Positions 1 through 64,000 of a DNA stretch of 64,000 nt are shown piece after piece (positions within the stretch are counted from its first letter, which is position 1; each line of letters starts with the position of its first letter). The position numbers and the translations under genes are program-made. The stretch spans positions 1 through 64,000 of the forward strand of contig QCTJ01000005.1 of assembly GCA_003211205.1 (NCBI GenBank), written 5' to 3'. The notes beneath the pieces are model-generated. The model saw only the letters and a list, made by a program, of their open reading frames with translations. It was not told the DNA's origin and searched no databases. This DNA comes from Synechococcus sp. AG-673-F03 (GTDB lineage Bacteria > Cyanobacteriota > Cyanobacteriia > PCC-6307 > Cyanobiaceae).

Positions 1-78
1 ACCCTTAGAGGAGGGTGATTTTGAGGGAAGAACTTTGAGAGGAGTCGCTACGGGCGCAGCGGCGATAGCAGGAGCCAT
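1..78 (-). CDS. N-terminal fragment of an unidentified protein, cut by the window edge
   Basis: An ATG at 78 on the minus strand opens a frame that stays open for 26 codons to the window edge. The visible peptide is rich in Ala, Pro, Ser and Lys (it begins MAPAIAAAPVATPL), like the disordered N-terminus of a larger protein. It lies 52 bases downstream of the mgtE stop on the same strand, so it could share that transcript. There is no convincing Shine-Dalgarno sequence before the ATG. The fragment is too short for a family assignment, and the frame could be fortuitous. Confidence 0.4.
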   Translation of the reverse strand, partial: MAPAIAAAPVATPLKVLPSKSPSSKG

Positions 79-130
79 GACGCTTCATTGAGTTGTGTAA
101 AGAGTACTCCTAAGAAACGTAAATTTCCTC

Positions 131-1618
131 TCAGAAATGGATGGCAGCGAGTAATTGGGTAGAAATACCTGTGGCTGCGACGAGCTGGGGCATGTTCAGC
201 AAGAGCCACTGCGCGGTTTTCAGATAGATGAGAGTGCCCACCACATCAGTGCAGGTGGTGATGAACGGTGTGGACATCAGCGCCGGATCCCAACCCAGTC
301 GGTTGAACAACAGGGGGAACGCTGCACCAGCGGTCGCGGCCAAGGTTGTGATCGCCAACAGACTGGTGCCCACCGACAAGCCCACCAGCGGGCTTTGACC
401 ACGCCACCAAGCAAAAGGAACCACCAACAGCATCATCAAAAGGCCAAGCAACAACCCGGCGGTCGCTTCGCGCGCAACAGCCCTGAACTCGCCGAGTGAG
501 GTGATGCTCTGCGTGCTCAAACCACGAATGACCACAGTTGAACTTTGGGCACCCACATTGCCGCCGGTTCCTGCCAACAACGGAATAAAAGCAGCCAGAA
601 GCACCACCTCCTTGAGCACCTCTTCATTGAGAGCAATCACTTCGGAGGTGACAAAGCTGGCCACAACCAACACCGACAGCCAAACAACCCGGCGTCGAGC
701 GACGGTGAACAAATTGCTCTGGAAGTAATCGTCCTCATCACCAGCCTCCACCGCGCCTGCCGCGTAAAGATCGCGCGTGGCCTCCTGCTCGATCACATCA
801 ATCACGTCATCCACGGTGACAATGCCCACGAGGCGACGCTCCCGATCCACGACCGGCACAGCCAGAAAGTCGTAACGCTGAATCGCGCGAGCCACCTCCT
901 CCTGATCCGTGTCGGTCTGAACGCTCACCACCTCCCTGGTCATCACATCGCCGATGCGATTCTCAGGATCAGCCGTGACCAGATCACGCAACGACAGGAT
1001 CCCGGTGAGGTGTCGACCGGCATCAGTGACATAAAGGCTATAAATCGTTTCGGTATCTCGCGCACGGCGACGCACAATCGTGAGTGCCTGAGCCGCGCTT
1101 TGAAACTCTTTTAAATCGATGTATTCGGTCGTCATCAGACGGCCAGCTGTTTCACTGGCGTAGCCGAGCAGCTGAGCCGTCACACGACGCTCCACTGGAC
1201 TGAGCTCCGTCAACAGACGACGCACCACCTTGGCCGGCAGTTCATCAAATAGACGCACCCGATCATCCGGAGACATCTCCTCAACCAGCTCGAGCACCTC
1301 GCCGGAACGCAAGCGCTCCAGAAGGCTCTGCTGAATGGGTGGCTCAAGGTACTCATAAACCTCAATCGCCTCATCTTTACCGAGCAAACGAAACGCAAGG
1401 GCCTGCATCGTGCGGGGCAGGCTGCCAATCGCCTCAGCCACATCCACGGGCTGCACCGGTGCAAGCAGAAGCTTGACACCGTCGTAATTACCCAAACTCA
1501 GCATGGACTCAAGCTGGCGGGCGACCACTTCCACGACCATCTGGTGGGAAGGGACATCGCTCAAAGCGAGGCTTTCACTAGAACCCGGTGCCTGATCCAT
1601 GCCCCGTGTCCAGCGCAC
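131..1618 (-). CDS. mgtE: Magnesium transporter MgtE
   Basis: Inner-membrane Mg2+ channel/transporter. The 495-residue protein shows the full MgtE order: a cytoplasmic superhelical N domain (about residues 45-145, with repeated leucine-rich helices), a pair of CBS domains (about 150-275, with the MTTEYIDL and VPVVDRERRLVGIVTVDDV segments), and a C-terminal membrane domain of about five helices from residue 310. The GGNVGAQSSTVVIRGL segment is the family's pore-lining signature. Length is close to the usual 450-490. The start at 1618 gives MRWTRGMDQ; the Met at 1600 is an equally plausible start and would lengthen the spacer to the divergent glutathione peroxidase. No Mg2+ leader RNA could be recognised upstream. 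Confidence 0.93.
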   Translation of the reverse strand: MRWTRGMDQAPGSSESLALSDVPSHQMVVEVVARQLESMLSLGNYDGVKLLLAPVQPVDVAEAIGSLPRTMQALAFRLLGKDEAIEVYEYLEPPIQQSLLERLRSGEVLELVEEMSPDDRVRLFDELPAKVVRRLLTELSPVERRVTAQLLGYASETAGRLMTTEYIDLKEFQSAAQALTIVRRRARDTETIYSLYVTDAGRHLTGILSLRDLVTADPENRIGDVMTREVVSVQTDTDQEEVARAIQRYDFLAVPVVDRERRLVGIVTVDDVIDVIEQEATRDLYAAGAVEAGDEDDYFQSNLFTVARRRVVWLSVLVVASFVTSEVIALNEEVLKEVVLLAAFIPLLAGTGGNVGAQSSTVVIRGLSTQSITSLGEFRAVAREATAGLLLGLLMMLLVVPFAWWRGQSPLVGLSVGTSLLAITTLAATAGAAFPLLFNRLGWDPALMSTPFITTCTDVVGTLIYLKTAQWLLLNMPQLVAATGISTQLLAAIHF

Positions 1619-1674
1619 TTAAGTGTATGCCGATGCAAGACAGTTATCGTCTGCGCCAACCGTTATCCAAAGCC

Positions 1675-2154
1675 ATGGCTACCAGCATCAGCAGCGTTTC
1701 CGTGCGCACCCCCGACGGCAGCGAAAAATCTCTTAGCGCCTACGCAGGCAAGGTGCTGTTGATCGTGAACGTGGCCAGCCGCTGCGGCTTCACCAAGCAA
1801 TACGCCGGCCTCCAGGCCCTGCAAGACCAGTACGGCGCACAGGGCCTTTGCGTTCTGGGTTTTCCTTGCAACGACTTTGGAGCTCAGGAGCCCGGCAGCC
1901 TTGATGAAATCAAGAGCTTCTGTTCAACCACCTACGGCGCCAGCTTCGAACTGTTCGACAAGGTGCATGCCACAGGCAGCACAACCGAGCCCTACACCAC
2001 GCTCAATCAGACACAGCCTGCTGGAGACGTGGCCTGGAATTTCGAAAAATTCCTCGTTGGTAAAGACGGCACCGTTCTCAATCGCTACAAAAGCGGAGTG
2101 GCTCCTGAAGATGCTGAGCTCAGCAGCGCTATTGAGGCGGCTCTGAAGGCTTGA
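1675..2154 (+). CDS. Glutathione peroxidase family thiol peroxidase
   Basis: Reduces hydrogen or lipid peroxides. From the ATG at 1675 (MATSISSVSVRTPDG) the protein is 159 residues, the normal length of bacterial and cyanobacterial GPx-like proteins. The peroxidatic residue is a cysteine, not selenocysteine, in NVASRCGFTKQY (Cys37). The FPCNDFGAQEPG and WNFEKFLV segments supply the Gln, Trp and Asn of the catalytic tetrad. Cyanobacterial members of this type generally use NADPH or thioredoxin rather than glutathione; that is family knowledge and not visible here. The frame is open further upstream to 1588, but that part overlaps the divergent mgtE start and does not look like GPx. The gene converges on crcB, overlapping it by 26 bases. 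Confidence 0.9.
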   Translation: MATSISSVSVRTPDGSEKSLSAYAGKVLLIVNVASRCGFTKQYAGLQALQDQYGAQGLCVLGFPCNDFGAQEPGSLDEIKSFCSTTYGASFELFDKVHATGSTTEPYTTLNQTQPAGDVAWNFEKFLVGKDGTVLNRYKSGVAPEDAELSSAIEAALKA

Positions 2155-2533
2155 CCGCCAACGCATCAAACCTGCGGCCAATCCATAAACCCAGGGCTGC
2201 GCCACCAAGGCCCAGCCCCAGGGTCAGGCCAATCAACCCAATGGCTGCGAGCTGTTGGCCCGAAACAATCAGGTCCACGCTGTTGACCATCCAGCTGCTG
2301 AATGTGGTTAATGAACCACAGAATCCAATCCCGACCAGCAACTGAATCCGAGGCCGATAGGGCAAACCCAGCAGCAAACCCAAAATCAGAGAACCGAGCA
2401 CGTTGACCAACACGTCTCGGTTATGCAGCACCACACCGAACTGCCAGCGCAACAAGGCACCTGGGACTGCCCCAATTGCAACCAACAGCAGCTCCTGAAG
2501 CTCCGTTCTAAAAGAAGGCGACTGTTCAGGCAT
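2129..2533 (-). CDS. crcB: Fluoride channel CrcB/Fluc, second copy
   Basis: Small membrane protein of about 134 residues from the ATG at 2533 ([12 protein letters not shown]), with four hydrophobic helices. The family motifs [26 protein letters not shown] and [12 protein letters not shown] are all present. CrcB/Fluc proteins assemble as antiparallel dimers that export fluoride. The gene overlaps the preceding crcB by eight bases (ATGCCTGA), so translation of the two is probably coupled. Two tandem, dissimilar copies suggest a heterodimeric channel in which each gene encodes one orientation; this is inference from known two-gene crcB systems. Its end overlaps the convergent peroxidase gene. 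Confidence 0.88.
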
Positions 2534-2897
2534 TGACGAGTCCGAGACTGAAACCTGCAGCAGCAACCAGAAGACCAGCGATCACCGAGCCGGCGGTGAG
2601 CAAAACGGCTTCGCCCCAGCGGCGATCACGCAACGTGACGAGAACCTCCACGGCAAACGTAGAAAAGGTGCTCAGGCTGCCAAAAAAGCCTGTGCCAACC
2701 AGCAAAATCAATGCAGATGCACCGGGAGATTGGTCGCAACGACCAGTGCGCTCCAGGCCGAGCACCAGGCCCAAGGCAAATGCAGCCACAAGGTTCACAG
2801 CAAAGGTTCCCCAGTGCTTGCGCGGAACCATCGGTTCAAAGTGGTTCACCACTCTGAGGCGTAACCAAGCCCCAGGGATGGCACCCAACCCAACCAT
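2526..2897 (-). CDS. crcB: Fluoride channel CrcB/Fluc, first copy
   Basis: A 123-residue membrane protein with the CrcB motifs [13 protein letters not shown] near the N-terminus, [13 protein letters not shown] in helix 2 and [12 protein letters not shown] at the central helix break. The Ser/Thr/Phe-rich segment lines the fluoride path in the family. The start is ATG at 2897; a TTG at 2900 immediately before it is an alternative. It lies about 20 bases after the SH3-like gene and overlaps the second crcB, so all four genes from gyrB may be one transcript. No fluoride riboswitch was recognised in the short upstream space. Confidence 0.88.
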
Positions 2898-2919
2898 CAA
2901 CGCCTGATAGTTACTGAAC

Positions 2920-3257
2920 TCAGTGATGAATCCAACCTCGCTGCCGCTCGACGGAATCCGTGAGCGCAGGGCCGGAGCTGACCTTCACCTGAATCCAGTC
3001 AAGGCCGTCTTCACTTCGCCAGCGACGCAACAACTGCAACGGTGTTCCGATCTCAAGCCTCCGCAAGGCCGGAGCTGCAACAAGCGGACTGGATTGGAGC
3101 ACACAGTCGCTACCACTGAGTAGAGAGCCAGGGCCCTGCTGGCGGCGGATCTGGGGTAGACGACGCTCGGCTCCACCAGCCGGCAAAGCCACCGGGCCGA
3201 ACAACGACACGCCAAGCAACCAGCTCCAACGCAGCATCACCGTTGCGGAGTGATTCA

Positions 3258-3258
<1 letters not shown>
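2920..3258 (-). CDS. Uncharacterised secreted protein with SH3-like C-terminal half
   Basis: A 112-residue protein. The N-terminal 30 residues look like a Sec signal peptide: after a short polar start comes a hydrophobic stretch [19 protein letters not shown], with cleavage likely around AGGA/AER. The rest carries a pattern like a bacterial SH3 (SH3b) fold, [13 protein letters not shown] then [12 protein letters not shown] and RGWIHH, where the final Trp and Gly are typical. Its ATG shares the A of the gyrB stop codon (TGATG), so it is translationally coupled to gyrB. Such domains often bind cell-wall peptides, but no specific function can be given. Confidence 0.65.
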
Positions 3259-5315
<2,057 letters not shown>

Positions 5316-5317
5316 CA

Positions 5318-5331
5318 GGGGGTCCACCCCC
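5318..5331 (+). other. Second short hairpin just before miaA
   Basis: GGGGG (5318-5322) pairs with CCCCC (5327-5331) around a TCCA loop. It begins two bases after the T-run of the larger hairpin and ends ten bases before the miaA ATG. The miaA start has no obvious Shine-Dalgarno sequence, so the helix covers the region where a ribosome would land. Confidence 0.4.
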
Positions 5332-5341
5332 GCTCCTCTCC

Positions 5342-6274
5342 ATGTCCGACCCCAGCCCACCAGCAGCGCCAGGATCAGCGCAGCCCACACCACTGGTGGT
5401 GGTGTTGCTGGGACCCACCGCCAGCGGCAAAACGGCTCTGGCTCTCGAGCTGGCAGAACGCTTTGAGCTGGAGATTTTGAATATTGATTCGCGGCAGCTC
5501 TACAAGGAGATGAATGTGGGCACCGCCAAACCCACCGCCGAGCAGAGAGAACGGGTGACCCATCACCTCCTCGACCTGCGCCGACCTGATCAACCGATCA
5601 CCTTGCACGAATTTCAAGACGAAGCACTTGCAGCGGTGAATAACAGCCTGGAAGAACGAGGTGCTGCTTTCCTGGTGGGAGGAAGTGGTCTGTATCTCAA
5701 AGCGCTCACCGCTGGGCTGAAGCCACCCTCGGTCGCACCTCAACCGGCACTGCGTCAGCAACTTGCGCACCTAGGCCAGAAAGCCTGTCATCAACTCTTG
5801 AAGGATGCAGACCCTGCAGCAGGCCAACGAATTGCCGCGGCGGACGCAGTCCGCACCCAACGCGCCCTGGAAGTGCTCTATGCCACTGGCAGACCGATGA
5901 GCTCGCAGTCCAGTGCCAGCCCGCCTCCCTGGCGCGTTCTGGAACTCGGCCTCAATCCAGCCAACCTGCGCCAGCGGATCAGTCAACGCACTGAACTGCT
6001 GTATGCCCAGGGGCTGATGGAAGAAACCCAGCAACTGCAGCAGCGCTACGGAGCTGATTTACCACTCCTTCAAACCATTGGCTACAGCGAAGCATTACAA
6101 GTGCTGGGTGGGCATCTCGATCGAACCAGCGCTATCGCACAAACGACCAAGCGCACGCAACAGTTCGCCAAGCGCCAACGCACCTGGTTCAAACGTCAAC
6201 ATCAGCCCCACTGGCTCAGTGATGCCGATCCCTTAAACGATGCCAGTCAGCAGATCGAAGCCGGTCTAGGGTGA
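5342..6274 (+). CDS. miaA: tRNA dimethylallyltransferase
   Basis: Transfers a dimethylallyl group to the N6 of A37 in tRNAs that read UNN codons. The 310-residue protein shows the P-loop [10 protein letters not shown] at residues 22-31, the substrate segment [19 protein letters not shown], the [11 protein letters not shown] motif near 120 and the C-terminal [15 protein letters not shown] motif. Length is normal for the family. The first 17 residues are a variable Pro/Ala-rich lead. The ATG at 5342 fits; upstream codons in this frame would enter the hairpin region. The gene is divergent from gyrB and precedes infC by 54 bases. Confidence 0.95.
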
Positions 6275-6328
6275 GTCGTGAAACCCCGCCGGGCCCAGAT
6301 TGTTCTCCGGCAGCCTCTTCATCACTGA

Positions 6329-6991
6329 ATGCCACCACGTCCCCGTTTTGACCGCCGTGCTCCTGTCAGGGAGCTCCCCAACATCAACGATCGCATCAAC
6401 TACCCACAGCTTCGTGTGGTGGATGCAGACGGCACTCAACTTGGAGTGATTGATCGGGAAGAAGCGTTATCAGTGGCCAAAGAACGGGAACTGGATCTCG
6501 TTCTGGTAAGCGAAAAGGCTGATCCGCCGGTTTGCCGAATCATGGATTACGGCAAATACAAATTCGAACAAGAGAAAAAAGCCAAGGAAGCCAAGAAAAA
6601 ATCACATCAGACCGAAGTTAAAGAGGTCAAGATGCGATACAAAATTGATCAGCACGATTACGACGTTCGGATCGGCCAGGCCCAGCGTTTTCTTAAGGCC
6701 GGCGACAAAGTGAAATGCACCGTGATTTTCCGCGGCCGCGAGATCCAACACACTGCTCTGGCTGAGGTTCTGCTCAGGCGCATGGCTAAGGATCTCGAGG
6801 AGCCCGCAGAGATTCAGCAGCCTCCCAAACGTGAGGGGCGCAACATGATCATGTTCCTCACACCGCGTAAAACCCCCCTGGCTAAGCAAGACGAAAAACA
6901 AGAAGCTGCCAACAAAGCTGTGCGCACGATCACAGCACCTCCGCGCGCAGCAGCAGCCAGGCAGATCAGCAAGCCTGCTGGGAACGGCTAA
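6329..6991 (+). CDS. infC: Translation initiation factor IF-3
   Basis: Binds the 30S subunit and checks the start codon-initiator tRNA pairing. The 220-residue protein has the N-terminal domain ([23 protein letters not shown]), the Lys-rich linker ([16 protein letters not shown]) and the C-terminal domain ending at [14 protein letters not shown] near residue 190. About 35 further residues, rich in Ala and Lys, form a tail as in other marine Synechococcus factors. The start chosen here is an ordinary ATG at 6329; many bacteria use ATT for infC. Here infC is not linked to rpmI-rplT, which lie at 39.6 kb. Confidence 0.95.
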
Positions 6992-7296
6992 CCAAGCCAA
7001 TCAATAATTAGGTCAAGTCGGAATCCACCATTTCGGAATCGGTGGGCGTTGAATCAAAGCATTTGCAGCTCGTCACAACTGAACTGTTAGTTGTGTGATG
7101 GCGTTGCTTCAACAAAAATTGTCAACACAATCGCTGCTTCGATGACATCACAGTGAGCTGAGCAACGCAGAGGCGCACAAAACTCATCGAGAAGATCCAA
7201 ACAACTGAAACCGGAGCACTCTCAGCAATCGGCACAGGGACACTGACCACCAAAGCGATTGTCACCGACCCGTTAAGTCCTTAAGGTGGCCGCATC
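6992..7296. other. 305-base non-coding leader between infC and plmA
   Basis: No credible gene is seen here on either strand. Two inverted repeats stand out. CCACC/GGTGG at 7025-7045 has an inner ATTT/GAAT extension and may close the infC transcript, although no T-run follows. CACAACT (7074-7080) with AGTTGTG (7089-7095) is a perfect 7-bp repeat around an eight-base loop. The latter could be an operator or an RNA hairpin of the plmA leader. Confidence 0.5.
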
Positions 7297-8304
7297 TTGA
7301 TCTGGCCCAACGGCGTGCGATTCCACATTCAACAAGAAAGCGATATCCCGGCGTCGACACAGCTCTACAACCAAATCTGCTTCGCGATAGCTGCTCGGCA
7401 TTACCCACCAGGCCATCGCCTGCCAAGCACGCGTCAGCTGGCCATGCAAACAGGCCTTCACCGCAACACGATTAGCAAGGTCTACCGCCAGCTAGAGACC
7501 GACGGGGTTGTAGAAGCCATGGCTGGATCAGGGATTTATGTGCGCGATCAGCAGAAGCCACGAGAAGTCCGCACACCAACGCACATGCGCAATCGCGGGG
7601 TCACTGACCTCGACCGCGAAGTACGCAAATGTGTGGATGGTCTCTTGAATGCAGGCTGCACACTGCAACAGACACGGGATCTGCTCACTCGAGAAATTGA
7701 TTGGCGCCTCCGGTGCGGCGCCAGAGTTCTAGTCAGTACGCCTCGGGAAGACATCGGGGCCTCGATGTTGATCGCAGAGGAACTCGAACCAAGTCTTGAT
7801 GTACCAGTGGAGGTGGTGCCGATGGAGGAGCTGGAAAGTGTTCTTGAAAGCGGCAGTAATGGCACCGTGGTGACCAGCCGCTACTTCCTGCAACCCATGG
7901 AAAAGCTCGCAAAGCAACATGGGGTGCGTGCGGTGGCAGTCGACCTCAACGATTTCCGTGAAGAGCTGGCCATGCTCAAAGAACTGCGTCAAGGCAGCTG
8001 TGTTGGTCTGGTCAGTATTAGCCCAGGCATCTTGCGCGCAGCGGAAGTGATCCTTCACAGCATGCGCGGCAACGAGCTGCTGCTGATGACTGCGACTCCG
8101 GATATCGGCAGCAGACTGCTGGCACTGCTGAGAGCATCAAGCCATGTGCTTTGCGATCGACCGAGTCTTCCTCTGGTCGAGCAGAGCCTGAGACAAAACC
8201 GGTCTCAGCTCATGCGCATGCCCCAAGTTCACTGCGCCGAGAGTTATCTGAGCGGAGACACCATCGAACTGCTGCGTAAGGAGATTGGCCTTCAAAGCAG
8301 CTGA
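7297..8304 (+). CDS. plmA: GntR-family regulator PlmA
   Basis: A 335-residue transcription regulator. The N-terminal winged helix (IPASTQLYNQICFAIAARHY through LPSTRQLAMQTGLHRNTISKVYRQLE to AMAGSGIYV, about residues 17-82) is a GntR DNA-binding domain. The rest is not an aminotransferase domain as in MocR proteins. It matches my memory of PlmA, the GntR-type regulator conserved in cyanobacteria and known to form a complex with PII and PipX. The start is probably TTG at 7297, seven bases after AAGGTGG (7283-7289); GTG at 7315 is an alternative. The long leader upstream, with an inverted repeat, suggests regulated expression. Confidence 0.82.
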   Translation: MIWPNGVRFHIQQESDIPASTQLYNQICFAIAARHYPPGHRLPSTRQLAMQTGLHRNTISKVYRQLETDGVVEAMAGSGIYVRDQQKPREVRTPTHMRNRGVTDLDREVRKCVDGLLNAGCTLQQTRDLLTREIDWRLRCGARVLVSTPREDIGASMLIAEELEPSLDVPVEVVPMEELESVLESGSNGTVVTSRYFLQPMEKLAKQHGVRAVAVDLNDFREELAMLKELRQGSCVGLVSISPGILRAAEVILHSMRGNELLLMTATPDIGSRLLALLRASSHVLCDRPSLPLVEQSLRQNRSQLMRMPQVHCAESYLSGDTIELLRKEIGLQSS

Positions 8305-8359
8305 TACCTATTAGCTGCCAAAATAGCTACCCCAAGCGCTAAGGACGCGGCGCCAAGGC

Positions 8360-9121
8360 ATGTTCCATCACATCAGCGCCGATTTGGCGATCATTCGTGA
8401 GCGTGACCCTGCAGCACGCGGAGCACTTGAAATCTTGCTCTGCTACCCCGGTTTCCAGGCGCTAGCCCTACATCGGCTAAGTCATCGCCTCTGGCGTTCG
8501 CGTCTACCCCTCAAATTGCCTGCAAGATTACTGAGCCAGCTTGGGCGAAGCCTCACTGGTGTTGAGATTCACCCCGGTGCAACCATCGGCCAAGGCGTGT
8601 TCATTGACCACGGCATGGGTGTGGTGATTGGTGAAACCACTGAGATAGGAGATCGCTGTCTGCTGTATCAGGGCGTCACCCTGGGAGGCACGGGCAAAAA
8701 CCATGGCAAACGTCACCCCACGCTGGGCACCAATGTTGTGATTGGAGCCGGCGCCAAAGTGTTGGGAGCCATCGAAGTGGGAGCCAACACACGCGTAGGC
8801 GCAGGATCAGTCGTCGTACGCAACGTGGAAGCGGATTGCACCGTTGTGGGGATACCCGGGCGCGTAATCCACCAAAGTGGTGTTCGCATTAATCCACTGG
8901 CTCATTCAGCGCTGCCAGATGCTGAAGCGAGCGTTATCCGCAATCTGATGGAGCGCATTGATCAACTGGAAGGACAAGTACGCAGTCTCAATGAGAACCT
9001 CAAAACCATGGCTGCGGCCACTGGTCGCCCACTACACGAGATGCGTAGCGGAGATGCTCAAAACCTCAAAGACCGCGAGATCCTTGAATTCCTGGGGGAT
9101 AGACCTCCCGGTAGGAGCTAG
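8360..9121 (+). CDS. cysE: Serine O-acetyltransferase
   Basis: Makes O-acetylserine from serine and acetyl-CoA, the first step of cysteine synthesis. The 253-residue protein has the N-terminal helical region ([26 protein letters not shown]) and a left-handed beta helix of hexapeptide repeats ([30 protein letters not shown], then [13 protein letters not shown]). The catalytic His lies in [14 protein letters not shown]-terminal coiled segment ([19 protein letters not shown]) follows the repeats. The stop at 9119-9121 is one base from the convergent secA stop, so the two genes have no separating terminator. Confidence 0.94.
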
Positions 9122-9122
9122 A

Positions 9123-11987
9123 TCAGGCTGTTGTTGTTGACCCTACAGATTGTCCGGAAGGCGGTGCCGGCTGGAACATGAACATCGAATAGATCACATT
9201 GCGGCGCATGTTGGTCATCATGTCCAGGAACATGTCGTAGCCCTCGTTCTTGTATTCGATCAAGGGATCTTTCTGCCCATAACCGCGCAGACCAACCGAC
9301 TCGCGCAGACCATCCATGGCTTGCAGATGTTCACGCCAAAGCGTGTCGATCTGCTGAAGGATGAAGAAGCGCTCGGCTTCGCGCATCAGGCCAGGCCTTT
9401 GTTGTTCGATCTGTCCTTCCTTGAGGTCGTAAGCATTGCGCAACTGTTCTTGCATGAAGGCCTTGAGCTCCTCCATCGAGAGTCCCTGGAGCTGATCGGC
9501 CTTGAGATCCTCAAGCAGATACACAAACTCCTGAACCTTGCTCACCAGCTGAGCCATATCCCATTCCTCGGGTGGCAAGTCCGGATTCACATAGGCCTCC
9601 ACGATCTCATTCATGGTGCGCTCGCCGTAGCCCACCACCTGCTTCTTGAGCTCACGACCATCGATCACTCGACGCCGTTCTGAATAGACCGCTTTGCGCT
9701 GATTGTTCATCACCTCGTCGTACTCGAACACCTGCTTACGGATGTCGTAGTAGTAGGTCTCCACTTTTTTCTGAGCACCCTCCAATGAGCGCGTGAGCAT
9801 GCCGGATTCAATCGGCATGTCTTCTTCCACGCGGAAGGCATTCATCAGACCGGCCACGCGCTCACCACCGAAGATGCGCAACAGGTTGTCGCCCAACGAC
9901 AGGAAGAAGCGGGTGGAACCAGGATCGCCCTGACGACCAGCGCGACCGCGCAGCTGGTTATCGACGCGACGCGACTCATGGCGCTCGGTGCCGATCACGT
10001 GAAGACCTCCCGTCTCTCTCACCCGGCCCTCTTCCTGCTTCACCACCTCGTCGTATTCGCCCTTCACCATGGCGATGGCTGCACGCAGATCCGCAATCTG
10101 GGCATCGTCGGTGGGAGCCTTCTCTGCCGCCGTGGCAATGCGGTCTTCCAGTTCGATCACCGTGAGAGCACGATCGCCCCAGGCCTTAACCAGATCCCTG
10201 GCCAGCTCAGCAAGAGCTTGATCCGTGCTGTCCGTGAGCTGACAGGGATAGAGGCTGCCAATCGCTCTAGCTTCGCTGGGGGCACTGCCATGGGGCCCGG
10301 AAGCAGGCGCTGCTTTGGCGGCAAAGCCATCACCACCGTCCGTGCTGCGCTGCAACGGCACGGGTGGACGATGGCCCTCTTCCGGACGCACCAGCCGCGG
10401 CAACAACACTTCCCGCAACTTGAGACGGGCCATGTAGTCGCTGTTGCCGCCAAGAATGATGTCGGTGCCACGACCGGCCATGTTCGTCGCGATGGTGACT
10501 GCACCGGAGCGGCCTGCCTGAGCCACGATCTCAGCCTCCCGCTCCACGTTTTCCGGCTTGGCATTGAGCAGGTTGTGGGGAATGTTCTGTTCCGCCAGGA
10601 GAGAGCTGAGCAACTCACTCTTTTCCACGCTGGTGGTACCCACCAACACCGGCCTGCCCTGCTGGTGCACCTCAGCGGTTTCCTGGGCGACTGCACGCCA
10701 CTTGGCTTCTTCGGTCTTGTACACCTGGTCCACCCAGTCCTGACGAGCACGTACCCGATTGGTTGGCACGATCGTGGTTTCGAGCTTGTAGGTCTTCTCG
10801 AACTCGGTTTCCTCGGTCTTGGCCGTGCCGGTCATACCTGCCAACCGCGGATAAAGCAAGAAGAAGTTTTGGTAGGTGATCGAGGCCAGAGTCTGGGTTT
10901 CCGGCTGGATCTGCAGTTCTTCCTTGGCTTCAATCGCCTGGTGCTGTCCGTCACTCCAACGGCGACCCGGCATCACCCGACCGGTGAACTCATCGACGAT
11001 CACGGCTTCACCATCGCGAACGATGTAGTTCACATCGCGGGTGAACAGATCTTTGGCCTTGAGGGCGTTAGTGATGTAGTGAGCCCAGGGATCCTGAGGG
11101 TCATACAGATCATTCACTCCGGTCATCTGCTCGGCCTTAGCAAAGCCTTCATCGGTGAGAGTGCAGCTGCGCTGCTTCTCATCCACCTCGTAATCACCCT
11201 CAGGGTCAATACCGTCTTTGCCCATTTCAGCGGCACGCACCAAGGCGGTCGCCACCTCGGCAGCCTTCTGGTATTTCTCCTGCGGACGTTCCACCTGACC
11301 GGAAATAATCAGAGGAGTCCTTGCTTCATCAATCAGAATCGAATCAACTTCGTCGATCACGCAATACTGAAATTGGCGTTGAACCACTTCACTGATATCT
11401 GCGGCCATGTTGTCGCGCAGATAATCAAAACCCAGCTCAGAGTTAGTGGCGTAAGTGATATCGCAGCCGTAATTAATGCGGCGCTCGGCAGGAGCCATAT
11501 CCTGCTGAATCAAACCCACTGAGAGGCCCAAGAAACGGTGCACCTGGCCCATCCACTCAGCATCACGACGGGCAAGGTAATCATTCACCGTCACGACGTG
11601 AACGCCACGGCCCGTTAAAGCATTCAAATAGCTGGGCAACGTGGCCACAAGGGTTTTGCCTTCTCCGGTTTTCATTTCACCGATCTGGCCCTCGTGCAGA
11701 ACCATTCCGCCGATCAACTGCACATCGAAATGGCGCATGCCCAGCACCCGCTTGGCGGCTTCGCGCACCACGGCGAAGGCCTCGGGCAGGATCTCATCGA
11801 GAATGGGACGTTGATTCTCAAGGCTCCCAGCCTCAGCAAGACGTTCCTGAAACGCAGTCGTCTTGGCGCGTAGTTCGTCATCCGTGAGCGGCGCAATCTC
11901 CTCCTCCAGCAGATTGATATCCGAAACAATCGGCTGATACCGCTTCAGCTTGCGGGCATTGGGGTCACCCAGCAGGAGCTTGAGCAT
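9123..11987 (-). CDS. secA: Preprotein translocase ATPase SecA
   Basis: Motor that drives proteins through SecYEG in the plasma and thylakoid membranes. From [13 protein letters not shown] at 11987 it is 954 residues. Walker A MKTGEGKT lies at about 105-112 and Walker [19 protein letters not shown] near 206. The preprotein cross-linking domain, the second helicase domain ([24 protein letters not shown]) and the scaffold/wing domains follow. A Pro/Gly/Ala-rich insert ([20 protein letters not shown]) at about residues 560-610 is a lineage feature. The tail lacks the Cys-rich zinc motif found in E. coli SecA. The frame is open upstream to 12038, but those residues do not resemble SecA. Confidence 0.96.
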
Positions 11988-11998
11988 GGTGTTGGCTA

Positions 11999-13210
11999 CT
12001 ACCCTCGAGCCCGAAAGCCTACCGGGGTCTGGGAACAATCCATCGGGTTGCTCCAGCTTTGGAGCTGATCCAGCCAGATCCTGCGGCAGAAAAGCTGCTG
12101 ATAACGAAGGCGTGCCTGTACGCCGAGATGTCGTCGCAAAACCGGATCATCAGCAAGCTTCTGCAGCACACGCGGCAAATCCTCCGGCGTCTGCGACCAG
12201 TCGAGATCAGCCAGCTGACAAACCCATCCCATGCCAGAGCGCCAACGCTGAAAAGCCAGCGCGGGCAGACCAGCAGCCATCGCCTCCAGCTGAACGATGC
12301 CGAATGCCTCATTGGAACTTTCCGAGGGCAGAACCAGCAGATCAGCCGTCAGCAACTGGCTCAATTTGTCGGCCTCAGGCAAGCGACCATGAAATCGCAC
12401 CACGCCATCAGTGCGCGATGCCATCAGCTGCGCGCTGAGTGCTTCAAAGTCAGCACGCCGCGGCCCGTCTCCGACGACATCCAGCGACCAGGAGTTCTCA
12501 ACACTCGCCAGGCTTTCCAACAGCCAATCCAGACGCTTGTAGCTGCCAAGGCGACCGATGAACAGCACACGCATCGCCGGGTTGTCTTGCATCTGGGCCG
12601 ATGCATGCGTCGCCACCAGTGCAGCAGCTTCCTGGTCGTGGCTGAGGCAGCAGGGCAGCACTGCAACCCGTTCAGGCCGGCAACCGCAACGCACCAATTC
12701 CTTTTGAAGCAAAGGCGAGGTGGTGATCACACCGGAGAGCCAGGACACAACCCTGAGCGCCAGCCATTGGTAGAGACCGAAAAAGCGTCCCTTGAATCCT
12801 GAAGCAGGCTCGAAAAAAAAGTGCCAGTGGGCCGTGACACGACGCCGAGGACGGACCAGGCGGGCGAACAGCAGAACCAACAGAACCCCGATCGAGGGCA
12901 GGTGGCCATGCAGAGGCTGGTGCGAGCGCAACAACGACCACAATTGCGCCGACGGCAGCGGTAAGACGAGTCGCCCCAGGGGAGGAGTCCGCGCAAGCCG
13001 TCTGCGCGGGTAGGGAGCTGCGATCGCGTCCTGTTCGCTTTGGCTGCGGTCCTGCGCATCCAGACTCCAGATCGCCCCTCCCCAGACCATGGCCAGCTCG
13101 TGAGCCACCCGTTCCACCCCGCCATAGCCCGGTGGCCACTCGCGCAGCAGCTGTTGGATGGGTTGGGGCCGCTGTTCAATCAGCCGATGTTCACCAGGCA
13201 CTGACGTCAT
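11999..13210 (-). CDS. GT4-family glycosyltransferase
   Basis: A 403-residue protein with GT-B architecture. The N-terminal half carries [21 protein letters not shown], the loop seen in GT4 enzymes that bind acceptor sugars. The C-terminal half has [21 protein letters not shown], then DVVGDGPRR and [28 protein letters not shown], the E-x7-E nucleotide-sugar-binding motif. It probably transfers a hexose during cell-surface polysaccharide or glycolipid synthesis, but donor and acceptor cannot be read. It ends 11 bases before the secA start and may be co-transcribed with it. The start at 13210 gives a 20-residue lead before the conserved part. Confidence 0.83.
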
Positions 13211-13301
13211 GACCTCGGCGCATCAAAGCCTGGGAACAGGTGAATTTTGTTGCACACAACAAGTGAAGACACAGGGAGACGGATGATGAGGCCTGCATCA
13301 A

Positions 13302-13763
13302 ATGACCATGGCCCGCATCCATCTGGTTGAACATGCACCAGGAGCTCCAGGCCTGCGCCTGATGGGGCTGGGGCCAAACCTACGCCCGACGCGCGGTCTG
13401 CTCAAACTTCGGCTCTTACTGAATAAACACGCCTTCTGGGCCCAAGGACGCAGCCGTCAACAACTGCGTGAAATGCTCAAAGGCAGCCAGGTGGTTGTGA
13501 GCCTCTGGCGCGGCAAACGCATGGTGGGCTTCGGGCGAGCCAGCAGCGATGGGATCTACCGGGCCGTGCTCTGGGATGTGGTGGTGGCGGGCGACCTGCA
13601 GGGTCGTGGACTCGGAAGGCGGGTCGTTGAAGCGTTGCTGGCTTCTCCCAAATTGCGTGAGGTGGAGCGGGTGTATCTGATGACTACCTACAGCAATGGT
13701 TTTTATGAACAAACGGGATTCAGCAGCGTTTCCTCTCAGCACTTGCTGATTCGAAAGCAATGA
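13302..13763 (+). CDS. GNAT-family N-acetyltransferase
   Basis: A 153-residue protein with the GNAT fold. It shows VGFGRASSDGIYRAVLWDVVVAGD, then LQGRGLGRRVVEALLASP, which is the acetyl-CoA pyrophosphate-binding R/Q-x-x-G-x-G/A loop. YLMTTYSNGFYEQTGF is the usual end of the domain. The substrate cannot be inferred. It stands alone between the divergent glycosyltransferase and the tRNA on the opposite strand, and its stop lies nine bases from the tRNA 3' end. The start at 13302 is followed by a second ATG at 13308; either is possible. Confidence 0.82.
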   Translation: MTMARIHLVEHAPGAPGLRLMGLGPNLRPTRGLLKLRLLLNKHAFWAQGRSRQQLREMLKGSQVVVSLWRGKRMVGFGRASSDGIYRAVLWDVVVAGDLQGRGLGRRVVEALLASPKLREVERVYLMTTYSNGFYEQTGFSSVSSQHLLIRKQ

Positions 13764-13771
13764 TTCAACAA

Positions 13772-13842
13772 GCGGATGAAGAGATTCGAACTCTCGACCC
13801 TCTCCTTGGCAAGGAGATGCTCTACCACTGAGCTACATCCGC
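13772..13842 (-). tRNA. tRNA-Gly (anticodon GCC)
   Basis: Read on the minus strand, GCGGATG pairs with CATCCGC as acceptor stem. The D arm GCTC-AGTGGTA-GAGC, anticodon arm TCTCC-TTGCCAA-GGAGA and T arm GAGAG-TTCGAAT-CTCTT are all complete. The loop centre is GCC, reading glycine GGC/GGU codons. The 71-base gene does not encode the CCA end. Confidence 0.97.
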
Positions 13843-13915
13843 AGGCCAGCCGGTGAATGTCACCTGACGTCCCGATGAGCATGCACCACCAAGGGGCCGT
13901 TGGTCAATCCACCGT

Positions 13916-14398
13916 TCAAGCCGCTGGCAATGCCTTCACAAGAGAGCCCATTTCCAAAGCCTGCAGGGCATAGCTCCATCCCAGATTGCTCTTGATCCCT
14001 GCCCGCTCGAGCGCCTGTTGCATCGTGTCGGTGGTGAGCACCCCGAAGATCACTGGCACACCGGTGTCACGAGACACGGTGGCAATCCCCTTGCTGGCCT
14101 CGGCCACCACAACATCGAAATGGGGCGTGTCACCACGAATCACAGCCCCAAGGGTGATCACCACCTGGTAGCGACCGCTGCGAGCCAGCTGCTGGGCCAC
14201 CAGAGGTAGCTCAAAAGAGCCCGGCACCCAGGCCGTATCCAGCTGAGTGCTATCTGCGCTGGTGTCAATCCCATGGCGTCCCAGACAATCAAGGCAGCCG
14301 CTCAACAACTTGGCCGTGACCAGATCGTTGAATCGGGCAACAACGACGGCGATGCACAGGCCCTGCACATCGGTAAACCGTCCTTCAAAGGTGGCCAT
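13916..14398 (-). CDS. ribH: 6,7-dimethyl-8-ribityllumazine synthase
   Basis: Penultimate enzyme of riboflavin synthesis, condensing the pyrimidinedione with dihydroxybutanone phosphate. The 160-residue protein has the expected VVVARFND near the N-terminus, [16 protein letters not shown], the [20 protein letters not shown] segment with the catalytic His, and [18 protein letters not shown]. Length and order match bacterial RibH, which forms pentamers or 60-mers. It lies 77 bases downstream of psbZ on the same strand. Confidence 0.96.
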
Positions 14399-14475
14399 GA
14401 CGCCTTGATCCGTTCATTCCATTTTCACACCCGGCCGGCGTGAACTGGATAAAAAAGATGCGCGTCGGCCTGGTC

Positions 14476-14664
14476 TCAGACCACGAAGAAGCTCATGCCC
14501 CAGTTCACCAGCACCAAGGCCACCCAGGCGATGCCACCGAGCAGGATCAAGCGATTAGAGCGGCCGCTGTCTTCATTCGAGGCGTAAAGGACAGGCACAG
14601 CCACGATCAACGCAAAGGACATCACCACCAATGCCAGAACGGTGAGGGTATTAAGGATTTGCAT
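14476..14664 (-). CDS. psbZ: Photosystem II protein Z
   Basis: A 62-residue thylakoid protein with two transmembrane helices (about residues 3-25 and 38-60), beginning [20 protein letters not shown] and ending GMSFFVV, as in cyanobacterial and plastid PsbZ (Ycf9). It sits at the edge of the PSII core next to CP43 and affects antenna interactions. The frame extends upstream to 14742, but the added residues are Arg-rich and unlike PsbZ, so the ATG at 14664 is chosen. A perfect CTCACATGTGAG palindrome lies 37 bases upstream. ribH follows on the same strand. Confidence 0.95.
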
Positions 14665-14700
14665 GGTGGATCGGTCGACGCCAGGTCGTTCACGGGGATT

Positions 14701-14755
14701 CTCACATGTGAGGGAGAGTCGTCTTCGTCGTCTGCGCATCAAGCTTCACAGCTTG
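14701..14755. promoter_or_regulatory. Palindrome and hairpin in the psbZ/mutS divergent spacer
   Basis: CTCACATGTGAG at 14701-14712 is a perfect 12-base palindrome, of the type bound by dimeric regulators. CAAGCT (14740-14745) and AGCTTG (14750-14755) form a second inverted repeat around TCAC. Both lie between the psbZ start (14664) and the mutS start (14799). No regulator can be named. Confidence 0.35.
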
Positions 14756-14798
14756 TGGTGAACACCATCGGTACGATCCAGCCACTTCCGGATGTCCC

Positions 14799-17540
14799 AT
14801 GCCCCGCACCTGCCCCCAGCCCGAGGAGCAGTCGCTGCAGGGAAATCTGTTCGGCGCTCCGGAACCCACTGATCAACCCACAGCCAGCTCCAACAGGGCT
14901 TCTGAGGCCTTGGGCGCGGATGCCCTGGCGGAGCTCACTGACGCCAGCCTCAGCGCTGATGCCTCTGCCCGCCCCAGGAAGCGACAGGGCAACTACGGTG
15001 ATCTCGACAAAGCGTCCAATCAGGTCGAAGAGCTGACCGGCTCAGACAGCGACGACAGCGATGTCCCTCCCTGGGGCCACCACAGCCAAGTGGATCAGAC
15101 CCTGCTGACGCCGATGTTGCGCCATTACGTGGAGCTCAAGGCAGAGCACCCTGAGCGCGTGCTGCTCTACCGACTCGGTGATTTCTTCGAGTGCTTCTTC
15201 GAGGACGCCATCGAGCTCTCGCGGGTGCTGGAACTCACTCTCACCGGCAAAGAAGGGGGCAAGGCGATCGGACGCGTGCCGATGGCGGGAATTCCCCATC
15301 ACGCCGCCGAGCGCTACTGCGCTGAGCTGATCCGACGCGGCTACTCCGTAGCGCTCTGTGACCAGTTGGAGACGACCCCGGCCAAGGGAGCTCTGCTCAA
15401 GCGCGGAATTACACGAGTGCTCACCCCGGGCACGGTGTTGGAAGAGGGAATGCTCGCTGCACGCCGCAACAACTGGCTGGCAGCGGTGGTGGTGGAACCT
15501 GCCAGCAACAAGCAACCCTTGCGCTGGGGCCTGGCCAGCGCCGATGTGAGCACGGGCGACGTTCAGGTGATGGAACGCAGCGGCAGCGATGCCCTGCACC
15601 AGCACCTGGCCCAGCTGGAGGCCTCGGAACTGCTCTGGGCAGCCAGCGACGACACCAACAGGCAACGACCTGCCTGGTGTCCTGAACGGCTCAGGCTCAG
15701 CCCGATGGCGCTCACACCCTTCAGCCGCCCCCAGGCCGAACAAGCCCTGATCACGCACTACCGGCTGGCTGGGCTGGATGGCCTAGGCCTGCAGGAACTA
15801 CCCCTGGCTCTGAGAGCTTTTGGTGGACTGCTGCACTACGTCAATGACACCCAACCGCTCGAAGAGGCCACGCGGGTGCCCCTGGATGTGCCGACGATCG
15901 TGCAGGCCGGTGATGCTCTGGTGCTCGATGCCCAGACGCGCCGCAATCTGGAACTGACGGCCACCCAACGCGACGGGCAACTCCAGGGCTCACTGCTCTG
16001 GGCCATCGACCAGACCCTCACCGCCATGGGTGGGAGATGTCTGCGCCGCTGGTTGGAAGCACCGCTGATGGACCTCAACGGCATCCGGGAGCGGCAAAGT
16101 GTGGTGAGCCTGCTGGTGAGCCAGAGGCCCCTGCGCCAGAGCCTGCGTCGGCTGCTCAGGCCCATGGGAGATCTGGAACGGCTGGCGGGTCGAGCCGGCG
16201 CCGGACATGCCAGCGCCCGTGACCTGGTGGCCATCGCCGATGGGCTGGAACGCCTGCCACGACTGGCCAGTCGCCTGGAGGGAACTCTGGAGACATGGCC
16301 ACAGGTTCTGGAAGCGTTGCTGCCACCCAACCCGGCGCTCGCTGAACTGGCAGCCGCCGTTCGCCATGCCTTGGTGGACGCTCCGCCCCTCTCCCTCAGC
16401 GAAGGCGGGCTCATCCACGACGGGGTGGATCCGCTGCTGGATGGCCTGCGCAATCAACTCGATGACCAGGACGCCTGGCTGGCCGAGCAGGAGCGTTTGG
16501 AGAAAGAGCTCAGCGGCATCAGCAACCTGCGTCTGCAGTACCACCGCACCTTTGGATATTTCCTGGCGGTGAGCAAAGCGAAGGCATCCTCCGTGCCCGA
16601 TCACTGGATCCGCCGCCAGACGCTGGCCAATGAAGAACGCTTCATCACGCCCGAACTGAAAGAACGCGAAGGCCGCATCTTCCAGCTGCGGGCACGGGCC
16701 TTTCAGCGCGAATACGAGCTGTTCTGCAAGTTGCGCGACCAGGTGGGCGACATGGCAACACCAATCCGCGAGGCCGCCCGTGCCATAGCGGGGTTGGACG
16801 CACTCACCGCCCTGGCCGACACGGCTGCTACAGCAGGCTGGTGTGCTCCGCAACTGAGCGACAATCGCGCCCTCAAGATCACCGCTGGCCGCCACCCCGT
16901 GGTGGAACAGTTGCTGGTGGAAACTGCCTTCACCCCGAACGATCTTGGCTTGGGAGCTGACACCGACCTGATCGTGTTGACGGGGCCCAATGCCAGCGGC
17001 AAAAGCTGTTATCTGCGCCAGATCGGCCTGATCCAACTGTTGGCCCAGATCGGCAGCTGGGTGCCTGCATCATCCGCTCAGGTCGGCCTTGCCGATCGCA
17101 TCTTCACGCGGGTGGGCGCCGTGGATGATCTGGCCGCAGGCCAGTCCACCTTCATGGTGGAAATGGCCGAAACTGCCAACATCCTTCACCACGCCAGCGA
17201 CCGCTCCCTGGTGCTCCTTGATGAAATCGGCAGGGGCACAGCCACCTTCGATGGCCTCTCGATCGCCTGGGCCGTGAGCGAACATCTGGCCGGCGATCTC
17301 AAGGCACGCACGGTGTTCGCCACCCACTATCACGAGCTCAACAACCTGGCCGAGCAGCGGGCCAACGTGGCCAACTTCCAGGTGATGGTGGAGGAAACCG
17401 GCGAGGATCTGGTGTTTCTGCATCAGGTGCAGATCGGCGGTGCCAGCCGCAGCTACGGCATCGAAGCCGCCCGCCTGGCAGGGGTGCCCTCCCGCGTTGT
17501 GCAACGGGCCCGGCAGGTGCTCGATCAGCTGGCGGCCTGA
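14799..17540 (+). CDS. mutS: DNA mismatch repair protein MutS
   Basis: Recognises mismatches and starts repair. The 913-residue protein begins with about 105 residues of low-complexity lead before the MutS core ([35 protein letters not shown]), where the FFE-type Phe-x-Glu mismatch wedge is visible as DFFECFFED. The connector, lever and clamp regions follow. The ATPase has Walker [17 protein letters not shown] near residue 728 and [14 protein letters not shown] near 805, plus the FATHYHEL signature. The N-terminal extension is the only departure from standard length. The end overlaps the convergent cbiC gene by 16 bases. Confidence 0.96.
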
Positions 17541-18160
17541 GCAGCTCGCAACAGGGCATTGGCTGCTGCAGCCACCAAACCGGCACCACCGCGCGTTCCC
17601 TCAAGGCGGATCTGACCCAGAGCCGTCGCCGCCAGACGTCGCTTGCTTTCAGGCACGCCCACGAAGCCAACCGGCATGCCGATCACCAGCGAAGGGGGAG
17701 GGGCCCCAGCTTCCAGCTGATCAAGCAACTGCTCCAACGCCGTCGGGGCACTGCCCACCAGCAGCACCGGCATGGGCTGGCCCTGCGCGCTGGCCGCCTG
17801 CGTGAGCTCCGGCCAAGCCCTCAGCATCGCCGCAGCGGAACGGGTGGAGTCTTGCGGTGAAACCGCAGGTGCCCAGTCGAGCAAGCAGCACACGGAGGTG
17901 CCCAGTGTGCGCGTGGCCATCGGCGTCACGGCAGCCGCGGCCATGGCCGTATCGGTGAGGATCGCTGCCCCGCCCTGCAACGCTGCAAGTCCCTGCTCGC
18001 AGGCCCCCTCGCTGAAATGCAGCAACGGCTGCAGACCTGGATCTCCACTGCTGTGCACCAGGCGTTCCAACACCTGCTGCTGCAAAGGATCAAGTCCCGT
18101 CTCCCCCAGCAAGACCCGAATTCGGCGGATGCTTTCCGTGAAGATCGGATGGTCGGCCAT
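17525..18160 (-). CDS. cbiC: Precorrin-8X / cobalt-precorrin-8 methylmutase
   Basis: Migrates the C-11 methyl group to C-12 to give hydrogenobyrinate or cobyrinate in the corrin pathway. From [15 protein letters not shown] at 18160 the protein is 211 residues. It contains [26 protein letters not shown] and the conserved [18 protein letters not shown] near the C-terminus. The frame runs upstream to 18223, but those residues are not family-like. The chromosome also carries cbiD at 49.5 kb, so the name cbiC is preferred over cobH, as cyanobacteria use the early-cobalt route. It converges on mutS with a short overlap. Confidence 0.9.
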
Positions 18161-18229
18161 TGCTGCACATTGCTCTGACGGGGACTGCCAGTCAGGGCAG
18201 ACTTCGTCATTGTCCGATGACACGCCTCA

Positions 18230-19219
18230 ATGCCGATCCAGTTGTTCTGGGGCGATGATTCCGCCGCGCTGGAACGGGCGGTTCAGGCCTTGATCGAGAA
18301 GGCGGTGGATCCGAGCTGGTCGAGCGTGAACGTGAGTCGGTTGGATGGCAGCGAGGCGGGACAGGCCAGACAGGCCCTGGAAGAAGCACGCACACCACCC
18401 TTCGGTGCTGGTTCCAGGGTGGTGCTGCTGCAGCGATCTCCGTTCTGCAACGCCTGTCCCAGTGAGCTGGCAGACCGCTTCGAAGCCTCTCTTGATGGCA
18501 TCCCTGAAAGCACAGAGCTGCTGCTTTGCCATCCCTCCAAACCTGACGGTCGTCTGCGCACCACCAAAGCGCTGATGAAACGCATCAAGGCAGGAGAGGC
18601 CTGCGAGCGCAGTTTCAAGTTGCCGGCGATCTGGGACGGGGCCGGCCAGCGCCAGCTGGTGGAACGCACCGCTGAGGAACTGAACCTGAAGATTGAGCCC
18701 GGTGCAGTGGATGCCCTGATCGATGCCATCGGCAACGACAGCGCAAGGCTGACCATGGAACTGCAAAAGCTGGCTCTGCATGCTGAAAGCAGCGGAGAGG
18801 CACGCATCAGTGCCAGCTCCGTTGACAGCCTGATCGACGGGCTCAGCACCAACGCTCTGCAGGTGGGGGACGCGCTGCTGGCAGGCGATCCAGGCCAGGC
18901 GATTGCCTTGCTGGATGCCCTCAACGATGCCGGCGAACCAGCACTGCGCATTGTTGCCACGCTCACCGGTCAGATCAGGGGTTGGCTCTGGGTGATGCTG
19001 CTGGAACAACAGGGGGAGCGGGACGTGGGGGTGATCGCCAAAGCGGCGGGAATCGGCAACCCCAAGCGCATCTATGTCATGCGCAAACAGCTGCAGGGGC
19101 GTTCACCTCAGCGCTGCCTCAACCTGCTGGGCCGCCTGCTGGATGTGGAAGCAGCACTCAAACGTGGAACCCAGCCCGGAGATGCGTTCCGCAATGGGCT
19201 ACTGGGAGCAGCACAGTGA
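18230..19219 (+). CDS. holA: DNA polymerase III subunit delta
   Basis: Clamp-loader subunit that opens the beta ring. The 329-residue protein starts MPIQLFWGDDSAALERAV, the degenerate nucleotide-binding region of HolA. It continues with the helical lid (LPAIWDGAGQRQLVERTAEELNL) and the C-terminal collar domain (LRIVATLTGQIRGWLWVMLL ... RSPQRCLNLLGRLLDVEAALKRG). Length is typical. It is divergent from cbiC and ends 30 bases before lysC on the same strand. Confidence 0.9.
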   Translation: MPIQLFWGDDSAALERAVQALIEKAVDPSWSSVNVSRLDGSEAGQARQALEEARTPPFGAGSRVVLLQRSPFCNACPSELADRFEASLDGIPESTELLLCHPSKPDGRLRTTKALMKRIKAGEACERSFKLPAIWDGAGQRQLVERTAEELNLKIEPGAVDALIDAIGNDSARLTMELQKLALHAESSGEARISASSVDSLIDGLSTNALQVGDALLAGDPGQAIALLDALNDAGEPALRIVATLTGQIRGWLWVMLLEQQGERDVGVIAKAAGIGNPKRIYVMRKQLQGRSPQRCLNLLGRLLDVEAALKRGTQPGDAFRNGLLGAAQ

Positions 19220-19249
19220 GACAATCGCCTGCGAAATGAGGCGGCATGG

Positions 19250-21052
19250 ATGGCCCTGCTGGTGCAGAAGTTCGGCGGAACCTCCGTCGGCAGCGTGGAG
19301 CGCATCCAGGCCGTGGCCAGGCGTATCGCCAGCTGCAAGGAGGAAGGACACGATCTGGTGATCGTGGTCTCGGCCATGGGTCACACCACCGATGAGCTCA
19401 CCGCCAAGGCCAACGCCATCAGCAGCAATCCACCCCAGCGGGAAATGGACATGCTGCTGGCCACCGGTGAACAGGTGTCGATTGCGCTGCTCTCTATGGC
19501 GTTGCATGAGCTGGGCGTGCCTGCCATCTCCATGACCGGCCCCCAAGTGGGAATCGTCACCGAATCCGCCCATGGCAAGGCACGCATCCTCGATGTGCGC
19601 ACCGATCGTCTGCGCAACCGACTGGCCGAAGGCCGCGTGGTGGTGGTAGCCGGGTTTCAGGGCACGAGCCAGAGCAGCGGCGGCACCGCCGAAATCACCA
19701 CACTGGGGCGAGGAGGTTCCGACACCTCAGCCGTCGCCCTGGCAGCAGCCCTGGGTGCGGAGGCCTGTGAGATCTACACCGATGTGCCTGGTGTGCTCAC
19801 CACCGATCCCCGCAAGGTGGAAGACGCCCAGCTGATGCCTCAGGTGAGCTGCGACGAAATGCTCGAACTGGCCAGCCTCGGCGCCGCCGTGCTGCACCCG
19901 CGCGCCGTGGAGATCGCGCGCAACTACGGCGTCACGATGGTGGTGCGCTCCAGCTGGAGTGATGAACCCGGCACCACACTCACCAGCCGCAACTCTCGGC
20001 CCATTGGCCGCGAAGGTCTGGAACTGGGCAGACCCGTAGACGGCGCCGAACTGGTGGAACACCAAGCCGTGCTGGCTCTCTCGCATGTGTCCGATCAACC
20101 CGGCGTTGCCGCCCAGCTGTTCGAAAGCCTGTCTGAGGGTGGCGTGAATGTGGACCTGATCATCCAGGCCACCCACGACGGCAACAGCAACGACATCACC
20201 TTCACCGTGGCTGAAACTGACCTTGAGAGAGCTAGTAGCATCTGTGAATCATTGATCCAAAAATTGGGCGGTGAGCTGGTCGCCCAGTCCGGGATGAGCA
20301 AGCTGAGCATCGGCGGCGCCGGCATCATGGGCCGTCCCGGCATTGCCGCCGGTTTGTTTCAGACCCTCTCCCGAGTGGGCATCAATCTGCGTGTGATCGC
20401 AACTAGTGAAGTGAAGGTCAGCTGTGTGATCAACGCCGACGTTGGCAGCAAAGCCCTTCACGCCACCCAGGAGGCCTTCGAACTGGAGGCTGATCAGATC
20501 AGCCTCAATCCCTGCGCAAGCGGCGAAGGGGAGCCGGAAGTGCGCGGCGTAGCCCTCGACCGGGACCAGGCCCAGGTCAGCGTGCGCCATGTTCCCGACA
20601 AACCCGGAACCGCCGGAGCCCTCTGCAATGCGCTGGCCGACGCGGGCATCAGCCTTGATGCCATCGTCCAGTCCGAACGCCAGCACAGCGATGGCAGCCG
20701 AGATATCAGTTTCACCCTGAAACGCGAAGACCGCAGTGCAGCGGAACGCGCCCTGCGTGCTCTGCTGGCCCAGTGGCCTGGAGCCCTGCTCGAAGACGGT
20801 CCAGCCATTGCCAGGGTCAGTGCCGTAGGCGCAGGCATGCCTGCCACGGCGGGCACCGCAGGTCGCATGTTCCGTTTTCTGGCGGAAGCAGGCGTGAACA
20901 TCGAAATGATCGCCACCAGTGAAATCCGCACCAGCTGCGTGGTCGCTGAGGCCGATGGTGTGGCAGCACTTCAAGCCGTGCATGCCGGATTCAAGCTGGG
21001 CGGCAGCACCCGCCATGCCGCCAAAGGAAGCGAATCACCTCTGTTGGCCTAG
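19250..21052 (+). CDS. lysC: Aspartate kinase with four ACT domains
   Basis: Phosphorylates aspartate at the entry to lysine, threonine and methionine synthesis. The 600-residue enzyme has the kinase domain first (VQKFGGTSVGSVERI, TLGRGGSDTSAVALAAALGA, TDVPGVLTTDPRKV). Four ACT-type modules follow, starting near residues 275 (VSDQPGVAAQLFESL), 355 (MGRPGIAAGLFQTL), 445 (VPDKPGTAGALCNAL) and 527 (GMPATAGTAGRMFRFL). The duplicated ACT pair is typical of cyanobacterial aspartate kinases and explains the length, about 200 residues beyond the two-ACT form. Feedback control by lysine and threonine is known for the family. dapA and asd of the same pathway lie at 28-30 kb. Confidence 0.96.
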   Translation: MALLVQKFGGTSVGSVERIQAVARRIASCKEEGHDLVIVVSAMGHTTDELTAKANAISSNPPQREMDMLLATGEQVSIALLSMALHELGVPAISMTGPQVGIVTESAHGKARILDVRTDRLRNRLAEGRVVVVAGFQGTSQSSGGTAEITTLGRGGSDTSAVALAAALGAEACEIYTDVPGVLTTDPRKVEDAQLMPQVSCDEMLELASLGAAVLHPRAVEIARNYGVTMVVRSSWSDEPGTTLTSRNSRPIGREGLELGRPVDGAELVEHQAVLALSHVSDQPGVAAQLFESLSEGGVNVDLIIQATHDGNSNDITFTVAETDLERASSICESLIQKLGGELVAQSGMSKLSIGGAGIMGRPGIAAGLFQTLSRVGINLRVIATSEVKVSCVINADVGSKALHATQEAFELEADQISLNPCASGEGEPEVRGVALDRDQAQVSVRHVPDKPGTAGALCNALADAGISLDAIVQSERQHSDGSRDISFTLKREDRSAAERALRALLAQWPGALLEDGPAIARVSAVGAGMPATAGTAGRMFRFLAEAGVNIEMIATSEIRTSCVVAEADGVAALQAVHAGFKLGGSTRHAAKGSESPLLA

Positions 21053-21067
21053 CTGAACCTCAGCAAC

Positions 21068-23104
21068 TCAGCTCTGACCCACCAGCCTCTGGCGCAGCTT
21101 CTTGATCCTGTCGCGAAGGTTCGCAGCCTCTTCGAAATCAAGCTTCTTGGCAGCGTCTTTCATCTTGACCTCAAGCTGGTCGATCAGCTCAGGCAAGGCC
21201 TCGAGAGCCATGCCATAGGAGTCATTCTCTAAGGCCTGAACAGCTTTACCGGCCACCTGGACCAGATCGGCATCGGGACCATCGTTCTTGAGTTTCCTGG
21301 AGAGCTCCAGAAACGAAAGAATCGAATTGCTGGCTTTTTTACCGGCCGCCGTCGGCACAATTCCATGCTTTTCGTTGTGAGCATGCTGGATTTTGCGGCG
21401 GCGTTCGGTTTCCTCGATCGCCTTGGCCATCGAATCGGTCATGTTGTCGGCGTAGAGCAACGCCACGCCTTCCACATGGCGTGCTGCACGACCCATGGTC
21501 TGAATCAAAGAACGCTGCGCTCGCAGAAAACCTTCTTTATCAGCATCCAGAATCGCGACCAGGCTCACCTCGGGCAGATCAAGGCCTTCACGCAGCAGGT
21601 TCACACCCACCAGCACGTCGTACTCACCCAGGCGCAGATCCTGGATGATCTCGATCCGCTCAATCGAATGAATCTCCGAGTGCAGATAGCGCACCCTCAC
21701 TTTGTTTTCAGCTAGATAGTCCGTGAGATCTTCCGCCATGCGCTTGGTGAGAGTGGTCACCAGCACCCGCTGCTGCTTCTCGGCCCGCGTGCGGATCTCT
21801 CCCAGCAGGTCGTCGATCTGACCCGTCGTCGGCCTCACTTCCACAATCGGATCGAGCACTCCAGTGGGTCTGATGACCTGCTCCGCCACCTGACCATCAC
21901 TCACCTTCACTTCCCAGTCACCGGGGGTGGCACTCACAAACACGGTCTGACGAGCCTTCGTCCAGAACTCTTCGCCTTTGAGCGGCCGGTTATCGGCTGC
22001 GCTGGGCAGACGAAAACCGTGATCGATCAGCACCTTCTTGCGGGCCTGATCGCCGTTGTACATCGCCTGTAGCTGTGAACAGGTGACATGGCTCTCATCA
22101 ACAATCAGCAGCCAGTCGTCGGGGAAGTAATCGATCAGGCATTCCGGGGCTGAACCCGGTTCACGTCCGGCCAGGTGACGGGCGTAGTTCTCAACGCCAT
22201 TGCAGTAGCCCACCTGCTGCAGCATCTCCAGGTCATAGGTGGTGCGTTGCTCCAGGCGCTGAGCTTCCAACAACTTGCCTTCGGTCTGCAGAAACTCCAG
22301 TCGTTCCTTGAGCTCGAACCGAATATCTTTGATGGCCGAGTCCAAACGATCCTTCGGCGTCACAAAGTGCTTAGCCGGATAGATGTTGATGGTTTCAAGA
22401 CTCTGCAGGATTTCGCCGGTGGTGGGATCGACATAGCGGATCGCCTCCACCTCATCACCGAACAGTTCCACCCGAACTAAACGATCTTCATAAGCAGGCC
22501 CGATTTCAAGCACATCGCCTTTGACACGGAAGCGACCACGGGTGATGTCCATGTCGTTGCGGCTGTACTGGTTATTCACCAGTTCGCGCAAAGAGCCCCG
22601 GAGATCGAGAGACTCGCCCACCCGAAACTGCACCGATGCCTTCAGGTATTCACTGGGTATTCCCAGGCCGTAGATGCAGCTGATGGAAGCCACAACAATT
22701 ACATCTCGGCGTTCAAACAACGATCGCGTCGCTGAGTGACGCAGCATGTCGATCTCTTCATTAATCGATGCTGTTTTGGCGATGTAAGTATCACTCACCG
22801 GCACATACGCTTCCGGCTGGTAATAGTCGTAATAGGAGATGAAATACTCCACAGCATTATTGGGAAAGAATTCCCTCAGCTCATTGCAAAGCTGTGCCGC
22901 CAAAGTCTTGTTATGTGCCAACACCAGGGCAGGACGACCGGTCTGAGCGATGACATTGGCCATCGTGAACGTCTTGCCCGTGCCGGTCGCACCCAGAAGG
23001 GTCTGATAACGACGACCACCATTCACACCCCCCACCAATTGAGTGATCGCCGTCGGCTGATCACCTTTGGGGGTGTAGGGCGCAGTCAGGTCGTAGGCAG
23101 GCAT
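21068..23104 (-). CDS. uvrB: Excinuclease ABC subunit B
   Basis: Damage-verifying helicase of nucleotide excision repair. The 678-residue protein opens [20 protein letters not shown], with Walker A GATGTGKT at residues 38-45. The beta-hairpin region [18 protein letters not shown] and the helicase motifs [25 protein letters not shown] and [10 protein letters not shown] follow. The C-terminal UVR coiled-coil ([27 protein letters not shown]) binds UvrC. Length is standard. It is convergent with lysC, separated by 15 bases. Confidence 0.97.
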
Positions 23105-23177
23105 GGTCCTCGCGCTGTAAACCTTGAATGGGGCACCTACGTTACGGGGCCCATTGGGGCGCGCGTGTCTTCAGCAA

Positions 23178-23951
23178 TCAGACCCGGCTGGTGACCCTAA
23201 TGCCTAAGGCTTCACGCAGACCGCGCACCACAGCCACCATGGCCAGCTCATCATCGAGGCGATTCACCGCAGATCCAACGCCCACACCGGCTGCGCCGGC
23301 TGCGATCGCCATCGGCACGGTGACAGCCGAAAGACCCGATGCACAGAGCACCGGTGCCGTCTCACCGGCGTGCTGCAGAGCAGCGCTGATGCTGTGAGCC
23401 GCGGCCAGAGTGGGCGCAGCCTTCTCAATCAGGCCAAGGCTGCCGGCACTGAAAGGTTTGGCGCTGGTGCCACCTTCGGTCTGGATCAGATCGGCACCGG
23501 CCGCCACCAGATCCACCGCCAGCTGTTCCTGCTGATCTATCGGCAAGACATGGGGAACGGTGACGCTCAGCACCACCTCAGGCAGCAATCCGCGGGTGCG
23601 GCGTGTGAGTTCCAGCACCTCTTCAGCTCCGAAGACACGCCCCTGGGGATAAAAGGCATCGAAATTGCCGATCTCCACCATTGCGGCTCCTGCCGCCACA
23701 GCGGCCGGAAACTGCTCGGGCTCAACAGACGACACGCAGACCGGCAGGCCACCGGAAGCCTCAACCGCCAATTTCACCAGTTCGGCATCACAGGCCACAT
23801 CAATCAGATCCGCACCACCCAATCCAGCGGCGCGGGACACGCGAGCGACCGAGTCTGCATTGAAGTTCATCAGACCAGCGATCACCTTCAGCGAGGAACG
23901 CTGTTCCAGGCTGCGGCGGAGAGCAGCAGGCAGCAGAGAAAGGCGGGACAT
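23178..23951 (-). CDS. ycf23: Ycf23-type protein (DUF561 family)
   Basis: A 257-residue protein of the DUF561 family, found in cyanobacteria and encoded as ycf23 in some algal plastids. Features are LKVIAGLMNFNADSVARVSRAA at the N-terminus, GGADLIDVACDAELVKLA, LPVCVSSVEPEQFPAAVAAGAAMVEIGNFDAFYPQG and GADLIQTEGGTSAKPF. The repeated beta-alpha pattern with Gly-rich phosphate-binding-like turns suggests a TIM barrel, but the enzymatic activity is unknown. The ATG at 23951 is chosen over the preceding TTG at 23954. A palindromic -10-like element lies 17 bases upstream and may also serve tilS. Confidence 0.8.
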   Translation of the reverse strand: MSRLSLLPAALRRSLEQRSSLKVIAGLMNFNADSVARVSRAAGLGGADLIDVACDAELVKLAVEASGGLPVCVSSVEPEQFPAAVAAGAAMVEIGNFDAFYPQGRVFGAEEVLELTRRTRGLLPEVVLSVTVPHVLPIDQQEQLAVDLVAAGADLIQTEGGTSAKPFSAGSLGLIEKAAPTLAAAHSISAALQHAGETAPVLCASGLSAVTVPMAIAAGAAGVGVGSAVNRLDDELAMVAVVRGLREALGIRVTSRV

Positions 23952-23967
23952 CAAGCTCTGACATCAG

Positions 23968-23977
23968 ATGTATACAT
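23968..23977. promoter_or_regulatory. Symmetric -10-like element between ycf23 and tilS
   Basis: ATGTATACAT is a perfect 10-base palindrome that reads TATACA, one mismatch type from TATAAT, on both strands. It lies 17 bases from the ycf23 start and 50 bases from the tilS start, so one site could supply overlapping -10 boxes for both divergent genes. No clear -35 box was seen. Confidence 0.4.
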
Positions 23978-24026
23978 TCTCCCACCGCACGAACGGGCAG
24001 GATCGAAGCAACATTCACTCAGAGCA

Positions 24027-25046
24027 ATGACAGCCAACGAGCCTTGGCTGAACTGGCACGACAGACTTCACTGCCAACTTCTGCAGAATCCCCAGCTGCT
24101 GCCCAAAGGGGCAACACTGTTGCTGGCGATTTCCGGCGGTCAGGACTCGATGGCTCTGCTGGGGCTGCTGAGGGATTTGTCCGATCGGCATCACTGGACC
24201 CTGCAGCTTTGGCATGGAGACCATGGCTGGCATCCAGGGTCTGCACGCATTGCCAGCGATTTGGCCAGCTGGTGCCAGACACAACAGCTGCCGCTCCTGA
24301 TCAGCACCAGCACATTCAGCACCACCAGCAGCGAAGCCAAAGCCCGTGCATGGCGTTACACCGAGCTCCAGCAGGCCTGTGAGCAGTTCAACCTCAACAG
24401 CCCTGCCAACCCTTGCCAGACGGTCGTGACTGGCCACACCGCCAGCGACCGAGCCGAATCACTGCTGTTGCAACTCAGCCGGGGCACAGATCTGGCCGGG
24501 CTGGGCAACCTGCGTTGGCAGCGCCCCCTCAATGCCTCGGCAACGGATGACATTCACCTGGTCCGTCCACTGCTGCACTTCAGCCGTGACGAAACGGCCG
24601 CCATCTGCCAGGACCTGCAACTGCCGATCTGGACAGACCCAAGCAACGGTGATCCACGCTTCGATCGCAACCGCATCCGCCAGGAGGTCCTGCCGGTACT
24701 GGAGGCCATGCACCCCGGCTGCTGCAGGCGGATGGCTGAGCTGAGCGAGCGAGTGTCCCAGCTGCAGGACACCCAGAGCGCACTGGTGACGCTGAGTCTG
24801 GACCACCTGAAACGACAGGACGGAGCCTTACAACGATCGCCGCTGCAACAACTCCCCGGTTCAGCAAGACGACTGCTCTTACACGGATGGCTGCAGGCCC
24901 AAGGCATGCCAGCACTCTCGGCCAGGCAGCTTGAAGAACTGAGCACAGCTATCGGTCCAAGCCAACCGCCCGGTGAGCGTCATCTGGCCGGTCGGAAGCG
25001 ACTCCTCTGGTGCCGGGACTGGGTACAACTGGAAGACAGGAACTGA
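24027..25046 (+). CDS. tilS: tRNA(Ile)-lysidine synthase
   Basis: Converts C34 of tRNA-Ile(CAU) to lysidine so that it reads AUA. From MTANEPWLNWHDRL at 24027 the protein is 339 residues. The PP-loop ATP-pyrophosphatase motif LLAISGGQDSMALL is at about residues 32-45, followed by LWHGDHGWHPGSARIASDLASWC, TGHTASDRAESLLLQLSRGTDLAGL and DPSNGDPRFDRNRIRQEVLP, all TilS signatures. It has no long C-terminal TilS domain, as in many cyanobacteria. The frame is open far upstream (to 23370), but that part is a shadow of ycf23. Confidence 0.93.
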   Translation: MTANEPWLNWHDRLHCQLLQNPQLLPKGATLLLAISGGQDSMALLGLLRDLSDRHHWTLQLWHGDHGWHPGSARIASDLASWCQTQQLPLLISTSTFSTTSSEAKARAWRYTELQQACEQFNLNSPANPCQTVVTGHTASDRAESLLLQLSRGTDLAGLGNLRWQRPLNASATDDIHLVRPLLHFSRDETAAICQDLQLPIWTDPSNGDPRFDRNRIRQEVLPVLEAMHPGCCRRMAELSERVSQLQDTQSALVTLSLDHLKRQDGALQRSPLQQLPGSARRLLLHGWLQAQGMPALSARQLEELSTAIGPSQPPGERHLAGRKRLLWCRDWVQLEDRN

Positions 25047-25052
25047 ACTCAC

Positions 25053-25853
25053 TTGGACGGCGACTTCCAGAGCAACTATCTCGCCGCTGAACAGGCTTAT
25101 GGCGCTGGTGACTTTGAGACGGCGAAATCCATCACTGTTGAACTACTCAACCAGCTGGAGCCAGTACCGGAAGAAGGTGCTGAACAGGATGCGGTTCTGG
25201 CTTGGCGAGCCTTCGTGGCTTTACTGGCGGGCCACATCGACCTCTACGGCTTTCAAGCCCCTGATCAAGCTGAAAAGCATTACCAGCTGGTGCTGGGAAG
25301 TCACCCACAGGACACCCTGCGGGAACTGGCAGAACAGGGACTGGAACGGATCCGGAGCGATCGTGAGTCGGTGACCAGATCCACGCAGGCGAGCGATCCA
25401 GGTGAGGAGCGATTCACGGAGTCTCTACCAACCAAGGGCTCGCTTGCTTTAGTGGCTGACCCGTTTATCAACGAGACATCTCCCGCAGTGGACTCTGTGC
25501 GGCCAAGCGTCGTCACAACCGCGATGCCCTGGCTCAACAACGACGAACAATCAGACGACAGTCACGAACAAACAATCTCCATCGAGATCAACGCCGTAGC
25601 TGAGCCTGAGCCAAAAACCGAATCTGAAACAGACGATGAGCTCATCCAGAAGCCAGCGACTGAAGCTGTAATCGCAGCAACCAAGCCCAATACCGACACG
25701 GAGATCATCGACACAATCCGGAATCATTTAGCGGAAGGCAGGATCGTGGTGAAACTTCCAGAAAAAGCTTTATCGCCATCCGAGGACAACTCGGACAGCG
25801 GCCAGGCCATTAGCCGATGGTCTTGGCTACGAAAAGCCCTACGCCGCAGCTGA
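25053..25853 (+). CDS. Uncharacterised TPR-like protein with acidic linker
   Basis: A 266-residue protein starting at TTG 25053, six bases after the tilS stop. Residues 1-105 are helical with a TPR-like cadence (NYLAAEQAYGAGDFETAKSI, DLYGFQAPDQAEKHYQLVLG, TLRELAEQGLERIRSD). The middle 120 residues are low-complexity and acidic. The last 20 (QAISRWSWLRKALRRS) are basic and aromatic, like a membrane- or RNA-binding tail. No catalytic motif is seen. Position after tilS suggests co-transcription. The 3' end overlaps the convergent RNase J gene by 15 bases. Confidence 0.7.
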   Translation: MDGDFQSNYLAAEQAYGAGDFETAKSITVELLNQLEPVPEEGAEQDAVLAWRAFVALLAGHIDLYGFQAPDQAEKHYQLVLGSHPQDTLRELAEQGLERIRSDRESVTRSTQASDPGEERFTESLPTKGSLALVADPFINETSPAVDSVRPSVVTTAMPWLNNDEQSDDSHEQTISIEINAVAEPEPKTESETDDELIQKPATEAVIAATKPNTDTEIIDTIRNHLAEGRIVVKLPEKALSPSEDNSDSGQAISRWSWLRKALRRS

Positions 25854-27899
25854 GCGGCGACGACGGGTACGGCCAGTGGGCATGTCTTGATCGACTGCTG
25901 GCGCCGCAGAGGTGGGTGCAGCGGGCGCAGGCTCCTTGGCTGGCGCGTGGGCTTGCGAAGCTGCGACCACAGGTTGCTTCGCTGGAGCCGACTTGACCTC
26001 AACAGCAGCTGAGCGAGCTGTGGTGATCACCCGCGCTGGAGTGCCTTCGCGGTTGCGATCTCGGCCACCACCACCACCGTGCCGACCAGCTCCATGACCA
26101 CCGCCATGGCGACCACCACGTCCACGGGGCGCTGGACGGTCATCCGGTTCGGCGTCCGCACGGCCTTGATACACAGGTGTTCCTGCTGGTGCCGGCTGCA
26201 CAAGACAGAGGATCAAAGGCTCCACCTGAAGTTCACGGCGCATGCGGCGGCTGAGGCCAACCTCAACCTCCCGCTGCACACCCATCCAGTCGACATCCGG
26301 GGCCTTGCCACCGGTGTTGCGCGTGAGCTGCTTCCAGCGATTCTCAAGCACCCACTTGATTTCGCGTTCCGTCCACAGCGACATCTTGCGGGCATCGGCA
26401 GTGGTGACGACACCGCGAAGATTCACGCGAGGTGGAGCCACCATGGCGCCGTCGGTGCTGATAGCAGCAAGGATCGTGACAATGCCATCTTCTGCCAGTT
26501 GCTGACGTTCCTTCAGCACGCGGGCATCAACAATTCCGTTGCGCGACTGATCGAGCAGCTCGATACCAGCCTTCACTGGATCCGACTTGGTGATTGAGTC
26601 TGCGGTGAGCTCAACAACATCGCCGTTATCAATGATCAGGGTGTTGTCCTCAGGAACGCCCATGGAATGTCCGGTCCTGGCATGACGCACCAACATGCGG
26701 TGCTCACCGTGTACGGGCACGAAAAATTTCGGACGAGTGAGAGCCAGCATCAGCTTCTGGTCCTCCTGGAAGCCATGGCCAGAGACATGAATGCCCTCTC
26801 CCTTGCCGTACACCACCTTGGCGCCCAGCATCATCAGTCGGTCGATCGTGTTCACCACGGAAATGGTGTTACCGGGAATCGGACTCGCTGAGAAGATGAT
26901 CGTGTCGGAGCTCTTGACTCTCACCTGCGGGTGTTCACCGCGGGAGATGCGGCTCAGCGCGGCAAGGGGCTCACCCTGACTGCCGGTCATTAGCAAAAGG
27001 GTTTCACGATCGGAGACATTGTTGATCTGCTTGATCGGCACAAACAGCTCATCCGGAGCACGCATGTAGCCCAGCTCACGGGCCTTGGCGATCACGTTGA
27101 GCATGGAGCGACCTAGCAAGCCAACCTTGCGACCGTTCTTGAGAGCAAGCTCAAGGATCATCGACACACGATGAATGGAACTGGCAAAGGTGGTGACGAT
27201 GACACGCCCCTCGGCCTCGGCGATGTGACGGTCAAGGTTGGAGAACACCGATCGCTCGGGAGGACAGAAACCCGGCACCTCGGCGTTGGTGGAATCGCTG
27301 AACAGGCAGAGAACTCCCTTGTCGCCATGATGAGCCAGCCGAGCCAGATCGAAGTGCTCGCCGTCAACAGGGGTGTGATCGAACTTGAAGTCACCCGTGA
27401 AAATGATGGTTCCCACTGGTGTGGAAATGGCCAGCGAAAAGCTGTCGGCCATCGAGTGGGTGTTGCGGATGAACTCCACTGAGAAGTGCTGACCCACCTT
27501 CACCACGTCGCGAGGTCCAACGGTCTGCAAGGTGGTGCAATCGGCGACGCCCGCCTCATCCATCTTTCCGGTGAGCATCGAAAGAGCCAGACGCGGCCCA
27601 TAGATCACCGGGATGTTGAAGTGCTTGAGATGGTGAGCGATGCCACCGATGTGGTCTTCATGACCATGGGTGACAATCATGCCGCGGATGCGCTTCTGGT
27701 TTTCGCGCAGAAAGCTGGTATCGGGCAGAACCACGTTCACACCGTGCATGCCATCGCTGGGGAAGGCGAGGCCGGCGTCAACCAGCATCAGGTCATCGCC
27801 GTATTCAAAAACGCAGGTGTTCTTGCCAATTTCATGCAGTCCTCCAAGAGGAATCACTCTCAGGGTGGGTTGCTTGGTTTGGGCAGTTGTGACGGTCAT
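25839..27899 (-). CDS. rnj: Ribonuclease J
   Basis: Metallo-beta-lactamase/beta-CASP ribonuclease with endo- and 5'-exonuclease activity, a main RNA-decay enzyme in cyanobacteria. The 686-residue protein has the zinc motif HGHEDHIGG at about 78-86, TGDFKFDHTPVDGE, SDSTNAEVPG and the beta-CASP segment (FASSIHRVSMI, SGHGFQEDQKLMLALTRPKFFVPVHGE). The catalytic part ends near residue 570. The last 100 residues are a disordered extension with a Gly/Arg/His-rich block (about 600-630) and an Ala/Pro block ending RTRRRRSAAA. Such tails are reported in cyanobacterial RNase J but the residues suggest RNA or RNase E-like partner binding. Confidence 0.93.
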   Translation of the reverse strand: MTVTTAQTKQPTLRVIPLGGLHEIGKNTCVFEYGDDLMLVDAGLAFPSDGMHGVNVVLPDTSFLRENQKRIRGMIVTHGHEDHIGGIAHHLKHFNIPVIYGPRLALSMLTGKMDEAGVADCTTLQTVGPRDVVKVGQHFSVEFIRNTHSMADSFSLAISTPVGTIIFTGDFKFDHTPVDGEHFDLARLAHHGDKGVLCLFSDSTNAEVPGFCPPERSVFSNLDRHIAEAEGRVIVTTFASSIHRVSMILELALKNGRKVGLLGRSMLNVIAKARELGYMRAPDELFVPIKQINNVSDRETLLLMTGSQGEPLAALSRISRGEHPQVRVKSSDTIIFSASPIPGNTISVVNTIDRLMMLGAKVVYGKGEGIHVSGHGFQEDQKLMLALTRPKFFVPVHGEHRMLVRHARTGHSMGVPEDNTLIIDNGDVVELTADSITKSDPVKAGIELLDQSRNGIVDARVLKERQQLAEDGIVTILAAISTDGAMVAPPRVNLRGVVTTADARKMSLWTEREIKWVLENRWKQLTRNTGGKAPDVDWMGVQREVEVGLSRRMRRELQVEPLILCLVQPAPAGTPVYQGRADAEPDDRPAPRGRGGRHGGGHGAGRHGGGGGRDRNREGTPARVITTARSAAVEVKSAPAKQPVVAASQAHAPAKEPAPAAPTSAAPAVDQDMPTGRTRRRRSAAA

Positions 27900-27966
27900 G
27901 GGTTCGCTTGCGTATGGAAAAAATCAATCAGGGAGGCGCACATCAGCGCTGTGAACAGCCTTGGCG

Positions 27967-28875
27967 TCAGGTCTGACGCAGGGCATCAAGGGCTTCGGAG
28001 AGGGCAGCGCGCATGGCGGGCTCCAGTGGAACGAGGGGAAGTCGGGGAGCACCCACCGGCCAGCCACTCAACTCGAGAGCGGCCTTCACCGGAATGGGAT
28101 TGGTGGTGGCGAACAGGGCCTTGAACAGCGGCAATAACTGCTCATGCTGCGAAAGGGCAACCGCATTCTGACCAGACAGATAGCCCTCAATCATGTTGCG
28201 CAGTCGGCGCCCCACCACATGACTGGCCACACTCACCACGCCCACGGCGCCCACCGAGAGCATGGGCAGGGTGAGAGCGTCGTCACCGCTGTAAATTGCC
28301 AGGCGATGACCGCAGGCCTGTCGTAGTTGGGAGACTTCTTCCGTGGTTCCGCTGGCGGCCTTGAAGCTCACCACATTGGCGCAATTCATCAGCCTGGCAA
28401 CTGAAGCCGGCTGCATGTTGCAACCTGTCCTGCCGGGAATGTTGTAAAGCATCAACGGCAGGTCAGACGCAGCCTCCGCAATGGCACGGAAATGGGCTTC
28501 CATCCCGTCTTGAGGGGGTTTGTTGTAGTAGGGAACCACCACCAATGCACCATCGGCACCGGCTGCCGCCGCCTCACGGGTGGCCTCCACCGCCTCACGC
28601 GTGCAGTTACTGCCGGTTCCCGCCAGCACATGAACGCCAGGGCCCACGGCCTGACGCACTGCCTCGAGCATCTTCAGTTGCTCGCTCCAGCTGAGCGTGG
28701 GGGATTCTCCTGTGGTCCCGCACACAACTAGGCCTTCCGATCCCTCATCCACCAGGTGACGTGCCAGACGACCAGCGAGCGCCAGATCCACGCCGCCCTC
28801 TGCATCGAAAGGGGTGACCATGGCTGTCACCAAACGGCCAAAAGGGGTGGGAGAGAGTTCTGCAGAAGTGCTCAT
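27967..28875 (-). CDS. dapA: 4-hydroxy-tetrahydrodipicolinate synthase
   Basis: Condenses pyruvate and aspartate semialdehyde at the lysine branch point. The 302-residue TIM-barrel protein has [11 protein letters not shown] (about 51-61), the Tyr of [11 protein letters not shown] (Tyr144) and the Schiff-base Lys in [14 protein letters not shown] (Lys172). Length is normal for bacterial DapA. It begins five bases after the asd stop on the same strand, so asd-dapA form an operon that supplies its own substrate. RNase J follows 67 bases downstream. Confidence 0.96.
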
Positions 28876-28880
28876 GGCGT

Positions 28881-29951
28881 TCAGGCGGCGGGCAACAGCA
28901 GTTCAGCGATCTGGATGGCATTGAGAGCCGCACCTTTGCGGATCTGATCCCCACACAGCCAGAACTCAAGAGCGTTCTCTTCACTGATGTCCTGTCGAAT
29001 CCTCCCCACAACCACCGGATCACGGCCAGTCACGTCCGTCGGCATGGGAAAGCGATTGCTGGCAGGGTCCTCGAGCAGTTCCACCCCGGGGGCAGCGGCG
29101 AGTAACTCGCGTGCTTCCGTCACTGGGAAAGGCTCAGCGAATTCCACATTGACTGCTTCTGAATGGGCGCGCAGGACCGGTACCCGTACACACGTCGCTG
29201 AGAAGCGAAGCTGCGGCAAACCCATGATCTTGCGGGTTTCATGGACCATCTTCATTTCCTCTTCGCAGTAACTGTTGGTCTGCAATGGTGAGTTGTGCAG
29301 AAAAAGGTTGAAAGCCAATGAGTGGGGGAGAACCTCACTCTTGGGTGTGCCGCCATCAAGCACCACTCGGGAAAGATCCTTCAGCTCCTCCATGGCCCGG
29401 GCTCCGGCACCACTCGCTGACTGATAGGTGCTCACGACCACCCTGTGCATCGGACGCTTTGCAGCCAGAGGGGCCAGAGCCAGCGTGAGCAGGATCGTGG
29501 TGCAGTTGGGATTGGCAATCACACCGTTGTGCTCAGCAGCAGCCTGCGGATTCACCTCAGGAACCACAAGGGGCACGCCGTCTTCCATGCGGAAGGCACT
29601 GGAGTTATCCACTATCACGGCACCGGCGGAAACAATCGCTTCACGCCATTGGCGCGACACCGAACCGCCAGCGGATGCGAGCACCAGATCAACTCCCTGA
29701 AATGAGGACTCGCAGACTTCCTGAACCGTGATCGTCTCTCCGTTCCATTGACAGACCTGCCCAGCGGAACGGGAAGAGGCCAGCAGACGCAGCTCACCAA
29801 CCGGAAAGTTGCGTTCCTGAAGCAGCTGAAGCAATTCCTGCCCCACCGCACCACTGGCACCAAGAACGGCCACCGTTAGAGGTCGATTCGGTAACGAGTA
29901 AACGGGGGTCAAACGGACGGGGATACAGAGACTGACGGGCAGGTGGTGCAA
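28881..29951 (-). CDS. asd: Aspartate-semialdehyde dehydrogenase
   Basis: Reduces aspartyl phosphate to the semialdehyde with NADPH. The Rossmann motif [18 protein letters not shown] lies at about 27-44. The catalytic Cys150 is in NPNCTT, with [15 protein letters not shown] and the Arg/His of [16 protein letters not shown] further on. The ATG at 29951 gives 356 residues, some 20 more than usual. A TTG at 29912 would shorten the N-terminal lead; the sequence does not decide. It is upstream of dapA in an operon. Confidence 0.95.
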
Positions 29952-30078
29952 CCACCGGCTGCAACGACCCTGAACACTTGAAGCCAGGGTGTGGCTTTTC
30001 CTACAAAGCAGCTTACGCGGGGGTGCTGGTCAGGCACTTAATTAATGTGTTGGGCTGCTTGTACCTGCGACCCAGCCG

Positions 30079-31524
30079 ATGAGTGCCGCCAGCCTGAAGG
30101 TTTCCACTTCCTCCCGTCCCGGTAGCCGACTGGCCGTGGAGGTCGCTGTTCCTGCGGAACGCTGTGAAGCCAGTTACGAGGAAGCGATCAAGCGGTTGAG
30201 CCGCAGTGTCAATCTGCCGGGGTTCCGCAAAGGCAAGATTCCCCGCACCGTTCTGGTGCAGCAGCTGGGAGCTCTGCGAATCCGAGCCACAGCGCTGGAG
30301 ACATTGGTCGACAGCGTTTGGCGCGATGCCCTCGAACAAGAAACCATCGAAGCTCTCGGCCAGCCTGAACTGAGCGGCGGCTTCGATGAACTGCTGGAGA
30401 GTTTCAAACCGGGTGAAGGCATCACGGTCACGCTGGAAACCGATGTGGCTCCCACACCGAAGCTGAAGAGCACGAAAGGTCTGAAGGCCGAAGCGGAGAG
30501 CGTCAGCTACGACCCGGCCCGCGTGGACGAAATGCTCGAAGACTCACGCCGCCAGCTGGCCACCGTAGTTCCCGTGGAAGGACGCAAAGCAGAGAAGGGA
30601 GATATCGCTGTTGTGGGATTCAAAGGCAGCTACAGCGACGACGGCAGTGAGATCGAGGGCGGCAGCGCCGATTCCATGGATGTGGACCTCGAGCACGGCC
30701 GCATGATCCCCGGCTTCATTGAAGGCGTGGTGGGCATGGCGGTCGGCGACAGCAAAACCGTGGAGTGCACATTCCCCGACGACTATCCCAAGGAGGATGC
30801 ACGCGATCGCAAGGCCAACTTTGAGATCGAACTGAAAGACCTCAAGACCCGCGAGCTACCTGAACTGAACGATGACTTCGCCAAGCAGGCCAGCGAACAG
30901 GAGTCTCTGGATGATCTACGCAGCGACCTTGAAAAGCGTCTGAAGGATGACGCCGAGCGCCGCGCACGCAGCAACCGGCACGACGCCTTGCTGGCCGCAC
31001 TCGTGGAACAGCTGGAGGTTGAGCTTCCCGAAAGCCTGATCCAGCAGGAGGTTCGCAATCTGGTGGAACAGACCGCTGGACAATTTGCCCAGCAGGGAAT
31101 GGATGTGAAATCTCTGTTCACTCCCGAACTGGTCCGCAACCTGATGGACTCCTCGCGCCCTGAAGCGGAGGAGCGCCTGCGCCGAAGCCTTGCTTTAACA
31201 GCCCTGGCAGAGAGTGAAAAACTCACAGTCGAAGACGGTGAAATCGACGCCAAGCTCGAGGATGTGAAGCAGCAACTCGCCGGCGAACGCGACATCGACC
31301 CCGAGCGTCTTCGTCAGGCCGTGTTGGACGATCTGCTTCAGGAGAAGCTCCTGGGGTGGCTGGAAGACAACAGCACCGTCACCGACAAGGCACCTGAAGA
31401 CTCAGGCAAAGAGAGCAAGGAAACAGCCAAGAAGGCCGCGGACAAGAGTGGCAAACCCGCTGAAAAGAAAAAAACCACCAAGGCGAAAAGCGCCAAGAAG
31501 GACAGTGATGACGCCGAAGCCTGA
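30079..31524 (+). CDS. tig: Trigger factor
   Basis: Ribosome-bound chaperone with peptidyl-prolyl isomerase activity. The 481-residue protein has the ribosome-binding signature [17 protein letters not shown] near residue 48. The FKBP-type PPIase domain ([22 protein letters not shown] ... [16 protein letters not shown]) covers about 165-240, then a helical arm domain. About 45 Lys/Ala/Asp-rich residues end the protein ([20 protein letters not shown]), a longer tail than in E. coli. tig-clpP-clpX is a common bacterial order and links folding with proteolysis. Confidence 0.96.
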
Positions 31525-31565
31525 TCTACAGCCATAGATTGCATGCAAAGCCCGCTAGCTGCCGA

Positions 31566-32255
31566 GTGATCGACGTCCGCAGTCACCATCCAATTCAGAA
31601 CCGCTGGCAGGGAATTCAACCTGTCTCACAGCATCCTCAGGCAGCTCCTGGGGTCTTGCCCACGGTGGTTGAACAGTCCGGTCGAGGTGACCGAGCCTTT
31701 GACATCTACTCAAGGTTGTTGCGCGAGCGGATCATCTTTCTCGGCACTGGTGTGGACGATCAGGTAGCGGACGCCCTTGTGGCTCAGCTGCTGTTCCTCG
31801 AAGCGGAGGATCCCGAAAAGGACATACAGATCTACATCAACTCCCCAGGCGGCTCTGTGACTGCGGGTCTGGCGATCTACGACACCATGCAGCAGGTGGC
31901 ACCTGACATTGTCACCATCTGCTACGGCTTGGCAGCGTCCATGGGAGCGTTCCTGCTGTCTGGAGGTGCCAAAGGCAAGCGACTGGCGCTTCCCAATGCA
32001 CGGATCATGATTCACCAACCTCTTGGTGGTGCTCAGGGCCAGGCTGTGGATATCGAAATCCAAGCCAAGGAAATACTGTTCCTCAAGGAAACTCTCAACG
32101 GTCTGATGGCCGATCACACCGGACAGCCCTTGGACAAGATTGCCGAAGACACGGACCGTGACAATTTTATGTCTCCTGCCGAAGCCGTTGATTACGGCCT
32201 GATTGATCGAGTGGTGGACAGTTTCGGAGACGGAGAAATCGTTACGGAGGGCTGA
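31566..32255 (+). CDS. clpP: ATP-dependent Clp protease proteolytic subunit
   Basis: Serine peptidase that forms the ClpP chamber fed by ClpX. A GTG start at 31566 ([16 protein letters not shown]) gives 229 residues and matches marine Synechococcus ClpP N-termini as I remember them; the frame opens earlier at 31539. The catalytic Ser is in GLAASMGAF (Ser125) and His in MIHQPLGG (His150). [20 protein letters not shown] precedes them. Cyanobacteria carry several ClpP paralogues; genomic pairing with clpX points to the ClpX-associated one. clpX follows 88 bases downstream. Confidence 0.95.
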
Positions 32256-32343
32256 CATCAGCTCGTTCTGTCGCGATCCTCAGTATCTGGGTTGTGATCC
32301 GTCTGACCCAGCCCTGTGTTCCGACTGACCTGCGAAGCGCCCG

Positions 32344-33699
32344 ATGGCCAAGTTCGACGCCCATCTGAAGTGCTCCTTCTGCGGAAAGTCCCAGGAGCAA
32401 GTTCGCAAGCTGATTGCAGGCCCAGGTGTCTACATCTGTGATGAGTGCATCGATCTCTGCAACGAGATCCTGGATGAAGAACTGATTGACGCGCAGGGTG
32501 GTGGCCGCCAGGGCAGTGAGCCGACGCGCAAAAGCGGCTCAACTCAGACCCGCAAGACCACAAAGCCTGCCCCGACCCTCGCCTCCATTCCCAAACCACA
32601 GGAGATCAAGGGTTTCCTTGACCAGCAGGTCGTGGGACAGGACGCTGCCAAAAAAGTAATGTCGGTGGCGGTTTACAACCACTACAAGCGCTTGGCCTGG
32701 CAGGGCGACGGCAAAGGGGAAACAGAACAAACCGCCACCAGGCTGCACAAATCCAACATTCTTCTGATCGGCCCCACAGGCTGTGGAAAGACGCTGCTTG
32801 CTCAAACTCTCGCGGAGATGCTGGATGTGCCCTTTGCCGTCGCTGACGCCACCACCCTCACGGAAGCGGGCTACGTGGGCGAGGACGTGGAGAACATCCT
32901 GCTGAGGCTGCTGCAGAAGGCCGACATGGATGTGGATCTCGCCCAACGGGGGATCATCTATATCGATGAAATCGACAAAATCTCCCGCAAAAGCGAAAAC
33001 CCGTCGATTACCAGGGATGTCTCAGGTGAAGGGGTACAGCAGGCACTGCTCAAGATGCTGGAAGGCACCGTGGCCAATGTCCCACCTCAGGGGGGTCGCA
33101 AACATCCTTATCAGGACTGCATCCAAATCGACACCAGCCAGATCCTGTTCATCTGTGCCGGTGCCTTCGTGGGATTGGATGATGTGGTGCAGAAACGCAT
33201 GGGTCGTAACGCCATTGGCTTCGTACCCAGCGACGGCCGCGGTCGCGGCAAGGCCACACGCGATCTTCAGGCCTCACAAGTCCTGCGTCACCTCGAGCCA
33301 GATGACCTGGTCAAGTACGGATTGATCCCCGAGTTCATCGGCAGGATGCCGGTGAGCGCTGTCCTCGATCCACTGGACGAACATGCCCTTGAGTCCATCC
33401 TCACCGAACCCAGGGATGCCTTGGTCAAGCAGTTCCGAACGCTGTTGAGCATGGACAACGTGAAACTTGACTTCGAGGCAGGAGCCATAGAAGCCATTGC
33501 CCAGGAGGCGCTTCGACGCAAGACCGGTGCCAGAGCTTTGCGCGGCATTGTCGAAGAGCTGATGCTCGATCTCATGTACGAGCTCCCCTCAAGCAAAAAC
33601 GTTGCGGACTTCACGATCACTCGCGCCATGGTGGATGAGCACACAGGCGGCAAGGTGGTGTCTCTGACGGGCAAGGATCGCCAGCAGGAATCAGCCTGA
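32344..33699 (+). CDS. clpX: ATP-dependent Clp protease ATP-binding subunit ClpX
   Basis: AAA+ unfoldase that delivers substrates to ClpP. The 451-residue protein opens with the C4 zinc domain (Cys10, Cys13, Cys32, Cys35; [13 protein letters not shown] and [10 protein letters not shown]). A Pro/Thr-rich linker follows. Walker [17 protein letters not shown] is near residue 141, the pore-loop region [11 protein letters not shown] near 178 and Walker [16 protein letters not shown] near 204. The arginine-sensing [19 protein letters not shown] lies near 398. All family parts are intact. Confidence 0.97.
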
Positions 33700-33835
33700 T
33701 CGGACGAACAAACCTTCGGTGGTGCCCAACAAGAAATTATCCGACCCCAACCCCTGCGGTTCGGAAGCCCACTCTCTCTGAGCCTGCCTGAACAGGAACT
33801 TCGCGAGAGACTCAGGACAGCCCACGATCAAGGCC

Positions 33836-34525
33836 ATGGCCACCGCCGACCATCTGAGGGTTCCTCGTCAGCACGGTTTGTTCCTGCATCACGGGATCGA
33901 TCTGGGCGATGGCTCGGTCGCCCATTACCTGGAAGGTCGGGAAATCCTGCGCAGCTCCCTCGAAGAGTTCAGCAGGGGGAAAGAGGTGAGCATGGTCAGC
34001 CATGAACAGGCCTCACCGGCGGGGGTGACCCTGAGAAGGGCGATGAGCAGGGTTGGCGAACAGAACTACAACCTGCTGTTCAACAATTGCGAGCACTTCG
34101 CCAACTGGTGCAAAACAGGGCGGCACAGGAGCGGGCAGGTGGAGGACTGGCTCCATACAGGCAGCCTCGGTACACTGGCATTCGGCCAGCTGATGCCTGC
34201 GGCCCTGCTCACGGGCCTGGGTGTGCTGCTGCGCAAGGGAGTCATCGATGAACAGTCACGCCAACGTGCCAAGCGAGCTCTGGAACAACTTCAGAAACTG
34301 CGAATCCGACTGATGCAGAAACTGGACAGCACCCTGGAACAGGCGGAGACCTGGATGCAAGACATGCCTGGTCAGGGTGCTGATGACCGCGTAAATCGAC
34401 GCAGTCGTCAGCTGTTGCTCACAGGCCGGAGCATCGCCGATGAACTCGCAGCCGTGGAAGACATGGAAGACAAGCTCCATTCACTGCTGGATGAGACCTC
34501 TCAAGCAGAAAACACAGTCTCATGA
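33836..34525 (+). CDS. LRAT-domain (NlpC/P60-like) protein
   Basis: A 229-residue protein with a lecithin:retinol acyltransferase-type domain in the first 100 residues. It shows ADHLRVPRQHGLFLHHGIDLGDGSVAHY with the catalytic-type His pair at 18-19, and the nucleophile in NYNLLFNNCEHFANWCKTG (Cys85). These proteins are permuted papain-like thiol enzymes that act as phospholipid acyltransferases, lipases or amidases. A hydrophobic stretch (LAFGQLMPAALLTGLGVLL, about 115-135) may be a membrane segment. The rest is helical and charged. It lies between clpX and dnaX; the substrate is unknown. Confidence 0.8.
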   Translation: MATADHLRVPRQHGLFLHHGIDLGDGSVAHYLEGREILRSSLEEFSRGKEVSMVSHEQASPAGVTLRRAMSRVGEQNYNLLFNNCEHFANWCKTGRHRSGQVEDWLHTGSLGTLAFGQLMPAALLTGLGVLLRKGVIDEQSRQRAKRALEQLQKLRIRLMQKLDSTLEQAETWMQDMPGQGADDRVNRRSRQLLLTGRSIADELAAVEDMEDKLHSLLDETSQAENTVS

Positions 34526-34563
34526 GCTGAACCTCGGTAGCCTCAGAATCCTGCCGGCAGTGC

Positions 34564-36504
34564 ATGAGCCAGCCGTACCAGCCACTGCATCACAAGTACC
34601 GGCCCCAAAGGCTTGATCAGCTGGTGGGTCAGGAAGCGATTGCGGCCACCCTCGGGCATGCCCTGCGCACCGGACGCATTGCCCCGGCCTATCTCTTCAG
34701 CGGACCTCGCGGAACGGGTAAAACCTCAAGCGCTCGCATCCTGGCCCGTTCACTCAACTGCCTCGGCAACGACGGTCCGACGCCGGAACCCTGTGGCAAC
34801 TGCGAACTGTGCAACACGATCGCCTCAGGCACAGCACTGGATGTCATCGAAATTGATGCCGCTTCCAACACCGGCGTCGACAACATTCGCGACCTGATCG
34901 AGCGCTCAAGGTTTGCTCCGGTGCAGGCGCGCTGGAAGGTTTATGTGGTGGACGAGTGCCACATGCTCTCCACCGCCGCCTTCAATGCGCTGCTCAAGAC
35001 GCTGGAGGAACCACCCCCACAGGTGGTGTTCGTGCTGGCCACAACCGACCCACAGAGGGTTCTGCCCACCATCCTCAGCCGCTGCCAGCGATTTGACTTT
35101 CGGCGCATTCCTCTCGATGCGCTCGAACAACACCTCCAATGGATCGCCTCAGAGGAGTCAATTCCAATCCAACCGGAAGCCCTGCATGTGGTGGCCCAAC
35201 GAGCCCAGGGAGGCCTGCGCGATGCCGAGAGCTTGCTGGATCAGCTGAGCCTTCTACCCGGACCAATCGAAGCCGGAGCGGTATGGGATTTGCTGGGAGC
35301 GGTTCCTGAGCAGGAGTTGCTGGAGCTGGTGAAGGCCATGAGCACCAGTGAGCCCGTGACGCTGCTGGAAGCGAGCCGGCAACTGCTTGACCGCGGCCGT
35401 GATGCCGAATCGGTACTGCAGGGCATGGCGGGGATCCTGCGGGATCTCGTGCTGATGGCCGCTGCTCCAGATCGACCTGAACTCACCGGTGTCTCCCCAC
35501 AGTTCCGCGATCAACTGCCAGGCCTCGCCAAATCCATTGGCCGGACACGACTGCTGCAGTGGCAGGCCCAGCTTCGAGGCGCTGAACAACAGCTGCGTCA
35601 GAGCGTGCAACCTCGCCTCTGGCTGGAGGTGCTGCTGCTCGGTTTGCTGGCTGAACCAGCCGCCGCGACAAGCGCAGCAGCCTCTGCACCGGTACCAGCT
35701 CGAGTGAGTTCTGCAACTCCTGTGGCCTCAGCGGCTGTTCCAACACCAGCGCCTTCCCCCGCAGCAGTTGTTGCTTCAGCAGCCGATCCCTCAACAGCCG
35801 TGTCAGCGGTGAGCCTTCCCGACACATCCAACACCCACTCGCCGCCTTCACAGGCAGCTGCAGCATCCGAGCCCCCAGCGAAAGCAGCTGCAACTACTCC
35901 CGCCCCAGGGGAAGACCTCGGAGAGCTCTGGCAACAAATCCTGGCCAGTCTGGAACTTCCCTCCACGCGCATGCTGCTGTCGCAGCAGGCACGGCTAATG
36001 CGGATCGACAGCCACCGCGCTGTCGTGCAGGTCTCCGGGAACTGGATGGGCATGGTGCAGAGCCGCGCAACCTTGCTGGAAAAAGCGATTGCAACTGCCA
36101 TGGGAGGCAACCGTCAGCTGGTCCTCGAAAACCATGGAGGCGCAGCTCCCATGGCAGCCATGCCGAACCCAACAGCATCCACAACGGCACCACCACCTGC
36201 ACCAGCCCCCAGCAATGGCGTTCAGCTGCCTTCCCCCCCTCCGTCGGCCGCTGTGGTGCCGAACAATGCAGCATCTCCAGCACCCACATCAGCAACGGCT
36301 TCTGCCCAGCCGCCGCAGGCGACCGCAGCTCCCTCGGTTGCCACCAGCCAGGCAGCACCCGTTCAGACAGGCACTGCCGCCGTGTCGGCGCAATCAACAA
36401 CAGTCCCGCCAGTGCGCCCTGAGCCTTCAGCCATGGATGAAAAGGTAAAGCGCTTTGCTGACTTCTTCAACGGTCAGGTCCTGGACGTGGACCTCAACAA
36501 CTAG
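34564..36504 (+). CDS. dnaX: DNA polymerase III subunits gamma/tau
   Basis: Clamp-loader ATPase and replisome organiser. The 646-residue protein has YRPQRLDQLVGQEAI, Walker A GPRGTGKT at 47-54, a zinc site made of Cys66, Cys77, Cys80 and Cys83, VVDECHMLSTAAFNALLKTLEEPP (Walker B region) and the SRC motif in LSRCQRFDFRR. No intein interrupts it, although some cyanobacterial dnaX genes carry one. From residue 370 it is very rich in Ala, Pro, Ser and Thr, broken by a folded piece (about 440-535, GEDLGELWQQILASLEL), and ends VKRFADFFNGQVLDVDLNN. Confidence 0.95.
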   Translation: MSQPYQPLHHKYRPQRLDQLVGQEAIAATLGHALRTGRIAPAYLFSGPRGTGKTSSARILARSLNCLGNDGPTPEPCGNCELCNTIASGTALDVIEIDAASNTGVDNIRDLIERSRFAPVQARWKVYVVDECHMLSTAAFNALLKTLEEPPPQVVFVLATTDPQRVLPTILSRCQRFDFRRIPLDALEQHLQWIASEESIPIQPEALHVVAQRAQGGLRDAESLLDQLSLLPGPIEAGAVWDLLGAVPEQELLELVKAMSTSEPVTLLEASRQLLDRGRDAESVLQGMAGILRDLVLMAAAPDRPELTGVSPQFRDQLPGLAKSIGRTRLLQWQAQLRGAEQQLRQSVQPRLWLEVLLLGLLAEPAAATSAAASAPVPARVSSATPVASAAVPTPAPSPAAVVASAADPSTAVSAVSLPDTSNTHSPPSQAAAASEPPAKAAATTPAPGEDLGELWQQILASLELPSTRMLLSQQARLMRIDSHRAVVQVSGNWMGMVQSRATLLEKAIATAMGGNRQLVLENHGGAAPMAAMPNPTASTTAPPPAPAPSNGVQLPSPPPSAAVVPNNAASPAPTSATASAQPPQATAAPSVATSQAAPVQTGTAAVSAQSTTVPPVRPEPSAMDEKVKRFADFFNGQVLDVDLNN

Positions 36505-37862
36505 ATCCCAGGTTCTGAAGCCTGAAGCGTCTCGTCCTGTCCGCTGTGCGTGGTTTTGGCCCAGACCAGTCGTTTGGGAAGAAACGCCATACGCAGGGTG
36601 ACCCAGGGGATCACAAGGAACCAGTGACTGAGATAAGCGATGCCCAGCAGAAGATTGAACAGACCAGGCGAGGGCAAATCGGGCCCTTCGCTGGGGCGTC
36701 GACAGCCACGCCAATAGGCCACCCCGGACACGCTGAAGGCCACGATCGACAGAGGCCAGTAAGCCGGCGTGGTGCGGCTGATCAAACTCGTGAACAGATC
36801 CGCCCAGGAGACCACCGGAAGGGCGTACTGAAGCAGGAAGAAACAGGCCACATCCCTGCGCTGGGATGGGGTCAGACGTGAAGAAATCAATCCCGGCCAG
36901 TAGTCGAGAAAGCGTTGCAAGCCTCCTTCGGCCCATCGCTGGCGCTGCTTCCAGAGTGCCTGAAGCGACTCAACGGCCTCCTCCTGCACAGGTGGATCCC
37001 AGAGGATGCCAATCCGAGCTCCCTGAAGCATCAAACGAAAACTCAGATCCAGATCGTCAGTGACGGTGTCCTCGTTGAAACCACCGCAGGCTTCCAGCAG
37101 ATCCCGGCGCAACAGCTCACCATTGCCACGCAGTTCAGCCACTCCACCACCGGCAAGCCGTCCATCCTGAAGCTGGGCATCAAAGGCCATCTCCATGGCC
37201 TGAACACGGGTTAACCAGTTGCTGCTTGCATTCGTCACCGCTTTGCGCATCTGAACAGCGGACCAATCACCGCTGGTTGCAAAGGGCATCAACCGTTCCA
37301 GCTGATCTGAACTCAGCTGGGCATCAGCATCAAGAATCAACAGCCATTCACCCTGGGTTTGAGCCAGAGCGGCATTGAGAGCACCCGACTTTCCTCCTCC
37401 TGCATTCCGAGGCCGGCTGATCACCCGCAAAGCAGGGAAACGGATCTGAAGCTCTGCGAGACGGTCGGGAGTGCGGTCTTCGCTGCCGTCATCCACCACA
37501 CACAAGCTCAGACGACCGTCGGGGTAGCGCAAGGCACTGAGGCGCTCCACCAGGCGAGTGACCACCGCTTCCTCATCACGGGCGGCAACCACCACATCCA
37601 CAGTGGGGAAGAGCTCCGCTGACAAGGCCGCTGAAAAGGACGGGGAATCATCCGGGTCGCTGCCATTGCTCTGCGTGATCTGCTGATCAGAGCCTCGCAT
37701 CAAGGTGCGCAGGGCATATCCCCCGAGCAATATCGCCAGAGTGAAGGCAGGAATCAGGCTCCGGGATGGATCCAGCCAATGGGGCGCCGCGCCGGCCCAG
37801 CCACAGGCCGCCAAGAAGCAGACCGTCTTGCCGCGGCGGTGATCTCCAGTCCCTGCGGCCAC
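36501..37862 (-). CDS. Membrane glycosyltransferase, GT2 family
   Basis: From a GTG at 37862, six bases after GGGAGG, the protein is 453 residues. After a hydrophobic N-terminal stretch (SLIPAFTLAILLGGYALRTL) comes the GT2 domain VDVVVAARDEEAVVTRLVERL, CVVDDGSEDRTPDRLAEL and LLILDADAQLSSDQLE (DxD). TDDLDLSFRLMLQG and QRQRWAEGGLQRFL are the TED- and QxxRW-type motifs of processive synthases. Three or four C-terminal transmembrane helices complete it. It probably extends or transfers a sugar into a cell-surface polymer. It overlaps the end of dnaX by four bases and lies 31 bases after the SpoIID gene on the same strand. An open frame to 38138 overlaps SpoIID and is not used. Confidence 0.85.
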   Translation of the reverse strand: MAAGTGDHRRGKTVCFLAACGWAGAAPHWLDPSRSLIPAFTLAILLGGYALRTLMRGSDQQITQSNGSDPDDSPSFSAALSAELFPTVDVVVAARDEEAVVTRLVERLSALRYPDGRLSLCVVDDGSEDRTPDRLAELQIRFPALRVISRPRNAGGGKSGALNAALAQTQGEWLLILDADAQLSSDQLERLMPFATSGDWSAVQMRKAVTNASSNWLTRVQAMEMAFDAQLQDGRLAGGGVAELRGNGELLRRDLLEACGGFNEDTVTDDLDLSFRLMLQGARIGILWDPPVQEEAVESLQALWKQRQRWAEGGLQRFLDYWPGLISSRLTPSQRRDVACFFLLQYALPVVSWADLFTSLISRTTPAYWPLSIVAFSVSGVAYWRGCRRPSEGPDLPSPGLFNLLLGIAYLSHWFLVIPWVTLRMAFLPKRLVWAKTTHSGQDETLQASEPGI

Positions 37863-37893
37863 AACCCTCCCACCACGACGAAACAAAGTGACT

Positions 37894-39528
37894 TTAGGGG
37901 GCCTTAGCAGGAGCAGACCCAGCAGGGGCTGTGAAAGGCCCCAACTGGGTTCCGGGGTAATAGTGCTGCAGGATCCGCTGAGCGCTCCAACCACGATCGG
38001 CCAGATCGATGGCACCTGCCTGGGACAGCCCCACTCCATGGCCAAAGCCCCCGCCTTGGAAGCGCCAGACCCCCGCCCCTTCAGCTTCAACAACGAACAA
38101 CGTGCTGGGCAAACGGCGAAGGGTGCGCCGGATGGCATCCAGTTTCAAGACCACGGGTTCGGCTCCACGATCCCGATCAATCTCAAGGGCGAGAACCCGT
38201 CCGCTGGGCCCGCGCTTCTGCACGCTCATCGATGTCGGGGCAGCATCTCCCTGGCCTGCAGCGGCCAGGGCCTGGCCTAGCTGTCCTGCGGTGTAAACAC
38301 GGCTCCAGCGAAAACGTGGATGACCTGCTCCATAGGCACCACTCCCGTTGTTCAAAAGAGTCTGAACGTCCTGGTTGCTGCGCAGAGGCAGGGAGATCGA
38401 CTGACCCCAAGCGGCCGCACCATCCGCCTGCACCTGCACATAGGGAAGCGGCTCCATGTTCCAGGCTTCCTCAGCGTGAGCACTCACTCCGCCATTGGTC
38501 GCGTGATACACCGCATGAATCGGCTGGCCATCCCACAACAAGACCTCCCCAGACGTGGCACGGATGGCTTGCCGAACTGCTGGGCTTGCCAGCCTTGGAT
38601 CGCTGTACACCTGGCATTGGGTGTCACTGCAGAGGTGATACCCATCCAGAGCAAAACGATGGCTATTGGCCAAAGCCCATGTGCGGGCCAGCACGGCCTG
38701 GGCCTGCAAAGCAGCCGCTGGGGATCCTGCTCCAATCTCATGGGGCACCACCCCCTCGAGATAACGCTCCAGCGGAAGCTGCTCCAGCAGTGTCCAGCTG
38801 CCATAGGCGTCCGCCTGCAGACGAAACGGTCCGCGCAGAACACCACCGTTCCAACGCATTCCATCAGGGGCTTGCACTTGCAGAGGCCCCTGCAGGGTGC
38901 GTCCTCTCTCAGGCCCCTCGAGTACGGGCATCACAACACTGCTGATGCGCTGACTGACCTCACGCAGGGGCACACCTGCAAGATCAGGCGCATCCGCGGG
39001 AGCCCAAACCTCCCATTCGCCCGGATGGGCCACCTGAGCCTCCACCCCCTGACCACGCCATCGCTGAGCGATTTGATCGGCTGACTCGAAACTGGCAAAG
39101 GGTCCGGCAACACGTCGGGCCACATCGAGAGGTTCCGGGAGAGCGACGCGTCGCCAGCTGAAGCGCAGCCGGTCAGCCGACATCACAGGCTTTCCGGCCT
39201 GATCCAACAGTTGCAAAGGAGCAGCTCCGGCGCTGCTCAATGTCAATTGAGCCGCCGATCGATCAGACCGAGTTCCCGCGCCGAGATAATCATCAAGTGA
39301 CACCCAGAGCACGGAATTCCTGGCCGAGGGCGGCAATGGCACGCTTCGATGAGTGGGCACCGCAACAGCCTCAGCCTGGGCTTCAGAAGGAGGCGAAGGC
39401 TGCTCGATGACCTGGGCCTGACAACCCAGGCCCGCCCAGACCGGAAGCCAAATCCAGGGGGGAAGCCTGAAGACTGCAACTGGAGCGGAGCAGGGCATCA
39501 CAGCGAACTGGACAGCTGATCTGAGCAT
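37894..39528 (-). CDS. SpoIID/LytB-domain protein
   Basis: A SpoIID-type protein with a long N-terminal region. The core shows GPFRLQADAYGSWTLLEQLPLERYLEGVVPHEIG, AALQAQAVLARTWALANSHRF, TQCQVYSDPRLASPAVRQAIRATSGEVLLWDGQPIHAVYHATNGG and the closing GGGFGHGVGLSQAGAIDLADRGWSAQRILQHYYPGT. In Bacillus SpoIID is a lytic transglycosylase. In cyanobacteria the role is unknown but cell-wall remodelling is likely. MLRSAVQF at 39528 is one start; MPCSAPVAVF at 39498 would leave a signal peptide ending in a lipobox-like GLGC. Upstream residues to 39666 overlap the rpmI leader. Confidence 0.8.
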   Translation of the reverse strand: MLRSAVQFAVMPCSAPVAVFRLPPWIWLPVWAGLGCQAQVIEQPSPPSEAQAEAVAVPTHRSVPLPPSARNSVLWVSLDDYLGAGTRSDRSAAQLTLSSAGAAPLQLLDQAGKPVMSADRLRFSWRRVALPEPLDVARRVAGPFASFESADQIAQRWRGQGVEAQVAHPGEWEVWAPADAPDLAGVPLREVSQRISSVVMPVLEGPERGRTLQGPLQVQAPDGMRWNGGVLRGPFRLQADAYGSWTLLEQLPLERYLEGVVPHEIGAGSPAAALQAQAVLARTWALANSHRFALDGYHLCSDTQCQVYSDPRLASPAVRQAIRATSGEVLLWDGQPIHAVYHATNGGVSAHAEEAWNMEPLPYVQVQADGAAAWGQSISLPLRSNQDVQTLLNNGSGAYGAGHPRFRWSRVYTAGQLGQALAAAGQGDAAPTSMSVQKRGPSGRVLALEIDRDRGAEPVVLKLDAIRRTLRRLPSTLFVVEAEGAGVWRFQGGGFGHGVGLSQAGAIDLADRGWSAQRILQHYYPGTQLGPFTAPAGSAPAKAP

Positions 39529-39604
39529 GAACCCGAACAAAGGGTTTGGCTGAAGGCAGGGTGAGGTTCTATGTTTGTCGCTTGTGCCACGCGCTGCCAG
39601 AGAA

Positions 39605-39802
39605 ATGCCCAAGCTCAAGACCCGCAAAGCAGCCGCAAAGCGGTTCAAAGCAACAGGCACTGGCAAATTCCTGAGACGCCGGGCGTTTCACAACCACCTG
39701 CTGGATCACAAAAGCCCAAAATTGAAGCGACACCTGAAAACGAAAGCTGTCGTTGATCGCACCGACGAAGAGCGTGTGTCCCTGATGATTCCCTACGCCT
39801 GA
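39605..39802 (+). CDS. rpmI: 50S ribosomal protein L35
   Basis: A 65-residue basic protein beginning [20 protein letters not shown] and carrying [22 protein letters not shown], the L35 core. The frame begins ten codons earlier, but L35 conservation starts at the ATG at 39605. Its end, VSLMIPYA, is the usual one. rplT follows 66 bases later, so the pair is an operon; infC, often linked to them, is at 6.3 kb here. Confidence 0.97.
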
Positions 39803-39868
39803 GTCGCGGCCTGCTTTCCAGGCAGTAACTCAATTCACATCTCCCTTTAATTCCCTTTTTCAAGACCC

Positions 39869-40216
39869 ATGGCACGCGTTAAAAGAGGCAACGTCGCCCG
39901 TAAGCGTCGCAACAAGATTCTCCGTCTGGCTCGCGGCTTCCAAGGCAGCAACGGAACCCTCTTCCGCACCGCCAATCAGAGGGTCATGAAGGCTCTGTGC
40001 AATGCATACCGCGACCGGCGCCGGCGCAAGCGCGACTTCCGCCGTCTGTGGATTGCCAGAATTAATGCGGCAGCTCGCATAAACGGTGTGAGCTACAGCC
40101 GTTTAATCGGTGGTCTCAAAAAGGCTGATGTGCGCATCAACCGCAAAATGCTGGCACAAATGGCCGTGGTGGACCCCTCCAGCTTCGCCAGTGTGGTGAA
40201 TGCAACTCAGGGTTGA
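39869..40216 (+). CDS. rplT: 50S ribosomal protein L20
   Basis: A 115-residue early assembly protein of the 50S subunit. [27 protein letters not shown] is the conserved N-terminus; the long Arg-rich helix and [26 protein letters not shown] complete the family pattern. In other bacteria L20 represses its own operon by binding the leader RNA. Between rpmI and rplT there is a small GCCTG/CAGGC hairpin (39809-39823) that might be part of such control or simply a weak stem. Confidence 0.97.
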
Positions 40217-40250
40217 ATAGCGTCCCTTCACGGGAGCTCGGCCAGCCTTC

Positions 40251-40841
40251 ATGAATTCCTTCCTGCCTCAGACCTACCTGCTTGGACTGATTGGCCTGCT
40301 TGCTGTTGCTGCCGTGATTGCAGGGCGGCAGCTTCTGCGGGTTCGTCGTGATGAATTAGAGCTCATCAGACTCGAGCAATCCGAAGCAGGATCCTCCAAG
40401 GATGCTGGTGATTTGTATGAGCTCGCCTCAGTCCAATTGCGCAAACGTCTCTATCCCAAGGCCACAGCAACATTGCGTCAGGCCGTGAAACGCCTGAGCA
40501 ATGAACCTCAGGAAGCTCGGGCTCTGATCCAGAACGCCTTAGGATTTTCTCTGGCTGCTCAGAAGGATTTTTCAGGAGCAGTAAAGCATTACAAATTTGC
40601 TCTGCAGGCCAAGAAGGACTATCCAGTGGCCCTGAACAATCTTGCTTTTGCTCAGGAGCGTCTGCTCAACAGGGAGGAAGCAGCAGACCTCTACCGCAAA
40701 GTGCTGGCACTTGAGCCGACGAACAAAACCGCAAGAAACAGACTCAAACGTTTGGAACGAGCAGCAGGCGGCAAAACAACCAGCTCATTCGTCGAATCGC
40801 AGAAGAGCTCACCAGAGAGCTCTGACAGCAGGGGCTTCTGA
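40251..40841 (+). CDS. Membrane-anchored TPR protein
   Basis: A 196-residue protein. Residues 5-22 (LPQTYLLGLIGLLAVAAVIAG) are a transmembrane or signal-anchor segment. About four helical repeats follow (DLYELASVQLRKRLYPKATATLRQAVKRL; ARALIQNALGFSLAAQKDFSGAVKHYKFALQ; YPVALNNLAFAQERLLNREEAADLYRKVLALEP), with canonical TPR spacing. The tail is Ser-rich. It lies 34 bases after rplT and may share its transcript. Such TPR proteins often help assemble membrane complexes; the partner is unknown. Its 3' end overlaps the convergent gene by 33 bases. Confidence 0.83.
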   Translation: MNSFLPQTYLLGLIGLLAVAAVIAGRQLLRVRRDELELIRLEQSEAGSSKDAGDLYELASVQLRKRLYPKATATLRQAVKRLSNEPQEARALIQNALGFSLAAQKDFSGAVKHYKFALQAKKDYPVALNNLAFAQERLLNREEAADLYRKVLALEPTNKTARNRLKRLERAAGGKTTSSFVESQKSSPESSDSRGF

Positions 40842-41330
40842 CCCAGGACAGCTTGGCGCCAAGCTCAGACTGCCGCCGCGATTGGTGAGCCGTGGAGCCT
40901 GCCAGCTTGAAAGGGACATCCCCTGAAGAGCGAGGTAACTGCCACCAGGCTCGAGGTCGTCCGTGAGCTGGCTGGCAAGCGGCAACAAATCCACCTGATC
41001 CGATGAGGCATTGAGATTGCCCTGCACAGGCGTGCTGATCTCTCCGATCTGCATGTTTCCCCTCAGATCAACCATCTGACCGATGGGCTGAACACTCGCA
41101 AAGGTGAGTTTCACATCCACGCTGTTGCCGCTTGAGAACGACATGTAACTGCCGCACCACTCTCTCGGCATTGACGTTGCGATATTGGCGGCCCTGGCAA
41201 TCGGATCAAAACGCTGAACCGAACCTTCAAGATCAAGTGGCTCCGTCAAGGCGGAAGCATCGAGAGGTAATGACGGTTCGAACGTCGCCGGAATCTCAAT
41301 CGGCGCGTTCATGTCCATAGTGATGGGCAT
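40809..41330 (-). CDS. Uncharacterised protein, possibly carbohydrate- or surface-associated
   Basis: A 173-residue frame from ATG 41330 ([36 protein letters not shown]). It has alternating hydrophobic and polar segments of a beta-rich protein, including [40 protein letters not shown] and [20 protein letters not shown] see no family motif and no signal peptide in the frame. Upstream codons remain open to a TGA near 41418 with no ordinary start. It is divergent from thiG and converges on the TPR gene with a 33-base overlap. Codon use and sense of the translation look real. Confidence 0.6.
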
Positions 41331-41421
41331 GACGAGAACGGATGATGGCCGCAGGGTAGGTCCCTCAACCGTGGCCTGTTCGACTTCCGATCCGGTTCCC
41401 CACCAGTCCGCAGCTCATTCA

Positions 41422-42231
41422 ATGGCTTCGACCCCGTCCAGCACCGACCCACTTCTGATCGGTGGTCGCCAGTTCAACAGCAGGCTGTTCACAGGCACGG
41501 GCAAGTATCCAAATCTGGAAGCGATGCAGCAAAGCCTCGCTCGCTCCGATTGCGACATGGTGACCGTGGCCGTCAGGCGTGTTCAGACCGTGGCAGCCGG
41601 CCACGCCGGCCTGATGGAGGCCATCGACTGGAAACGCATCTGGATGCTGCCTAACACCGCTGGCTGTGCCAATGCAGATGAAGCCGTGCGTGTGGCCAGG
41701 CTGGGCCGCGAGCTGGCCAAGCTGGCAGGTCAGGAAGACAACACGTTCGTGAAGCTGGAGGTGATTCCCGACAGCCGGCACCTTTTGCCGGATCCCTTTG
41801 GAACTCTTGAGGCTGCTGAACAGCTTGTGAAGGAGGGATTCACAGTGCTGCCCTACATCAATGCCGATCCGCTGCTCGCCCAACGGCTGGAAGAGGTGGG
41901 CTGCGCAACAGTGATGCCCCTGGGTTCACCGATCGGATCCGGGCAGGGGCTGCGCAACGCATCAAACATCGCGCTCATCATCGAGAACGCTGGTGTTCCT
42001 GTTGTGGTGGATGCCGGGATCGGGGTCCCCAGTGAAGCCGCGGCCGCCCTGGAAATGGGCGCCGATGCCGTCTTGGTCAACAGCGCCATTGCATTAGCAG
42101 GCAACCCTGCGGCAATGGCTGAAGCGATGGGTCAGGCGGTTGAAGCAGGCCGCACTGCTTACCTTTCTGGCCGACTGCCGAAACTCGACCAGGCCAGTGC
42201 CAGCTCTCCGACCACCGGCCTGGTCAAGTAA
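41422..42231 (+). CDS. thiG: Thiazole synthase
   Basis: Builds the thiazole ring of thiamine from DXP, glycine-derived imine and ThiS thiocarboxylate. From [18 protein letters not shown] at 41422 it is 269 residues. The barrel shows [21 protein letters not shown], the Lys of EVIPDSR region ([27 protein letters not shown]), [16 protein letters not shown] and [28 protein letters not shown]. All are ThiG signatures. The frame opens further upstream (41311), antisense to the neighbour's start, and is not used. No TPP riboswitch is recognisable upstream. Confidence 0.95.
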
Positions 42232-42294
42232 AGACTGGTGAAGTGACATGAAGCAAGCGACATAAAACAGGCCATTAAGCAATTGCACTCATAA

Positions 42295-42317
42295 GGTCCG
42301 TCTAGTCACAACGGACC
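42295..42317 (+). promoter_or_regulatory. Hairpin immediately before the Psb34-like start codon
   Basis: GGTCCGT (42295-42301) and ACGGACC (42311-42317) form a perfect 7-bp stem around a nine-base loop. The stem ends one base before the ATG at 42319. No Shine-Dalgarno sequence is visible, so the folded RNA would cover the whole ribosome landing site. Confidence 0.5.
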
Positions 42318-42318
42318 C

Positions 42319-42486
42319 ATGCAGGTCACAACCGAAGACGGTGGACGTCTGAATGCCTTCGCCAAGGAGCCCCGCATGGAGGTCATGGCCAAGGAAACCA
42401 GCCGCAGCAGTGCCTCCAGAGCGTTGATCATTAGCGGCTCCTTGCTGGTGGTGGCACTGATGGCCCTAACCGTGGCAATCAGCTGA
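42319..42486 (+). CDS. Psb34/ssl1498-type light-harvesting-like protein
   Basis: A 55-residue protein. It starts MQVTTEDGGRLNAFAKEPRM, which matches the EGGRLNNFA-x-EP-K/R-M motif of the ssl1498 family, whose T. vestitus member was described as PSII assembly factor Psb34. A short polar segment and one transmembrane helix (about 32-53, ALIISGSLLVVALMALTVAI) follow. The family is thought to bind PSII assembly intermediates near CP47 and relates to high-light-inducible proteins. It lies between thiG and sqdB on the same strand. A strong hairpin ends one base before its ATG. Assignment rests on motif memory. Confidence 0.78.
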   Translation: MQVTTEDGGRLNAFAKEPRMEVMAKETSRSSASRALIISGSLLVVALMALTVAIS

Positions 42487-42544
42487 AAACCCTGTAGTAG
42501 CTTGCACCTCATTGGCGGCTCGCACGCTTCAGCAGGAGTTTGGG

Positions 42545-43741
42545 GTGAAAGTTCTCGTTCTCGGTGGTGACGGCTTCTGCGGCTGGCCCTGCGCCGTGAA
42601 TTTGGCGGATCAGGGCCACGATGTTGTGATCGTGGACAACCTGAGTCGCCGCAAGATCGACATCGACCTGGAGGTTGAATCGCTCACACCGATTGCCAAC
42701 ATCGGTGATCGCCTCAAAGCCTGGGAAGAGACCGGCGGCAAGCCCATGCACTTCGTGCACTTGGATATCGCCCACGAGTACGAGCGCCTGGTGGATCTAC
42801 TGAACCAGGAGAAGCCTGAGGCGGTGGTGCACTTCGCTGAACAACGCGCCGCTCCCTATTCGATGAAAAGCAGCGCGACCAAGCGCTACACCGTCGATAA
42901 CAACGTCAACGGCACCCACAATCTGTTGGCCGCCATCGTGGAATCCGGCCAAGACATTCATGTGGTCCACCTAGGCACCATGGGCGTCTACGGATACGGC
43001 TCCCATAGAGGTGCCACCATCCCTGAGGGCTACCTGAAAGTGGAAGTCCCCCAGCCCGATGGCAGTCGCTTCGAGGAGGAAATCCTCCACCCGGCAAGCC
43101 CTGGCAGCGTTTATCACATGACCAAGACGCTGGATCAGCTGCTCTTCCTCTACTACAACAAGAACGACAAGGTCCGCATCACCGACCTGCATCAGGGCAT
43201 CGTCTGGGGCACGAACACAGAGGCGACCGATCGCGACCCACGGCTGACCAACCGTTTCGATTACGACGGCGACTACGGAACTGTGCTCAATCGCTTCCTG
43301 ATGCAGGCGGCCATTGGCTATCCACTCACCGTGCACGGCACTGGAGGTCAGACTCGCGCGTTCATTCACATCCGCGACTCCGTTCGCTGCGTCCAGCTCG
43401 CCCTGGACAACCCGCCAGAGCAAGGCGAACGGGTCAAGATCTTCAACCAGATGACCGAAAGTCACCAGGTGGGCGAACTGGCCAAGAAAGTTGCGGCCCT
43501 CACTGGAGCCAAGGTGAACAACCTGCCCAACCCCCGCAACGAAGCCGTTGAAAACGACCTGATCGTGGACAACCGTTGTTTCATTGAGCTGGGGCTCAAC
43601 CCCACCACACTCGATGACGGTCTGCTGAAGGAAGTGGTGGAAATCGCCACCCGTTACGCCGATCGCTGCGATCGCAACCGCATCCTCTGCACCTCTGCCT
43701 GGACCAAAACCCAGGCCCAAGCCATCGGCTCCGCCTCCTGA
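42545..43741 (+). CDS. sqdB: UDP-sulfoquinovose synthase
   Basis: Converts UDP-glucose and sulfite to UDP-sulfoquinovose, the head-group donor of the thylakoid lipid SQDG. From the GTG at 42545, eight bases after AGGAG, the protein is 398 residues. The Rossmann motif VLVLGGDGFCGWPCAVNL is at 3-20. Thr145 (LGTMGVYGYG), Tyr190 and Lys194 (YHMTKTLDQ) match the catalytic Thr/Tyr/Lys of plant SQD1. LGLNPTTLDDGLLKEVVEIA ends it. It is followed by sqdX after 13 bases, giving a sulfolipid operon. Confidence 0.96.
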   Translation: MKVLVLGGDGFCGWPCAVNLADQGHDVVIVDNLSRRKIDIDLEVESLTPIANIGDRLKAWEETGGKPMHFVHLDIAHEYERLVDLLNQEKPEAVVHFAEQRAAPYSMKSSATKRYTVDNNVNGTHNLLAAIVESGQDIHVVHLGTMGVYGYGSHRGATIPEGYLKVEVPQPDGSRFEEEILHPASPGSVYHMTKTLDQLLFLYYNKNDKVRITDLHQGIVWGTNTEATDRDPRLTNRFDYDGDYGTVLNRFLMQAAIGYPLTVHGTGGQTRAFIHIRDSVRCVQLALDNPPEQGERVKIFNQMTESHQVGELAKKVAALTGAKVNNLPNPRNEAVENDLIVDNRCFIELGLNPTTLDDGLLKEVVEIATRYADRCDRNRILCTSAWTKTQAQAIGSAS

Positions 43742-43754
43742 TCAGGCCCTTCCC

Positions 43755-44903
43755 GTGAAAATCGCCTTCTTCACCGAAACCTTCCTGCCCAAGGTTGACG
43801 GCATCGTCACCCGCCTCACCAAAACGGTGAAGCATCTGGTGGACGCCGGCGATGAGGTGATGGTGTTCTGCCCGGAAGGCTGTCCGGAGGAGTACATGGG
43901 CGCCCGCCTAATCGGGGTGCCCGCGATGCCTCTGCCGCTCTATCCGGAGCTGAAGCTGGCTCTGCCGCGACCAGCTGTCTCGGAAGCGATCGACAACTTC
44001 GCGCCAGACATCATTCATGTTGTGAATCCAGCGGTGCTGGGGCTAGGGGGCATCTGGCTCGCCAAGACCAAGTCCATCCCGCTGGTTGCCAGCTATCACA
44101 CCCATCTGCCCAAGTACCTCGAGCACTACGGCATGGGCATGCTCGAGCCATTGCTCTGGGAACTGCTGAAAGCTGCCCATAACCAGGCCCTTCTGAATTT
44201 GTGCACCTCCACGGCCATGGTTCAGGAGCTGAGTGACAAGGGAATACAGCACACGGATCTCTGGCAGCGTGGGGTAGACACCGAACTGTTCAGTCCTGAG
44301 CTGCGCAGCAATGCAATGCGTCAACGCTTGATGGGCGATCAAGACGACCGCGGCGCTCTGTTGCTCTACGTGGGCCGGCTCTCCGCCGAAAAGCAGATCG
44401 AGCGGATCAAACCTGTGCTCGAAGCTCTGCCCGATGCTCGTCTGGCGCTGGTCGGTGACGGACCCCACCGTCAACAACTGGAAAAACATTTCGAAAGCAC
44501 GGCCACCACATTTGTGGGCTACCTAGCCGGTGAAGAGCTGGCAAGCGCCTATGCAAGCGGTGATGCTTTCCTCTTCCCCTCCAGCACTGAAACTCTCGGT
44601 CTGGTGTTGCTGGAAGCAATGGCAGCCGGTTGCCCGGTGGTTGGAGCCAACCGCGGCGGCATTCCCGACATCATCACCGACGGCGTGAATGGCTGTCTCT
44701 ATGAACCCGACGGCAACGATGGAGGTGCTGCCAGCCTGATTGCAGCCACGCGTCGCCTGCTTGGCAATGACATCGAACGCCAGTCGCTGCGCAGAGCCGC
44801 CAGAGAAGAAGCAGAACGCTGGGGCTGGGCAGGCGCGACGGAACAACTGCGCGGCTACTACCGCGACGTTCTCCAAAAGCAGCAACTGAGCGCTGCCGCC
44901 TGA
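43755..44903 (+). CDS. sqdX: Sulfoquinovosyltransferase
   Basis: Transfers sulfoquinovose from UDP-sulfoquinovose to diacylglycerol to make SQDG. The 382-residue GT4 enzyme begins MKIAFFTETFLPKVDGIVTRL, with SYHTHLPKYLEHYGMG and the linker WQRGVDTELFSPELRS. The donor domain has LLYVGRLSAEKQIERIKPVLEAL, LVGDGPHRQQLEKHF and FLFPSSTETLGLVLLEAMAAGCPVVGA with the E-x7-E pair. The start is the GTG at 43755. Position right after sqdB fixes the assignment. The stop lies one base from the convergent PBP2 stop. Confidence 0.95.
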   Translation: MKIAFFTETFLPKVDGIVTRLTKTVKHLVDAGDEVMVFCPEGCPEEYMGARLIGVPAMPLPLYPELKLALPRPAVSEAIDNFAPDIIHVVNPAVLGLGGIWLAKTKSIPLVASYHTHLPKYLEHYGMGMLEPLLWELLKAAHNQALLNLCTSTAMVQELSDKGIQHTDLWQRGVDTELFSPELRSNAMRQRLMGDQDDRGALLLYVGRLSAEKQIERIKPVLEALPDARLALVGDGPHRQQLEKHFESTATTFVGYLAGEELASAYASGDAFLFPSSTETLGLVLLEAMAAGCPVVGANRGGIPDIITDGVNGCLYEPDGNDGGAASLIAATRRLLGNDIERQSLRRAAREEAERWGWAGATEQLRGYYRDVLQKQQLSAAA

Positions 44904-44904
44904 C

Positions 44905-46719
44905 TCATTGCTTGCCGCGCGTGCGGTTCCAGACCTCCATCACCTTTTTGGCCATCGGCAGTGCGTGCACTGATCCTCCGCCAGGTGTGTTCTGGGCAAA
45001 CGCAACGATCACGATTTTTCCCTCCGGATAGGGGGCATAGGTGGCGAACCAGGCATGGTCCGGTCCGCCAGTGCTGTCTTCGGCAGTTCCCGTCTTGCCT
45101 CCGGCCTCTGGAATCCCAGGACCGTTCAATCCGTAGCCGGTGCCATCAGACACCACCTTCCGCAGACCCTCGCGAATCTTGTTGAGCGTAGATGGTGTGA
45201 TGTCGACCTTTGTGCGCCGAGCAGAGTCAGTCCAGTCCAGCCCCTGATCAGCCAGATGGGGGGTTACCAGCCAGCCACCATTGGCGAACACCGAATAGGC
45301 CCTGGCCAACTGCAGGGGCGTGATCTGCACCACCGACTGCCCAATAGAGGCACTGGCCATGTCTTCCGGAATCCAGGGGGTCGTCCCTGGGTCAGCCCAG
45401 CCACGACCGGCCGCCGCCCAGTCTTCATCACCCACGAGGCCCACACTTTCCTCCCAACCGATCTCGATGCCGGTCTTCTGTTGGAAACCCAGAGCATCCG
45501 CCGCTTTCTTCAACGCAAGGGAGCCAGAGCCGACACCCACTTGGTAGAAAAAGGTGTTGCTGGAAAAACGCAACGCATCGGCATAGCCGATACGGCCGAA
45601 GCCGGCACCGTTGTGATCAGGGAAGCAATGACCTCCGTAAGTGATGCAGGCGGTGGTGTTGAGTTGCGTATCCGCAGGAAACTTGCCGGACTCCATGCCG
45701 GCCATCGCCGTCACGACCTTCCAGGTGCTGCCGGGGTCATAGGCATTCATGGACCGGCTGAGCAATGGCTTTTTGGGATTGGAAAACAGTGCGTCGTACT
45801 CCTTCTGGGTGGTGACGAGCTTGGAGAAGAAATTCGGGTCGAACGTTGGCTTGCTGGCCAGAGCCAGAAGGGCGCCATTGCTGGGATCCATCGCGACAAT
45901 CGCACCACCTGGCTTGTCAGCCAAAGCCTGCTCTGCTGCCTTCTGTAGATCCAGATCCAGCGTCAGCTTGAGGTCCTTACCGGCAACCGAAGGCCGATCG
46001 CCGAGATGACGCTGAACCTCACCCATGGCATTCACCTCGAGCATCTGACCACCCCAGGCGCCGCGAAGATGGTTTTCATAGGCGGCCTCCACACCGATGC
46101 GCCCGATGCGATCTCGGATTTTGTATCCCTTTTCAGCGAGAGTCTTGTATTCCTGCTCCGTGATGGGCTGGGTGTAGCCCAGGGCATGGGCCGCAAGGGT
46201 TCCGTGGGGGTAGAAGCGCAGGATGTCCACATCCACCTGGGCCCCCTTCAACCCCTGCGACTGCTCACGGAAACGCAGAACCTGTTCCGGCTTCAGATCG
46301 GTAGCCAGATTGATGCGATAACCGTCCCGTGCCTGTCCGCTGCCACGGCGCTGATCCAGCACGGCCGCATCAAGACTCAACAAGTGGGCCAGACGATCAC
46401 GTAGGTCGGGCCAGCTGGCGTCGTCCACCAAGCGAGGCTCGACATAAAGGGAGTAGGTCAATTTGCTGGAGGCCAACACCCGCCCTTTGCGATCCAGCAG
46501 CCGTCCTCGTGTCGGTGATCGAGGGACAAGGCGAATGCGATTCTCATCAGCCAGTTCGCGGTAGCGGGAGCCTTCAAGCACCTGAAGCCACACCAGGCGG
46601 GAGACCATCGCCGCACTCACCAGCAGCACTAGCGCCAAAAGCACCAATGGCTGCTGACGCAAACCGCTCTGACGCTGACCATCCCGTTGCGAGAAACCCG
46701 AACCCGCCATCCCAGTCAA
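44905..46719 (-). CDS. mrdA: Penicillin-binding protein 2 (transpeptidase)
   Basis: Class B PBP that cross-links peptidoglycan during elongation. The 604-residue protein has an N-terminal membrane anchor (PLVLLALVLLVSAAMVSRLVWL, about 24-45) and a pedestal domain (RGRLLDRKGRVLASSKLTYSLYVEP). The transpeptidase has SxxK as STWK at 331-334, SSN at 386-388 and KTG at 542-544, all intact. MrdA/PBP2 is favoured over FtsI by overall layout, but the division PBP cannot be excluded. The start is TTG at 46719, overlapping the preceding stop by four bases, or ATG at 46710. It ends a three-gene minus-strand operon. Confidence 0.93.
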   Translation of the reverse strand: MTGMAGSGFSQRDGQRQSGLRQQPLVLLALVLLVSAAMVSRLVWLQVLEGSRYRELADENRIRLVPRSPTRGRLLDRKGRVLASSKLTYSLYVEPRLVDDASWPDLRDRLAHLLSLDAAVLDQRRGSGQARDGYRINLATDLKPEQVLRFREQSQGLKGAQVDVDILRFYPHGTLAAHALGYTQPITEQEYKTLAEKGYKIRDRIGRIGVEAAYENHLRGAWGGQMLEVNAMGEVQRHLGDRPSVAGKDLKLTLDLDLQKAAEQALADKPGGAIVAMDPSNGALLALASKPTFDPNFFSKLVTTQKEYDALFSNPKKPLLSRSMNAYDPGSTWKVVTAMAGMESGKFPADTQLNTTACITYGGHCFPDHNGAGFGRIGYADALRFSSNTFFYQVGVGSGSLALKKAADALGFQQKTGIEIGWEESVGLVGDEDWAAAGRGWADPGTTPWIPEDMASASIGQSVVQITPLQLARAYSVFANGGWLVTPHLADQGLDWTDSARRTKVDITPSTLNKIREGLRKVVSDGTGYGLNGPGIPEAGGKTGTAEDSTGGPDHAWFATYAPYPEGKIVIVAFAQNTPGGGSVHALPMAKKVMEVWNRTRGKQ

Positions 46720-47096
46720 CTCGCCTTGTTCATCAGCGCATCCAACCGATGCAGACGCCCATCAATCCGTGCCAGGACGTCCTGCAACTGCGACGCGTCA
46801 CTGTGATCCGAATAGAGACTGTCTTGCGGCGCCACAGGCTCATCCACCTCCACCTGAACTGACATCACAGGATTTCCCAGCCCGGGGCTGATCTGATCCA
46901 AGCGTTGACGAACCTCGCGTGCCGCGGCTTCACCCTGCTCTCGCAGATCACCAAGCGGATCATCCCCTCTGGCGACAGACTCAACGGCCTTGGTTGGACC
47001 ATCCGTGCGGACGCGATCGACAAACGCCAGACCCATTGGCAGAACCTCCTGCATCAAGGCCAGGCGGAGCGAATCGAGTGGCTGGCTGTCGGCCAT
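46716..47096 (-). CDS. Uncharacterised protein upstream of PBP2
   Basis: A 126-residue soluble protein. The first 40 residues (PLDSLRLALMQEVLPMGLAFVDRVRTDGPTKAVESV) are a helix plus hydrophobic turn, then comes a charged region (DLREQGEAAAREVRQRLDQI) with heptad character. The C-terminal 25 residues (SQLQDVLARIDGRLHRLDALM) also look coiled-coil. No signal peptide or membrane helix is seen. Its stop overlaps the PBP2 start by four bases, so the two are translationally coupled, and it lies 18 bases after the next upstream gene. A role with PBP2 in wall synthesis is suggested only by position. Confidence 0.7.
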   Translation of the reverse strand: MADSQPLDSLRLALMQEVLPMGLAFVDRVRTDGPTKAVESVARGDDPLGDLREQGEAAAREVRQRLDQISPGLGNPVMSVQVEVDEPVAPQDSLYSDHSDASQLQDVLARIDGRLHRLDALMNKAS

Positions 47097-47114
47097 AGAG
47101 GCGGACCTGATGAT

Positions 47115-47765
47115 TCAACGAAGTCCAGTCTGCTCCGAAGGGAGAACAAGTGTCGGACAGGCTGAACGAGAGGATCCCAATGACCAGCCGATCACACCGG
47201 ACAGCACGACAAGTGCCACGATCGGGACCAAAGCATGATGCGTGGTCTCGAGGGCAATCCACTCAGACCAACCACGCCAGAAGCGATCACGGGCAAACCG
47301 ACGCTTCTCCCGGGTTTGAAGTCGAACCCGCCTTCGGTACGACTTCTCCACCCAGCGTTCGAAGGAGCGCTTCTTGGTGATCGCCATCTTGCGCTCGACC
47401 TCAAGCAGCTGGCCTGACGTGAGCTCGGGATGAAACGTTCCGATCAGTTCCAGGCTTTTGAGGAACATCTCCACCGCGCCATCCTTGATCTCCTGATCGG
47501 TGGGGTCCAGCAGAGCCCACTCCAGCTCTGGATAAAAACGAACGCGGTTCTGCTGGATCTGATCCTCATTCAGCTGTCCTGGCTCTCGCAGCCAGCGATC
47601 CGTGTTGCTGTCGAAGCGTCGCCAGTAGAGAAACGGATTGATGTAAATGGTCTTGCCAGCAAGCTGAATGCTGTCCTGCTGAAGACGTCGCTGCAGTTGC
47701 TGGTCCTGCTGTTGGGCAGCGGTCACATCTTTGAAGCCGGGAGCCAAGGTTATCGGTGCTGGCAT
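47115..47765 (-). CDS. Uncharacterised protein with C-terminal membrane helix
   Basis: A 216-residue protein from the ATG at 47765 (MPAPITLAPGFKDVT); a TTG at 47816 would add 17 residues. Features are QLQRRLQQDSIQLAGKTIYINPFLYWRRFDSNTDRW, VRFYPELEWALLDPTDQEIKDGAVEMFLKSLELIG and a strongly basic stretch (KKRSFERWVEKSYRRRVRLQTREKRR). Near the C-terminus one helix (ALVPIVALVVLSGVIGWSLG) could anchor it with the basic part in the cytoplasm. I recognise it only as a type of protein conserved in cyanobacteria. It starts the operon with the 126-residue protein and PBP2. Confidence 0.75.
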   Translation of the reverse strand: MPAPITLAPGFKDVTAAQQQDQQLQRRLQQDSIQLAGKTIYINPFLYWRRFDSNTDRWLREPGQLNEDQIQQNRVRFYPELEWALLDPTDQEIKDGAVEMFLKSLELIGTFHPELTSGQLLEVERKMAITKKRSFERWVEKSYRRRVRLQTREKRRFARDRFWRGWSEWIALETTHHALVPIVALVVLSGVIGWSLGSSRSACPTLVLPSEQTGLR

Positions 47766-47883
47766 CGGCCTACCAGCCCCCTGAAGGGACTCATTGACAC
47801 TCCCATCAAGGGCCAACTTGGACAGGCAAAAAAAGCAACGGACCTAGCAATGAGCCAGCCAGTGCTGGATTTCAACACCTGAA

Positions 47884-49470
47884 CTATTCCCACTCGATGG
47901 TGCCGGGTGGCTTGCTGGTGATGTCCAGAACCACTCGGTTTACACCTTTCACCTCATTGACAATGCGATTGGAAATAGTCTCCATCAGGTCGTAGGGCAG
48001 GCGCGACCAGTCAGCGGTCATACCGTCTTCACTGGACACGCATCGGAGCACAATCGGCCAGGCATAGGTGCGCTTGTCACCCATTACTCCCACCGATCGC
48101 ACAGGCAACAAAACAGCGAAGGCCTGCCAGATGTCGTGATACAGACCAGCCTCCTTCACCTCTTCACGCACGATCAGGTCGGCATCACGCAGGCAGTCGA
48201 GCTTCTCAGCTGTGACTTCGCCAAGGATGCGAATCGCCAGACCCGGACCAGGGAAGGGATGACGACGCACGATCTCCTCAGGAAGTCCAAGTGTGCGACC
48301 CACCTTGCGCACTTCGTCTTTGAACAGCTTGCGCAGCGGTTCCACCAACTTGAACTGAAGATCCTTGGGAAGGCCACCTACGTTGTGGTGGCTCTTGATC
48401 TTCACGGCAACCCGCTCACCGGTCTTGGGGTCCACATTGGTTCCTGCACTCTCGATCACATCGGGATACAGCGTGCCCTGGGCCAGGTAATCGAAAGGAC
48501 CTAGGCGACGACTCTCCTCTTCAAACACACGGATGAATTCGGTGCCGATGATCTTGCGTTTCTGCTCGGGGTCCGTGACGTCCTTGAGCTTGGTTAGGAA
48601 TCGTTGCCGGGCCTTGATGTACTCAACGTGAATATTGAACTTGCGGTCGAAGAAGTCCATCAGGAACTCAGGCTCGCCCTTCCGCATGAAGCCCTGATCA
48701 ATGAACATGCAGGTGAGCTGATCACCAATGGCCTTCTTGAGCAAAAAGGCCAGGGTTGATGAATCCACGCCACCTGAGAGAGCGAGCAACACCCTCTTGT
48801 CACCCACCTGATCGCGGATCTGCTTAACAGCTTCCTCAATGAACGTTGCTGTCGTCCAGTCAGGCTCACAGTTGCAGATGTGATAAACGAAATTGCGGAT
48901 CATGGCCATGCCGCAGGTGGAATGGACCACCTCGGGATGGAACTGCACGCCATACAACTGGCGATCATGGTTGGCAACGGCCGCCTCAGGTGTATTGGCC
49001 GTATGGGCAAGACGCACGAATCCCTCCGGCAGCGCCTCCACCGAATCCCCATGACTCATCCACATCGTGGAGCCGTTATCCACATTGGTGAGTAAGTCCG
49101 TGGGATCGACCACTTCAAGCGGTGCTTTGCCGTACTCCGCTTTACCGGTGGCTGCCACCACACGACCACCCAATTGCTGCACCATCAGCTGCATGCCGTA
49201 ACAAACGCCGAGAACTGGAATCCCCATCGACCAGATCTGTGGATCACAGAGGGGAGCACCATCGGCATACACCGAACTTGGACCACCACTGAGGATGATC
49301 CCCTTAGGCGCGATTTGACGCAGCTCTTCAACGGATGTGCTGTAGCCCAGCACCACGGAGAACACCTCGGTCTCTCGCACCCGACGAGCAATCAGTTCGG
49401 AGTACTGGGAGCCGAAATCAAGAATGACGATGGCCGGCTGACGCGGACCTTCAATCGGAACCTGGGACAT
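47884..49470 (-). CDS. guaA: GMP synthase (glutamine-hydrolysing)
   Basis: Aminates XMP to GMP with glutamine nitrogen. The 528-residue enzyme has a class I glutamine amidotransferase domain ([19 protein letters not shown]; catalytic Cys90 in [10 protein letters not shown]; His and Glu in [11 protein letters not shown]). The ATP-pyrophosphatase domain with [15 protein letters not shown] near residue 240 and the dimerisation domain ending [10 protein letters not shown] follow. Length is standard. It lies 51 bases downstream of cbiD on the same strand. Confidence 0.97.
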
Positions 49471-49520
49471 CTCGCACGAAAGCCGTGGAACGGTAGGCCG
49501 CGAAATCGGCCGCCAATGAA

Positions 49521-50642
49521 TCAGCGTAGAGAAGGGCCTTGACCTGAATCAGCAGCCAAAGGATGCAGTTGAACGCCGCAATGCCGAAGCATCAGTAGAC
49601 CTTCAGGCCCTGCCCAACGCAGCTGACGCTCGCGGTTGAACAAGGCTGCCCCAACTCGCATGCCTGTGCAGCCATAGCGCTTCAGATAAGCCTCACTCCT
49701 GCCTTCAACCGCCTCAGCCACAGCCATCCAGAGACCCATCGCCTGCTCCAGATCATGGGCTTGCAACCAACACCAGGCCTGTTGCATCGAAGCGGTTTGA
49801 AGCAGGGCGCGGATGGATTCCAGACCGAGGCCCTGCTGCACGGCCAGAGCAGCCAATACTTCAAGACGTGCATCAGCGAGGTGGTGATGGGTGTGAAAGA
49901 TCCCTCCCGCCAATTTGATCAGTTTTCCGTGATATCCGAGCACGAGCAGCTGCCGCACTCCGGATTCAGCAGCAGCCACGAACAAGGGGCCGATCCAGTT
50001 TCCTGACTTCAGTAGCGGCTGCTGATCAGACAGTCCCAGCTGCTCAGCCAGATCCAAACCATTTTCACCAATGACAAGCGTCAACCGACCTGCGAAACCG
50101 TTCTGATCAGTGAGCTCACGCAACCGCTCACGAGCCAACTGCAACTGATCAGGGGAAGCGCTGGTCTGCACCTCAGCCTGCGTGCCAATCAACGCGAGAC
50201 CCTCAACCACACCGAAAGCTGAATTGCTGGTGCGCAATGCCAACTCCCGTCCGCGGGGCAACACCACCTCAACATCCAGGCCACCCAAAACCGGCAACAG
50301 ATCGCTGAGATTGAGCTCAAGCAACTCACGGGCGAAACCTGAAATACACAGTGACCCGTCTTGCTCCAGCCGACCAACGCCCTCGCCGGCGTGGATCTGC
50401 AATCCCTCCCCAGAGGAGCGAAGGCTCACAAGCACCCAGATCTCCAGGCCGCGGGTGAGATCCAATCCAGCTCCTGGATCGCAAATGCTGATCGCCAGTG
50501 CCTTGTCACCACCATTCAGCAGCGAGGCCGCATGCAGCTCCACACGACGCAGCCCCTGTTCAGCAGGAATCCTGAGATCAACGCTCGTGGGCGCTGCGGA
50601 TCCAGCAAGAACAAGCGCCGCAGCTCGCGCCGCAGCCGCCAC
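49521..50642 (-). CDS. cbiD: Cobalt-precorrin-5B C1-methyltransferase (start unresolved)
   Basis: Methylates C-1 of the corrin ring in the anaerobic cobalamin pathway. The protein has [81 protein letters not shown] and [31 protein letters not shown]; the last is the CbiD signature. The coordinates use GTG at 50642 (373 residues), which drops the preceding conserved residues LTLPVW. In that longer frame the only initiators are non-standard: CTG at 50654 or 50660, or ATC at 50693 preceded by AAGG. An in-frame TGA stands 15 bases before the ATC. Length would then be 377-390. It is divergent from the aminotransferase. Confidence 0.88.
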
Positions 50643-50728
50643 CCAAACAGGCAGGGTCAGCCCGGATCCTGAATCGGCAGACGTTGTGGCGATGGGAAAC
50701 CTTGCAGATCATTTTTTAGGATGGACGA

Positions 50729-51898
50729 TTGGCACCCATCGAGCCCGTGCAGGACAAGCTCACCCTGATGATCCCGGGACCCACCCCGGTGCCCGAAACA
50801 GTGCTCAAGGCCATGGGCCGCCACCCGATCGGCCATCGCAGCGGCGAATTCCAAGCCGTGGTGGAACGCACCAATACACAGCTGCGCTGGCTACATCAAA
50901 CCAACAGCGATGTGCTGGTCATCACCGGTAGCGGTACCGCCGCCATGGAGGCGGGCATCATCAACACACTCAGCCGCGGAGACAAAGTGCTCTGTGGTGA
51001 CAACGGCAAGTTCGGCGAACGCTGGGTGAAAGTGGCGCGGGCCTTCGGCCTGGATGTGGAAGTCATCAAAGCCGAGTGGGGTCAACCACTCAATCCAGAC
51101 ACCTTTCGCAGCGCACTGGAAGCCGACACGACCAAATCAATCAAGGCAGTGATCCTCACCCACTCCGAAACCTCCACCGGAGTGATCAATGACCTTGAGA
51201 CCATCAGCGGCCATGTCAAAACCCACGGCACGGCTCTGACCATTGCTGATTGCGTCACAAGCCTTGGAGCCGCGAACGTGCCAATGGATGCCTGGGGCCT
51301 AGACGTTGTCGCCTCCGGCTCCCAAAAGGGCTACATGATGCCCCCCGGCCTGAGTTTCGTTGCGATGAGCGATCGAGCTTGGAAGGCCTATGAAGACTCC
51401 GATCTCCCGAAGTTCTACCTGGACCTTGGCCCTTATCGGAAAACAGCCGCCAAAAACAGCAACCCCTTCACTCCGGCAGTGAATCTCTATTTCGCACTGG
51501 AAGCAGCGCTGGAGATGATGCAAACCGAAGGCTTAGAGGCAATTTTTGCTCGCCATGCCAGGCATCGGGCAGCTTCCCATGCAGCAATGAAGGCGATCGG
51601 TCTGCCACTGTTCGCCGCGGAAGGGTATGGCAGTCCTGCCATCACGGCTGTAGCACCGGATGGCATTGATGCGGAACAGCTACGCAAGGCTGTCAAAGAC
51701 CGCTACGACATCCTGCTCGCAGGCGGTCAGGATCATCTCAAGAGCAAAGTCTTCCGGATCGGACATCTTGGATTTGTCTGTGACAGAGACGTGCTAACAG
51801 CAGTGGCAGCAATCGAATCAGTTTTGCAATCACTCGGGCTACACAAGGGCTCGATGGGTGCTGGATTGAGTGCAGCCTCAGAAATTTTGAGTCAGTGA
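50729..51898 (+). CDS. Class V aminotransferase, serine/alanine-glyoxylate type
   Basis: PLP-dependent aminotransferase of 389 residues, probably using glyoxylate as acceptor and serine or alanine as donor, as expected for photorespiratory glycine formation. It shows IPGPTPVPETVLKAMGRHPIGHRSGEF near the N-terminus, VLVITGSGTAAMEAGIINTL, ILTHSETSTGVIND, the Asp of TLIADCVTSLGA-type segment, and the PLP Lys in VVASGSQKGYMMPPG (Lys200). VFRIGHLGFVCDRDVL ends the fold. The start is TTG at 50729 or GTG at 50747. Close relatives include the soluble hydrogenase 42-kDa subunit family, an old misnomer. Confidence 0.9.
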   Translation: MAPIEPVQDKLTLMIPGPTPVPETVLKAMGRHPIGHRSGEFQAVVERTNTQLRWLHQTNSDVLVITGSGTAAMEAGIINTLSRGDKVLCGDNGKFGERWVKVARAFGLDVEVIKAEWGQPLNPDTFRSALEADTTKSIKAVILTHSETSTGVINDLETISGHVKTHGTALTIADCVTSLGAANVPMDAWGLDVVASGSQKGYMMPPGLSFVAMSDRAWKAYEDSDLPKFYLDLGPYRKTAAKNSNPFTPAVNLYFALEAALEMMQTEGLEAIFARHARHRAASHAAMKAIGLPLFAAEGYGSPAITAVAPDGIDAEQLRKAVKDRYDILLAGGQDHLKSKVFRIGHLGFVCDRDVLTAVAAIESVLQSLGLHKGSMGAGLSAASEILSQ

Positions 51899-51914
51899 AA
51901 AGCTAGAATGACTA

Positions 51915-51942
51915 TTGAGAAATTTCCAACATGAGATAGAAT
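51915..51942 (+). promoter_or_regulatory. Putative promoter of tRNA-Gly(CCC)
   Basis: TTGAGA (51915-51920) and TAGAAT (51937-51942) are separated by 16 bases and match sigma-70 consensus well. They end eight bases before the first base of the tRNA at 51951, so transcription would begin at or near the mature 5' end. Activity is inferred. Confidence 0.5.
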
Positions 51943-51950
51943 ATTTGAGT

Positions 51951-52021
51951 GCGGGTGTAATTCAGCGGTAGAATGTCAGCTTCCCAAGCTGAACGTCGCC
52001 GGTTCAAATCCGGTCACCCGC
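51951..52021 (+). tRNA. tRNA-Gly (anticodon CCC)
   Basis: A 71-base cloverleaf. Acceptor GCGGGTG/CACCCGC, D arm ATTC-AGCGGTA-GAAT, anticodon arm TCAGC-TTCCCAA-GCTGA and T arm GCCGG-TTCAAAT-CCGGT are complete. The anticodon CCC reads GGG. No CCA is encoded. With the GCC tRNA at 13.8 kb, two glycine isoacceptors lie in this window. Confidence 0.97.
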
Positions 52022-52047
52022 TTTATAAATTGATGAACAATAATCTT

Positions 52048-52296
52048 CTAACTTCGACTACCCCAATTGGATGTTGAGGCTCTTGGCTTAATCAGTTGAA
52101 CAACCTGTGGGCCAACGCTACCGGCTCTGCGTTCATGATTGAGAGCCCTTAAGATCAGTTGTGCTGATCCAGCAGTATTTCCTTCGCTTGCCTGAGCGCG
52201 CGCTTGATCGAACCATTGGCGTGCTCGAATGAGCAGTTGTTCGCGATCAGGCTCCACGGATTGAAAAGGTACAGCAGATTTCAACAACGTTATCAA
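52048..52296 (-). CDS. Small uncharacterised protein
   Basis: An 82-residue frame from ATG 52296; a GTG at 52257 (beginning VEPDREQLLIRARQWFDQAR) would give 69. The sequence is mostly helical, with LIRARQWFDQARAQASEGNTAGSAQLILRALNHERRAGSVGPQVVQLIKPR, reminiscent of a half TPR. No signal or catalytic motif. A perfect palindrome at 52304-52318 lies just before the ATG. The translation looks real, in a region of otherwise low coding density beside a tRNA. Confidence 0.5.
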   Translation of the reverse strand: MITLLKSAVPFQSVEPDREQLLIRARQWFDQARAQASEGNTAGSAQLILRALNHERRAGSVGPQVVQLIKPRASTSNWGSRS

Positions 52297-52303
52297 AGCG
52301 ACA

Positions 52304-52318
52304 ATGCAATAATTGCAT
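52304..52318. promoter_or_regulatory. Perfect palindrome upstream of a small gene
   Basis: ATGCAAT-A-ATTGCAT has seven-base perfect arms about a single A. It lies 8 bases before the ATG at 52296, or 47 before the GTG at 52257, in an AT-rich spacer. It has the form of an operator or could be chance. Confidence 0.35.
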
Positions 52319-52436
52319 GAATAATATCAAACGGTCGCGGAAAATATCAATTCACAAAAAAGCGAAGAGGCCAAATATTTGAACTCGAGCTTCTTGCGTC
52401 TCAAGCCCGTTTCATGTCGACAGAAGCAATCACAAC

Positions 52437-52682
52437 TCAAGTGCCTGGTTCTTCGATATTGCCTCCCAGATCCGCGATCTGAGCACGCAACTGATCAGAC
52501 CTTGATCGATCACCTCTGGTAATGGCTACAGCTAAAGCGAATTCAAGCTTTTCAAGCTGATGACCACCTTCAAAGAAACCGCTGCAATTAGCAGACGACA
52601 ATCCGGGTGAACCTGGAGCGTGGGAACAACGGCTGTTGCCGGTATTGCGAGGACCAGAGGTTGAGCAAGTAGTGGATGCCAT
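52437..52682 (-). CDS. Small uncharacterised Cys-containing protein
   Basis: An 81-residue protein. The N-terminal 40 residues are rich in Ser, Gly, Cys and Pro (CSTSGPRNTGNSRCSHAPGSPG, with Cys6, Cys19 and Cys33). The C-terminal half is a regular helix pair (HQLEKLEFALAVAITRGDRSRSDQLRAQIADLGG). It could bind a metal through the cysteines, but spacing does not match a known finger. It lies 38 bases downstream of the coiled-coil protein on the same strand and may share its transcript. Confidence 0.55.
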   Translation of the reverse strand: MASTTCSTSGPRNTGNSRCSHAPGSPGLSSANCSGFFEGGHQLEKLEFALAVAITRGDRSRSDQLRAQIADLGGNIEEPGT

Positions 52683-52720
52683 GGTCGGCTTTCTTTTTAT
52701 TTTGCCACCTGTGACCAGCT

Positions 52721-53038
52721 TTATGCAGCTTCAGCCTCGTATTCAGACTCACTCATAGAAGGCTGAGACAACGCTCCTGCAGAGTCGGAAGCCGCATCCG
52801 AACTCAGCTCAGTGCTGTTGAGCAACTCCTGGCAATCAAGCAGCAGTTGGTCCACGTCATCGAGGCGCTGCCGTTCTTCAGCGGGCATGGTTTCTGCCTC
52901 GCTGCGCTGCTGACGGACCTGCAGTTCCAGACTCTCGAGCCTCTGTTCAAGCTTCACCAAGCGCTGCGACAAGGCGTTGAGCATCTGGGCGACATCTTCC
53001 GCCGTACGGGTGATGCGGAAGGACACAGACTGAGTCAT
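52721..53038 (-). CDS. Small coiled-coil protein
   Basis: A 105-residue protein from MTQSVSFRITRTAEDVAQ at 53038. Residues 20-60 form a clear coiled coil (MLNALSQRLVKLEQRLESLELQVRQQRSEAETM). The rest (ERQRLDDVDQLLLDCQELLNS) is acidic and helical, and the tail is Ser/Glu-rich. The frame continues to 53329, but that part is antisense to the AbrB-like gene and low-complexity, so the ATG at 53038 is preferred. Function unknown. Confidence 0.65.
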   Translation of the reverse strand: MTQSVSFRITRTAEDVAQMLNALSQRLVKLEQRLESLELQVRQQRSEAETMPAEERQRLDDVDQLLLDCQELLNSTELSSDAASDSAGALSQPSMSESEYEAEAA

Positions 53039-53156
53039 CCGAAGACAGGCGAGTGTTGGCCTGATGACAACACATGGGTGGCCAACTCTCAAGAGCAGTG
53101 CAATGAGGCCATCCCGGTCTGCCTTCAAACTGAGAGATCTGCTGCCTGCGGGTGCC

Positions 53157-53672
53157 ATGCCTTCTCTGATGACCCTGCTGGTGTATGCCCTGGCCGGCAC
53201 TGGCATGGGACTGCTCGCCATGAAAACTGGAATTCCCGCAGCACCGCTTGCGGGCGCACTGATCGGTGCTGCAGTCGTGAGCATGAGCGGACGCGTTGAA
53301 GTTGCCGCATGGCCGCCCGGTACACGCACCGCTCTTCAAATCGGAATCGGGACTGTGATCGGCACCGGACTGACGCGAACCTCTCTTGAGCAGCTGCAAC
53401 AACTCTGGAAGCCTGCGGTGCTGATCACTCTCACGCTGGTGACGACAGGTCTAGTGATTGGTTTGTGGACCAGTCGTCTGCTTGGTGTCGACCCGCTCAT
53501 CACCCTGCTGGGAGCAGCGCCCGGTGGAATCAGTGGTATGAGCCTGGTCGGAGAGGATTACGGAGTTGGCGCCGCTGTTGCTGCACTGCATGCCGTACGA
53601 CTGATCACCGTGCTTCTGGTCCTGCCACTGGTGGTGAAACTGCTCACCCCTCTCGGACTGGGCAATTCCTGA
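53157..53672 (+). CDS. AbrB-type membrane protein (single-repeat)
   Basis: A 171-residue membrane protein with about five helices. LAGTGMGLLAMKTGIPAAPLAGALIGAAVVSM, GTRTALQIGIGTVIGTGLTR and the signature ITLLGAAPGGISGMSLVGEDYGVGAAVAALHAVRLITVLLVLP are those of the AbrB membrane-protein family (once annotated as ammonia monooxygenase). Usual members have two such repeats and about 350 residues; this one has one, as in several cyanobacteria. It may work as a dimer. Substrate unknown. The start is ATG at 53157; upstream residues to 53064 overlap the divergent coiled-coil gene's spacer. Confidence 0.8.
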   Translation: MPSLMTLLVYALAGTGMGLLAMKTGIPAAPLAGALIGAAVVSMSGRVEVAAWPPGTRTALQIGIGTVIGTGLTRTSLEQLQQLWKPAVLITLTLVTTGLVIGLWTSRLLGVDPLITLLGAAPGGISGMSLVGEDYGVGAAVAALHAVRLITVLLVLPLVVKLLTPLGLGNS

Positions 53673-53735
53673 TTCACCTCTGGACAGCCAAACGCGAGCC
53701 GATACGTTGACGCATATAGCCTTTTCTGTCCATCC

Positions 53736-54152
53736 ATGGCCAGCCTCCGCACCCGCCTCGCCGTCCTGCTGCCTCTGGCGGGGATGCTGCTCGTAGCTGC
53801 ACCTGTGGAGGCGGCCAGCGCCGGCTCAAAAAAAGGCGCTCAGGTTTATTGCTACATGCGCAGCAACGGCAATAGTCACGCCGTGAGCTTCGAAGCCTCC
53901 TATGCCTTGATCAAGCGTCAAAGCAGTGGAGTGTTCAAAACATCTCCGAAGCATGCGGCGGTGATGATCACCGAAACAGTGGTGGAGGAACCGGGCAGCT
54001 ATCCGGATTGCGGTCTTTATCTCGGAGATCTGTTCGGAGACAAAACCTCCAAGAAGTCCTCAAGCACCACCAGTGAGAGCACAATCACGAGCAGTGGTTC
54101 TACCAGTGAAGCTTCAACGGACTGGGATGCTGATGATCGGTACAGCTACTGA
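53736..54152 (+). CDS. Secreted protein of unknown function
   Basis: A 138-residue protein with a clear signal peptide (MASLRTRLAVLLPLAGMLLVAAPVEAASA, cleavage probably after VEA). The mature part has KKGAQVYCYMRSNGNSHAVSFEASYALIKRQSSGVFKTSPKHAAVMITE and a Cys pair (CYMRS ... PDCGLYLG) that could form a disulfide. The last 35 residues are Ser/Thr-rich and probably disordered. I recognise it only as a marine picocyanobacterial type. The next gene starts five bases after its stop. Confidence 0.72.
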   Translation: MASLRTRLAVLLPLAGMLLVAAPVEAASAGSKKGAQVYCYMRSNGNSHAVSFEASYALIKRQSSGVFKTSPKHAAVMITETVVEEPGSYPDCGLYLGDLFGDKTSKKSSSTTSESTITSSGSTSEASTDWDADDRYSY

Positions 54153-54157
54153 AACCC

Positions 54158-54583
54158 TTGTCATTGCGTAGGCCTGCGCGAGCCGATTGGCGGTCCACAT
54201 GGCCGCAGTCAGTCCTCCTGATTGGTGCTCTGCTGCTCACGATCCAGGCCTGCAAGAACGCCGAGAGTCCTCAAGCTGCGTCACCAGATCCCCAGGTGAA
54301 AGCATCCAGTTGCCTTGAAAACATCAACCTGGAGAGGCTGGACCAAGCCCTGGAGCATTGCAATGAAGTTGTAGCGAGTCACCCTGACAATCCAGTGCCG
54401 CTGACCGACAGGTCACTGATCCAGACATTGATGGGGCGTGATGACGAGGCCTGCGCTGATGTGATCCAGGCCATCTCCATGCTCAACGGCCGGAACCAAT
54501 CCAGAGATCCTCTGCTGAAGCATGAGCTGGAGGTCCGTCAGCAATCCTGCAAACAACGGGCCACCATGGCCGGCAACGGCTGA
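54158..54583 (+). CDS. Exported TPR-like protein
   Basis: A 141-residue protein from TTG 54158 (a second TTG is at 54164). A hydrophobic segment (SVLLIGALLLTIQAC, about 18-32) ends in a Cys that resembles a lipoprotein site, although Gln at position -2 is unusual. The mature part is helical: ENINLERLDQALEHCNEVVASHPDNPVPLTDRSLIQTLMGRDDEACADVIQAISML has TPR spacing. Three further Cys are present. It is probably co-transcribed with the secreted protein before it. The last 46 bases overlap the convergent helicase gene. Confidence 0.65.
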   Translation: MSLRRPARADWRSTWPQSVLLIGALLLTIQACKNAESPQAASPDPQVKASSCLENINLERLDQALEHCNEVVASHPDNPVPLTDRSLIQTLMGRDDEACADVIQAISMLNGRNQSRDPLLKHELEVRQQSCKQRATMAGNG

Positions 54584-56145
54584 CGCTCCACGCTGATGCG
54601 ACGTGGACCCAGCAGCAACTCGATCTTGTCTGCTTTGCTCGCCACTAGACCATCCACAAGTTGATCGGCCAAACCAAGTTGAAGCCAATGGCTGGTGAGC
54701 CCACCATCCATGCCGATGCGGTGGCAACGATCCTCAGCCTGGTCAACATCGCCTGGAGTCCAGGGACGCTCCAGAAGCACAACTTGACGTGCCCGATGCA
54801 GTGTGAATCCCAACCCTCCGCAGCCATAGGTCGCCAAAAGCAGGTCGGTTCCACCAGCCTGAAAATGATCGACCGAAGCCTGTCGCTGTTCCGGTTTTTG
54901 CCGACCGGTTAACAGTTCACCACCCAACCGCTCCTGCAGGAGCTGCAGCGGTGACACGAAGGAACTGAACAGCACGATCGCCTGACCATCAGCACGCAAC
55001 TGCTCCACAAGCGCCTGAGCAGCAGGAAGCTTGAATTCGGCCGCAATCATGCGCAGGGAGGTGAGCACGGCCAGTGATTCAGCATCCGAACGCACTTCAC
55101 CGAGCTGCACACGTCGGCGATAGTCCTCCACCACAAGACGCAGGCGGTGATCGAATCCCAGTGCCTGTTCAGCAACCAGTGCAATGCCATGGCAGCGGCG
55201 CTGCTTAGCGGGCAGACCCAGTACCTGCTGCTTGCGTCGATGCAGAACCAAGGGTCGGGTGAGGCGCCGCAACTCCTCCAAACGACTTGCACCATCGGCA
55301 CGCCAACGACGCCGACCACCCTGCTCAGTCCAGTGTCCTTGGCAAAAGATCTCCTCAAAGGAACGCTGATCGCGAGCCAACGGATGATCCATGGCCGCCA
55401 GCAGCGGAAAAAACTGAATCGGTCGACCATTACGGATGGGTGTGCCCGTCAGCATCCACACCGCCCGCAGCCGCGGATGGCGGGCCAAGCGCAACAGGGC
55501 CTGGGTCCGCTGAGCCTGAAGCGACTGGGCGTAATGGGCTTCATCAACCACCAGAAGTGTTCCGGCTTGAGGAAGGTCGGCCGGCAACCGGGCCCAGCTG
55601 TGCAGAGTGCAGTCGAGATCCAGAGACTCCACTTCGCGCTGCCAGTGCGGGTGAAGTCCCACGGGAGCAATCACCATCAAGCGCAGAGGCACGGCACGCA
55701 TCAGTGCGCGAGCCGCCAGCAGCGACGTCAGCGTCTTTCCCAGACCCATCTCATCTGCAAGCAAGGCACCGCGACGGGCTAGCAGCCATCGAGCACCCGA
55801 CCGTTGATGAGGCAGCGGTACACGGCCGTCAGCTAGGGGCTGATCCAGGCCAGCACTGGCGATCAGCTCGCGGTGACTAGGAAGTGGTGGCAGTGGATGA
55901 CGGTGCCAGTCCAGCCAACGCACCAGTTCGTCGTCAACCTGAAAACGTGAACCCAAACGGTCGAGCAGACACTCGGCGGCGGCCAGTGGAAATTCCCAGC
56001 CATGCTGCGAGCCTTTCCAGAGTCCCCGAGGCCTGATCCGGCCCATCTGCGCATGGGTGACGGCATCAAAGGGGTAGGTGACCCTCACCAGTCCTGAAGG
56101 GGTCAGCCCAAGGCTGCAGCAGGACGTTAATGATGCCGTAACCAC
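54538..56145 (-). CDS. HARP-SNF2 family helicase (SMARCAL1/ZRANB3-like)
   Basis: A 535-residue SNF2 ATPase. Residues 20-70 (VRVTYPFDAVTHAQMGRI ... GWEFPLAAAECLLDRL) resemble the HARP substrate-recognition domain of SMARCAL1. The helicase follows: LPHQRSGARWLL at 111-122, Walker A DEMGLGKT at 131-138, DEAH at 201-204, MLTGTPIRNG at 231-240, VLFSSFVSP at 391, GCGGLGFTLH at 441-450 and DVDQAEDRCHRIG at 466-478. SNF2 proteins of this type anneal or remodel branched DNA at stalled forks. The start is a GTG at 56145. It is divergent from an HNH nuclease across a 142-base spacer with a perfect palindrome. Confidence 0.85.
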   Translation of the reverse strand: MVTASLTSCCSLGLTPSGLVRVTYPFDAVTHAQMGRIRPRGLWKGSQHGWEFPLAAAECLLDRLGSRFQVDDELVRWLDWHRHPLPPLPSHRELIASAGLDQPLADGRVPLPHQRSGARWLLARRGALLADEMGLGKTLTSLLAARALMRAVPLRLMVIAPVGLHPHWQREVESLDLDCTLHSWARLPADLPQAGTLLVVDEAHYAQSLQAQRTQALLRLARHPRLRAVWMLTGTPIRNGRPIQFFPLLAAMDHPLARDQRSFEEIFCQGHWTEQGGRRRWRADGASRLEELRRLTRPLVLHRRKQQVLGLPAKQRRCHGIALVAEQALGFDHRLRLVVEDYRRRVQLGEVRSDAESLAVLTSLRMIAAEFKLPAAQALVEQLRADGQAIVLFSSFVSPLQLLQERLGGELLTGRQKPEQRQASVDHFQAGGTDLLLATYGCGGLGFTLHRARQVVLLERPWTPGDVDQAEDRCHRIGMDGGLTSHWLQLGLADQLVDGLVASKADKIELLLGPRRISVERQPLPAMVARCLQDC

Positions 56146-56172
56146 AATTCAGCAAATGTAATTGTATTGCTT

Positions 56173-56189
56173 CTTGTGATCATCACAAG
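56173..56189. promoter_or_regulatory. Perfect palindrome between the helicase and HNH genes
   Basis: CTTGTGAT-C-ATCACAAG has perfect eight-base arms around one C. It lies 28 bases from the helicase start and 99 from the HNH start. The inner TGTGA/TCACA half-sites are like CRP half-sites, but their spacing is three and not six, so a CRP site is doubtful. It may be an operator for one or both divergent genes. Confidence 0.45.
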
Positions 56190-56287
56190 GGGCATGAAGC
56201 TCAAAGATCACACTTGAAAAAGTGCCAAAAATGCAGCGAAGAACACATTGACGAACCCAGCGAAAGCGCCAGAATTCTGTCAACCGA

Positions 56288-56728
56288 ATGATTCGGATGC
56301 ATAACAGGGACGCGGTTTTCCTTGAAGATCTATGCCCCAAACTGCGAGTCCGAAGATGGCGTCAATCGCTACATACTTATACCGGCAAAAGCTGTATTTA
56401 CTGCGGAAAACAGTCTGAATCGATCGACCATATTCTTCCAAGAGCCAAGGGTGGTTTAAGCATTACTGAAAATTGCGTTCCGGCCTGCCTCTCATGCAAC
56501 GGACACAAATCTGATTCAGATGTTTTTGATTGGTATCGGCGTCAACGCTTTTACGATCCACGACGAGCTATGGCGATCCGTGCCTGGATGGATGGTGATT
56601 TGCGTCTTGCCCTGAGACTTCTGCAGTGGGCTCAACCTGAACTGAATCAAACCACCAATGCATCAATGGCACCTGATGCATCACTCAATAACCAGAGACA
56701 TCAGGACTGGGGCCTCGAGGCTGCCTGA
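56288..56728 (+). CDS. HNH endonuclease
   Basis: A 146-residue HNH-family nuclease. The zinc-finger-supported beta-beta-alpha motif is complete: CIYCG (Cys36, Cys39), SIDHILPRAKGG (Asp47, His48), ENCVPACLSCNGHKSD (Asn62, Cys67, Cys70, Asn71, Lys74). The remaining C-terminal 60 residues include RFYDPRRAMAIRAWMDGDLRLALRLL and a variable Asn/Gln-rich tail. HNH proteins of this form nick or cut DNA with a divalent metal. The gene is divergent from the HARP-SNF2 helicase; the two together recall the domain content of ZRANB3. The ATG at 56288 is chosen; it lies in the AT-rich spacer. Confidence 0.88.
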   Translation: MIRMHNRDAVFLEDLCPKLRVRRWRQSLHTYTGKSCIYCGKQSESIDHILPRAKGGLSITENCVPACLSCNGHKSDSDVFDWYRRQRFYDPRRAMAIRAWMDGDLRLALRLLQWAQPELNQTTNASMAPDASLNNQRHQDWGLEAA

Positions 56729-56750
56729 AACGACTCAGCCCGATCCTGAA

Positions 56751-56909
56751 TCACCAGACCCTGCAAGCCTCAGCTGAATGATGCTGCTGACAGATTGATG
56801 CCTGCTGTTCTGGCTGCTCGGGTGCCAGCACAAAGGCTGCACTCACCAACACCGAGGCGAAGACGGTTGCCGCCAAGCGACGCAGAGCAGTGCTCTCGCC
56901 AGTTGACAT
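56751..56909 (-). CDS. Small membrane or secreted protein
   Basis: A 52-residue protein from MSTGESTALRRLAATVFASV at 56909. A hydrophobic segment (LAATVFASVLVSAAFVLA) is followed by EQPEQQASICQQHHSAEACRVW, with two Cys that could pair. ATG at 56915 and the longer frame to 56987 are alternatives. It looks like a small signal-anchored protein of a type I associate with marine picocyanobacteria, without known function. It is convergent with the HNH gene and divergent from the SDR gene. Confidence 0.5.
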   Translation of the reverse strand: MSTGESTALRRLAATVFASVLVSAAFVLAPEQPEQQASICQQHHSAEACRVW

Positions 56910-57017
56910 GACCATGCTGCGATTACCAGCAGTTCGAGGCAGCATGGATGCCTGAGACGACATCAGGGGAAAACAGGAACTGGTCACGGCCGCATTGCCA
57001 CTGATACGTTTGTACTC

Positions 57018-57944
57018 ATGACGGAATCACTTGTCAACCGTTGCCGATCGCTGCCCGCTGGATCCACGTTGTGCATCCTTGGAGCCGGCTTCAGTGGACG
57101 TCGGCTGGCGGCACTGGCTGAAGCCCTGAACATCAGGGTGCTCACTACGCGCAGAAACCCCGATCCCGAAAGCAGAGACTTACGTTTTGACACGGCCCAA
57201 AACGTAGTGCCAACAAACGCTGAGCTAAATGGCGTGACCCATCTGCTGAGCACCATTCCCCCAGGGCGGGATCAGAACGACCCTGTATTGCGGACACTGG
57301 GACCTCAGCTCAGGCAACTGCCCCTTCGCTGGGCGGGCTATCTGTCCACCACCGGCGTCTACGGCGATACAGAAGGGGCCTGGGTGAGCGAAGCGGATCC
57401 TCCACAACCCGGTCAGGATCGCAGCCGCAGGCGTCTGATCTGTGAACAGGACTGGCTGAACAGTGGTCTGCCGGTGCAGATTCTGCGGTTACCGGGAATC
57501 TACGGACCGGGTCGCTCACCCCTCGCGGCTGTGAAGGCCGGCACCCTGAAGCCTGTCCACAAGCAGCACCAGGTGTTCTGCAGGGTTCACGTCGACGACA
57601 TCGCCGCGGCCTGCCTGCACTTGATGCACTGCTCTGCTGCAGGACAGCATCCTCCCGTCGTGAACCTCTGTGATCATGAGCCCGCTCCAAGTCATGTGAT
57701 GCAGCGCCATGCCGCAGACCTGTTGGACTGTGACCTGCCCGAGACTCGCAATTACACGGAGGTTGAAGCTGACATGAGCGCCATGGCCCGAAGTTTCTGG
57801 GCCGAAAACCGCAGAGTGAGCAACGATCTTCTCTGCAAGACACTTGGCTACAACATGGTTCATCCCAACTTCCGCAGTGGGCTTGCCCACTGCCTGGAAG
57901 CGGAAAGACTCATGGGGAATCCGACTCGGAGCGCTTCGGACTGA
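57018..57944 (+). CDS. SDR-type NAD(P)-dependent epimerase/dehydratase
   Basis: A 308-residue protein of the extended SDR type. The dinucleotide-binding motif is LCILGAGFSGRRLAALAEAL (about 18-37). The middle has LSTTGVYGDTEGAWVSEADPPQPGQDRSRRRLICEQDWL, where the Ser/Thr and Tyr-type positions of the active site are partly replaced (no clear YxxxK), and RLPGIYGPGRSPL follows. It resembles the YeeZ group of proteins, whose substrate is unknown. The start at 57018 is clear. It is convergent with the short membrane protein, overlapping by 35 bases. Confidence 0.8.
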   Translation: MTESLVNRCRSLPAGSTLCILGAGFSGRRLAALAEALNIRVLTTRRNPDPESRDLRFDTAQNVVPTNAELNGVTHLLSTIPPGRDQNDPVLRTLGPQLRQLPLRWAGYLSTTGVYGDTEGAWVSEADPPQPGQDRSRRRLICEQDWLNSGLPVQILRLPGIYGPGRSPLAAVKAGTLKPVHKQHQVFCRVHVDDIAAACLHLMHCSAAGQHPPVVNLCDHEPAPSHVMQRHAADLLDCDLPETRNYTEVEADMSAMARSFWAENRRVSNDLLCKTLGYNMVHPNFRSGLAHCLEAERLMGNPTRSASD

Positions 57945-58101
57945 GCAGAGGAACCTGATCCAGCTTTAAGGGCTGATCAGGATCGATGAAGGTCAGACCT
58001 GCATCATGCAGCAAGCGACTCCACTGAACTTCCAGCCATCCCTCCCGAAACGCCGTTCCCAGGCCGTAGAGCAACAGGCCGATCACCAGCCAACGCAACA
58101 T
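57910..58101 (-). CDS. Small single-helix membrane protein
   Basis: A 63-residue protein, MLRWLVIGLLLYGLGTAFREG then WLEVQWSRLLHDAGLTFIDPDQPLKLDQVPLLSPKRSESDSP. The first 18 residues form one membrane helix; the rest is soluble. Its ATG (58101) overlaps the ATG of pdxA (58100) on the other strand, so the two divergent starts share a base pair. A Met four codons earlier (58113) is an alternative. I think it is real because the translation has a sensible membrane topology, but the evidence is modest. Confidence 0.55.
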   Translation of the reverse strand: MLRWLVIGLLLYGLGTAFREGWLEVQWSRLLHDAGLTFIDPDQPLKLDQVPLLSPKRSESDSP

Positions 58102-59134
58102 GACCTCATCCATCGAATGCCATGACGCTAAACAGCGCCTTGTAATCGCACTCGGTGATCCTGCTGGGATCGGCATGGAAGTCACGCTGAAAGCCCTGGC
58201 TGATCCCAGACGGCCAGCGGACATGCCGATCCCTCTACTTGTCGGCTGCAGGGCCAGCCTGCAAAAGACCGCTGACCAGCTCAGAGCGCGTTCGCAGGAT
58301 CCCATCGCAGATCCAGATGCATTGAGCATTGAGGATTTACCGGTGCCCGGAGGGCCTCTCGAGCCCGGCGACGCAGGAGCAACAAGTGGAGAGGCCGGTT
58401 TCCAATGGCTGAGCAGAGCCGTAGAGCTGGTCAAACAGCAACAAGCACGGGCACTGGTGACCGCACCGATCGCGAAACATGCCTGGCATCAAGCCGGGCA
58501 TCGTTATCCAGGTCAGACCGAACGTCTGGCGGAACTGGATGGACGCAACAGTGCCTCGATGCTGTTCACGGCTGTCTCCCCGGCAACCGGATGGAGGCTG
58601 AACACCTTGCTAGCCACCACTCACATCCCGCTTGGACAAGTTCCAGAGGTTCTCACGGCGGATCTGGTTGAACGCAAGCTCGATGAATTGGCAGGATTCT
58701 GCCTGCGTTTCAATCGCGCTCCCCAATTGCTGGTGGCCGGCCTCAACCCGCATGCCGGAGAGCAAGGACAACTGGGAGGTGAAGAGCAGCAGTGGCTGAA
58801 CCCGCTACTAAAGCGCTGGGCGAACGAGCATCCTGACGTGCAACTGAGAGGCCCCCTGCCTCCAGACACCTGCTGGTTGAGTGCTGCTGAAGCCTGGAGC
58901 AACAGTGCCGGTCAGGTCGGACCTGATGGAATCCTGGCTTTGTATCACGATCAGGGCCTGATTCCGGTGAAGTTGCTGGCCTTCGATCAGGCCGTGAACA
59001 CAACCCTGGGTTTGTCTTTTCTGCGAACCTCCCCCGACCACGGCACCGGATTCGACATCGCCGGACAAGGCGTGGCAAGGGGAACAAGCATGCTGGCCGC
59101 CATTCAGGCGGCCTGGGAACTCAGCCGGGCTTGA
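58100..59134 (+). CDS. pdxA: 4-hydroxythreonine-4-phosphate dehydrogenase
   Basis: Oxidises 4-phospho-hydroxythreonine in the DXP-dependent pyridoxal phosphate pathway. The 344-residue enzyme has VIALGDPAGIGMEVTLKAL near the N-terminus, LVTAPIAKHAWHQAGHRYPGQTERLAEL, LLATTHIPLGQVPEVLT, VAGLNPHAGEQGQLGGEE with a metal-binding His, and LALYHDQGLIPVKLLAFDQAVNTTLGLSFLRTSPDHGTGFDIAG. Length is typical. It overlaps the convergent accB gene by 14 bases. Confidence 0.96.
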   Translation: MTSSIECHDAKQRLVIALGDPAGIGMEVTLKALADPRRPADMPIPLLVGCRASLQKTADQLRARSQDPIADPDALSIEDLPVPGGPLEPGDAGATSGEAGFQWLSRAVELVKQQQARALVTAPIAKHAWHQAGHRYPGQTERLAELDGRNSASMLFTAVSPATGWRLNTLLATTHIPLGQVPEVLTADLVERKLDELAGFCLRFNRAPQLLVAGLNPHAGEQGQLGGEEQQWLNPLLKRWANEHPDVQLRGPLPPDTCWLSAAEAWSNSAGQVGPDGILALYHDQGLIPVKLLAFDQAVNTTLGLSFLRTSPDHGTGFDIAGQGVARGTSMLAAIQAAWELSRA

Positions 59135-59606
59135 CGCGCATCAGCACCTGACCGAATTCCACCGGGGTGCCGTTATCCACAAGGATTTCAACCACTTCGC
59201 CTGCGACCTCCGCCTCCAGCTCGTTCATGAGCTTCATGGCTTCAAGAATGCAGATTGTCTGACCGGCATTGATCCGATTACCGATCTCCACGAAGGGGGG
59301 GTCACCTGGGGCAGGAGCGGTATAGAAGGTGCCGACCATTGGTGCCGTGACATCGACCAGATCAGAACGGGAACCCGCCGCAGCCGGTGGAGCCGCTGGG
59401 GCTGATTCCCCCTGGACGGGAACATCAACAACTGGCACCGGTGCTGCAGCCTGGGCAACAGAGACCACCGGGGCAGCCACGGCTGTAACCGGCAGGTTGC
59501 GACGGACTTCCAGACGGAAGTCATCGCCTTCAAGGCGGAACTCCTGGATATCGCTCTCAGCCAGAGCGTCCAAAAGCTTGTGCAGCTGATCGTGATCGAG
59601 TTGCAT
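59121..59606 (-). CDS. accB: Biotin carboxyl carrier protein of acetyl-CoA carboxylase
   Basis: Carries the carboxybiotin between the biotin carboxylase and carboxyltransferase. The 161-residue protein has a short helical N-terminus (HDQLHKLLDALAESDIQEFRLEGDDFRLEVRR), an Ala/Pro-rich linker (about 42-85) and the biotinyl domain with TAPMVGTFYTAPAPGDPPFVEIG and the biotinylated Lys in LEAMKLMNELEAEV (Lys125). It starts two bases after the efp stop, so efp-accB form an operon, as in other cyanobacteria. Confidence 0.97.
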   Translation of the reverse strand: MQLDHDQLHKLLDALAESDIQEFRLEGDDFRLEVRRNLPVTAVAAPVVSVAQAAAPVPVVDVPVQGESAPAAPPAAAGSRSDLVDVTAPMVGTFYTAPAPGDPPFVEIGNRINAGQTICILEAMKLMNELEAEVAGEVVEILVDNGTPVEFGQVLMRVKPG

Positions 59607-59608
59607 AA

Positions 59609-60172
59609 TCAGCTGCTCTCCCGACCCAGATAGGAATCATTGCGCGTGTCCACCTTGATCTTCTCGCCAATCGAGAGAAACAGAGGAACCATCACCTGAG
59701 CACCAGTTTCAAGGATCGCAGGCTTGGTTCCACCGGTGGCGGTATCACCTTTCACACCAGGATCGGTCTGGGCGATCTCCAGCACAACGGAGTTGGGCAA
59801 TTCCACTTCGAGGGGCTTCTCGTTCCACGAGACCACACTCACTTCCATCCCCTCTTTGAGGTACTTGCGGCTGTTACCAATCTGCTGAGCGGTGAGGCGG
59901 GTTTCCTCATAGCTCGACATGTCCATAAAGACATAGTCCTCACCCTCCATATAGGTGTGCTGAAGAGTGGCTTTCTCCAACAACGCCTGAGGAAGCATCT
60001 CTCCAGCACGGAAGGTTTTGTCAACAACGCTTCCGGTCTGAACAGCCTTGAGCTTGGTGCGAACGAAGGCCGAGCCTTTGCCAGGCTTCACGTGCAGGAA
60101 CTCGACCACGCGCCAAACGGCACCGTCGAGCTCAATCGTGGTACCGGTGCGAAAGTCGTTGCTGGAGATCAT
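59609..60172 (-). CDS. efp: Elongation factor P
   Basis: Rescues ribosomes stalled at polyproline. From [20 protein letters not shown] at 60172 it is 187 residues, the standard length. The loop tip that enters the peptidyl-transferase centre is [15 protein letters not shown], with Lys32 at the position modified in E. coli. It is not the Arg of the rhamnosylated type; whether it is modified here cannot be told. The [13 protein letters not shown] tail is typical. Thirteen additional upstream residues in frame (to 60211) are not family-like and overlap the divergent gene. Confidence 0.96.
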
Positions 60173-60204
60173 TCCCGCCGAACGGTTCAGGGGATCATAC
60201 GGCT

Positions 60205-61323
60205 GTGCCAAAGTCCTTTCAGCACCTGGGGTTCTCCTTGGCGATTCGGTTGGGATTTCAGCGGTTTAGAGCATGGCTGATCAGCCTGCTGATCATGGTG
60301 GGCTTGGCCTGGACACCACCGGTCTGGGCAGCACTCCCCCAGGGAAACGCCGTACAGGATCCGGCGGCGATCCTGCGTGATTCCCTGCCAATGAATCAGG
60401 AAGATCTTCGCGATCTTCAGCACCTGCTCGAATACACCAGTGATGATCTGCGTGCCAAGCGCTGGAGTGCTCTTGGACGTGGCCTCAAGCGCACTCAGTC
60501 CCTACTGAGCAACAAGAAGGACACGATCATCGCAGCGATGCCAAGCGACGATCAAGCCAAGGCCAATCAAATCCTTGATGCCGTGGCGGATGACCTAAAC
60601 ATCCTGCAGGAGCGCATTGAAGAGAAAGACAAAGCAGGATTCATTCAGTCACGCCGCGAGACCCTTAGCCAGATCGGTGATCTGGAAGCACTGCTGATTG
60701 ATGATCGGCTGCCCGACATCCCTTCTGAATTCGACGACCTGCCGCGGCTGGCAGGCCGAGCCACCGTGGTGATCGAAACCACTGAGGGCGATCTCACTGC
60801 TGTGATGGATGGTTACAACGCACCTCTCACTGCCGGTGCATTCATTGATCTCAGCCTGAAGGGCTTCTATGACGGTTTGCCCTTTAACCGTGCAGAAGAT
60901 TTCTACATCCTGCAGAGCGGCGATCCCAAAGGACCTGACATCGGATACGTGGATCCAAAAACCAAGCAGGAACGCCACGTTCCCTTGGAAATCCGTGTTC
61001 CCGATGAACCAGAAACCATTTATAACCAAACTTTCGAAGACGTCGGTCTGTTCAAAGCCACTCCGGTGCTTCCCTTTGCCACCCTGGGAACACTGGGTTG
61101 GGCACACTCCGATCAGGCCCTCGATGACGGCTCGTCCCAGTTCTTTCTGTTTCTCTACGAGGCAGAGTTGACACCAGCAGGTTTGAATCTCGTGGATGGG
61201 CGCAATGCAGCCTTCGGTTATGTCGTGGAGGGATTCGATGTGCTCGAAGAACTGGGCGTTAACGATGAAATCAAACGGATCAAAGTGGTCGACGGTGCAG
61301 ATCGACTGCAGCAGCACGCCTGA
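60205..61323 (+). CDS. Lumenal-type cyclophilin peptidyl-prolyl isomerase (CYP38/TLP40-like)
   Basis: A 372-residue protein. A signal peptide ([20 protein letters not shown], cleavage after VWA near residue 43) sends it to the periplasm or thylakoid lumen. Residues 50-165 form a helical domain ([28 protein letters not shown]). A divergent cyclophilin domain follows ([88 protein letters not shown]). This is the layout of plant CYP38/TLP40, which helps assemble photosystem II. Catalytic cyclophilin residues are partly replaced, so isomerase activity is uncertain. Start is GTG 60205 or TTG 60238. thiL follows after five bases. Confidence 0.85.
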
Positions 61324-61328
61324 GCTCC

Positions 61329-62330
61329 GTGACGGTCACACTGGCGGAGCTGGGTGAAGCGGAGCTAATCAGGCGGCTGGCCTGCTTTGCTCCGCCGGGT
61401 CAGCTCGCTGATGACACGTGCACCCTGGCCGCCGACACCCGGCAGCTGCTGGTGAACACCGACGTGCTTGTGGATGACATTCACTTCAGTGACCTCACCA
61501 CAAGCCCAGCGGATGTGGGCTGGCGCGCGGTGGCAACCAACCTGTCCGATTTGGCAGCCAGCGGCGCCGTTGCTGTGGACGGGATCACGGTGGCTCTGGT
61601 GGCACCAGGAAGCACCCCATGGAACTGGGTAGAGGGTCTCTACAGCGGTATCAGCGAAGCTCTCAACTGCTATGGAGGCATCCTGCTGGGAGGGGACTGC
61701 TCCTCAGGCAAGCAAAGACTGATCTCGGTGACTGCACTCGGTCGACTCGGGCCGTTACGCCTTCATCGTGGTGATGCCTTTCCAGGCGACTGGCTCGTCA
61801 CCAGCGGAGCCCATGGCCTAAGCCGTTTAGGGCTAGCACTGCTTCAAGGTGATCCGATTCTGGATGGCAACAGTGCACTGACGGACGCCCTTGAACACCA
61901 GGCCATCAGCCAACATCGCCGACCCAGACCCAGGCTGGATGCCTTGACCACGCTGCTCGAGAACAAACCAGAGCACTTGCCCTGGAGAGCGGCCGGCACC
62001 GACAGCAGCGACGGCCTTCTGGCGGCGGTGCAGGCTCTTTGCAACAGCAGTGAGTGCGGAGCTCAACTCACCTATGACTGGCTTCCGCGAGCGGAAGGCT
62101 GGCCCACTGGCGAGCTCTGGGATCAATGGTGCCTGAACGGTGGCGAGGATTTTGAATTGGTTCTGAGTCTCCCAGCCTCCTGGGCCCAACGCTGGCTTGA
62201 ACATCAACCGGCAAGCCGGCGCATCGGCTGCATCACCACCGAAAGCAATCAGATCGTTTGGAGTGAGACCAAACGTCCTGTAACCGCTGCAGAGTTTGAT
62301 CACTTCGGCTCTGCGCTGAATGATGCGTGA
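61329..62330 (+). CDS. thiL: Thiamine-monophosphate kinase
   Basis: Phosphorylates thiamine phosphate to the active diphosphate. The 333-residue protein has the AIR synthase-like fold: DDTCTLAADTRQLLVNTDVLVDDIHFS (metal-binding acids), VGWRAVATNLSDLAASGAV, LLGGDCSSGKQRLISVTALGRL and GTDSSDGLLAAVQALCNSS. WCLNGGEDFELVLSLPASW ends the substrate site. The start is GTG at 61329. It is probably co-transcribed with the cyclophilin gene; the terminator hairpin after it serves mostly gap2. Confidence 0.93.
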   Translation: MTVTLAELGEAELIRRLACFAPPGQLADDTCTLAADTRQLLVNTDVLVDDIHFSDLTTSPADVGWRAVATNLSDLAASGAVAVDGITVALVAPGSTPWNWVEGLYSGISEALNCYGGILLGGDCSSGKQRLISVTALGRLGPLRLHRGDAFPGDWLVTSGAHGLSRLGLALLQGDPILDGNSALTDALEHQAISQHRRPRPRLDALTTLLENKPEHLPWRAAGTDSSDGLLAAVQALCNSSECGAQLTYDWLPRAEGWPTGELWDQWCLNGGEDFELVLSLPASWAQRWLEHQPASRRIGCITTESNQIVWSETKRPVTAAEFDHFGSALNDA

Positions 62331-62333
62331 CCC

Positions 62334-62360
62334 AAAAAAATCCCTCCCGCCGGGAGGGAT
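62334..62360 (-). terminator. Intrinsic terminator of gap2
   Basis: On the minus strand a perfect stem (ATCCCTCCC with GGGAGGGAT, 62340-62360, three-base loop) is followed by a run of T (62334-62340). It begins 22 bases after the gap2 stop. Read on the plus strand it follows thiL, but no T-run comes after it there, so its main target is gap2. Confidence 0.88.
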
Positions 62361-62382
62361 TAAAGATCAGATCAAATCCTGA

Positions 62383-63408
62383 TCATTTCCAGTTCCTGGC
62401 CACCACCTCGGCGAGGTCCACAACCCTTTGGCTGTAGCCCCACTCGTTGTCGTACCAAGCGACGATCTTGAAGAAGTTGTCACCCATGGCAAGGGTCAGA
62501 TCCGCGTCAAAGATGGTCGACTGATTGGTACCGGCGTAGTCACTGGACACCAGGGGCAGATCGCCGTACTTGATGATCTTGCTCATCGAGCCATCAGCAG
62601 CAGCCTTGAGGATCGACTTGATCTCATCCACGGAAGAGGCACGGGTGGACTCGAACACCAGGTCAACAGCTGAGACGTTCGGAGTCGGAACGCGCATGGC
62701 GATACCCGTGAACTTGCCTTTCACAGCGGGGTAAACGAGAGCCACGGCTTGGGCTGCACCTGTGGAGGTGGGAACCATATTCACAGCAGCGGCACGGGCA
62801 CGACGCAGATCGCGATGGTTGTTATCGAGAATCCGCTGGTCGCCTGTGTAGCTGTGAATCGTGGTCATCAGGCCACGGTTGATGCCGATCGACTGATCGA
62901 TCACTTTCACCAAGGGGGCGAGGCAGTTGGTGGTGCAGCTGGCGTTGCTGAGGATGTCGAAATCTTCATGACGGTATTGGTCCTCATTCACACCAACCAC
63001 GAATGTGCCGACCTTGGGGCCTTTACCGGGAGCGGTGAGAATCACCTTCTTGGCGCCGGCCTGAATGTGCATGCTGGCCTTTTCGTCGGTGTTGAACACA
63101 CCGGTCGACTCAAGAACCAGATCCACCCCCCAATCCTTCCAAGGGCAATTGAGAGGGTTGCGGTCAGAGAAGAACTTCACCTGCTTGCCATTGACGATCA
63201 TCGAGTCGTCAGTGGTTTCGATCTTCACGCTGGGGTCCAACTTGCCCAAGATTGAGTCGTAGGTCAGCAGGTGAGCGCTGGTCTTGGGGTCCGAGGTGGC
63301 ATTAACGCCCACAACCTCGATGTCGGTGTCAGCGCCACGGCTGATCCATCCCCGCATCACATTGCGACCGATTCGGCCGAATCCATTGATCGCAACGCGC
63401 AGAGTCAT
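62383..63408 (-). CDS. gap2: Glyceraldehyde-3-phosphate dehydrogenase, Calvin-cycle type
   Basis: Reduces 1,3-bisphosphoglycerate in carbon fixation and can use NADPH. From [20 protein letters not shown] at 63408 the protein is 341 residues. The catalytic Cys158 is in [15 protein letters not shown]. The dinucleotide loop [17 protein letters not shown] and [12 protein letters not shown]-type segment ([26 protein letters not shown]) are those of Gap2, not of the glycolytic Gap1. It ends with a strong terminator. An upstream TATGAT -10-like box is present at 63444-63449. Confidence 0.96.
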
Positions 63409-63443
63409 ATGAAGAGCGGACAATCCGCAGGGAATGGCCGCTG

Positions 63444-63449
63444 ATCATA
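63444..63449 (-). promoter_or_regulatory. Putative -10 box of gap2
   Basis: TATGAT on the minus strand lies 35 bases upstream of the chosen gap2 ATG. A TTGGAA resembling a -35 box (63464-63469) is only 14 bases upstream, too close for a standard sigma-70 promoter. Many cyanobacterial promoters lack a -35, so the box remains a reasonable candidate. Confidence 0.35.
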
Positions 63450-63577
63450 CAGAAATCGCTAATTTCCAATGAATAAGGCCCGTCATCAAATTTTTGAGGG
63501 GGCTAGCGCGACAGTCTGCGCCAATTGGTGGTCAGCAGGAAATGCTGATTTAAGGTGCGCTTCCATGGCATTTGTTC

Positions 63578-64000
63578 TTGAGCAGATCGCTTGACAGCCC
63601 TTCCTCGGTGCACTTCATCGGTGCAGGCGGAATCGGCATGTCTGCTCTGGCGAGAATTCTGCTAGGCCGCGGTCACCAGGTGAGTGGCTCCGACCGCAAG
63701 ATGTCTGCAGCAATGGAAGCCCTGCAGGCGCTTGGGATGGTGGCTTTCGCCTCACAGACTGCAAATAATTTTGATGAACTGAAAAAACGGGGTTTCGCCA
63801 CGCCCTTAGTGGTGATCAGCAGCGCCATCCCGGACAGCAATCCCGAACTGGCCGCAGCCCGGCAATTGCAGCTGACTGTCTGGCACCGCTCCGACCTGCT
63901 CGCTGCCCTGATCGATCAACAGCCTTCGATCGCGGTCGCGGGTAGTCACGGCAAAACCACCACAAGCACAGTGGTCACGTCACTTCTTCACAGCGCTGGT
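63578..64000 (+). CDS. murC: UDP-N-acetylmuramate-L-alanine ligase, N-terminal part
   Basis: Adds L-alanine to UDP-MurNAc in peptidoglycan precursor synthesis. The window holds the first 141 codons. [29 protein letters not shown] is the Mur N-terminal Rossmann motif, and [20 protein letters not shown] (starting about codon 119) is the ATP-binding P-loop of MurC, GxxGKT/S-type. The start is probably TTG at 63578; GTG at 63608 is possible. The gene runs off the right edge and is divergent from gap2 across 169 bases. Confidence 0.92.

Follow-up and report, generated by a model that had tools for sequence, protein, structure and literature searches.

Locus organization

The window, that is, the whole 64,000-nucleotide stretch of Synechococcus sp. 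AG-673-F03 DNA that was analysed, contains two intact open reading frames that stand head to head, 142 nt apart. One codes for a 535 amino acid SNF2 helicase with a GTG start and the other for a 146 amino acid HNH protein. The features of the locus are:

54538..56145, minus strand: SNF2-family (superfamily 2) DNA helicase/translocase (Pfam, 30-orthologue alignment, phrog_62, AlphaFold model)
54712..54741, minus strand: helicase motif VI, QAEDRCHRIG, residues 469-478 (orthologue alignment)
55534..55545, minus strand: DEAH box (Walker B), residues 201-204 (D201-E202-A203-H204 invariant in 30/30 orthologues)
55732..55755, minus strand: Walker A motif, DEMGLGKT, residues 131-138 (M133-K137 invariant in 30/30)
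55954..56088, minus strand: putative HARP-like N-terminal segment of the helicase, residues ~20-64 (via sub-threshold HARP matches of relatives)
56161..56188, minus strand: distinct promoter-like site of the helicase gene (by consensus match alone)
56232..56253, plus strand: conserved HNH upstream element TGCAGNNNNNRACACRTTGACG, ending in a -35-like TTGACG
56288..56728, plus strand: HNH endonuclease of the zinc-ribbon type, CxxC ... DH ... N ... CxxCN (ORF, Pfam, alignment, 4H9D match)
56393..56509, plus strand: HNH catalytic and zinc core, residues 36-74 (invariant residues in 32 orthologues)

A sequence-only reading of this DNA had described a 535-residue SNF2 ATPase and, divergent from it, a 146-residue HNH nuclease with its zinc and catalytic residues. 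These points are borne out by the reading frames, the domain matches and the conserved residues. It had further suggested that the two genes may form a fork-remodelling or DNA-cutting pair for repair or defence, possibly a two-gene counterpart of eukaryotic ZRANB3; the findings below do not support a functional pair.

The helicase

The helicase matches the Pfam families SNF2-rel_dom (E 4.4e-23) and Helicase_C (E 2.2e-12). The ends of its Walker A motif (D131, E132 and T138) vary among the 30 aligned orthologues, and motif VI is invariant in all 30 at Q469, A470, E471, D472, R473, H475, R476 and G478. The AlphaFold model has a mean pLDDT of 85.7, and its best match in a structure search was the ISW1 ATPase (Z 27.1, rmsd 2.7, 382 residues). 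The phrog_62 DNA helicase profile aligns with residues 79-487 (E 4.5e-62), and viral relatives reach 41% identity. This compact ATPase thus falls within the SMARCAL1-like SNF2 type known from phages and bacteria.

The HARP-like segment, which had also been claimed from the sequence, is the weakest part of this anatomy and is suggested solely through intermediate relatives. Five of ten phage or bacterial relatives possess a sub-threshold HARP match at the equivalent place (E 0.0014-0.15; 12.1-18.5 bits against the Pfam cut-off of 25). None of the 30 orthologues matched Pfam HARP at E <= 10, a search in which the HMMER filters discard most weak matches. A profile of the N-terminal segment retrieved no HARP structure from the PDB sequences at E <= 10, an absence that proves little.

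Within open-licence papers we found no literature on this helicase-HNH pair. PMC6102989 lists a Prochlorococcus SNF2/RAD54 helicase of ~3.2 kb, which was ruled out as the present gene on length (1.6 kb), and PMC9716671 reports that a Synechococcus-like MAG carries an SNF2 gene with the label drmD.

The HNH endonuclease

The HNH protein contains a Pfam HNH domain (PF01844; E 4.1e-9, 36.9 bits, above the curated cut-off of 21.4). Residues C36, C39, D47, H48, N62, C67, C70 and N71 are invariant in all 32 orthologues; in the last motif, CxxCN, the position two residues further on (H73) is variable. Its best solved sequence relative is 4H9D (E 1.1e-8), and ZRANB3 is not one of the 12 solved chains that a profile of the HNH family retrieves at E <= 0.1, an absence which again proves little. 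The structural model is of low confidence (pLDDT 65.3) and matched nothing at E <= 0.001; with this same model the top match gave Z 6.6 (rmsd 2.9, 66 residues), and endonuclease VII is among the structural matches (1e7l; Z 5.2, rmsd 2.5, 57 residues).

Among the 30 phage matches listed of 241 records, the best are mostly cyanophage HNH proteins with 38-44% identity to residues 7-102, and most are annotated just as HNH or as putative endonuclease. Together with a match to phrog_2214 (E 1.3e-21) and the extra gene copies found in one genus (see below), this could point to a homing-type endonuclease of cyanophage origin, domesticated or still selfish. We consider such an origin unlikely. The listed phage matches span no more than 55-66% of its length and leave the conserved stretch past residue 102 uncovered; the gene is strongly constrained, has a conserved upstream element, occurs in nearly every genome of the family and keeps its position in the regions examined, and outside the one genus there is a single match per genome.

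Genome G183, probably strain MED4, carries a generic HNH paralogue of 170-190 aa near 1.47 Mb, where PMM1528 would be expected from its gene number. A UV response of the present gene, by way of PMM1528, the HNH gene raised under UV in PMC2921402, was set aside, as PMM1528 is probably that generic paralogue.

We infer both a role in repair and the biochemical activities of the two proteins. The helicase, to judge by its family, would most likely translocate on branched or single-/double-stranded DNA at the expense of ATP, with strand annealing or fork regression as the outcome. The HNH protein is a free-standing zinc-ribbon nuclease that, to judge by its 4H9D- and endonuclease VII-like relatives, most likely nicks branched or otherwise particular DNA.

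Promoter-like sites

A copy of TGCAGNNNNNRACACRTTGACG with at most one mismatch lies just upstream of the HNH gene in 23 of 24 genomes of the genus. The element is seen less exactly in some genomes that possess the HNH gene alone, and was not evident in G150 or at the extra HNH copies of G183. Two promoter-like sites occur in 2.7 kb, compared with a mean of 0.8 (sd 0.8) in shuffled sequence. The HNH gene is apparently driven from a conserved promoter element of its own. No LexA-like site that might serve as a shared DNA-damage operator was found in 18 intergenic regions scanned with a single consensus.

Distribution, gene loss and synteny

Orthologues of the two genes were found in one picocyanobacterial family only. 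Among its 272 genomes, 152 carry both genes, 111 the HNH gene alone and 9 neither; the helicase gene never occurs alone. The HNH gene is therefore present in 263 genomes, including all 87 of a streamlined Prochlorococcus-like genus (g48), most of which have two to four copies.

Both genes are absent together from G133 and from the G070/g57 clade. As these are nested in the FastTree tree of the family, their joint absences are losses. Roughly two events are involved, and in one of these both genes were cleanly deleted together. The tree places two g48 genomes at the base of the family, presumably through long-branch attraction.

Eleven HNH-only regions were fetched from the 111 genomes of this kind. 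In all 11 the right-hand block is unchanged and the helicase gene is missing, with no remnant of it found in these regions; in 10 the TPR gene is missing as well. The median identity of the HNH protein to that of the window is 75.7% in these 11 regions, compared with 73.5% in 19 regions that have the helicase. Each of the seven other genes compared shows the opposite, being less similar in the HNH-only set. The level of conservation of HNH falls between accB/pdxA and guaA/efp. In the regions compared, the HNH gene is not relaxed where the helicase has been lost.

In the family the gene order is DUF6554, TPR-like, helicase, HNH, SDR-like, pdxA, accB and efp, with further genes on either side. 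Among 156 genomes with both genes, these are adjacent and divergent in 155, the remaining one having them on two contigs, and they are separate genes in all 156. As an adjacency control, neighbours within 1 kb were scored in 19 diverse regions chosen by us out of the 156. The helicase-HNH pair was found in 19/19, and so were five other pairs: HNH-SDR, SDR-pdxA, pdxA-accB, accB-efp and efp-cyp. The pairs cyp-thiL (18/18), TPR-helicase (16/16) and DUF6554-TPR (16/16) were likewise complete. Towards its left end the block holds together less well than the helicase-HNH pair does: no more than 13 of the 19 fetched stretches contain guaA and cbiD, and within 1 kb the scores were 12/13 for guaA-cbiD and 13/14 for AGT-g52048. 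Because the right-hand neighbours are equally conserved, we reject the conserved pairing as proof of a functional link. Co-evolution of rates gave no special signal either: with a residual correlation of 0.23, helicase and HNH come 11th among 36 gene pairs, although they narrowly top the eight pairs that involve HNH (0.232 vs 0.227 for HNH-SDR).

The same block bears on the idea that motor and nuclease together defend the cell against phage or foreign DNA. In PADLOC, the SNF2 core is recognised by the profiles ZorD, DpdE and DrmD (best E 8.3e-24) and the HNH protein by profiles of candidate-defence HNH proteins (best E 1.1e-7). Any SNF2 or HNH domain would be expected to give such matches, however, and the NCBIfam scores are far below the cut-offs (ZorD 61.6 bits vs 1500, DrmD 39.2 vs 950, DpdE 36.2 vs 500). 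Defence islands are typically mobile and patchy, whereas the block at this locus is inherited vertically and adjoins housekeeping genes. We regard a defence function as very improbable. No DNA methylase family appeared among the 16 neighbouring proteins scanned (47.9-62.3 kb).

HNH partners of helicase relatives outside the family were sought with a scan for the CxxC-type HNH motif, to which HNH types lacking CxxC pairs are invisible, as are loci truncated at the end of a contig. In 85 listed viral and phylum loci there was one motif match (L210), which was read as a zinc finger. In 80 listed named-genome loci there were two (L288 and L290), both belonging to the same family block. A third contig of this block, L289, ends beside the helicase. 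The scan of the listed loci revealed no convincing HNH domain beside or fused to the helicase relatives outside the family.

Interpretation

We conclude, with a probability of roughly three in four, that these are two independently acting genes of the DNA-repair type in an order-conserved syntenic block and not a two-gene ZRANB3. The helicase and HNH genes would stand side by side since the order of the block is kept throughout the picocyanobacterial family. The HNH protein does not seem to need the helicase, as its gene persists in place, equally conserved, in the regions compared that have lost the helicase.

The rival proposal is a two-protein counterpart of ZRANB3, in which a stalled fork would be remodelled by the SNF2 motor and then cut by the HNH nuclease that this motor recruits. 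Divergent adjacency in all but one genome speaks for it, as do the lack of any helicase-only genome and the joint absences, both of which would be expected if the helicase needed HNH, and the nearness of 4H9D to the ZRANB3 nuclease domain (see below). Against it are the five equally adjacent pairs, the unrelaxed HNH gene in genomes without the helicase, the separate promoter-like sites with an upstream element linked to HNH, the lack of convincing HNH partners in the loci scanned outside the family and an HNH domain without the ZRANB3 insert. We hold it to be improbable. The pairing had been regarded as incidental should most relatives keep HNH without the helicase and the helicase alone be universal. 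Neither was found: fewer than half of the HNH-bearing genomes (111 of 263) lack the helicase, and none of the helicase-bearing ones (0 of 152) lacks HNH. From the latter count, a one-way dependence of the helicase on HNH may exist.

It is possible, though we advance it tentatively, that the HNH gene matters more than the pair, HNH being a family-specific housekeeping DNA nuclease and the neighbouring helicase a dispensable helper in larger genomes. The likeness to a bacterial ZRANB3 is easily over-read, since 155/156 seems overwhelming until neighbouring pairs are found to score alike. The small Prochlorococcus-like genomes with HNH alone and the larger ones with HNH and helicase constitute a natural experiment through which one can test what a nuclease present in nearly all picocyanobacteria does.

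Comparison with known systems

Like the window protein, the phrog_62 phage helicases and their bacterial relatives possess an SNF2 core with a DEMGLGKT-type Walker A motif, a DEAH box and a QAEDR motif VI, with a putative HARP-like segment ahead of it; identities to the relatives compared are 26-41%. Six of them (L193-L197 and L199) carry an N-terminal extension of ~100 aa, whereas the window helicase is shorter and lacks it. It also differs in that its gene is chromosomal and retained within a single family. It shares with SMARCAL1/HARP an SNF2 motor, putatively behind a HARP-like segment, but the picocyanobacterial family shows no Pfam-level HARP match. RPA, whose binding motif counts among the features of the SMARCAL1/HARP type, is eukaryotic.

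With ZRANB3 the locus has in common an SNF2 motor and a CxxC-type HNH domain with D-H and N catalytic residues. ZRANB3 is one polypeptide; here there are two open reading frames on opposite strands. Aligned by eye, D47, H48 and N62 correspond to D1020, H1021 and N1036 of ZRANB3. The third catalytic histidine of the human protein is H1045 according to PMC5481773, and its counterpart, again by eye, would fall at the CxxCN motif, with invariant N71 and variable H73. The same paper describes a helical insert in the HNH domain specific to ZRANB3; with seven residues between C39 and D47 the window protein has no such insert, nor has any of the 32 orthologues. No NZF or other zinc-finger family is among the 18 Pfam families matched by the 30 helicase orthologues at E <= 10.

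4H9D, which among solved chains is nearest in sequence to the HNH protein, is the HNH nicking endonuclease of Geobacter metallireducens; PMC5481773 names it a close structural homologue of the nuclease domain of ZRANB3. Compared with 4H9D and phage T4 endonuclease VII, the window HNH family has an extra conserved C-terminal part, predicted to be helical. The free-standing HNH proteins of cyanophages, among the 30 listed of 241, resemble the window protein over the core.

The helicase and HNH genes

The SNF2 helicase gene and its divergent neighbour start head to head, 142 nt apart, with a conserved element upstream of the latter:

54538–56145, minus strand: SNF2 helicase, 535 aa (ORF; Pfam SNF2-rel_dom and Helicase_C above cut-off)
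56232–56253, plus strand: conserved element TGCAGNNNNNRACACRTTGACG, upstream of the HNH gene
56288–56728, plus strand: HNH protein, 146 aa (ORF; Pfam HNH above cut-off)

The ORF coordinates and Pfam matches bear out the positions and identities assigned in the sequence-only reading, which had also described the helicase motifs and the HNH zinc and catalytic residues as intact. These key residues are indeed invariant: the Walker A core (M133-K137), the DEAH box and 8 of 10 motif VI residues in 30/30 helicase orthologues, and the zinc cysteines, D47-H48, N62 and N71 in 32/32 HNH orthologues. Neither alignment shows signs of decay. Elsewhere in the window, two ORFs called from their first possible starts overlap by 266 bp on opposite strands (52721–53329, minus; 53064–53672, plus).

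Distribution

Among 60 relatives searched, close matches (at least 51% identity for the helicase and 68% for the HNH) were confined to the window's own picocyanobacterial family. Helicase matches at E ≤ 1e-30 occurred in 35 of 339 phylum genomes: 28 from the family, with E values no higher than 1e-263, and seven from outside it (best 1.7e-64). HNH matches at E ≤ 1e-14 occurred in 49, comprising 47 family genomes, the best place in each scoring at least 220 bits, and two outside at 70 and 56 bits. The family set comprised 272 genomes, of which 271 are 90% complete or more and one, the source of the window, is 81% complete. The helicase was present in 152 (E ≤ 1e-60) and the HNH in 263 (E ≤ 1e-25); 152 carried both, 111 the HNH only, nine (G070, G133 and G280–G286) neither, and none the helicase only. 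The HNH protein is a family-specific, almost universal predicted nuclease.

All but one (G150) of the 111 HNH-only genomes belong to genera g4 and g48–g51, with genomes of 1.4–2.0 Mb; judging by this genome size, we take these genera to be Prochlorococcus and kin. Genus g48, which is Prochlorococcus-like, mostly has two to four HNH copies; those of G183 lie at approximately 30.6 kb, 938 kb and 1,349 kb (L115, L116 and L279), and elsewhere in g48 the match to a second copy is in several cases interrupted by stops. An IMG/VR 'viral' contig (L273, HNH at 3797–4153) is probably a picocyanobacterial chromosome fragment rather than a virus, since AbrB-like and DUF6554 genes stand upstream of its HNH gene.

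Gene order and gene loss

The conserved divergent pairing that the sequence-only reading proposed to look for was found in 155 of 156 genomes with both genes (the 152 and four less complete relatives), with 74–277 bp (median 153) between matched ends. In the exception, G073, the HNH match starts at base 3 of another contig. As a synteny control, the window's neighbouring genes were mapped onto 20 helicase-bearing regions picked for genus diversity. All 20 shared the order DUF6554, helicase, HNH, SDR-like, pdxA, accB, efp, cyp; 17 of them also gave a match to the TPR-like gene and 19 to thiL. At its left end the block is looser, guaA lying within 14 of the 20 stretches and elsewhere farther off or beyond the fetched stretch. 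The labels guaA, cbiD, pdxA, accB, efp and thiL are supported by NCBIfam; SDR, cyp, AGT and TPR are looser. With the nearly identical G001 left out, helicase-HNH, HNH-SDR, SDR-pdxA, pdxA-accB, accB-efp and efp-cyp each lay within 1 kb in 19/19 regions, as did guaA-cbiD in 12/13 and AGT-g52048 in 13/14. Because other block pairs are equally adjacent, the conserved helicase-HNH pairing has little weight by itself. Inherited gene order most likely accounts for the pair, whose members are two ordinary, well-kept genes predicted to act in DNA processing.

In 11 HNH-only regions the helicase is gone and the block kept, and no helicase remnant was detected. Both genes are cleanly absent from G133, between the TPR-like and SDR genes, and are missing from G070 and seven genomes of genus g57; in four fetched g57 stretches the SDR gene stands beside a TPR-like or AbrB-like gene. 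In a FastTree phylogeny built from the block's proteins, concatenated for 45 taxa with missing data, G133 and the G070-g57 group both branch inside the family, and the joint absences are therefore losses. Helicase-only absence is common, HNH-only loss was unseen, and joint loss occurred about twice. The strongest case that can still be made for a link between the two genes is this asymmetry, which rests on few events.

Probable independence of the HNH gene

An HNH protein serving the helicase would be expected to relax once the helicase was lost. The HNH proteins of the 11 HNH-only regions have a median identity to that of the window of 75.7%, versus 73.5% for 19 helicase-bearing ones, and SDR, pdxA, accB, efp, cyp, thiL and DUF6554 all have lower identity in the HNH-only set. 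In the regions compared, the HNH is unrelaxed after helicase loss. The helicase-HNH residual rate correlation (0.23) ranks 11 of 36 gene pairs and tops the eight HNH pairs by a hair.

The element TGCAGNNNNNRACACRTTGACG lies upstream of HNH in 23 of 24 genomes of the window's genus (at most one mismatch), with four matches elsewhere; a reversed control gave one match in all. A less exact copy is recognisable in some HNH-only genomes; none was evident in G150 or the extra HNH copies of G183. The element ends in a -35-like hexamer, which belongs to a promoter-like site for HNH, and a separate promoter-like site faces the helicase. The element is possibly a dedicated operator or strong promoter. 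The HNH is the better follow-up subject of the two.

Relationships of the helicase

The closest family profile is phrog_62, a phage DNA helicase (E 4.5e-62), and relatives on viral contigs reach 41% identity among the 80 listed of 559 confirmed. The helicase represents a chromosomal lineage of a type already known from phages and bacteria. The HARP-like N-terminus claimed for it stands with moderate confidence: with the threshold relaxed to E ≤ 10, Pfam HARP still matched this segment in none of the 30 orthologues, but of 10 phage or bacterial relatives that align with the window's helicase across the segment, 5 have sub-threshold HARP matches there (E 0.0014–0.15).

One viral SNF2 relative (749 aa; L238, 3362–5608, plus strand), read by eye, seemingly has two tandem HARP-like segments, with one sub-threshold HARP match; two tandem HARP segments are the arrangement of vertebrate SMARCAL1. 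In a relative from another cyanobacterium (G531; L277, 5964–9428, plus strand), the DEAH box region contains an intein of about 350 aa (Pfam Intein_splicing E 9.3e-7, below cut-off).

Comparison with ZRANB3

The search for HNH domains fused or adjacent to helicase relatives, also proposed earlier, gave no convincing case outside the family in the loci scanned. A CxxC-type HNH motif scan around 80 listed viral and five phylum loci returned a single match, read instead as a zinc finger. The same scan of 80 listed named genome loci returned two, both the window family's block: L290, a Synechococcus MAG, and L288, a contig with the picocyanobacterial block, including helicase and HNH, that was probably misbinned into its MAG, which bears the name Bifidobacterium breve. 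Bacterial 'ZRANB3-like proteins' are named in a figure legend (PMC5481773), so such forms are known elsewhere.

That paper describes an HNH insert, required for cleavage, that is particular to ZRANB3 and to stand-alone HNH proteins from two bacteria (PMC5481773). Unlike ZRANB3, the window HNH has no insert, with seven residues between C39 and D47; judged from its sequence against this description, it is not a ZRANB3 HNH. With the insert lacking, the pairing matched by other block pairs and the HNH unrelaxed without the helicase, the proposal that the two genes form a two-gene counterpart of eukaryotic ZRANB3 was not upheld. The best solved relative of the window HNH is 4H9D (E 1.1e-8), which the same paper names, along with T4 endonuclease VII, as the nearest structural match to the ZRANB3 HNH (PMC5481773); the two nucleases may therefore act on similar DNA.
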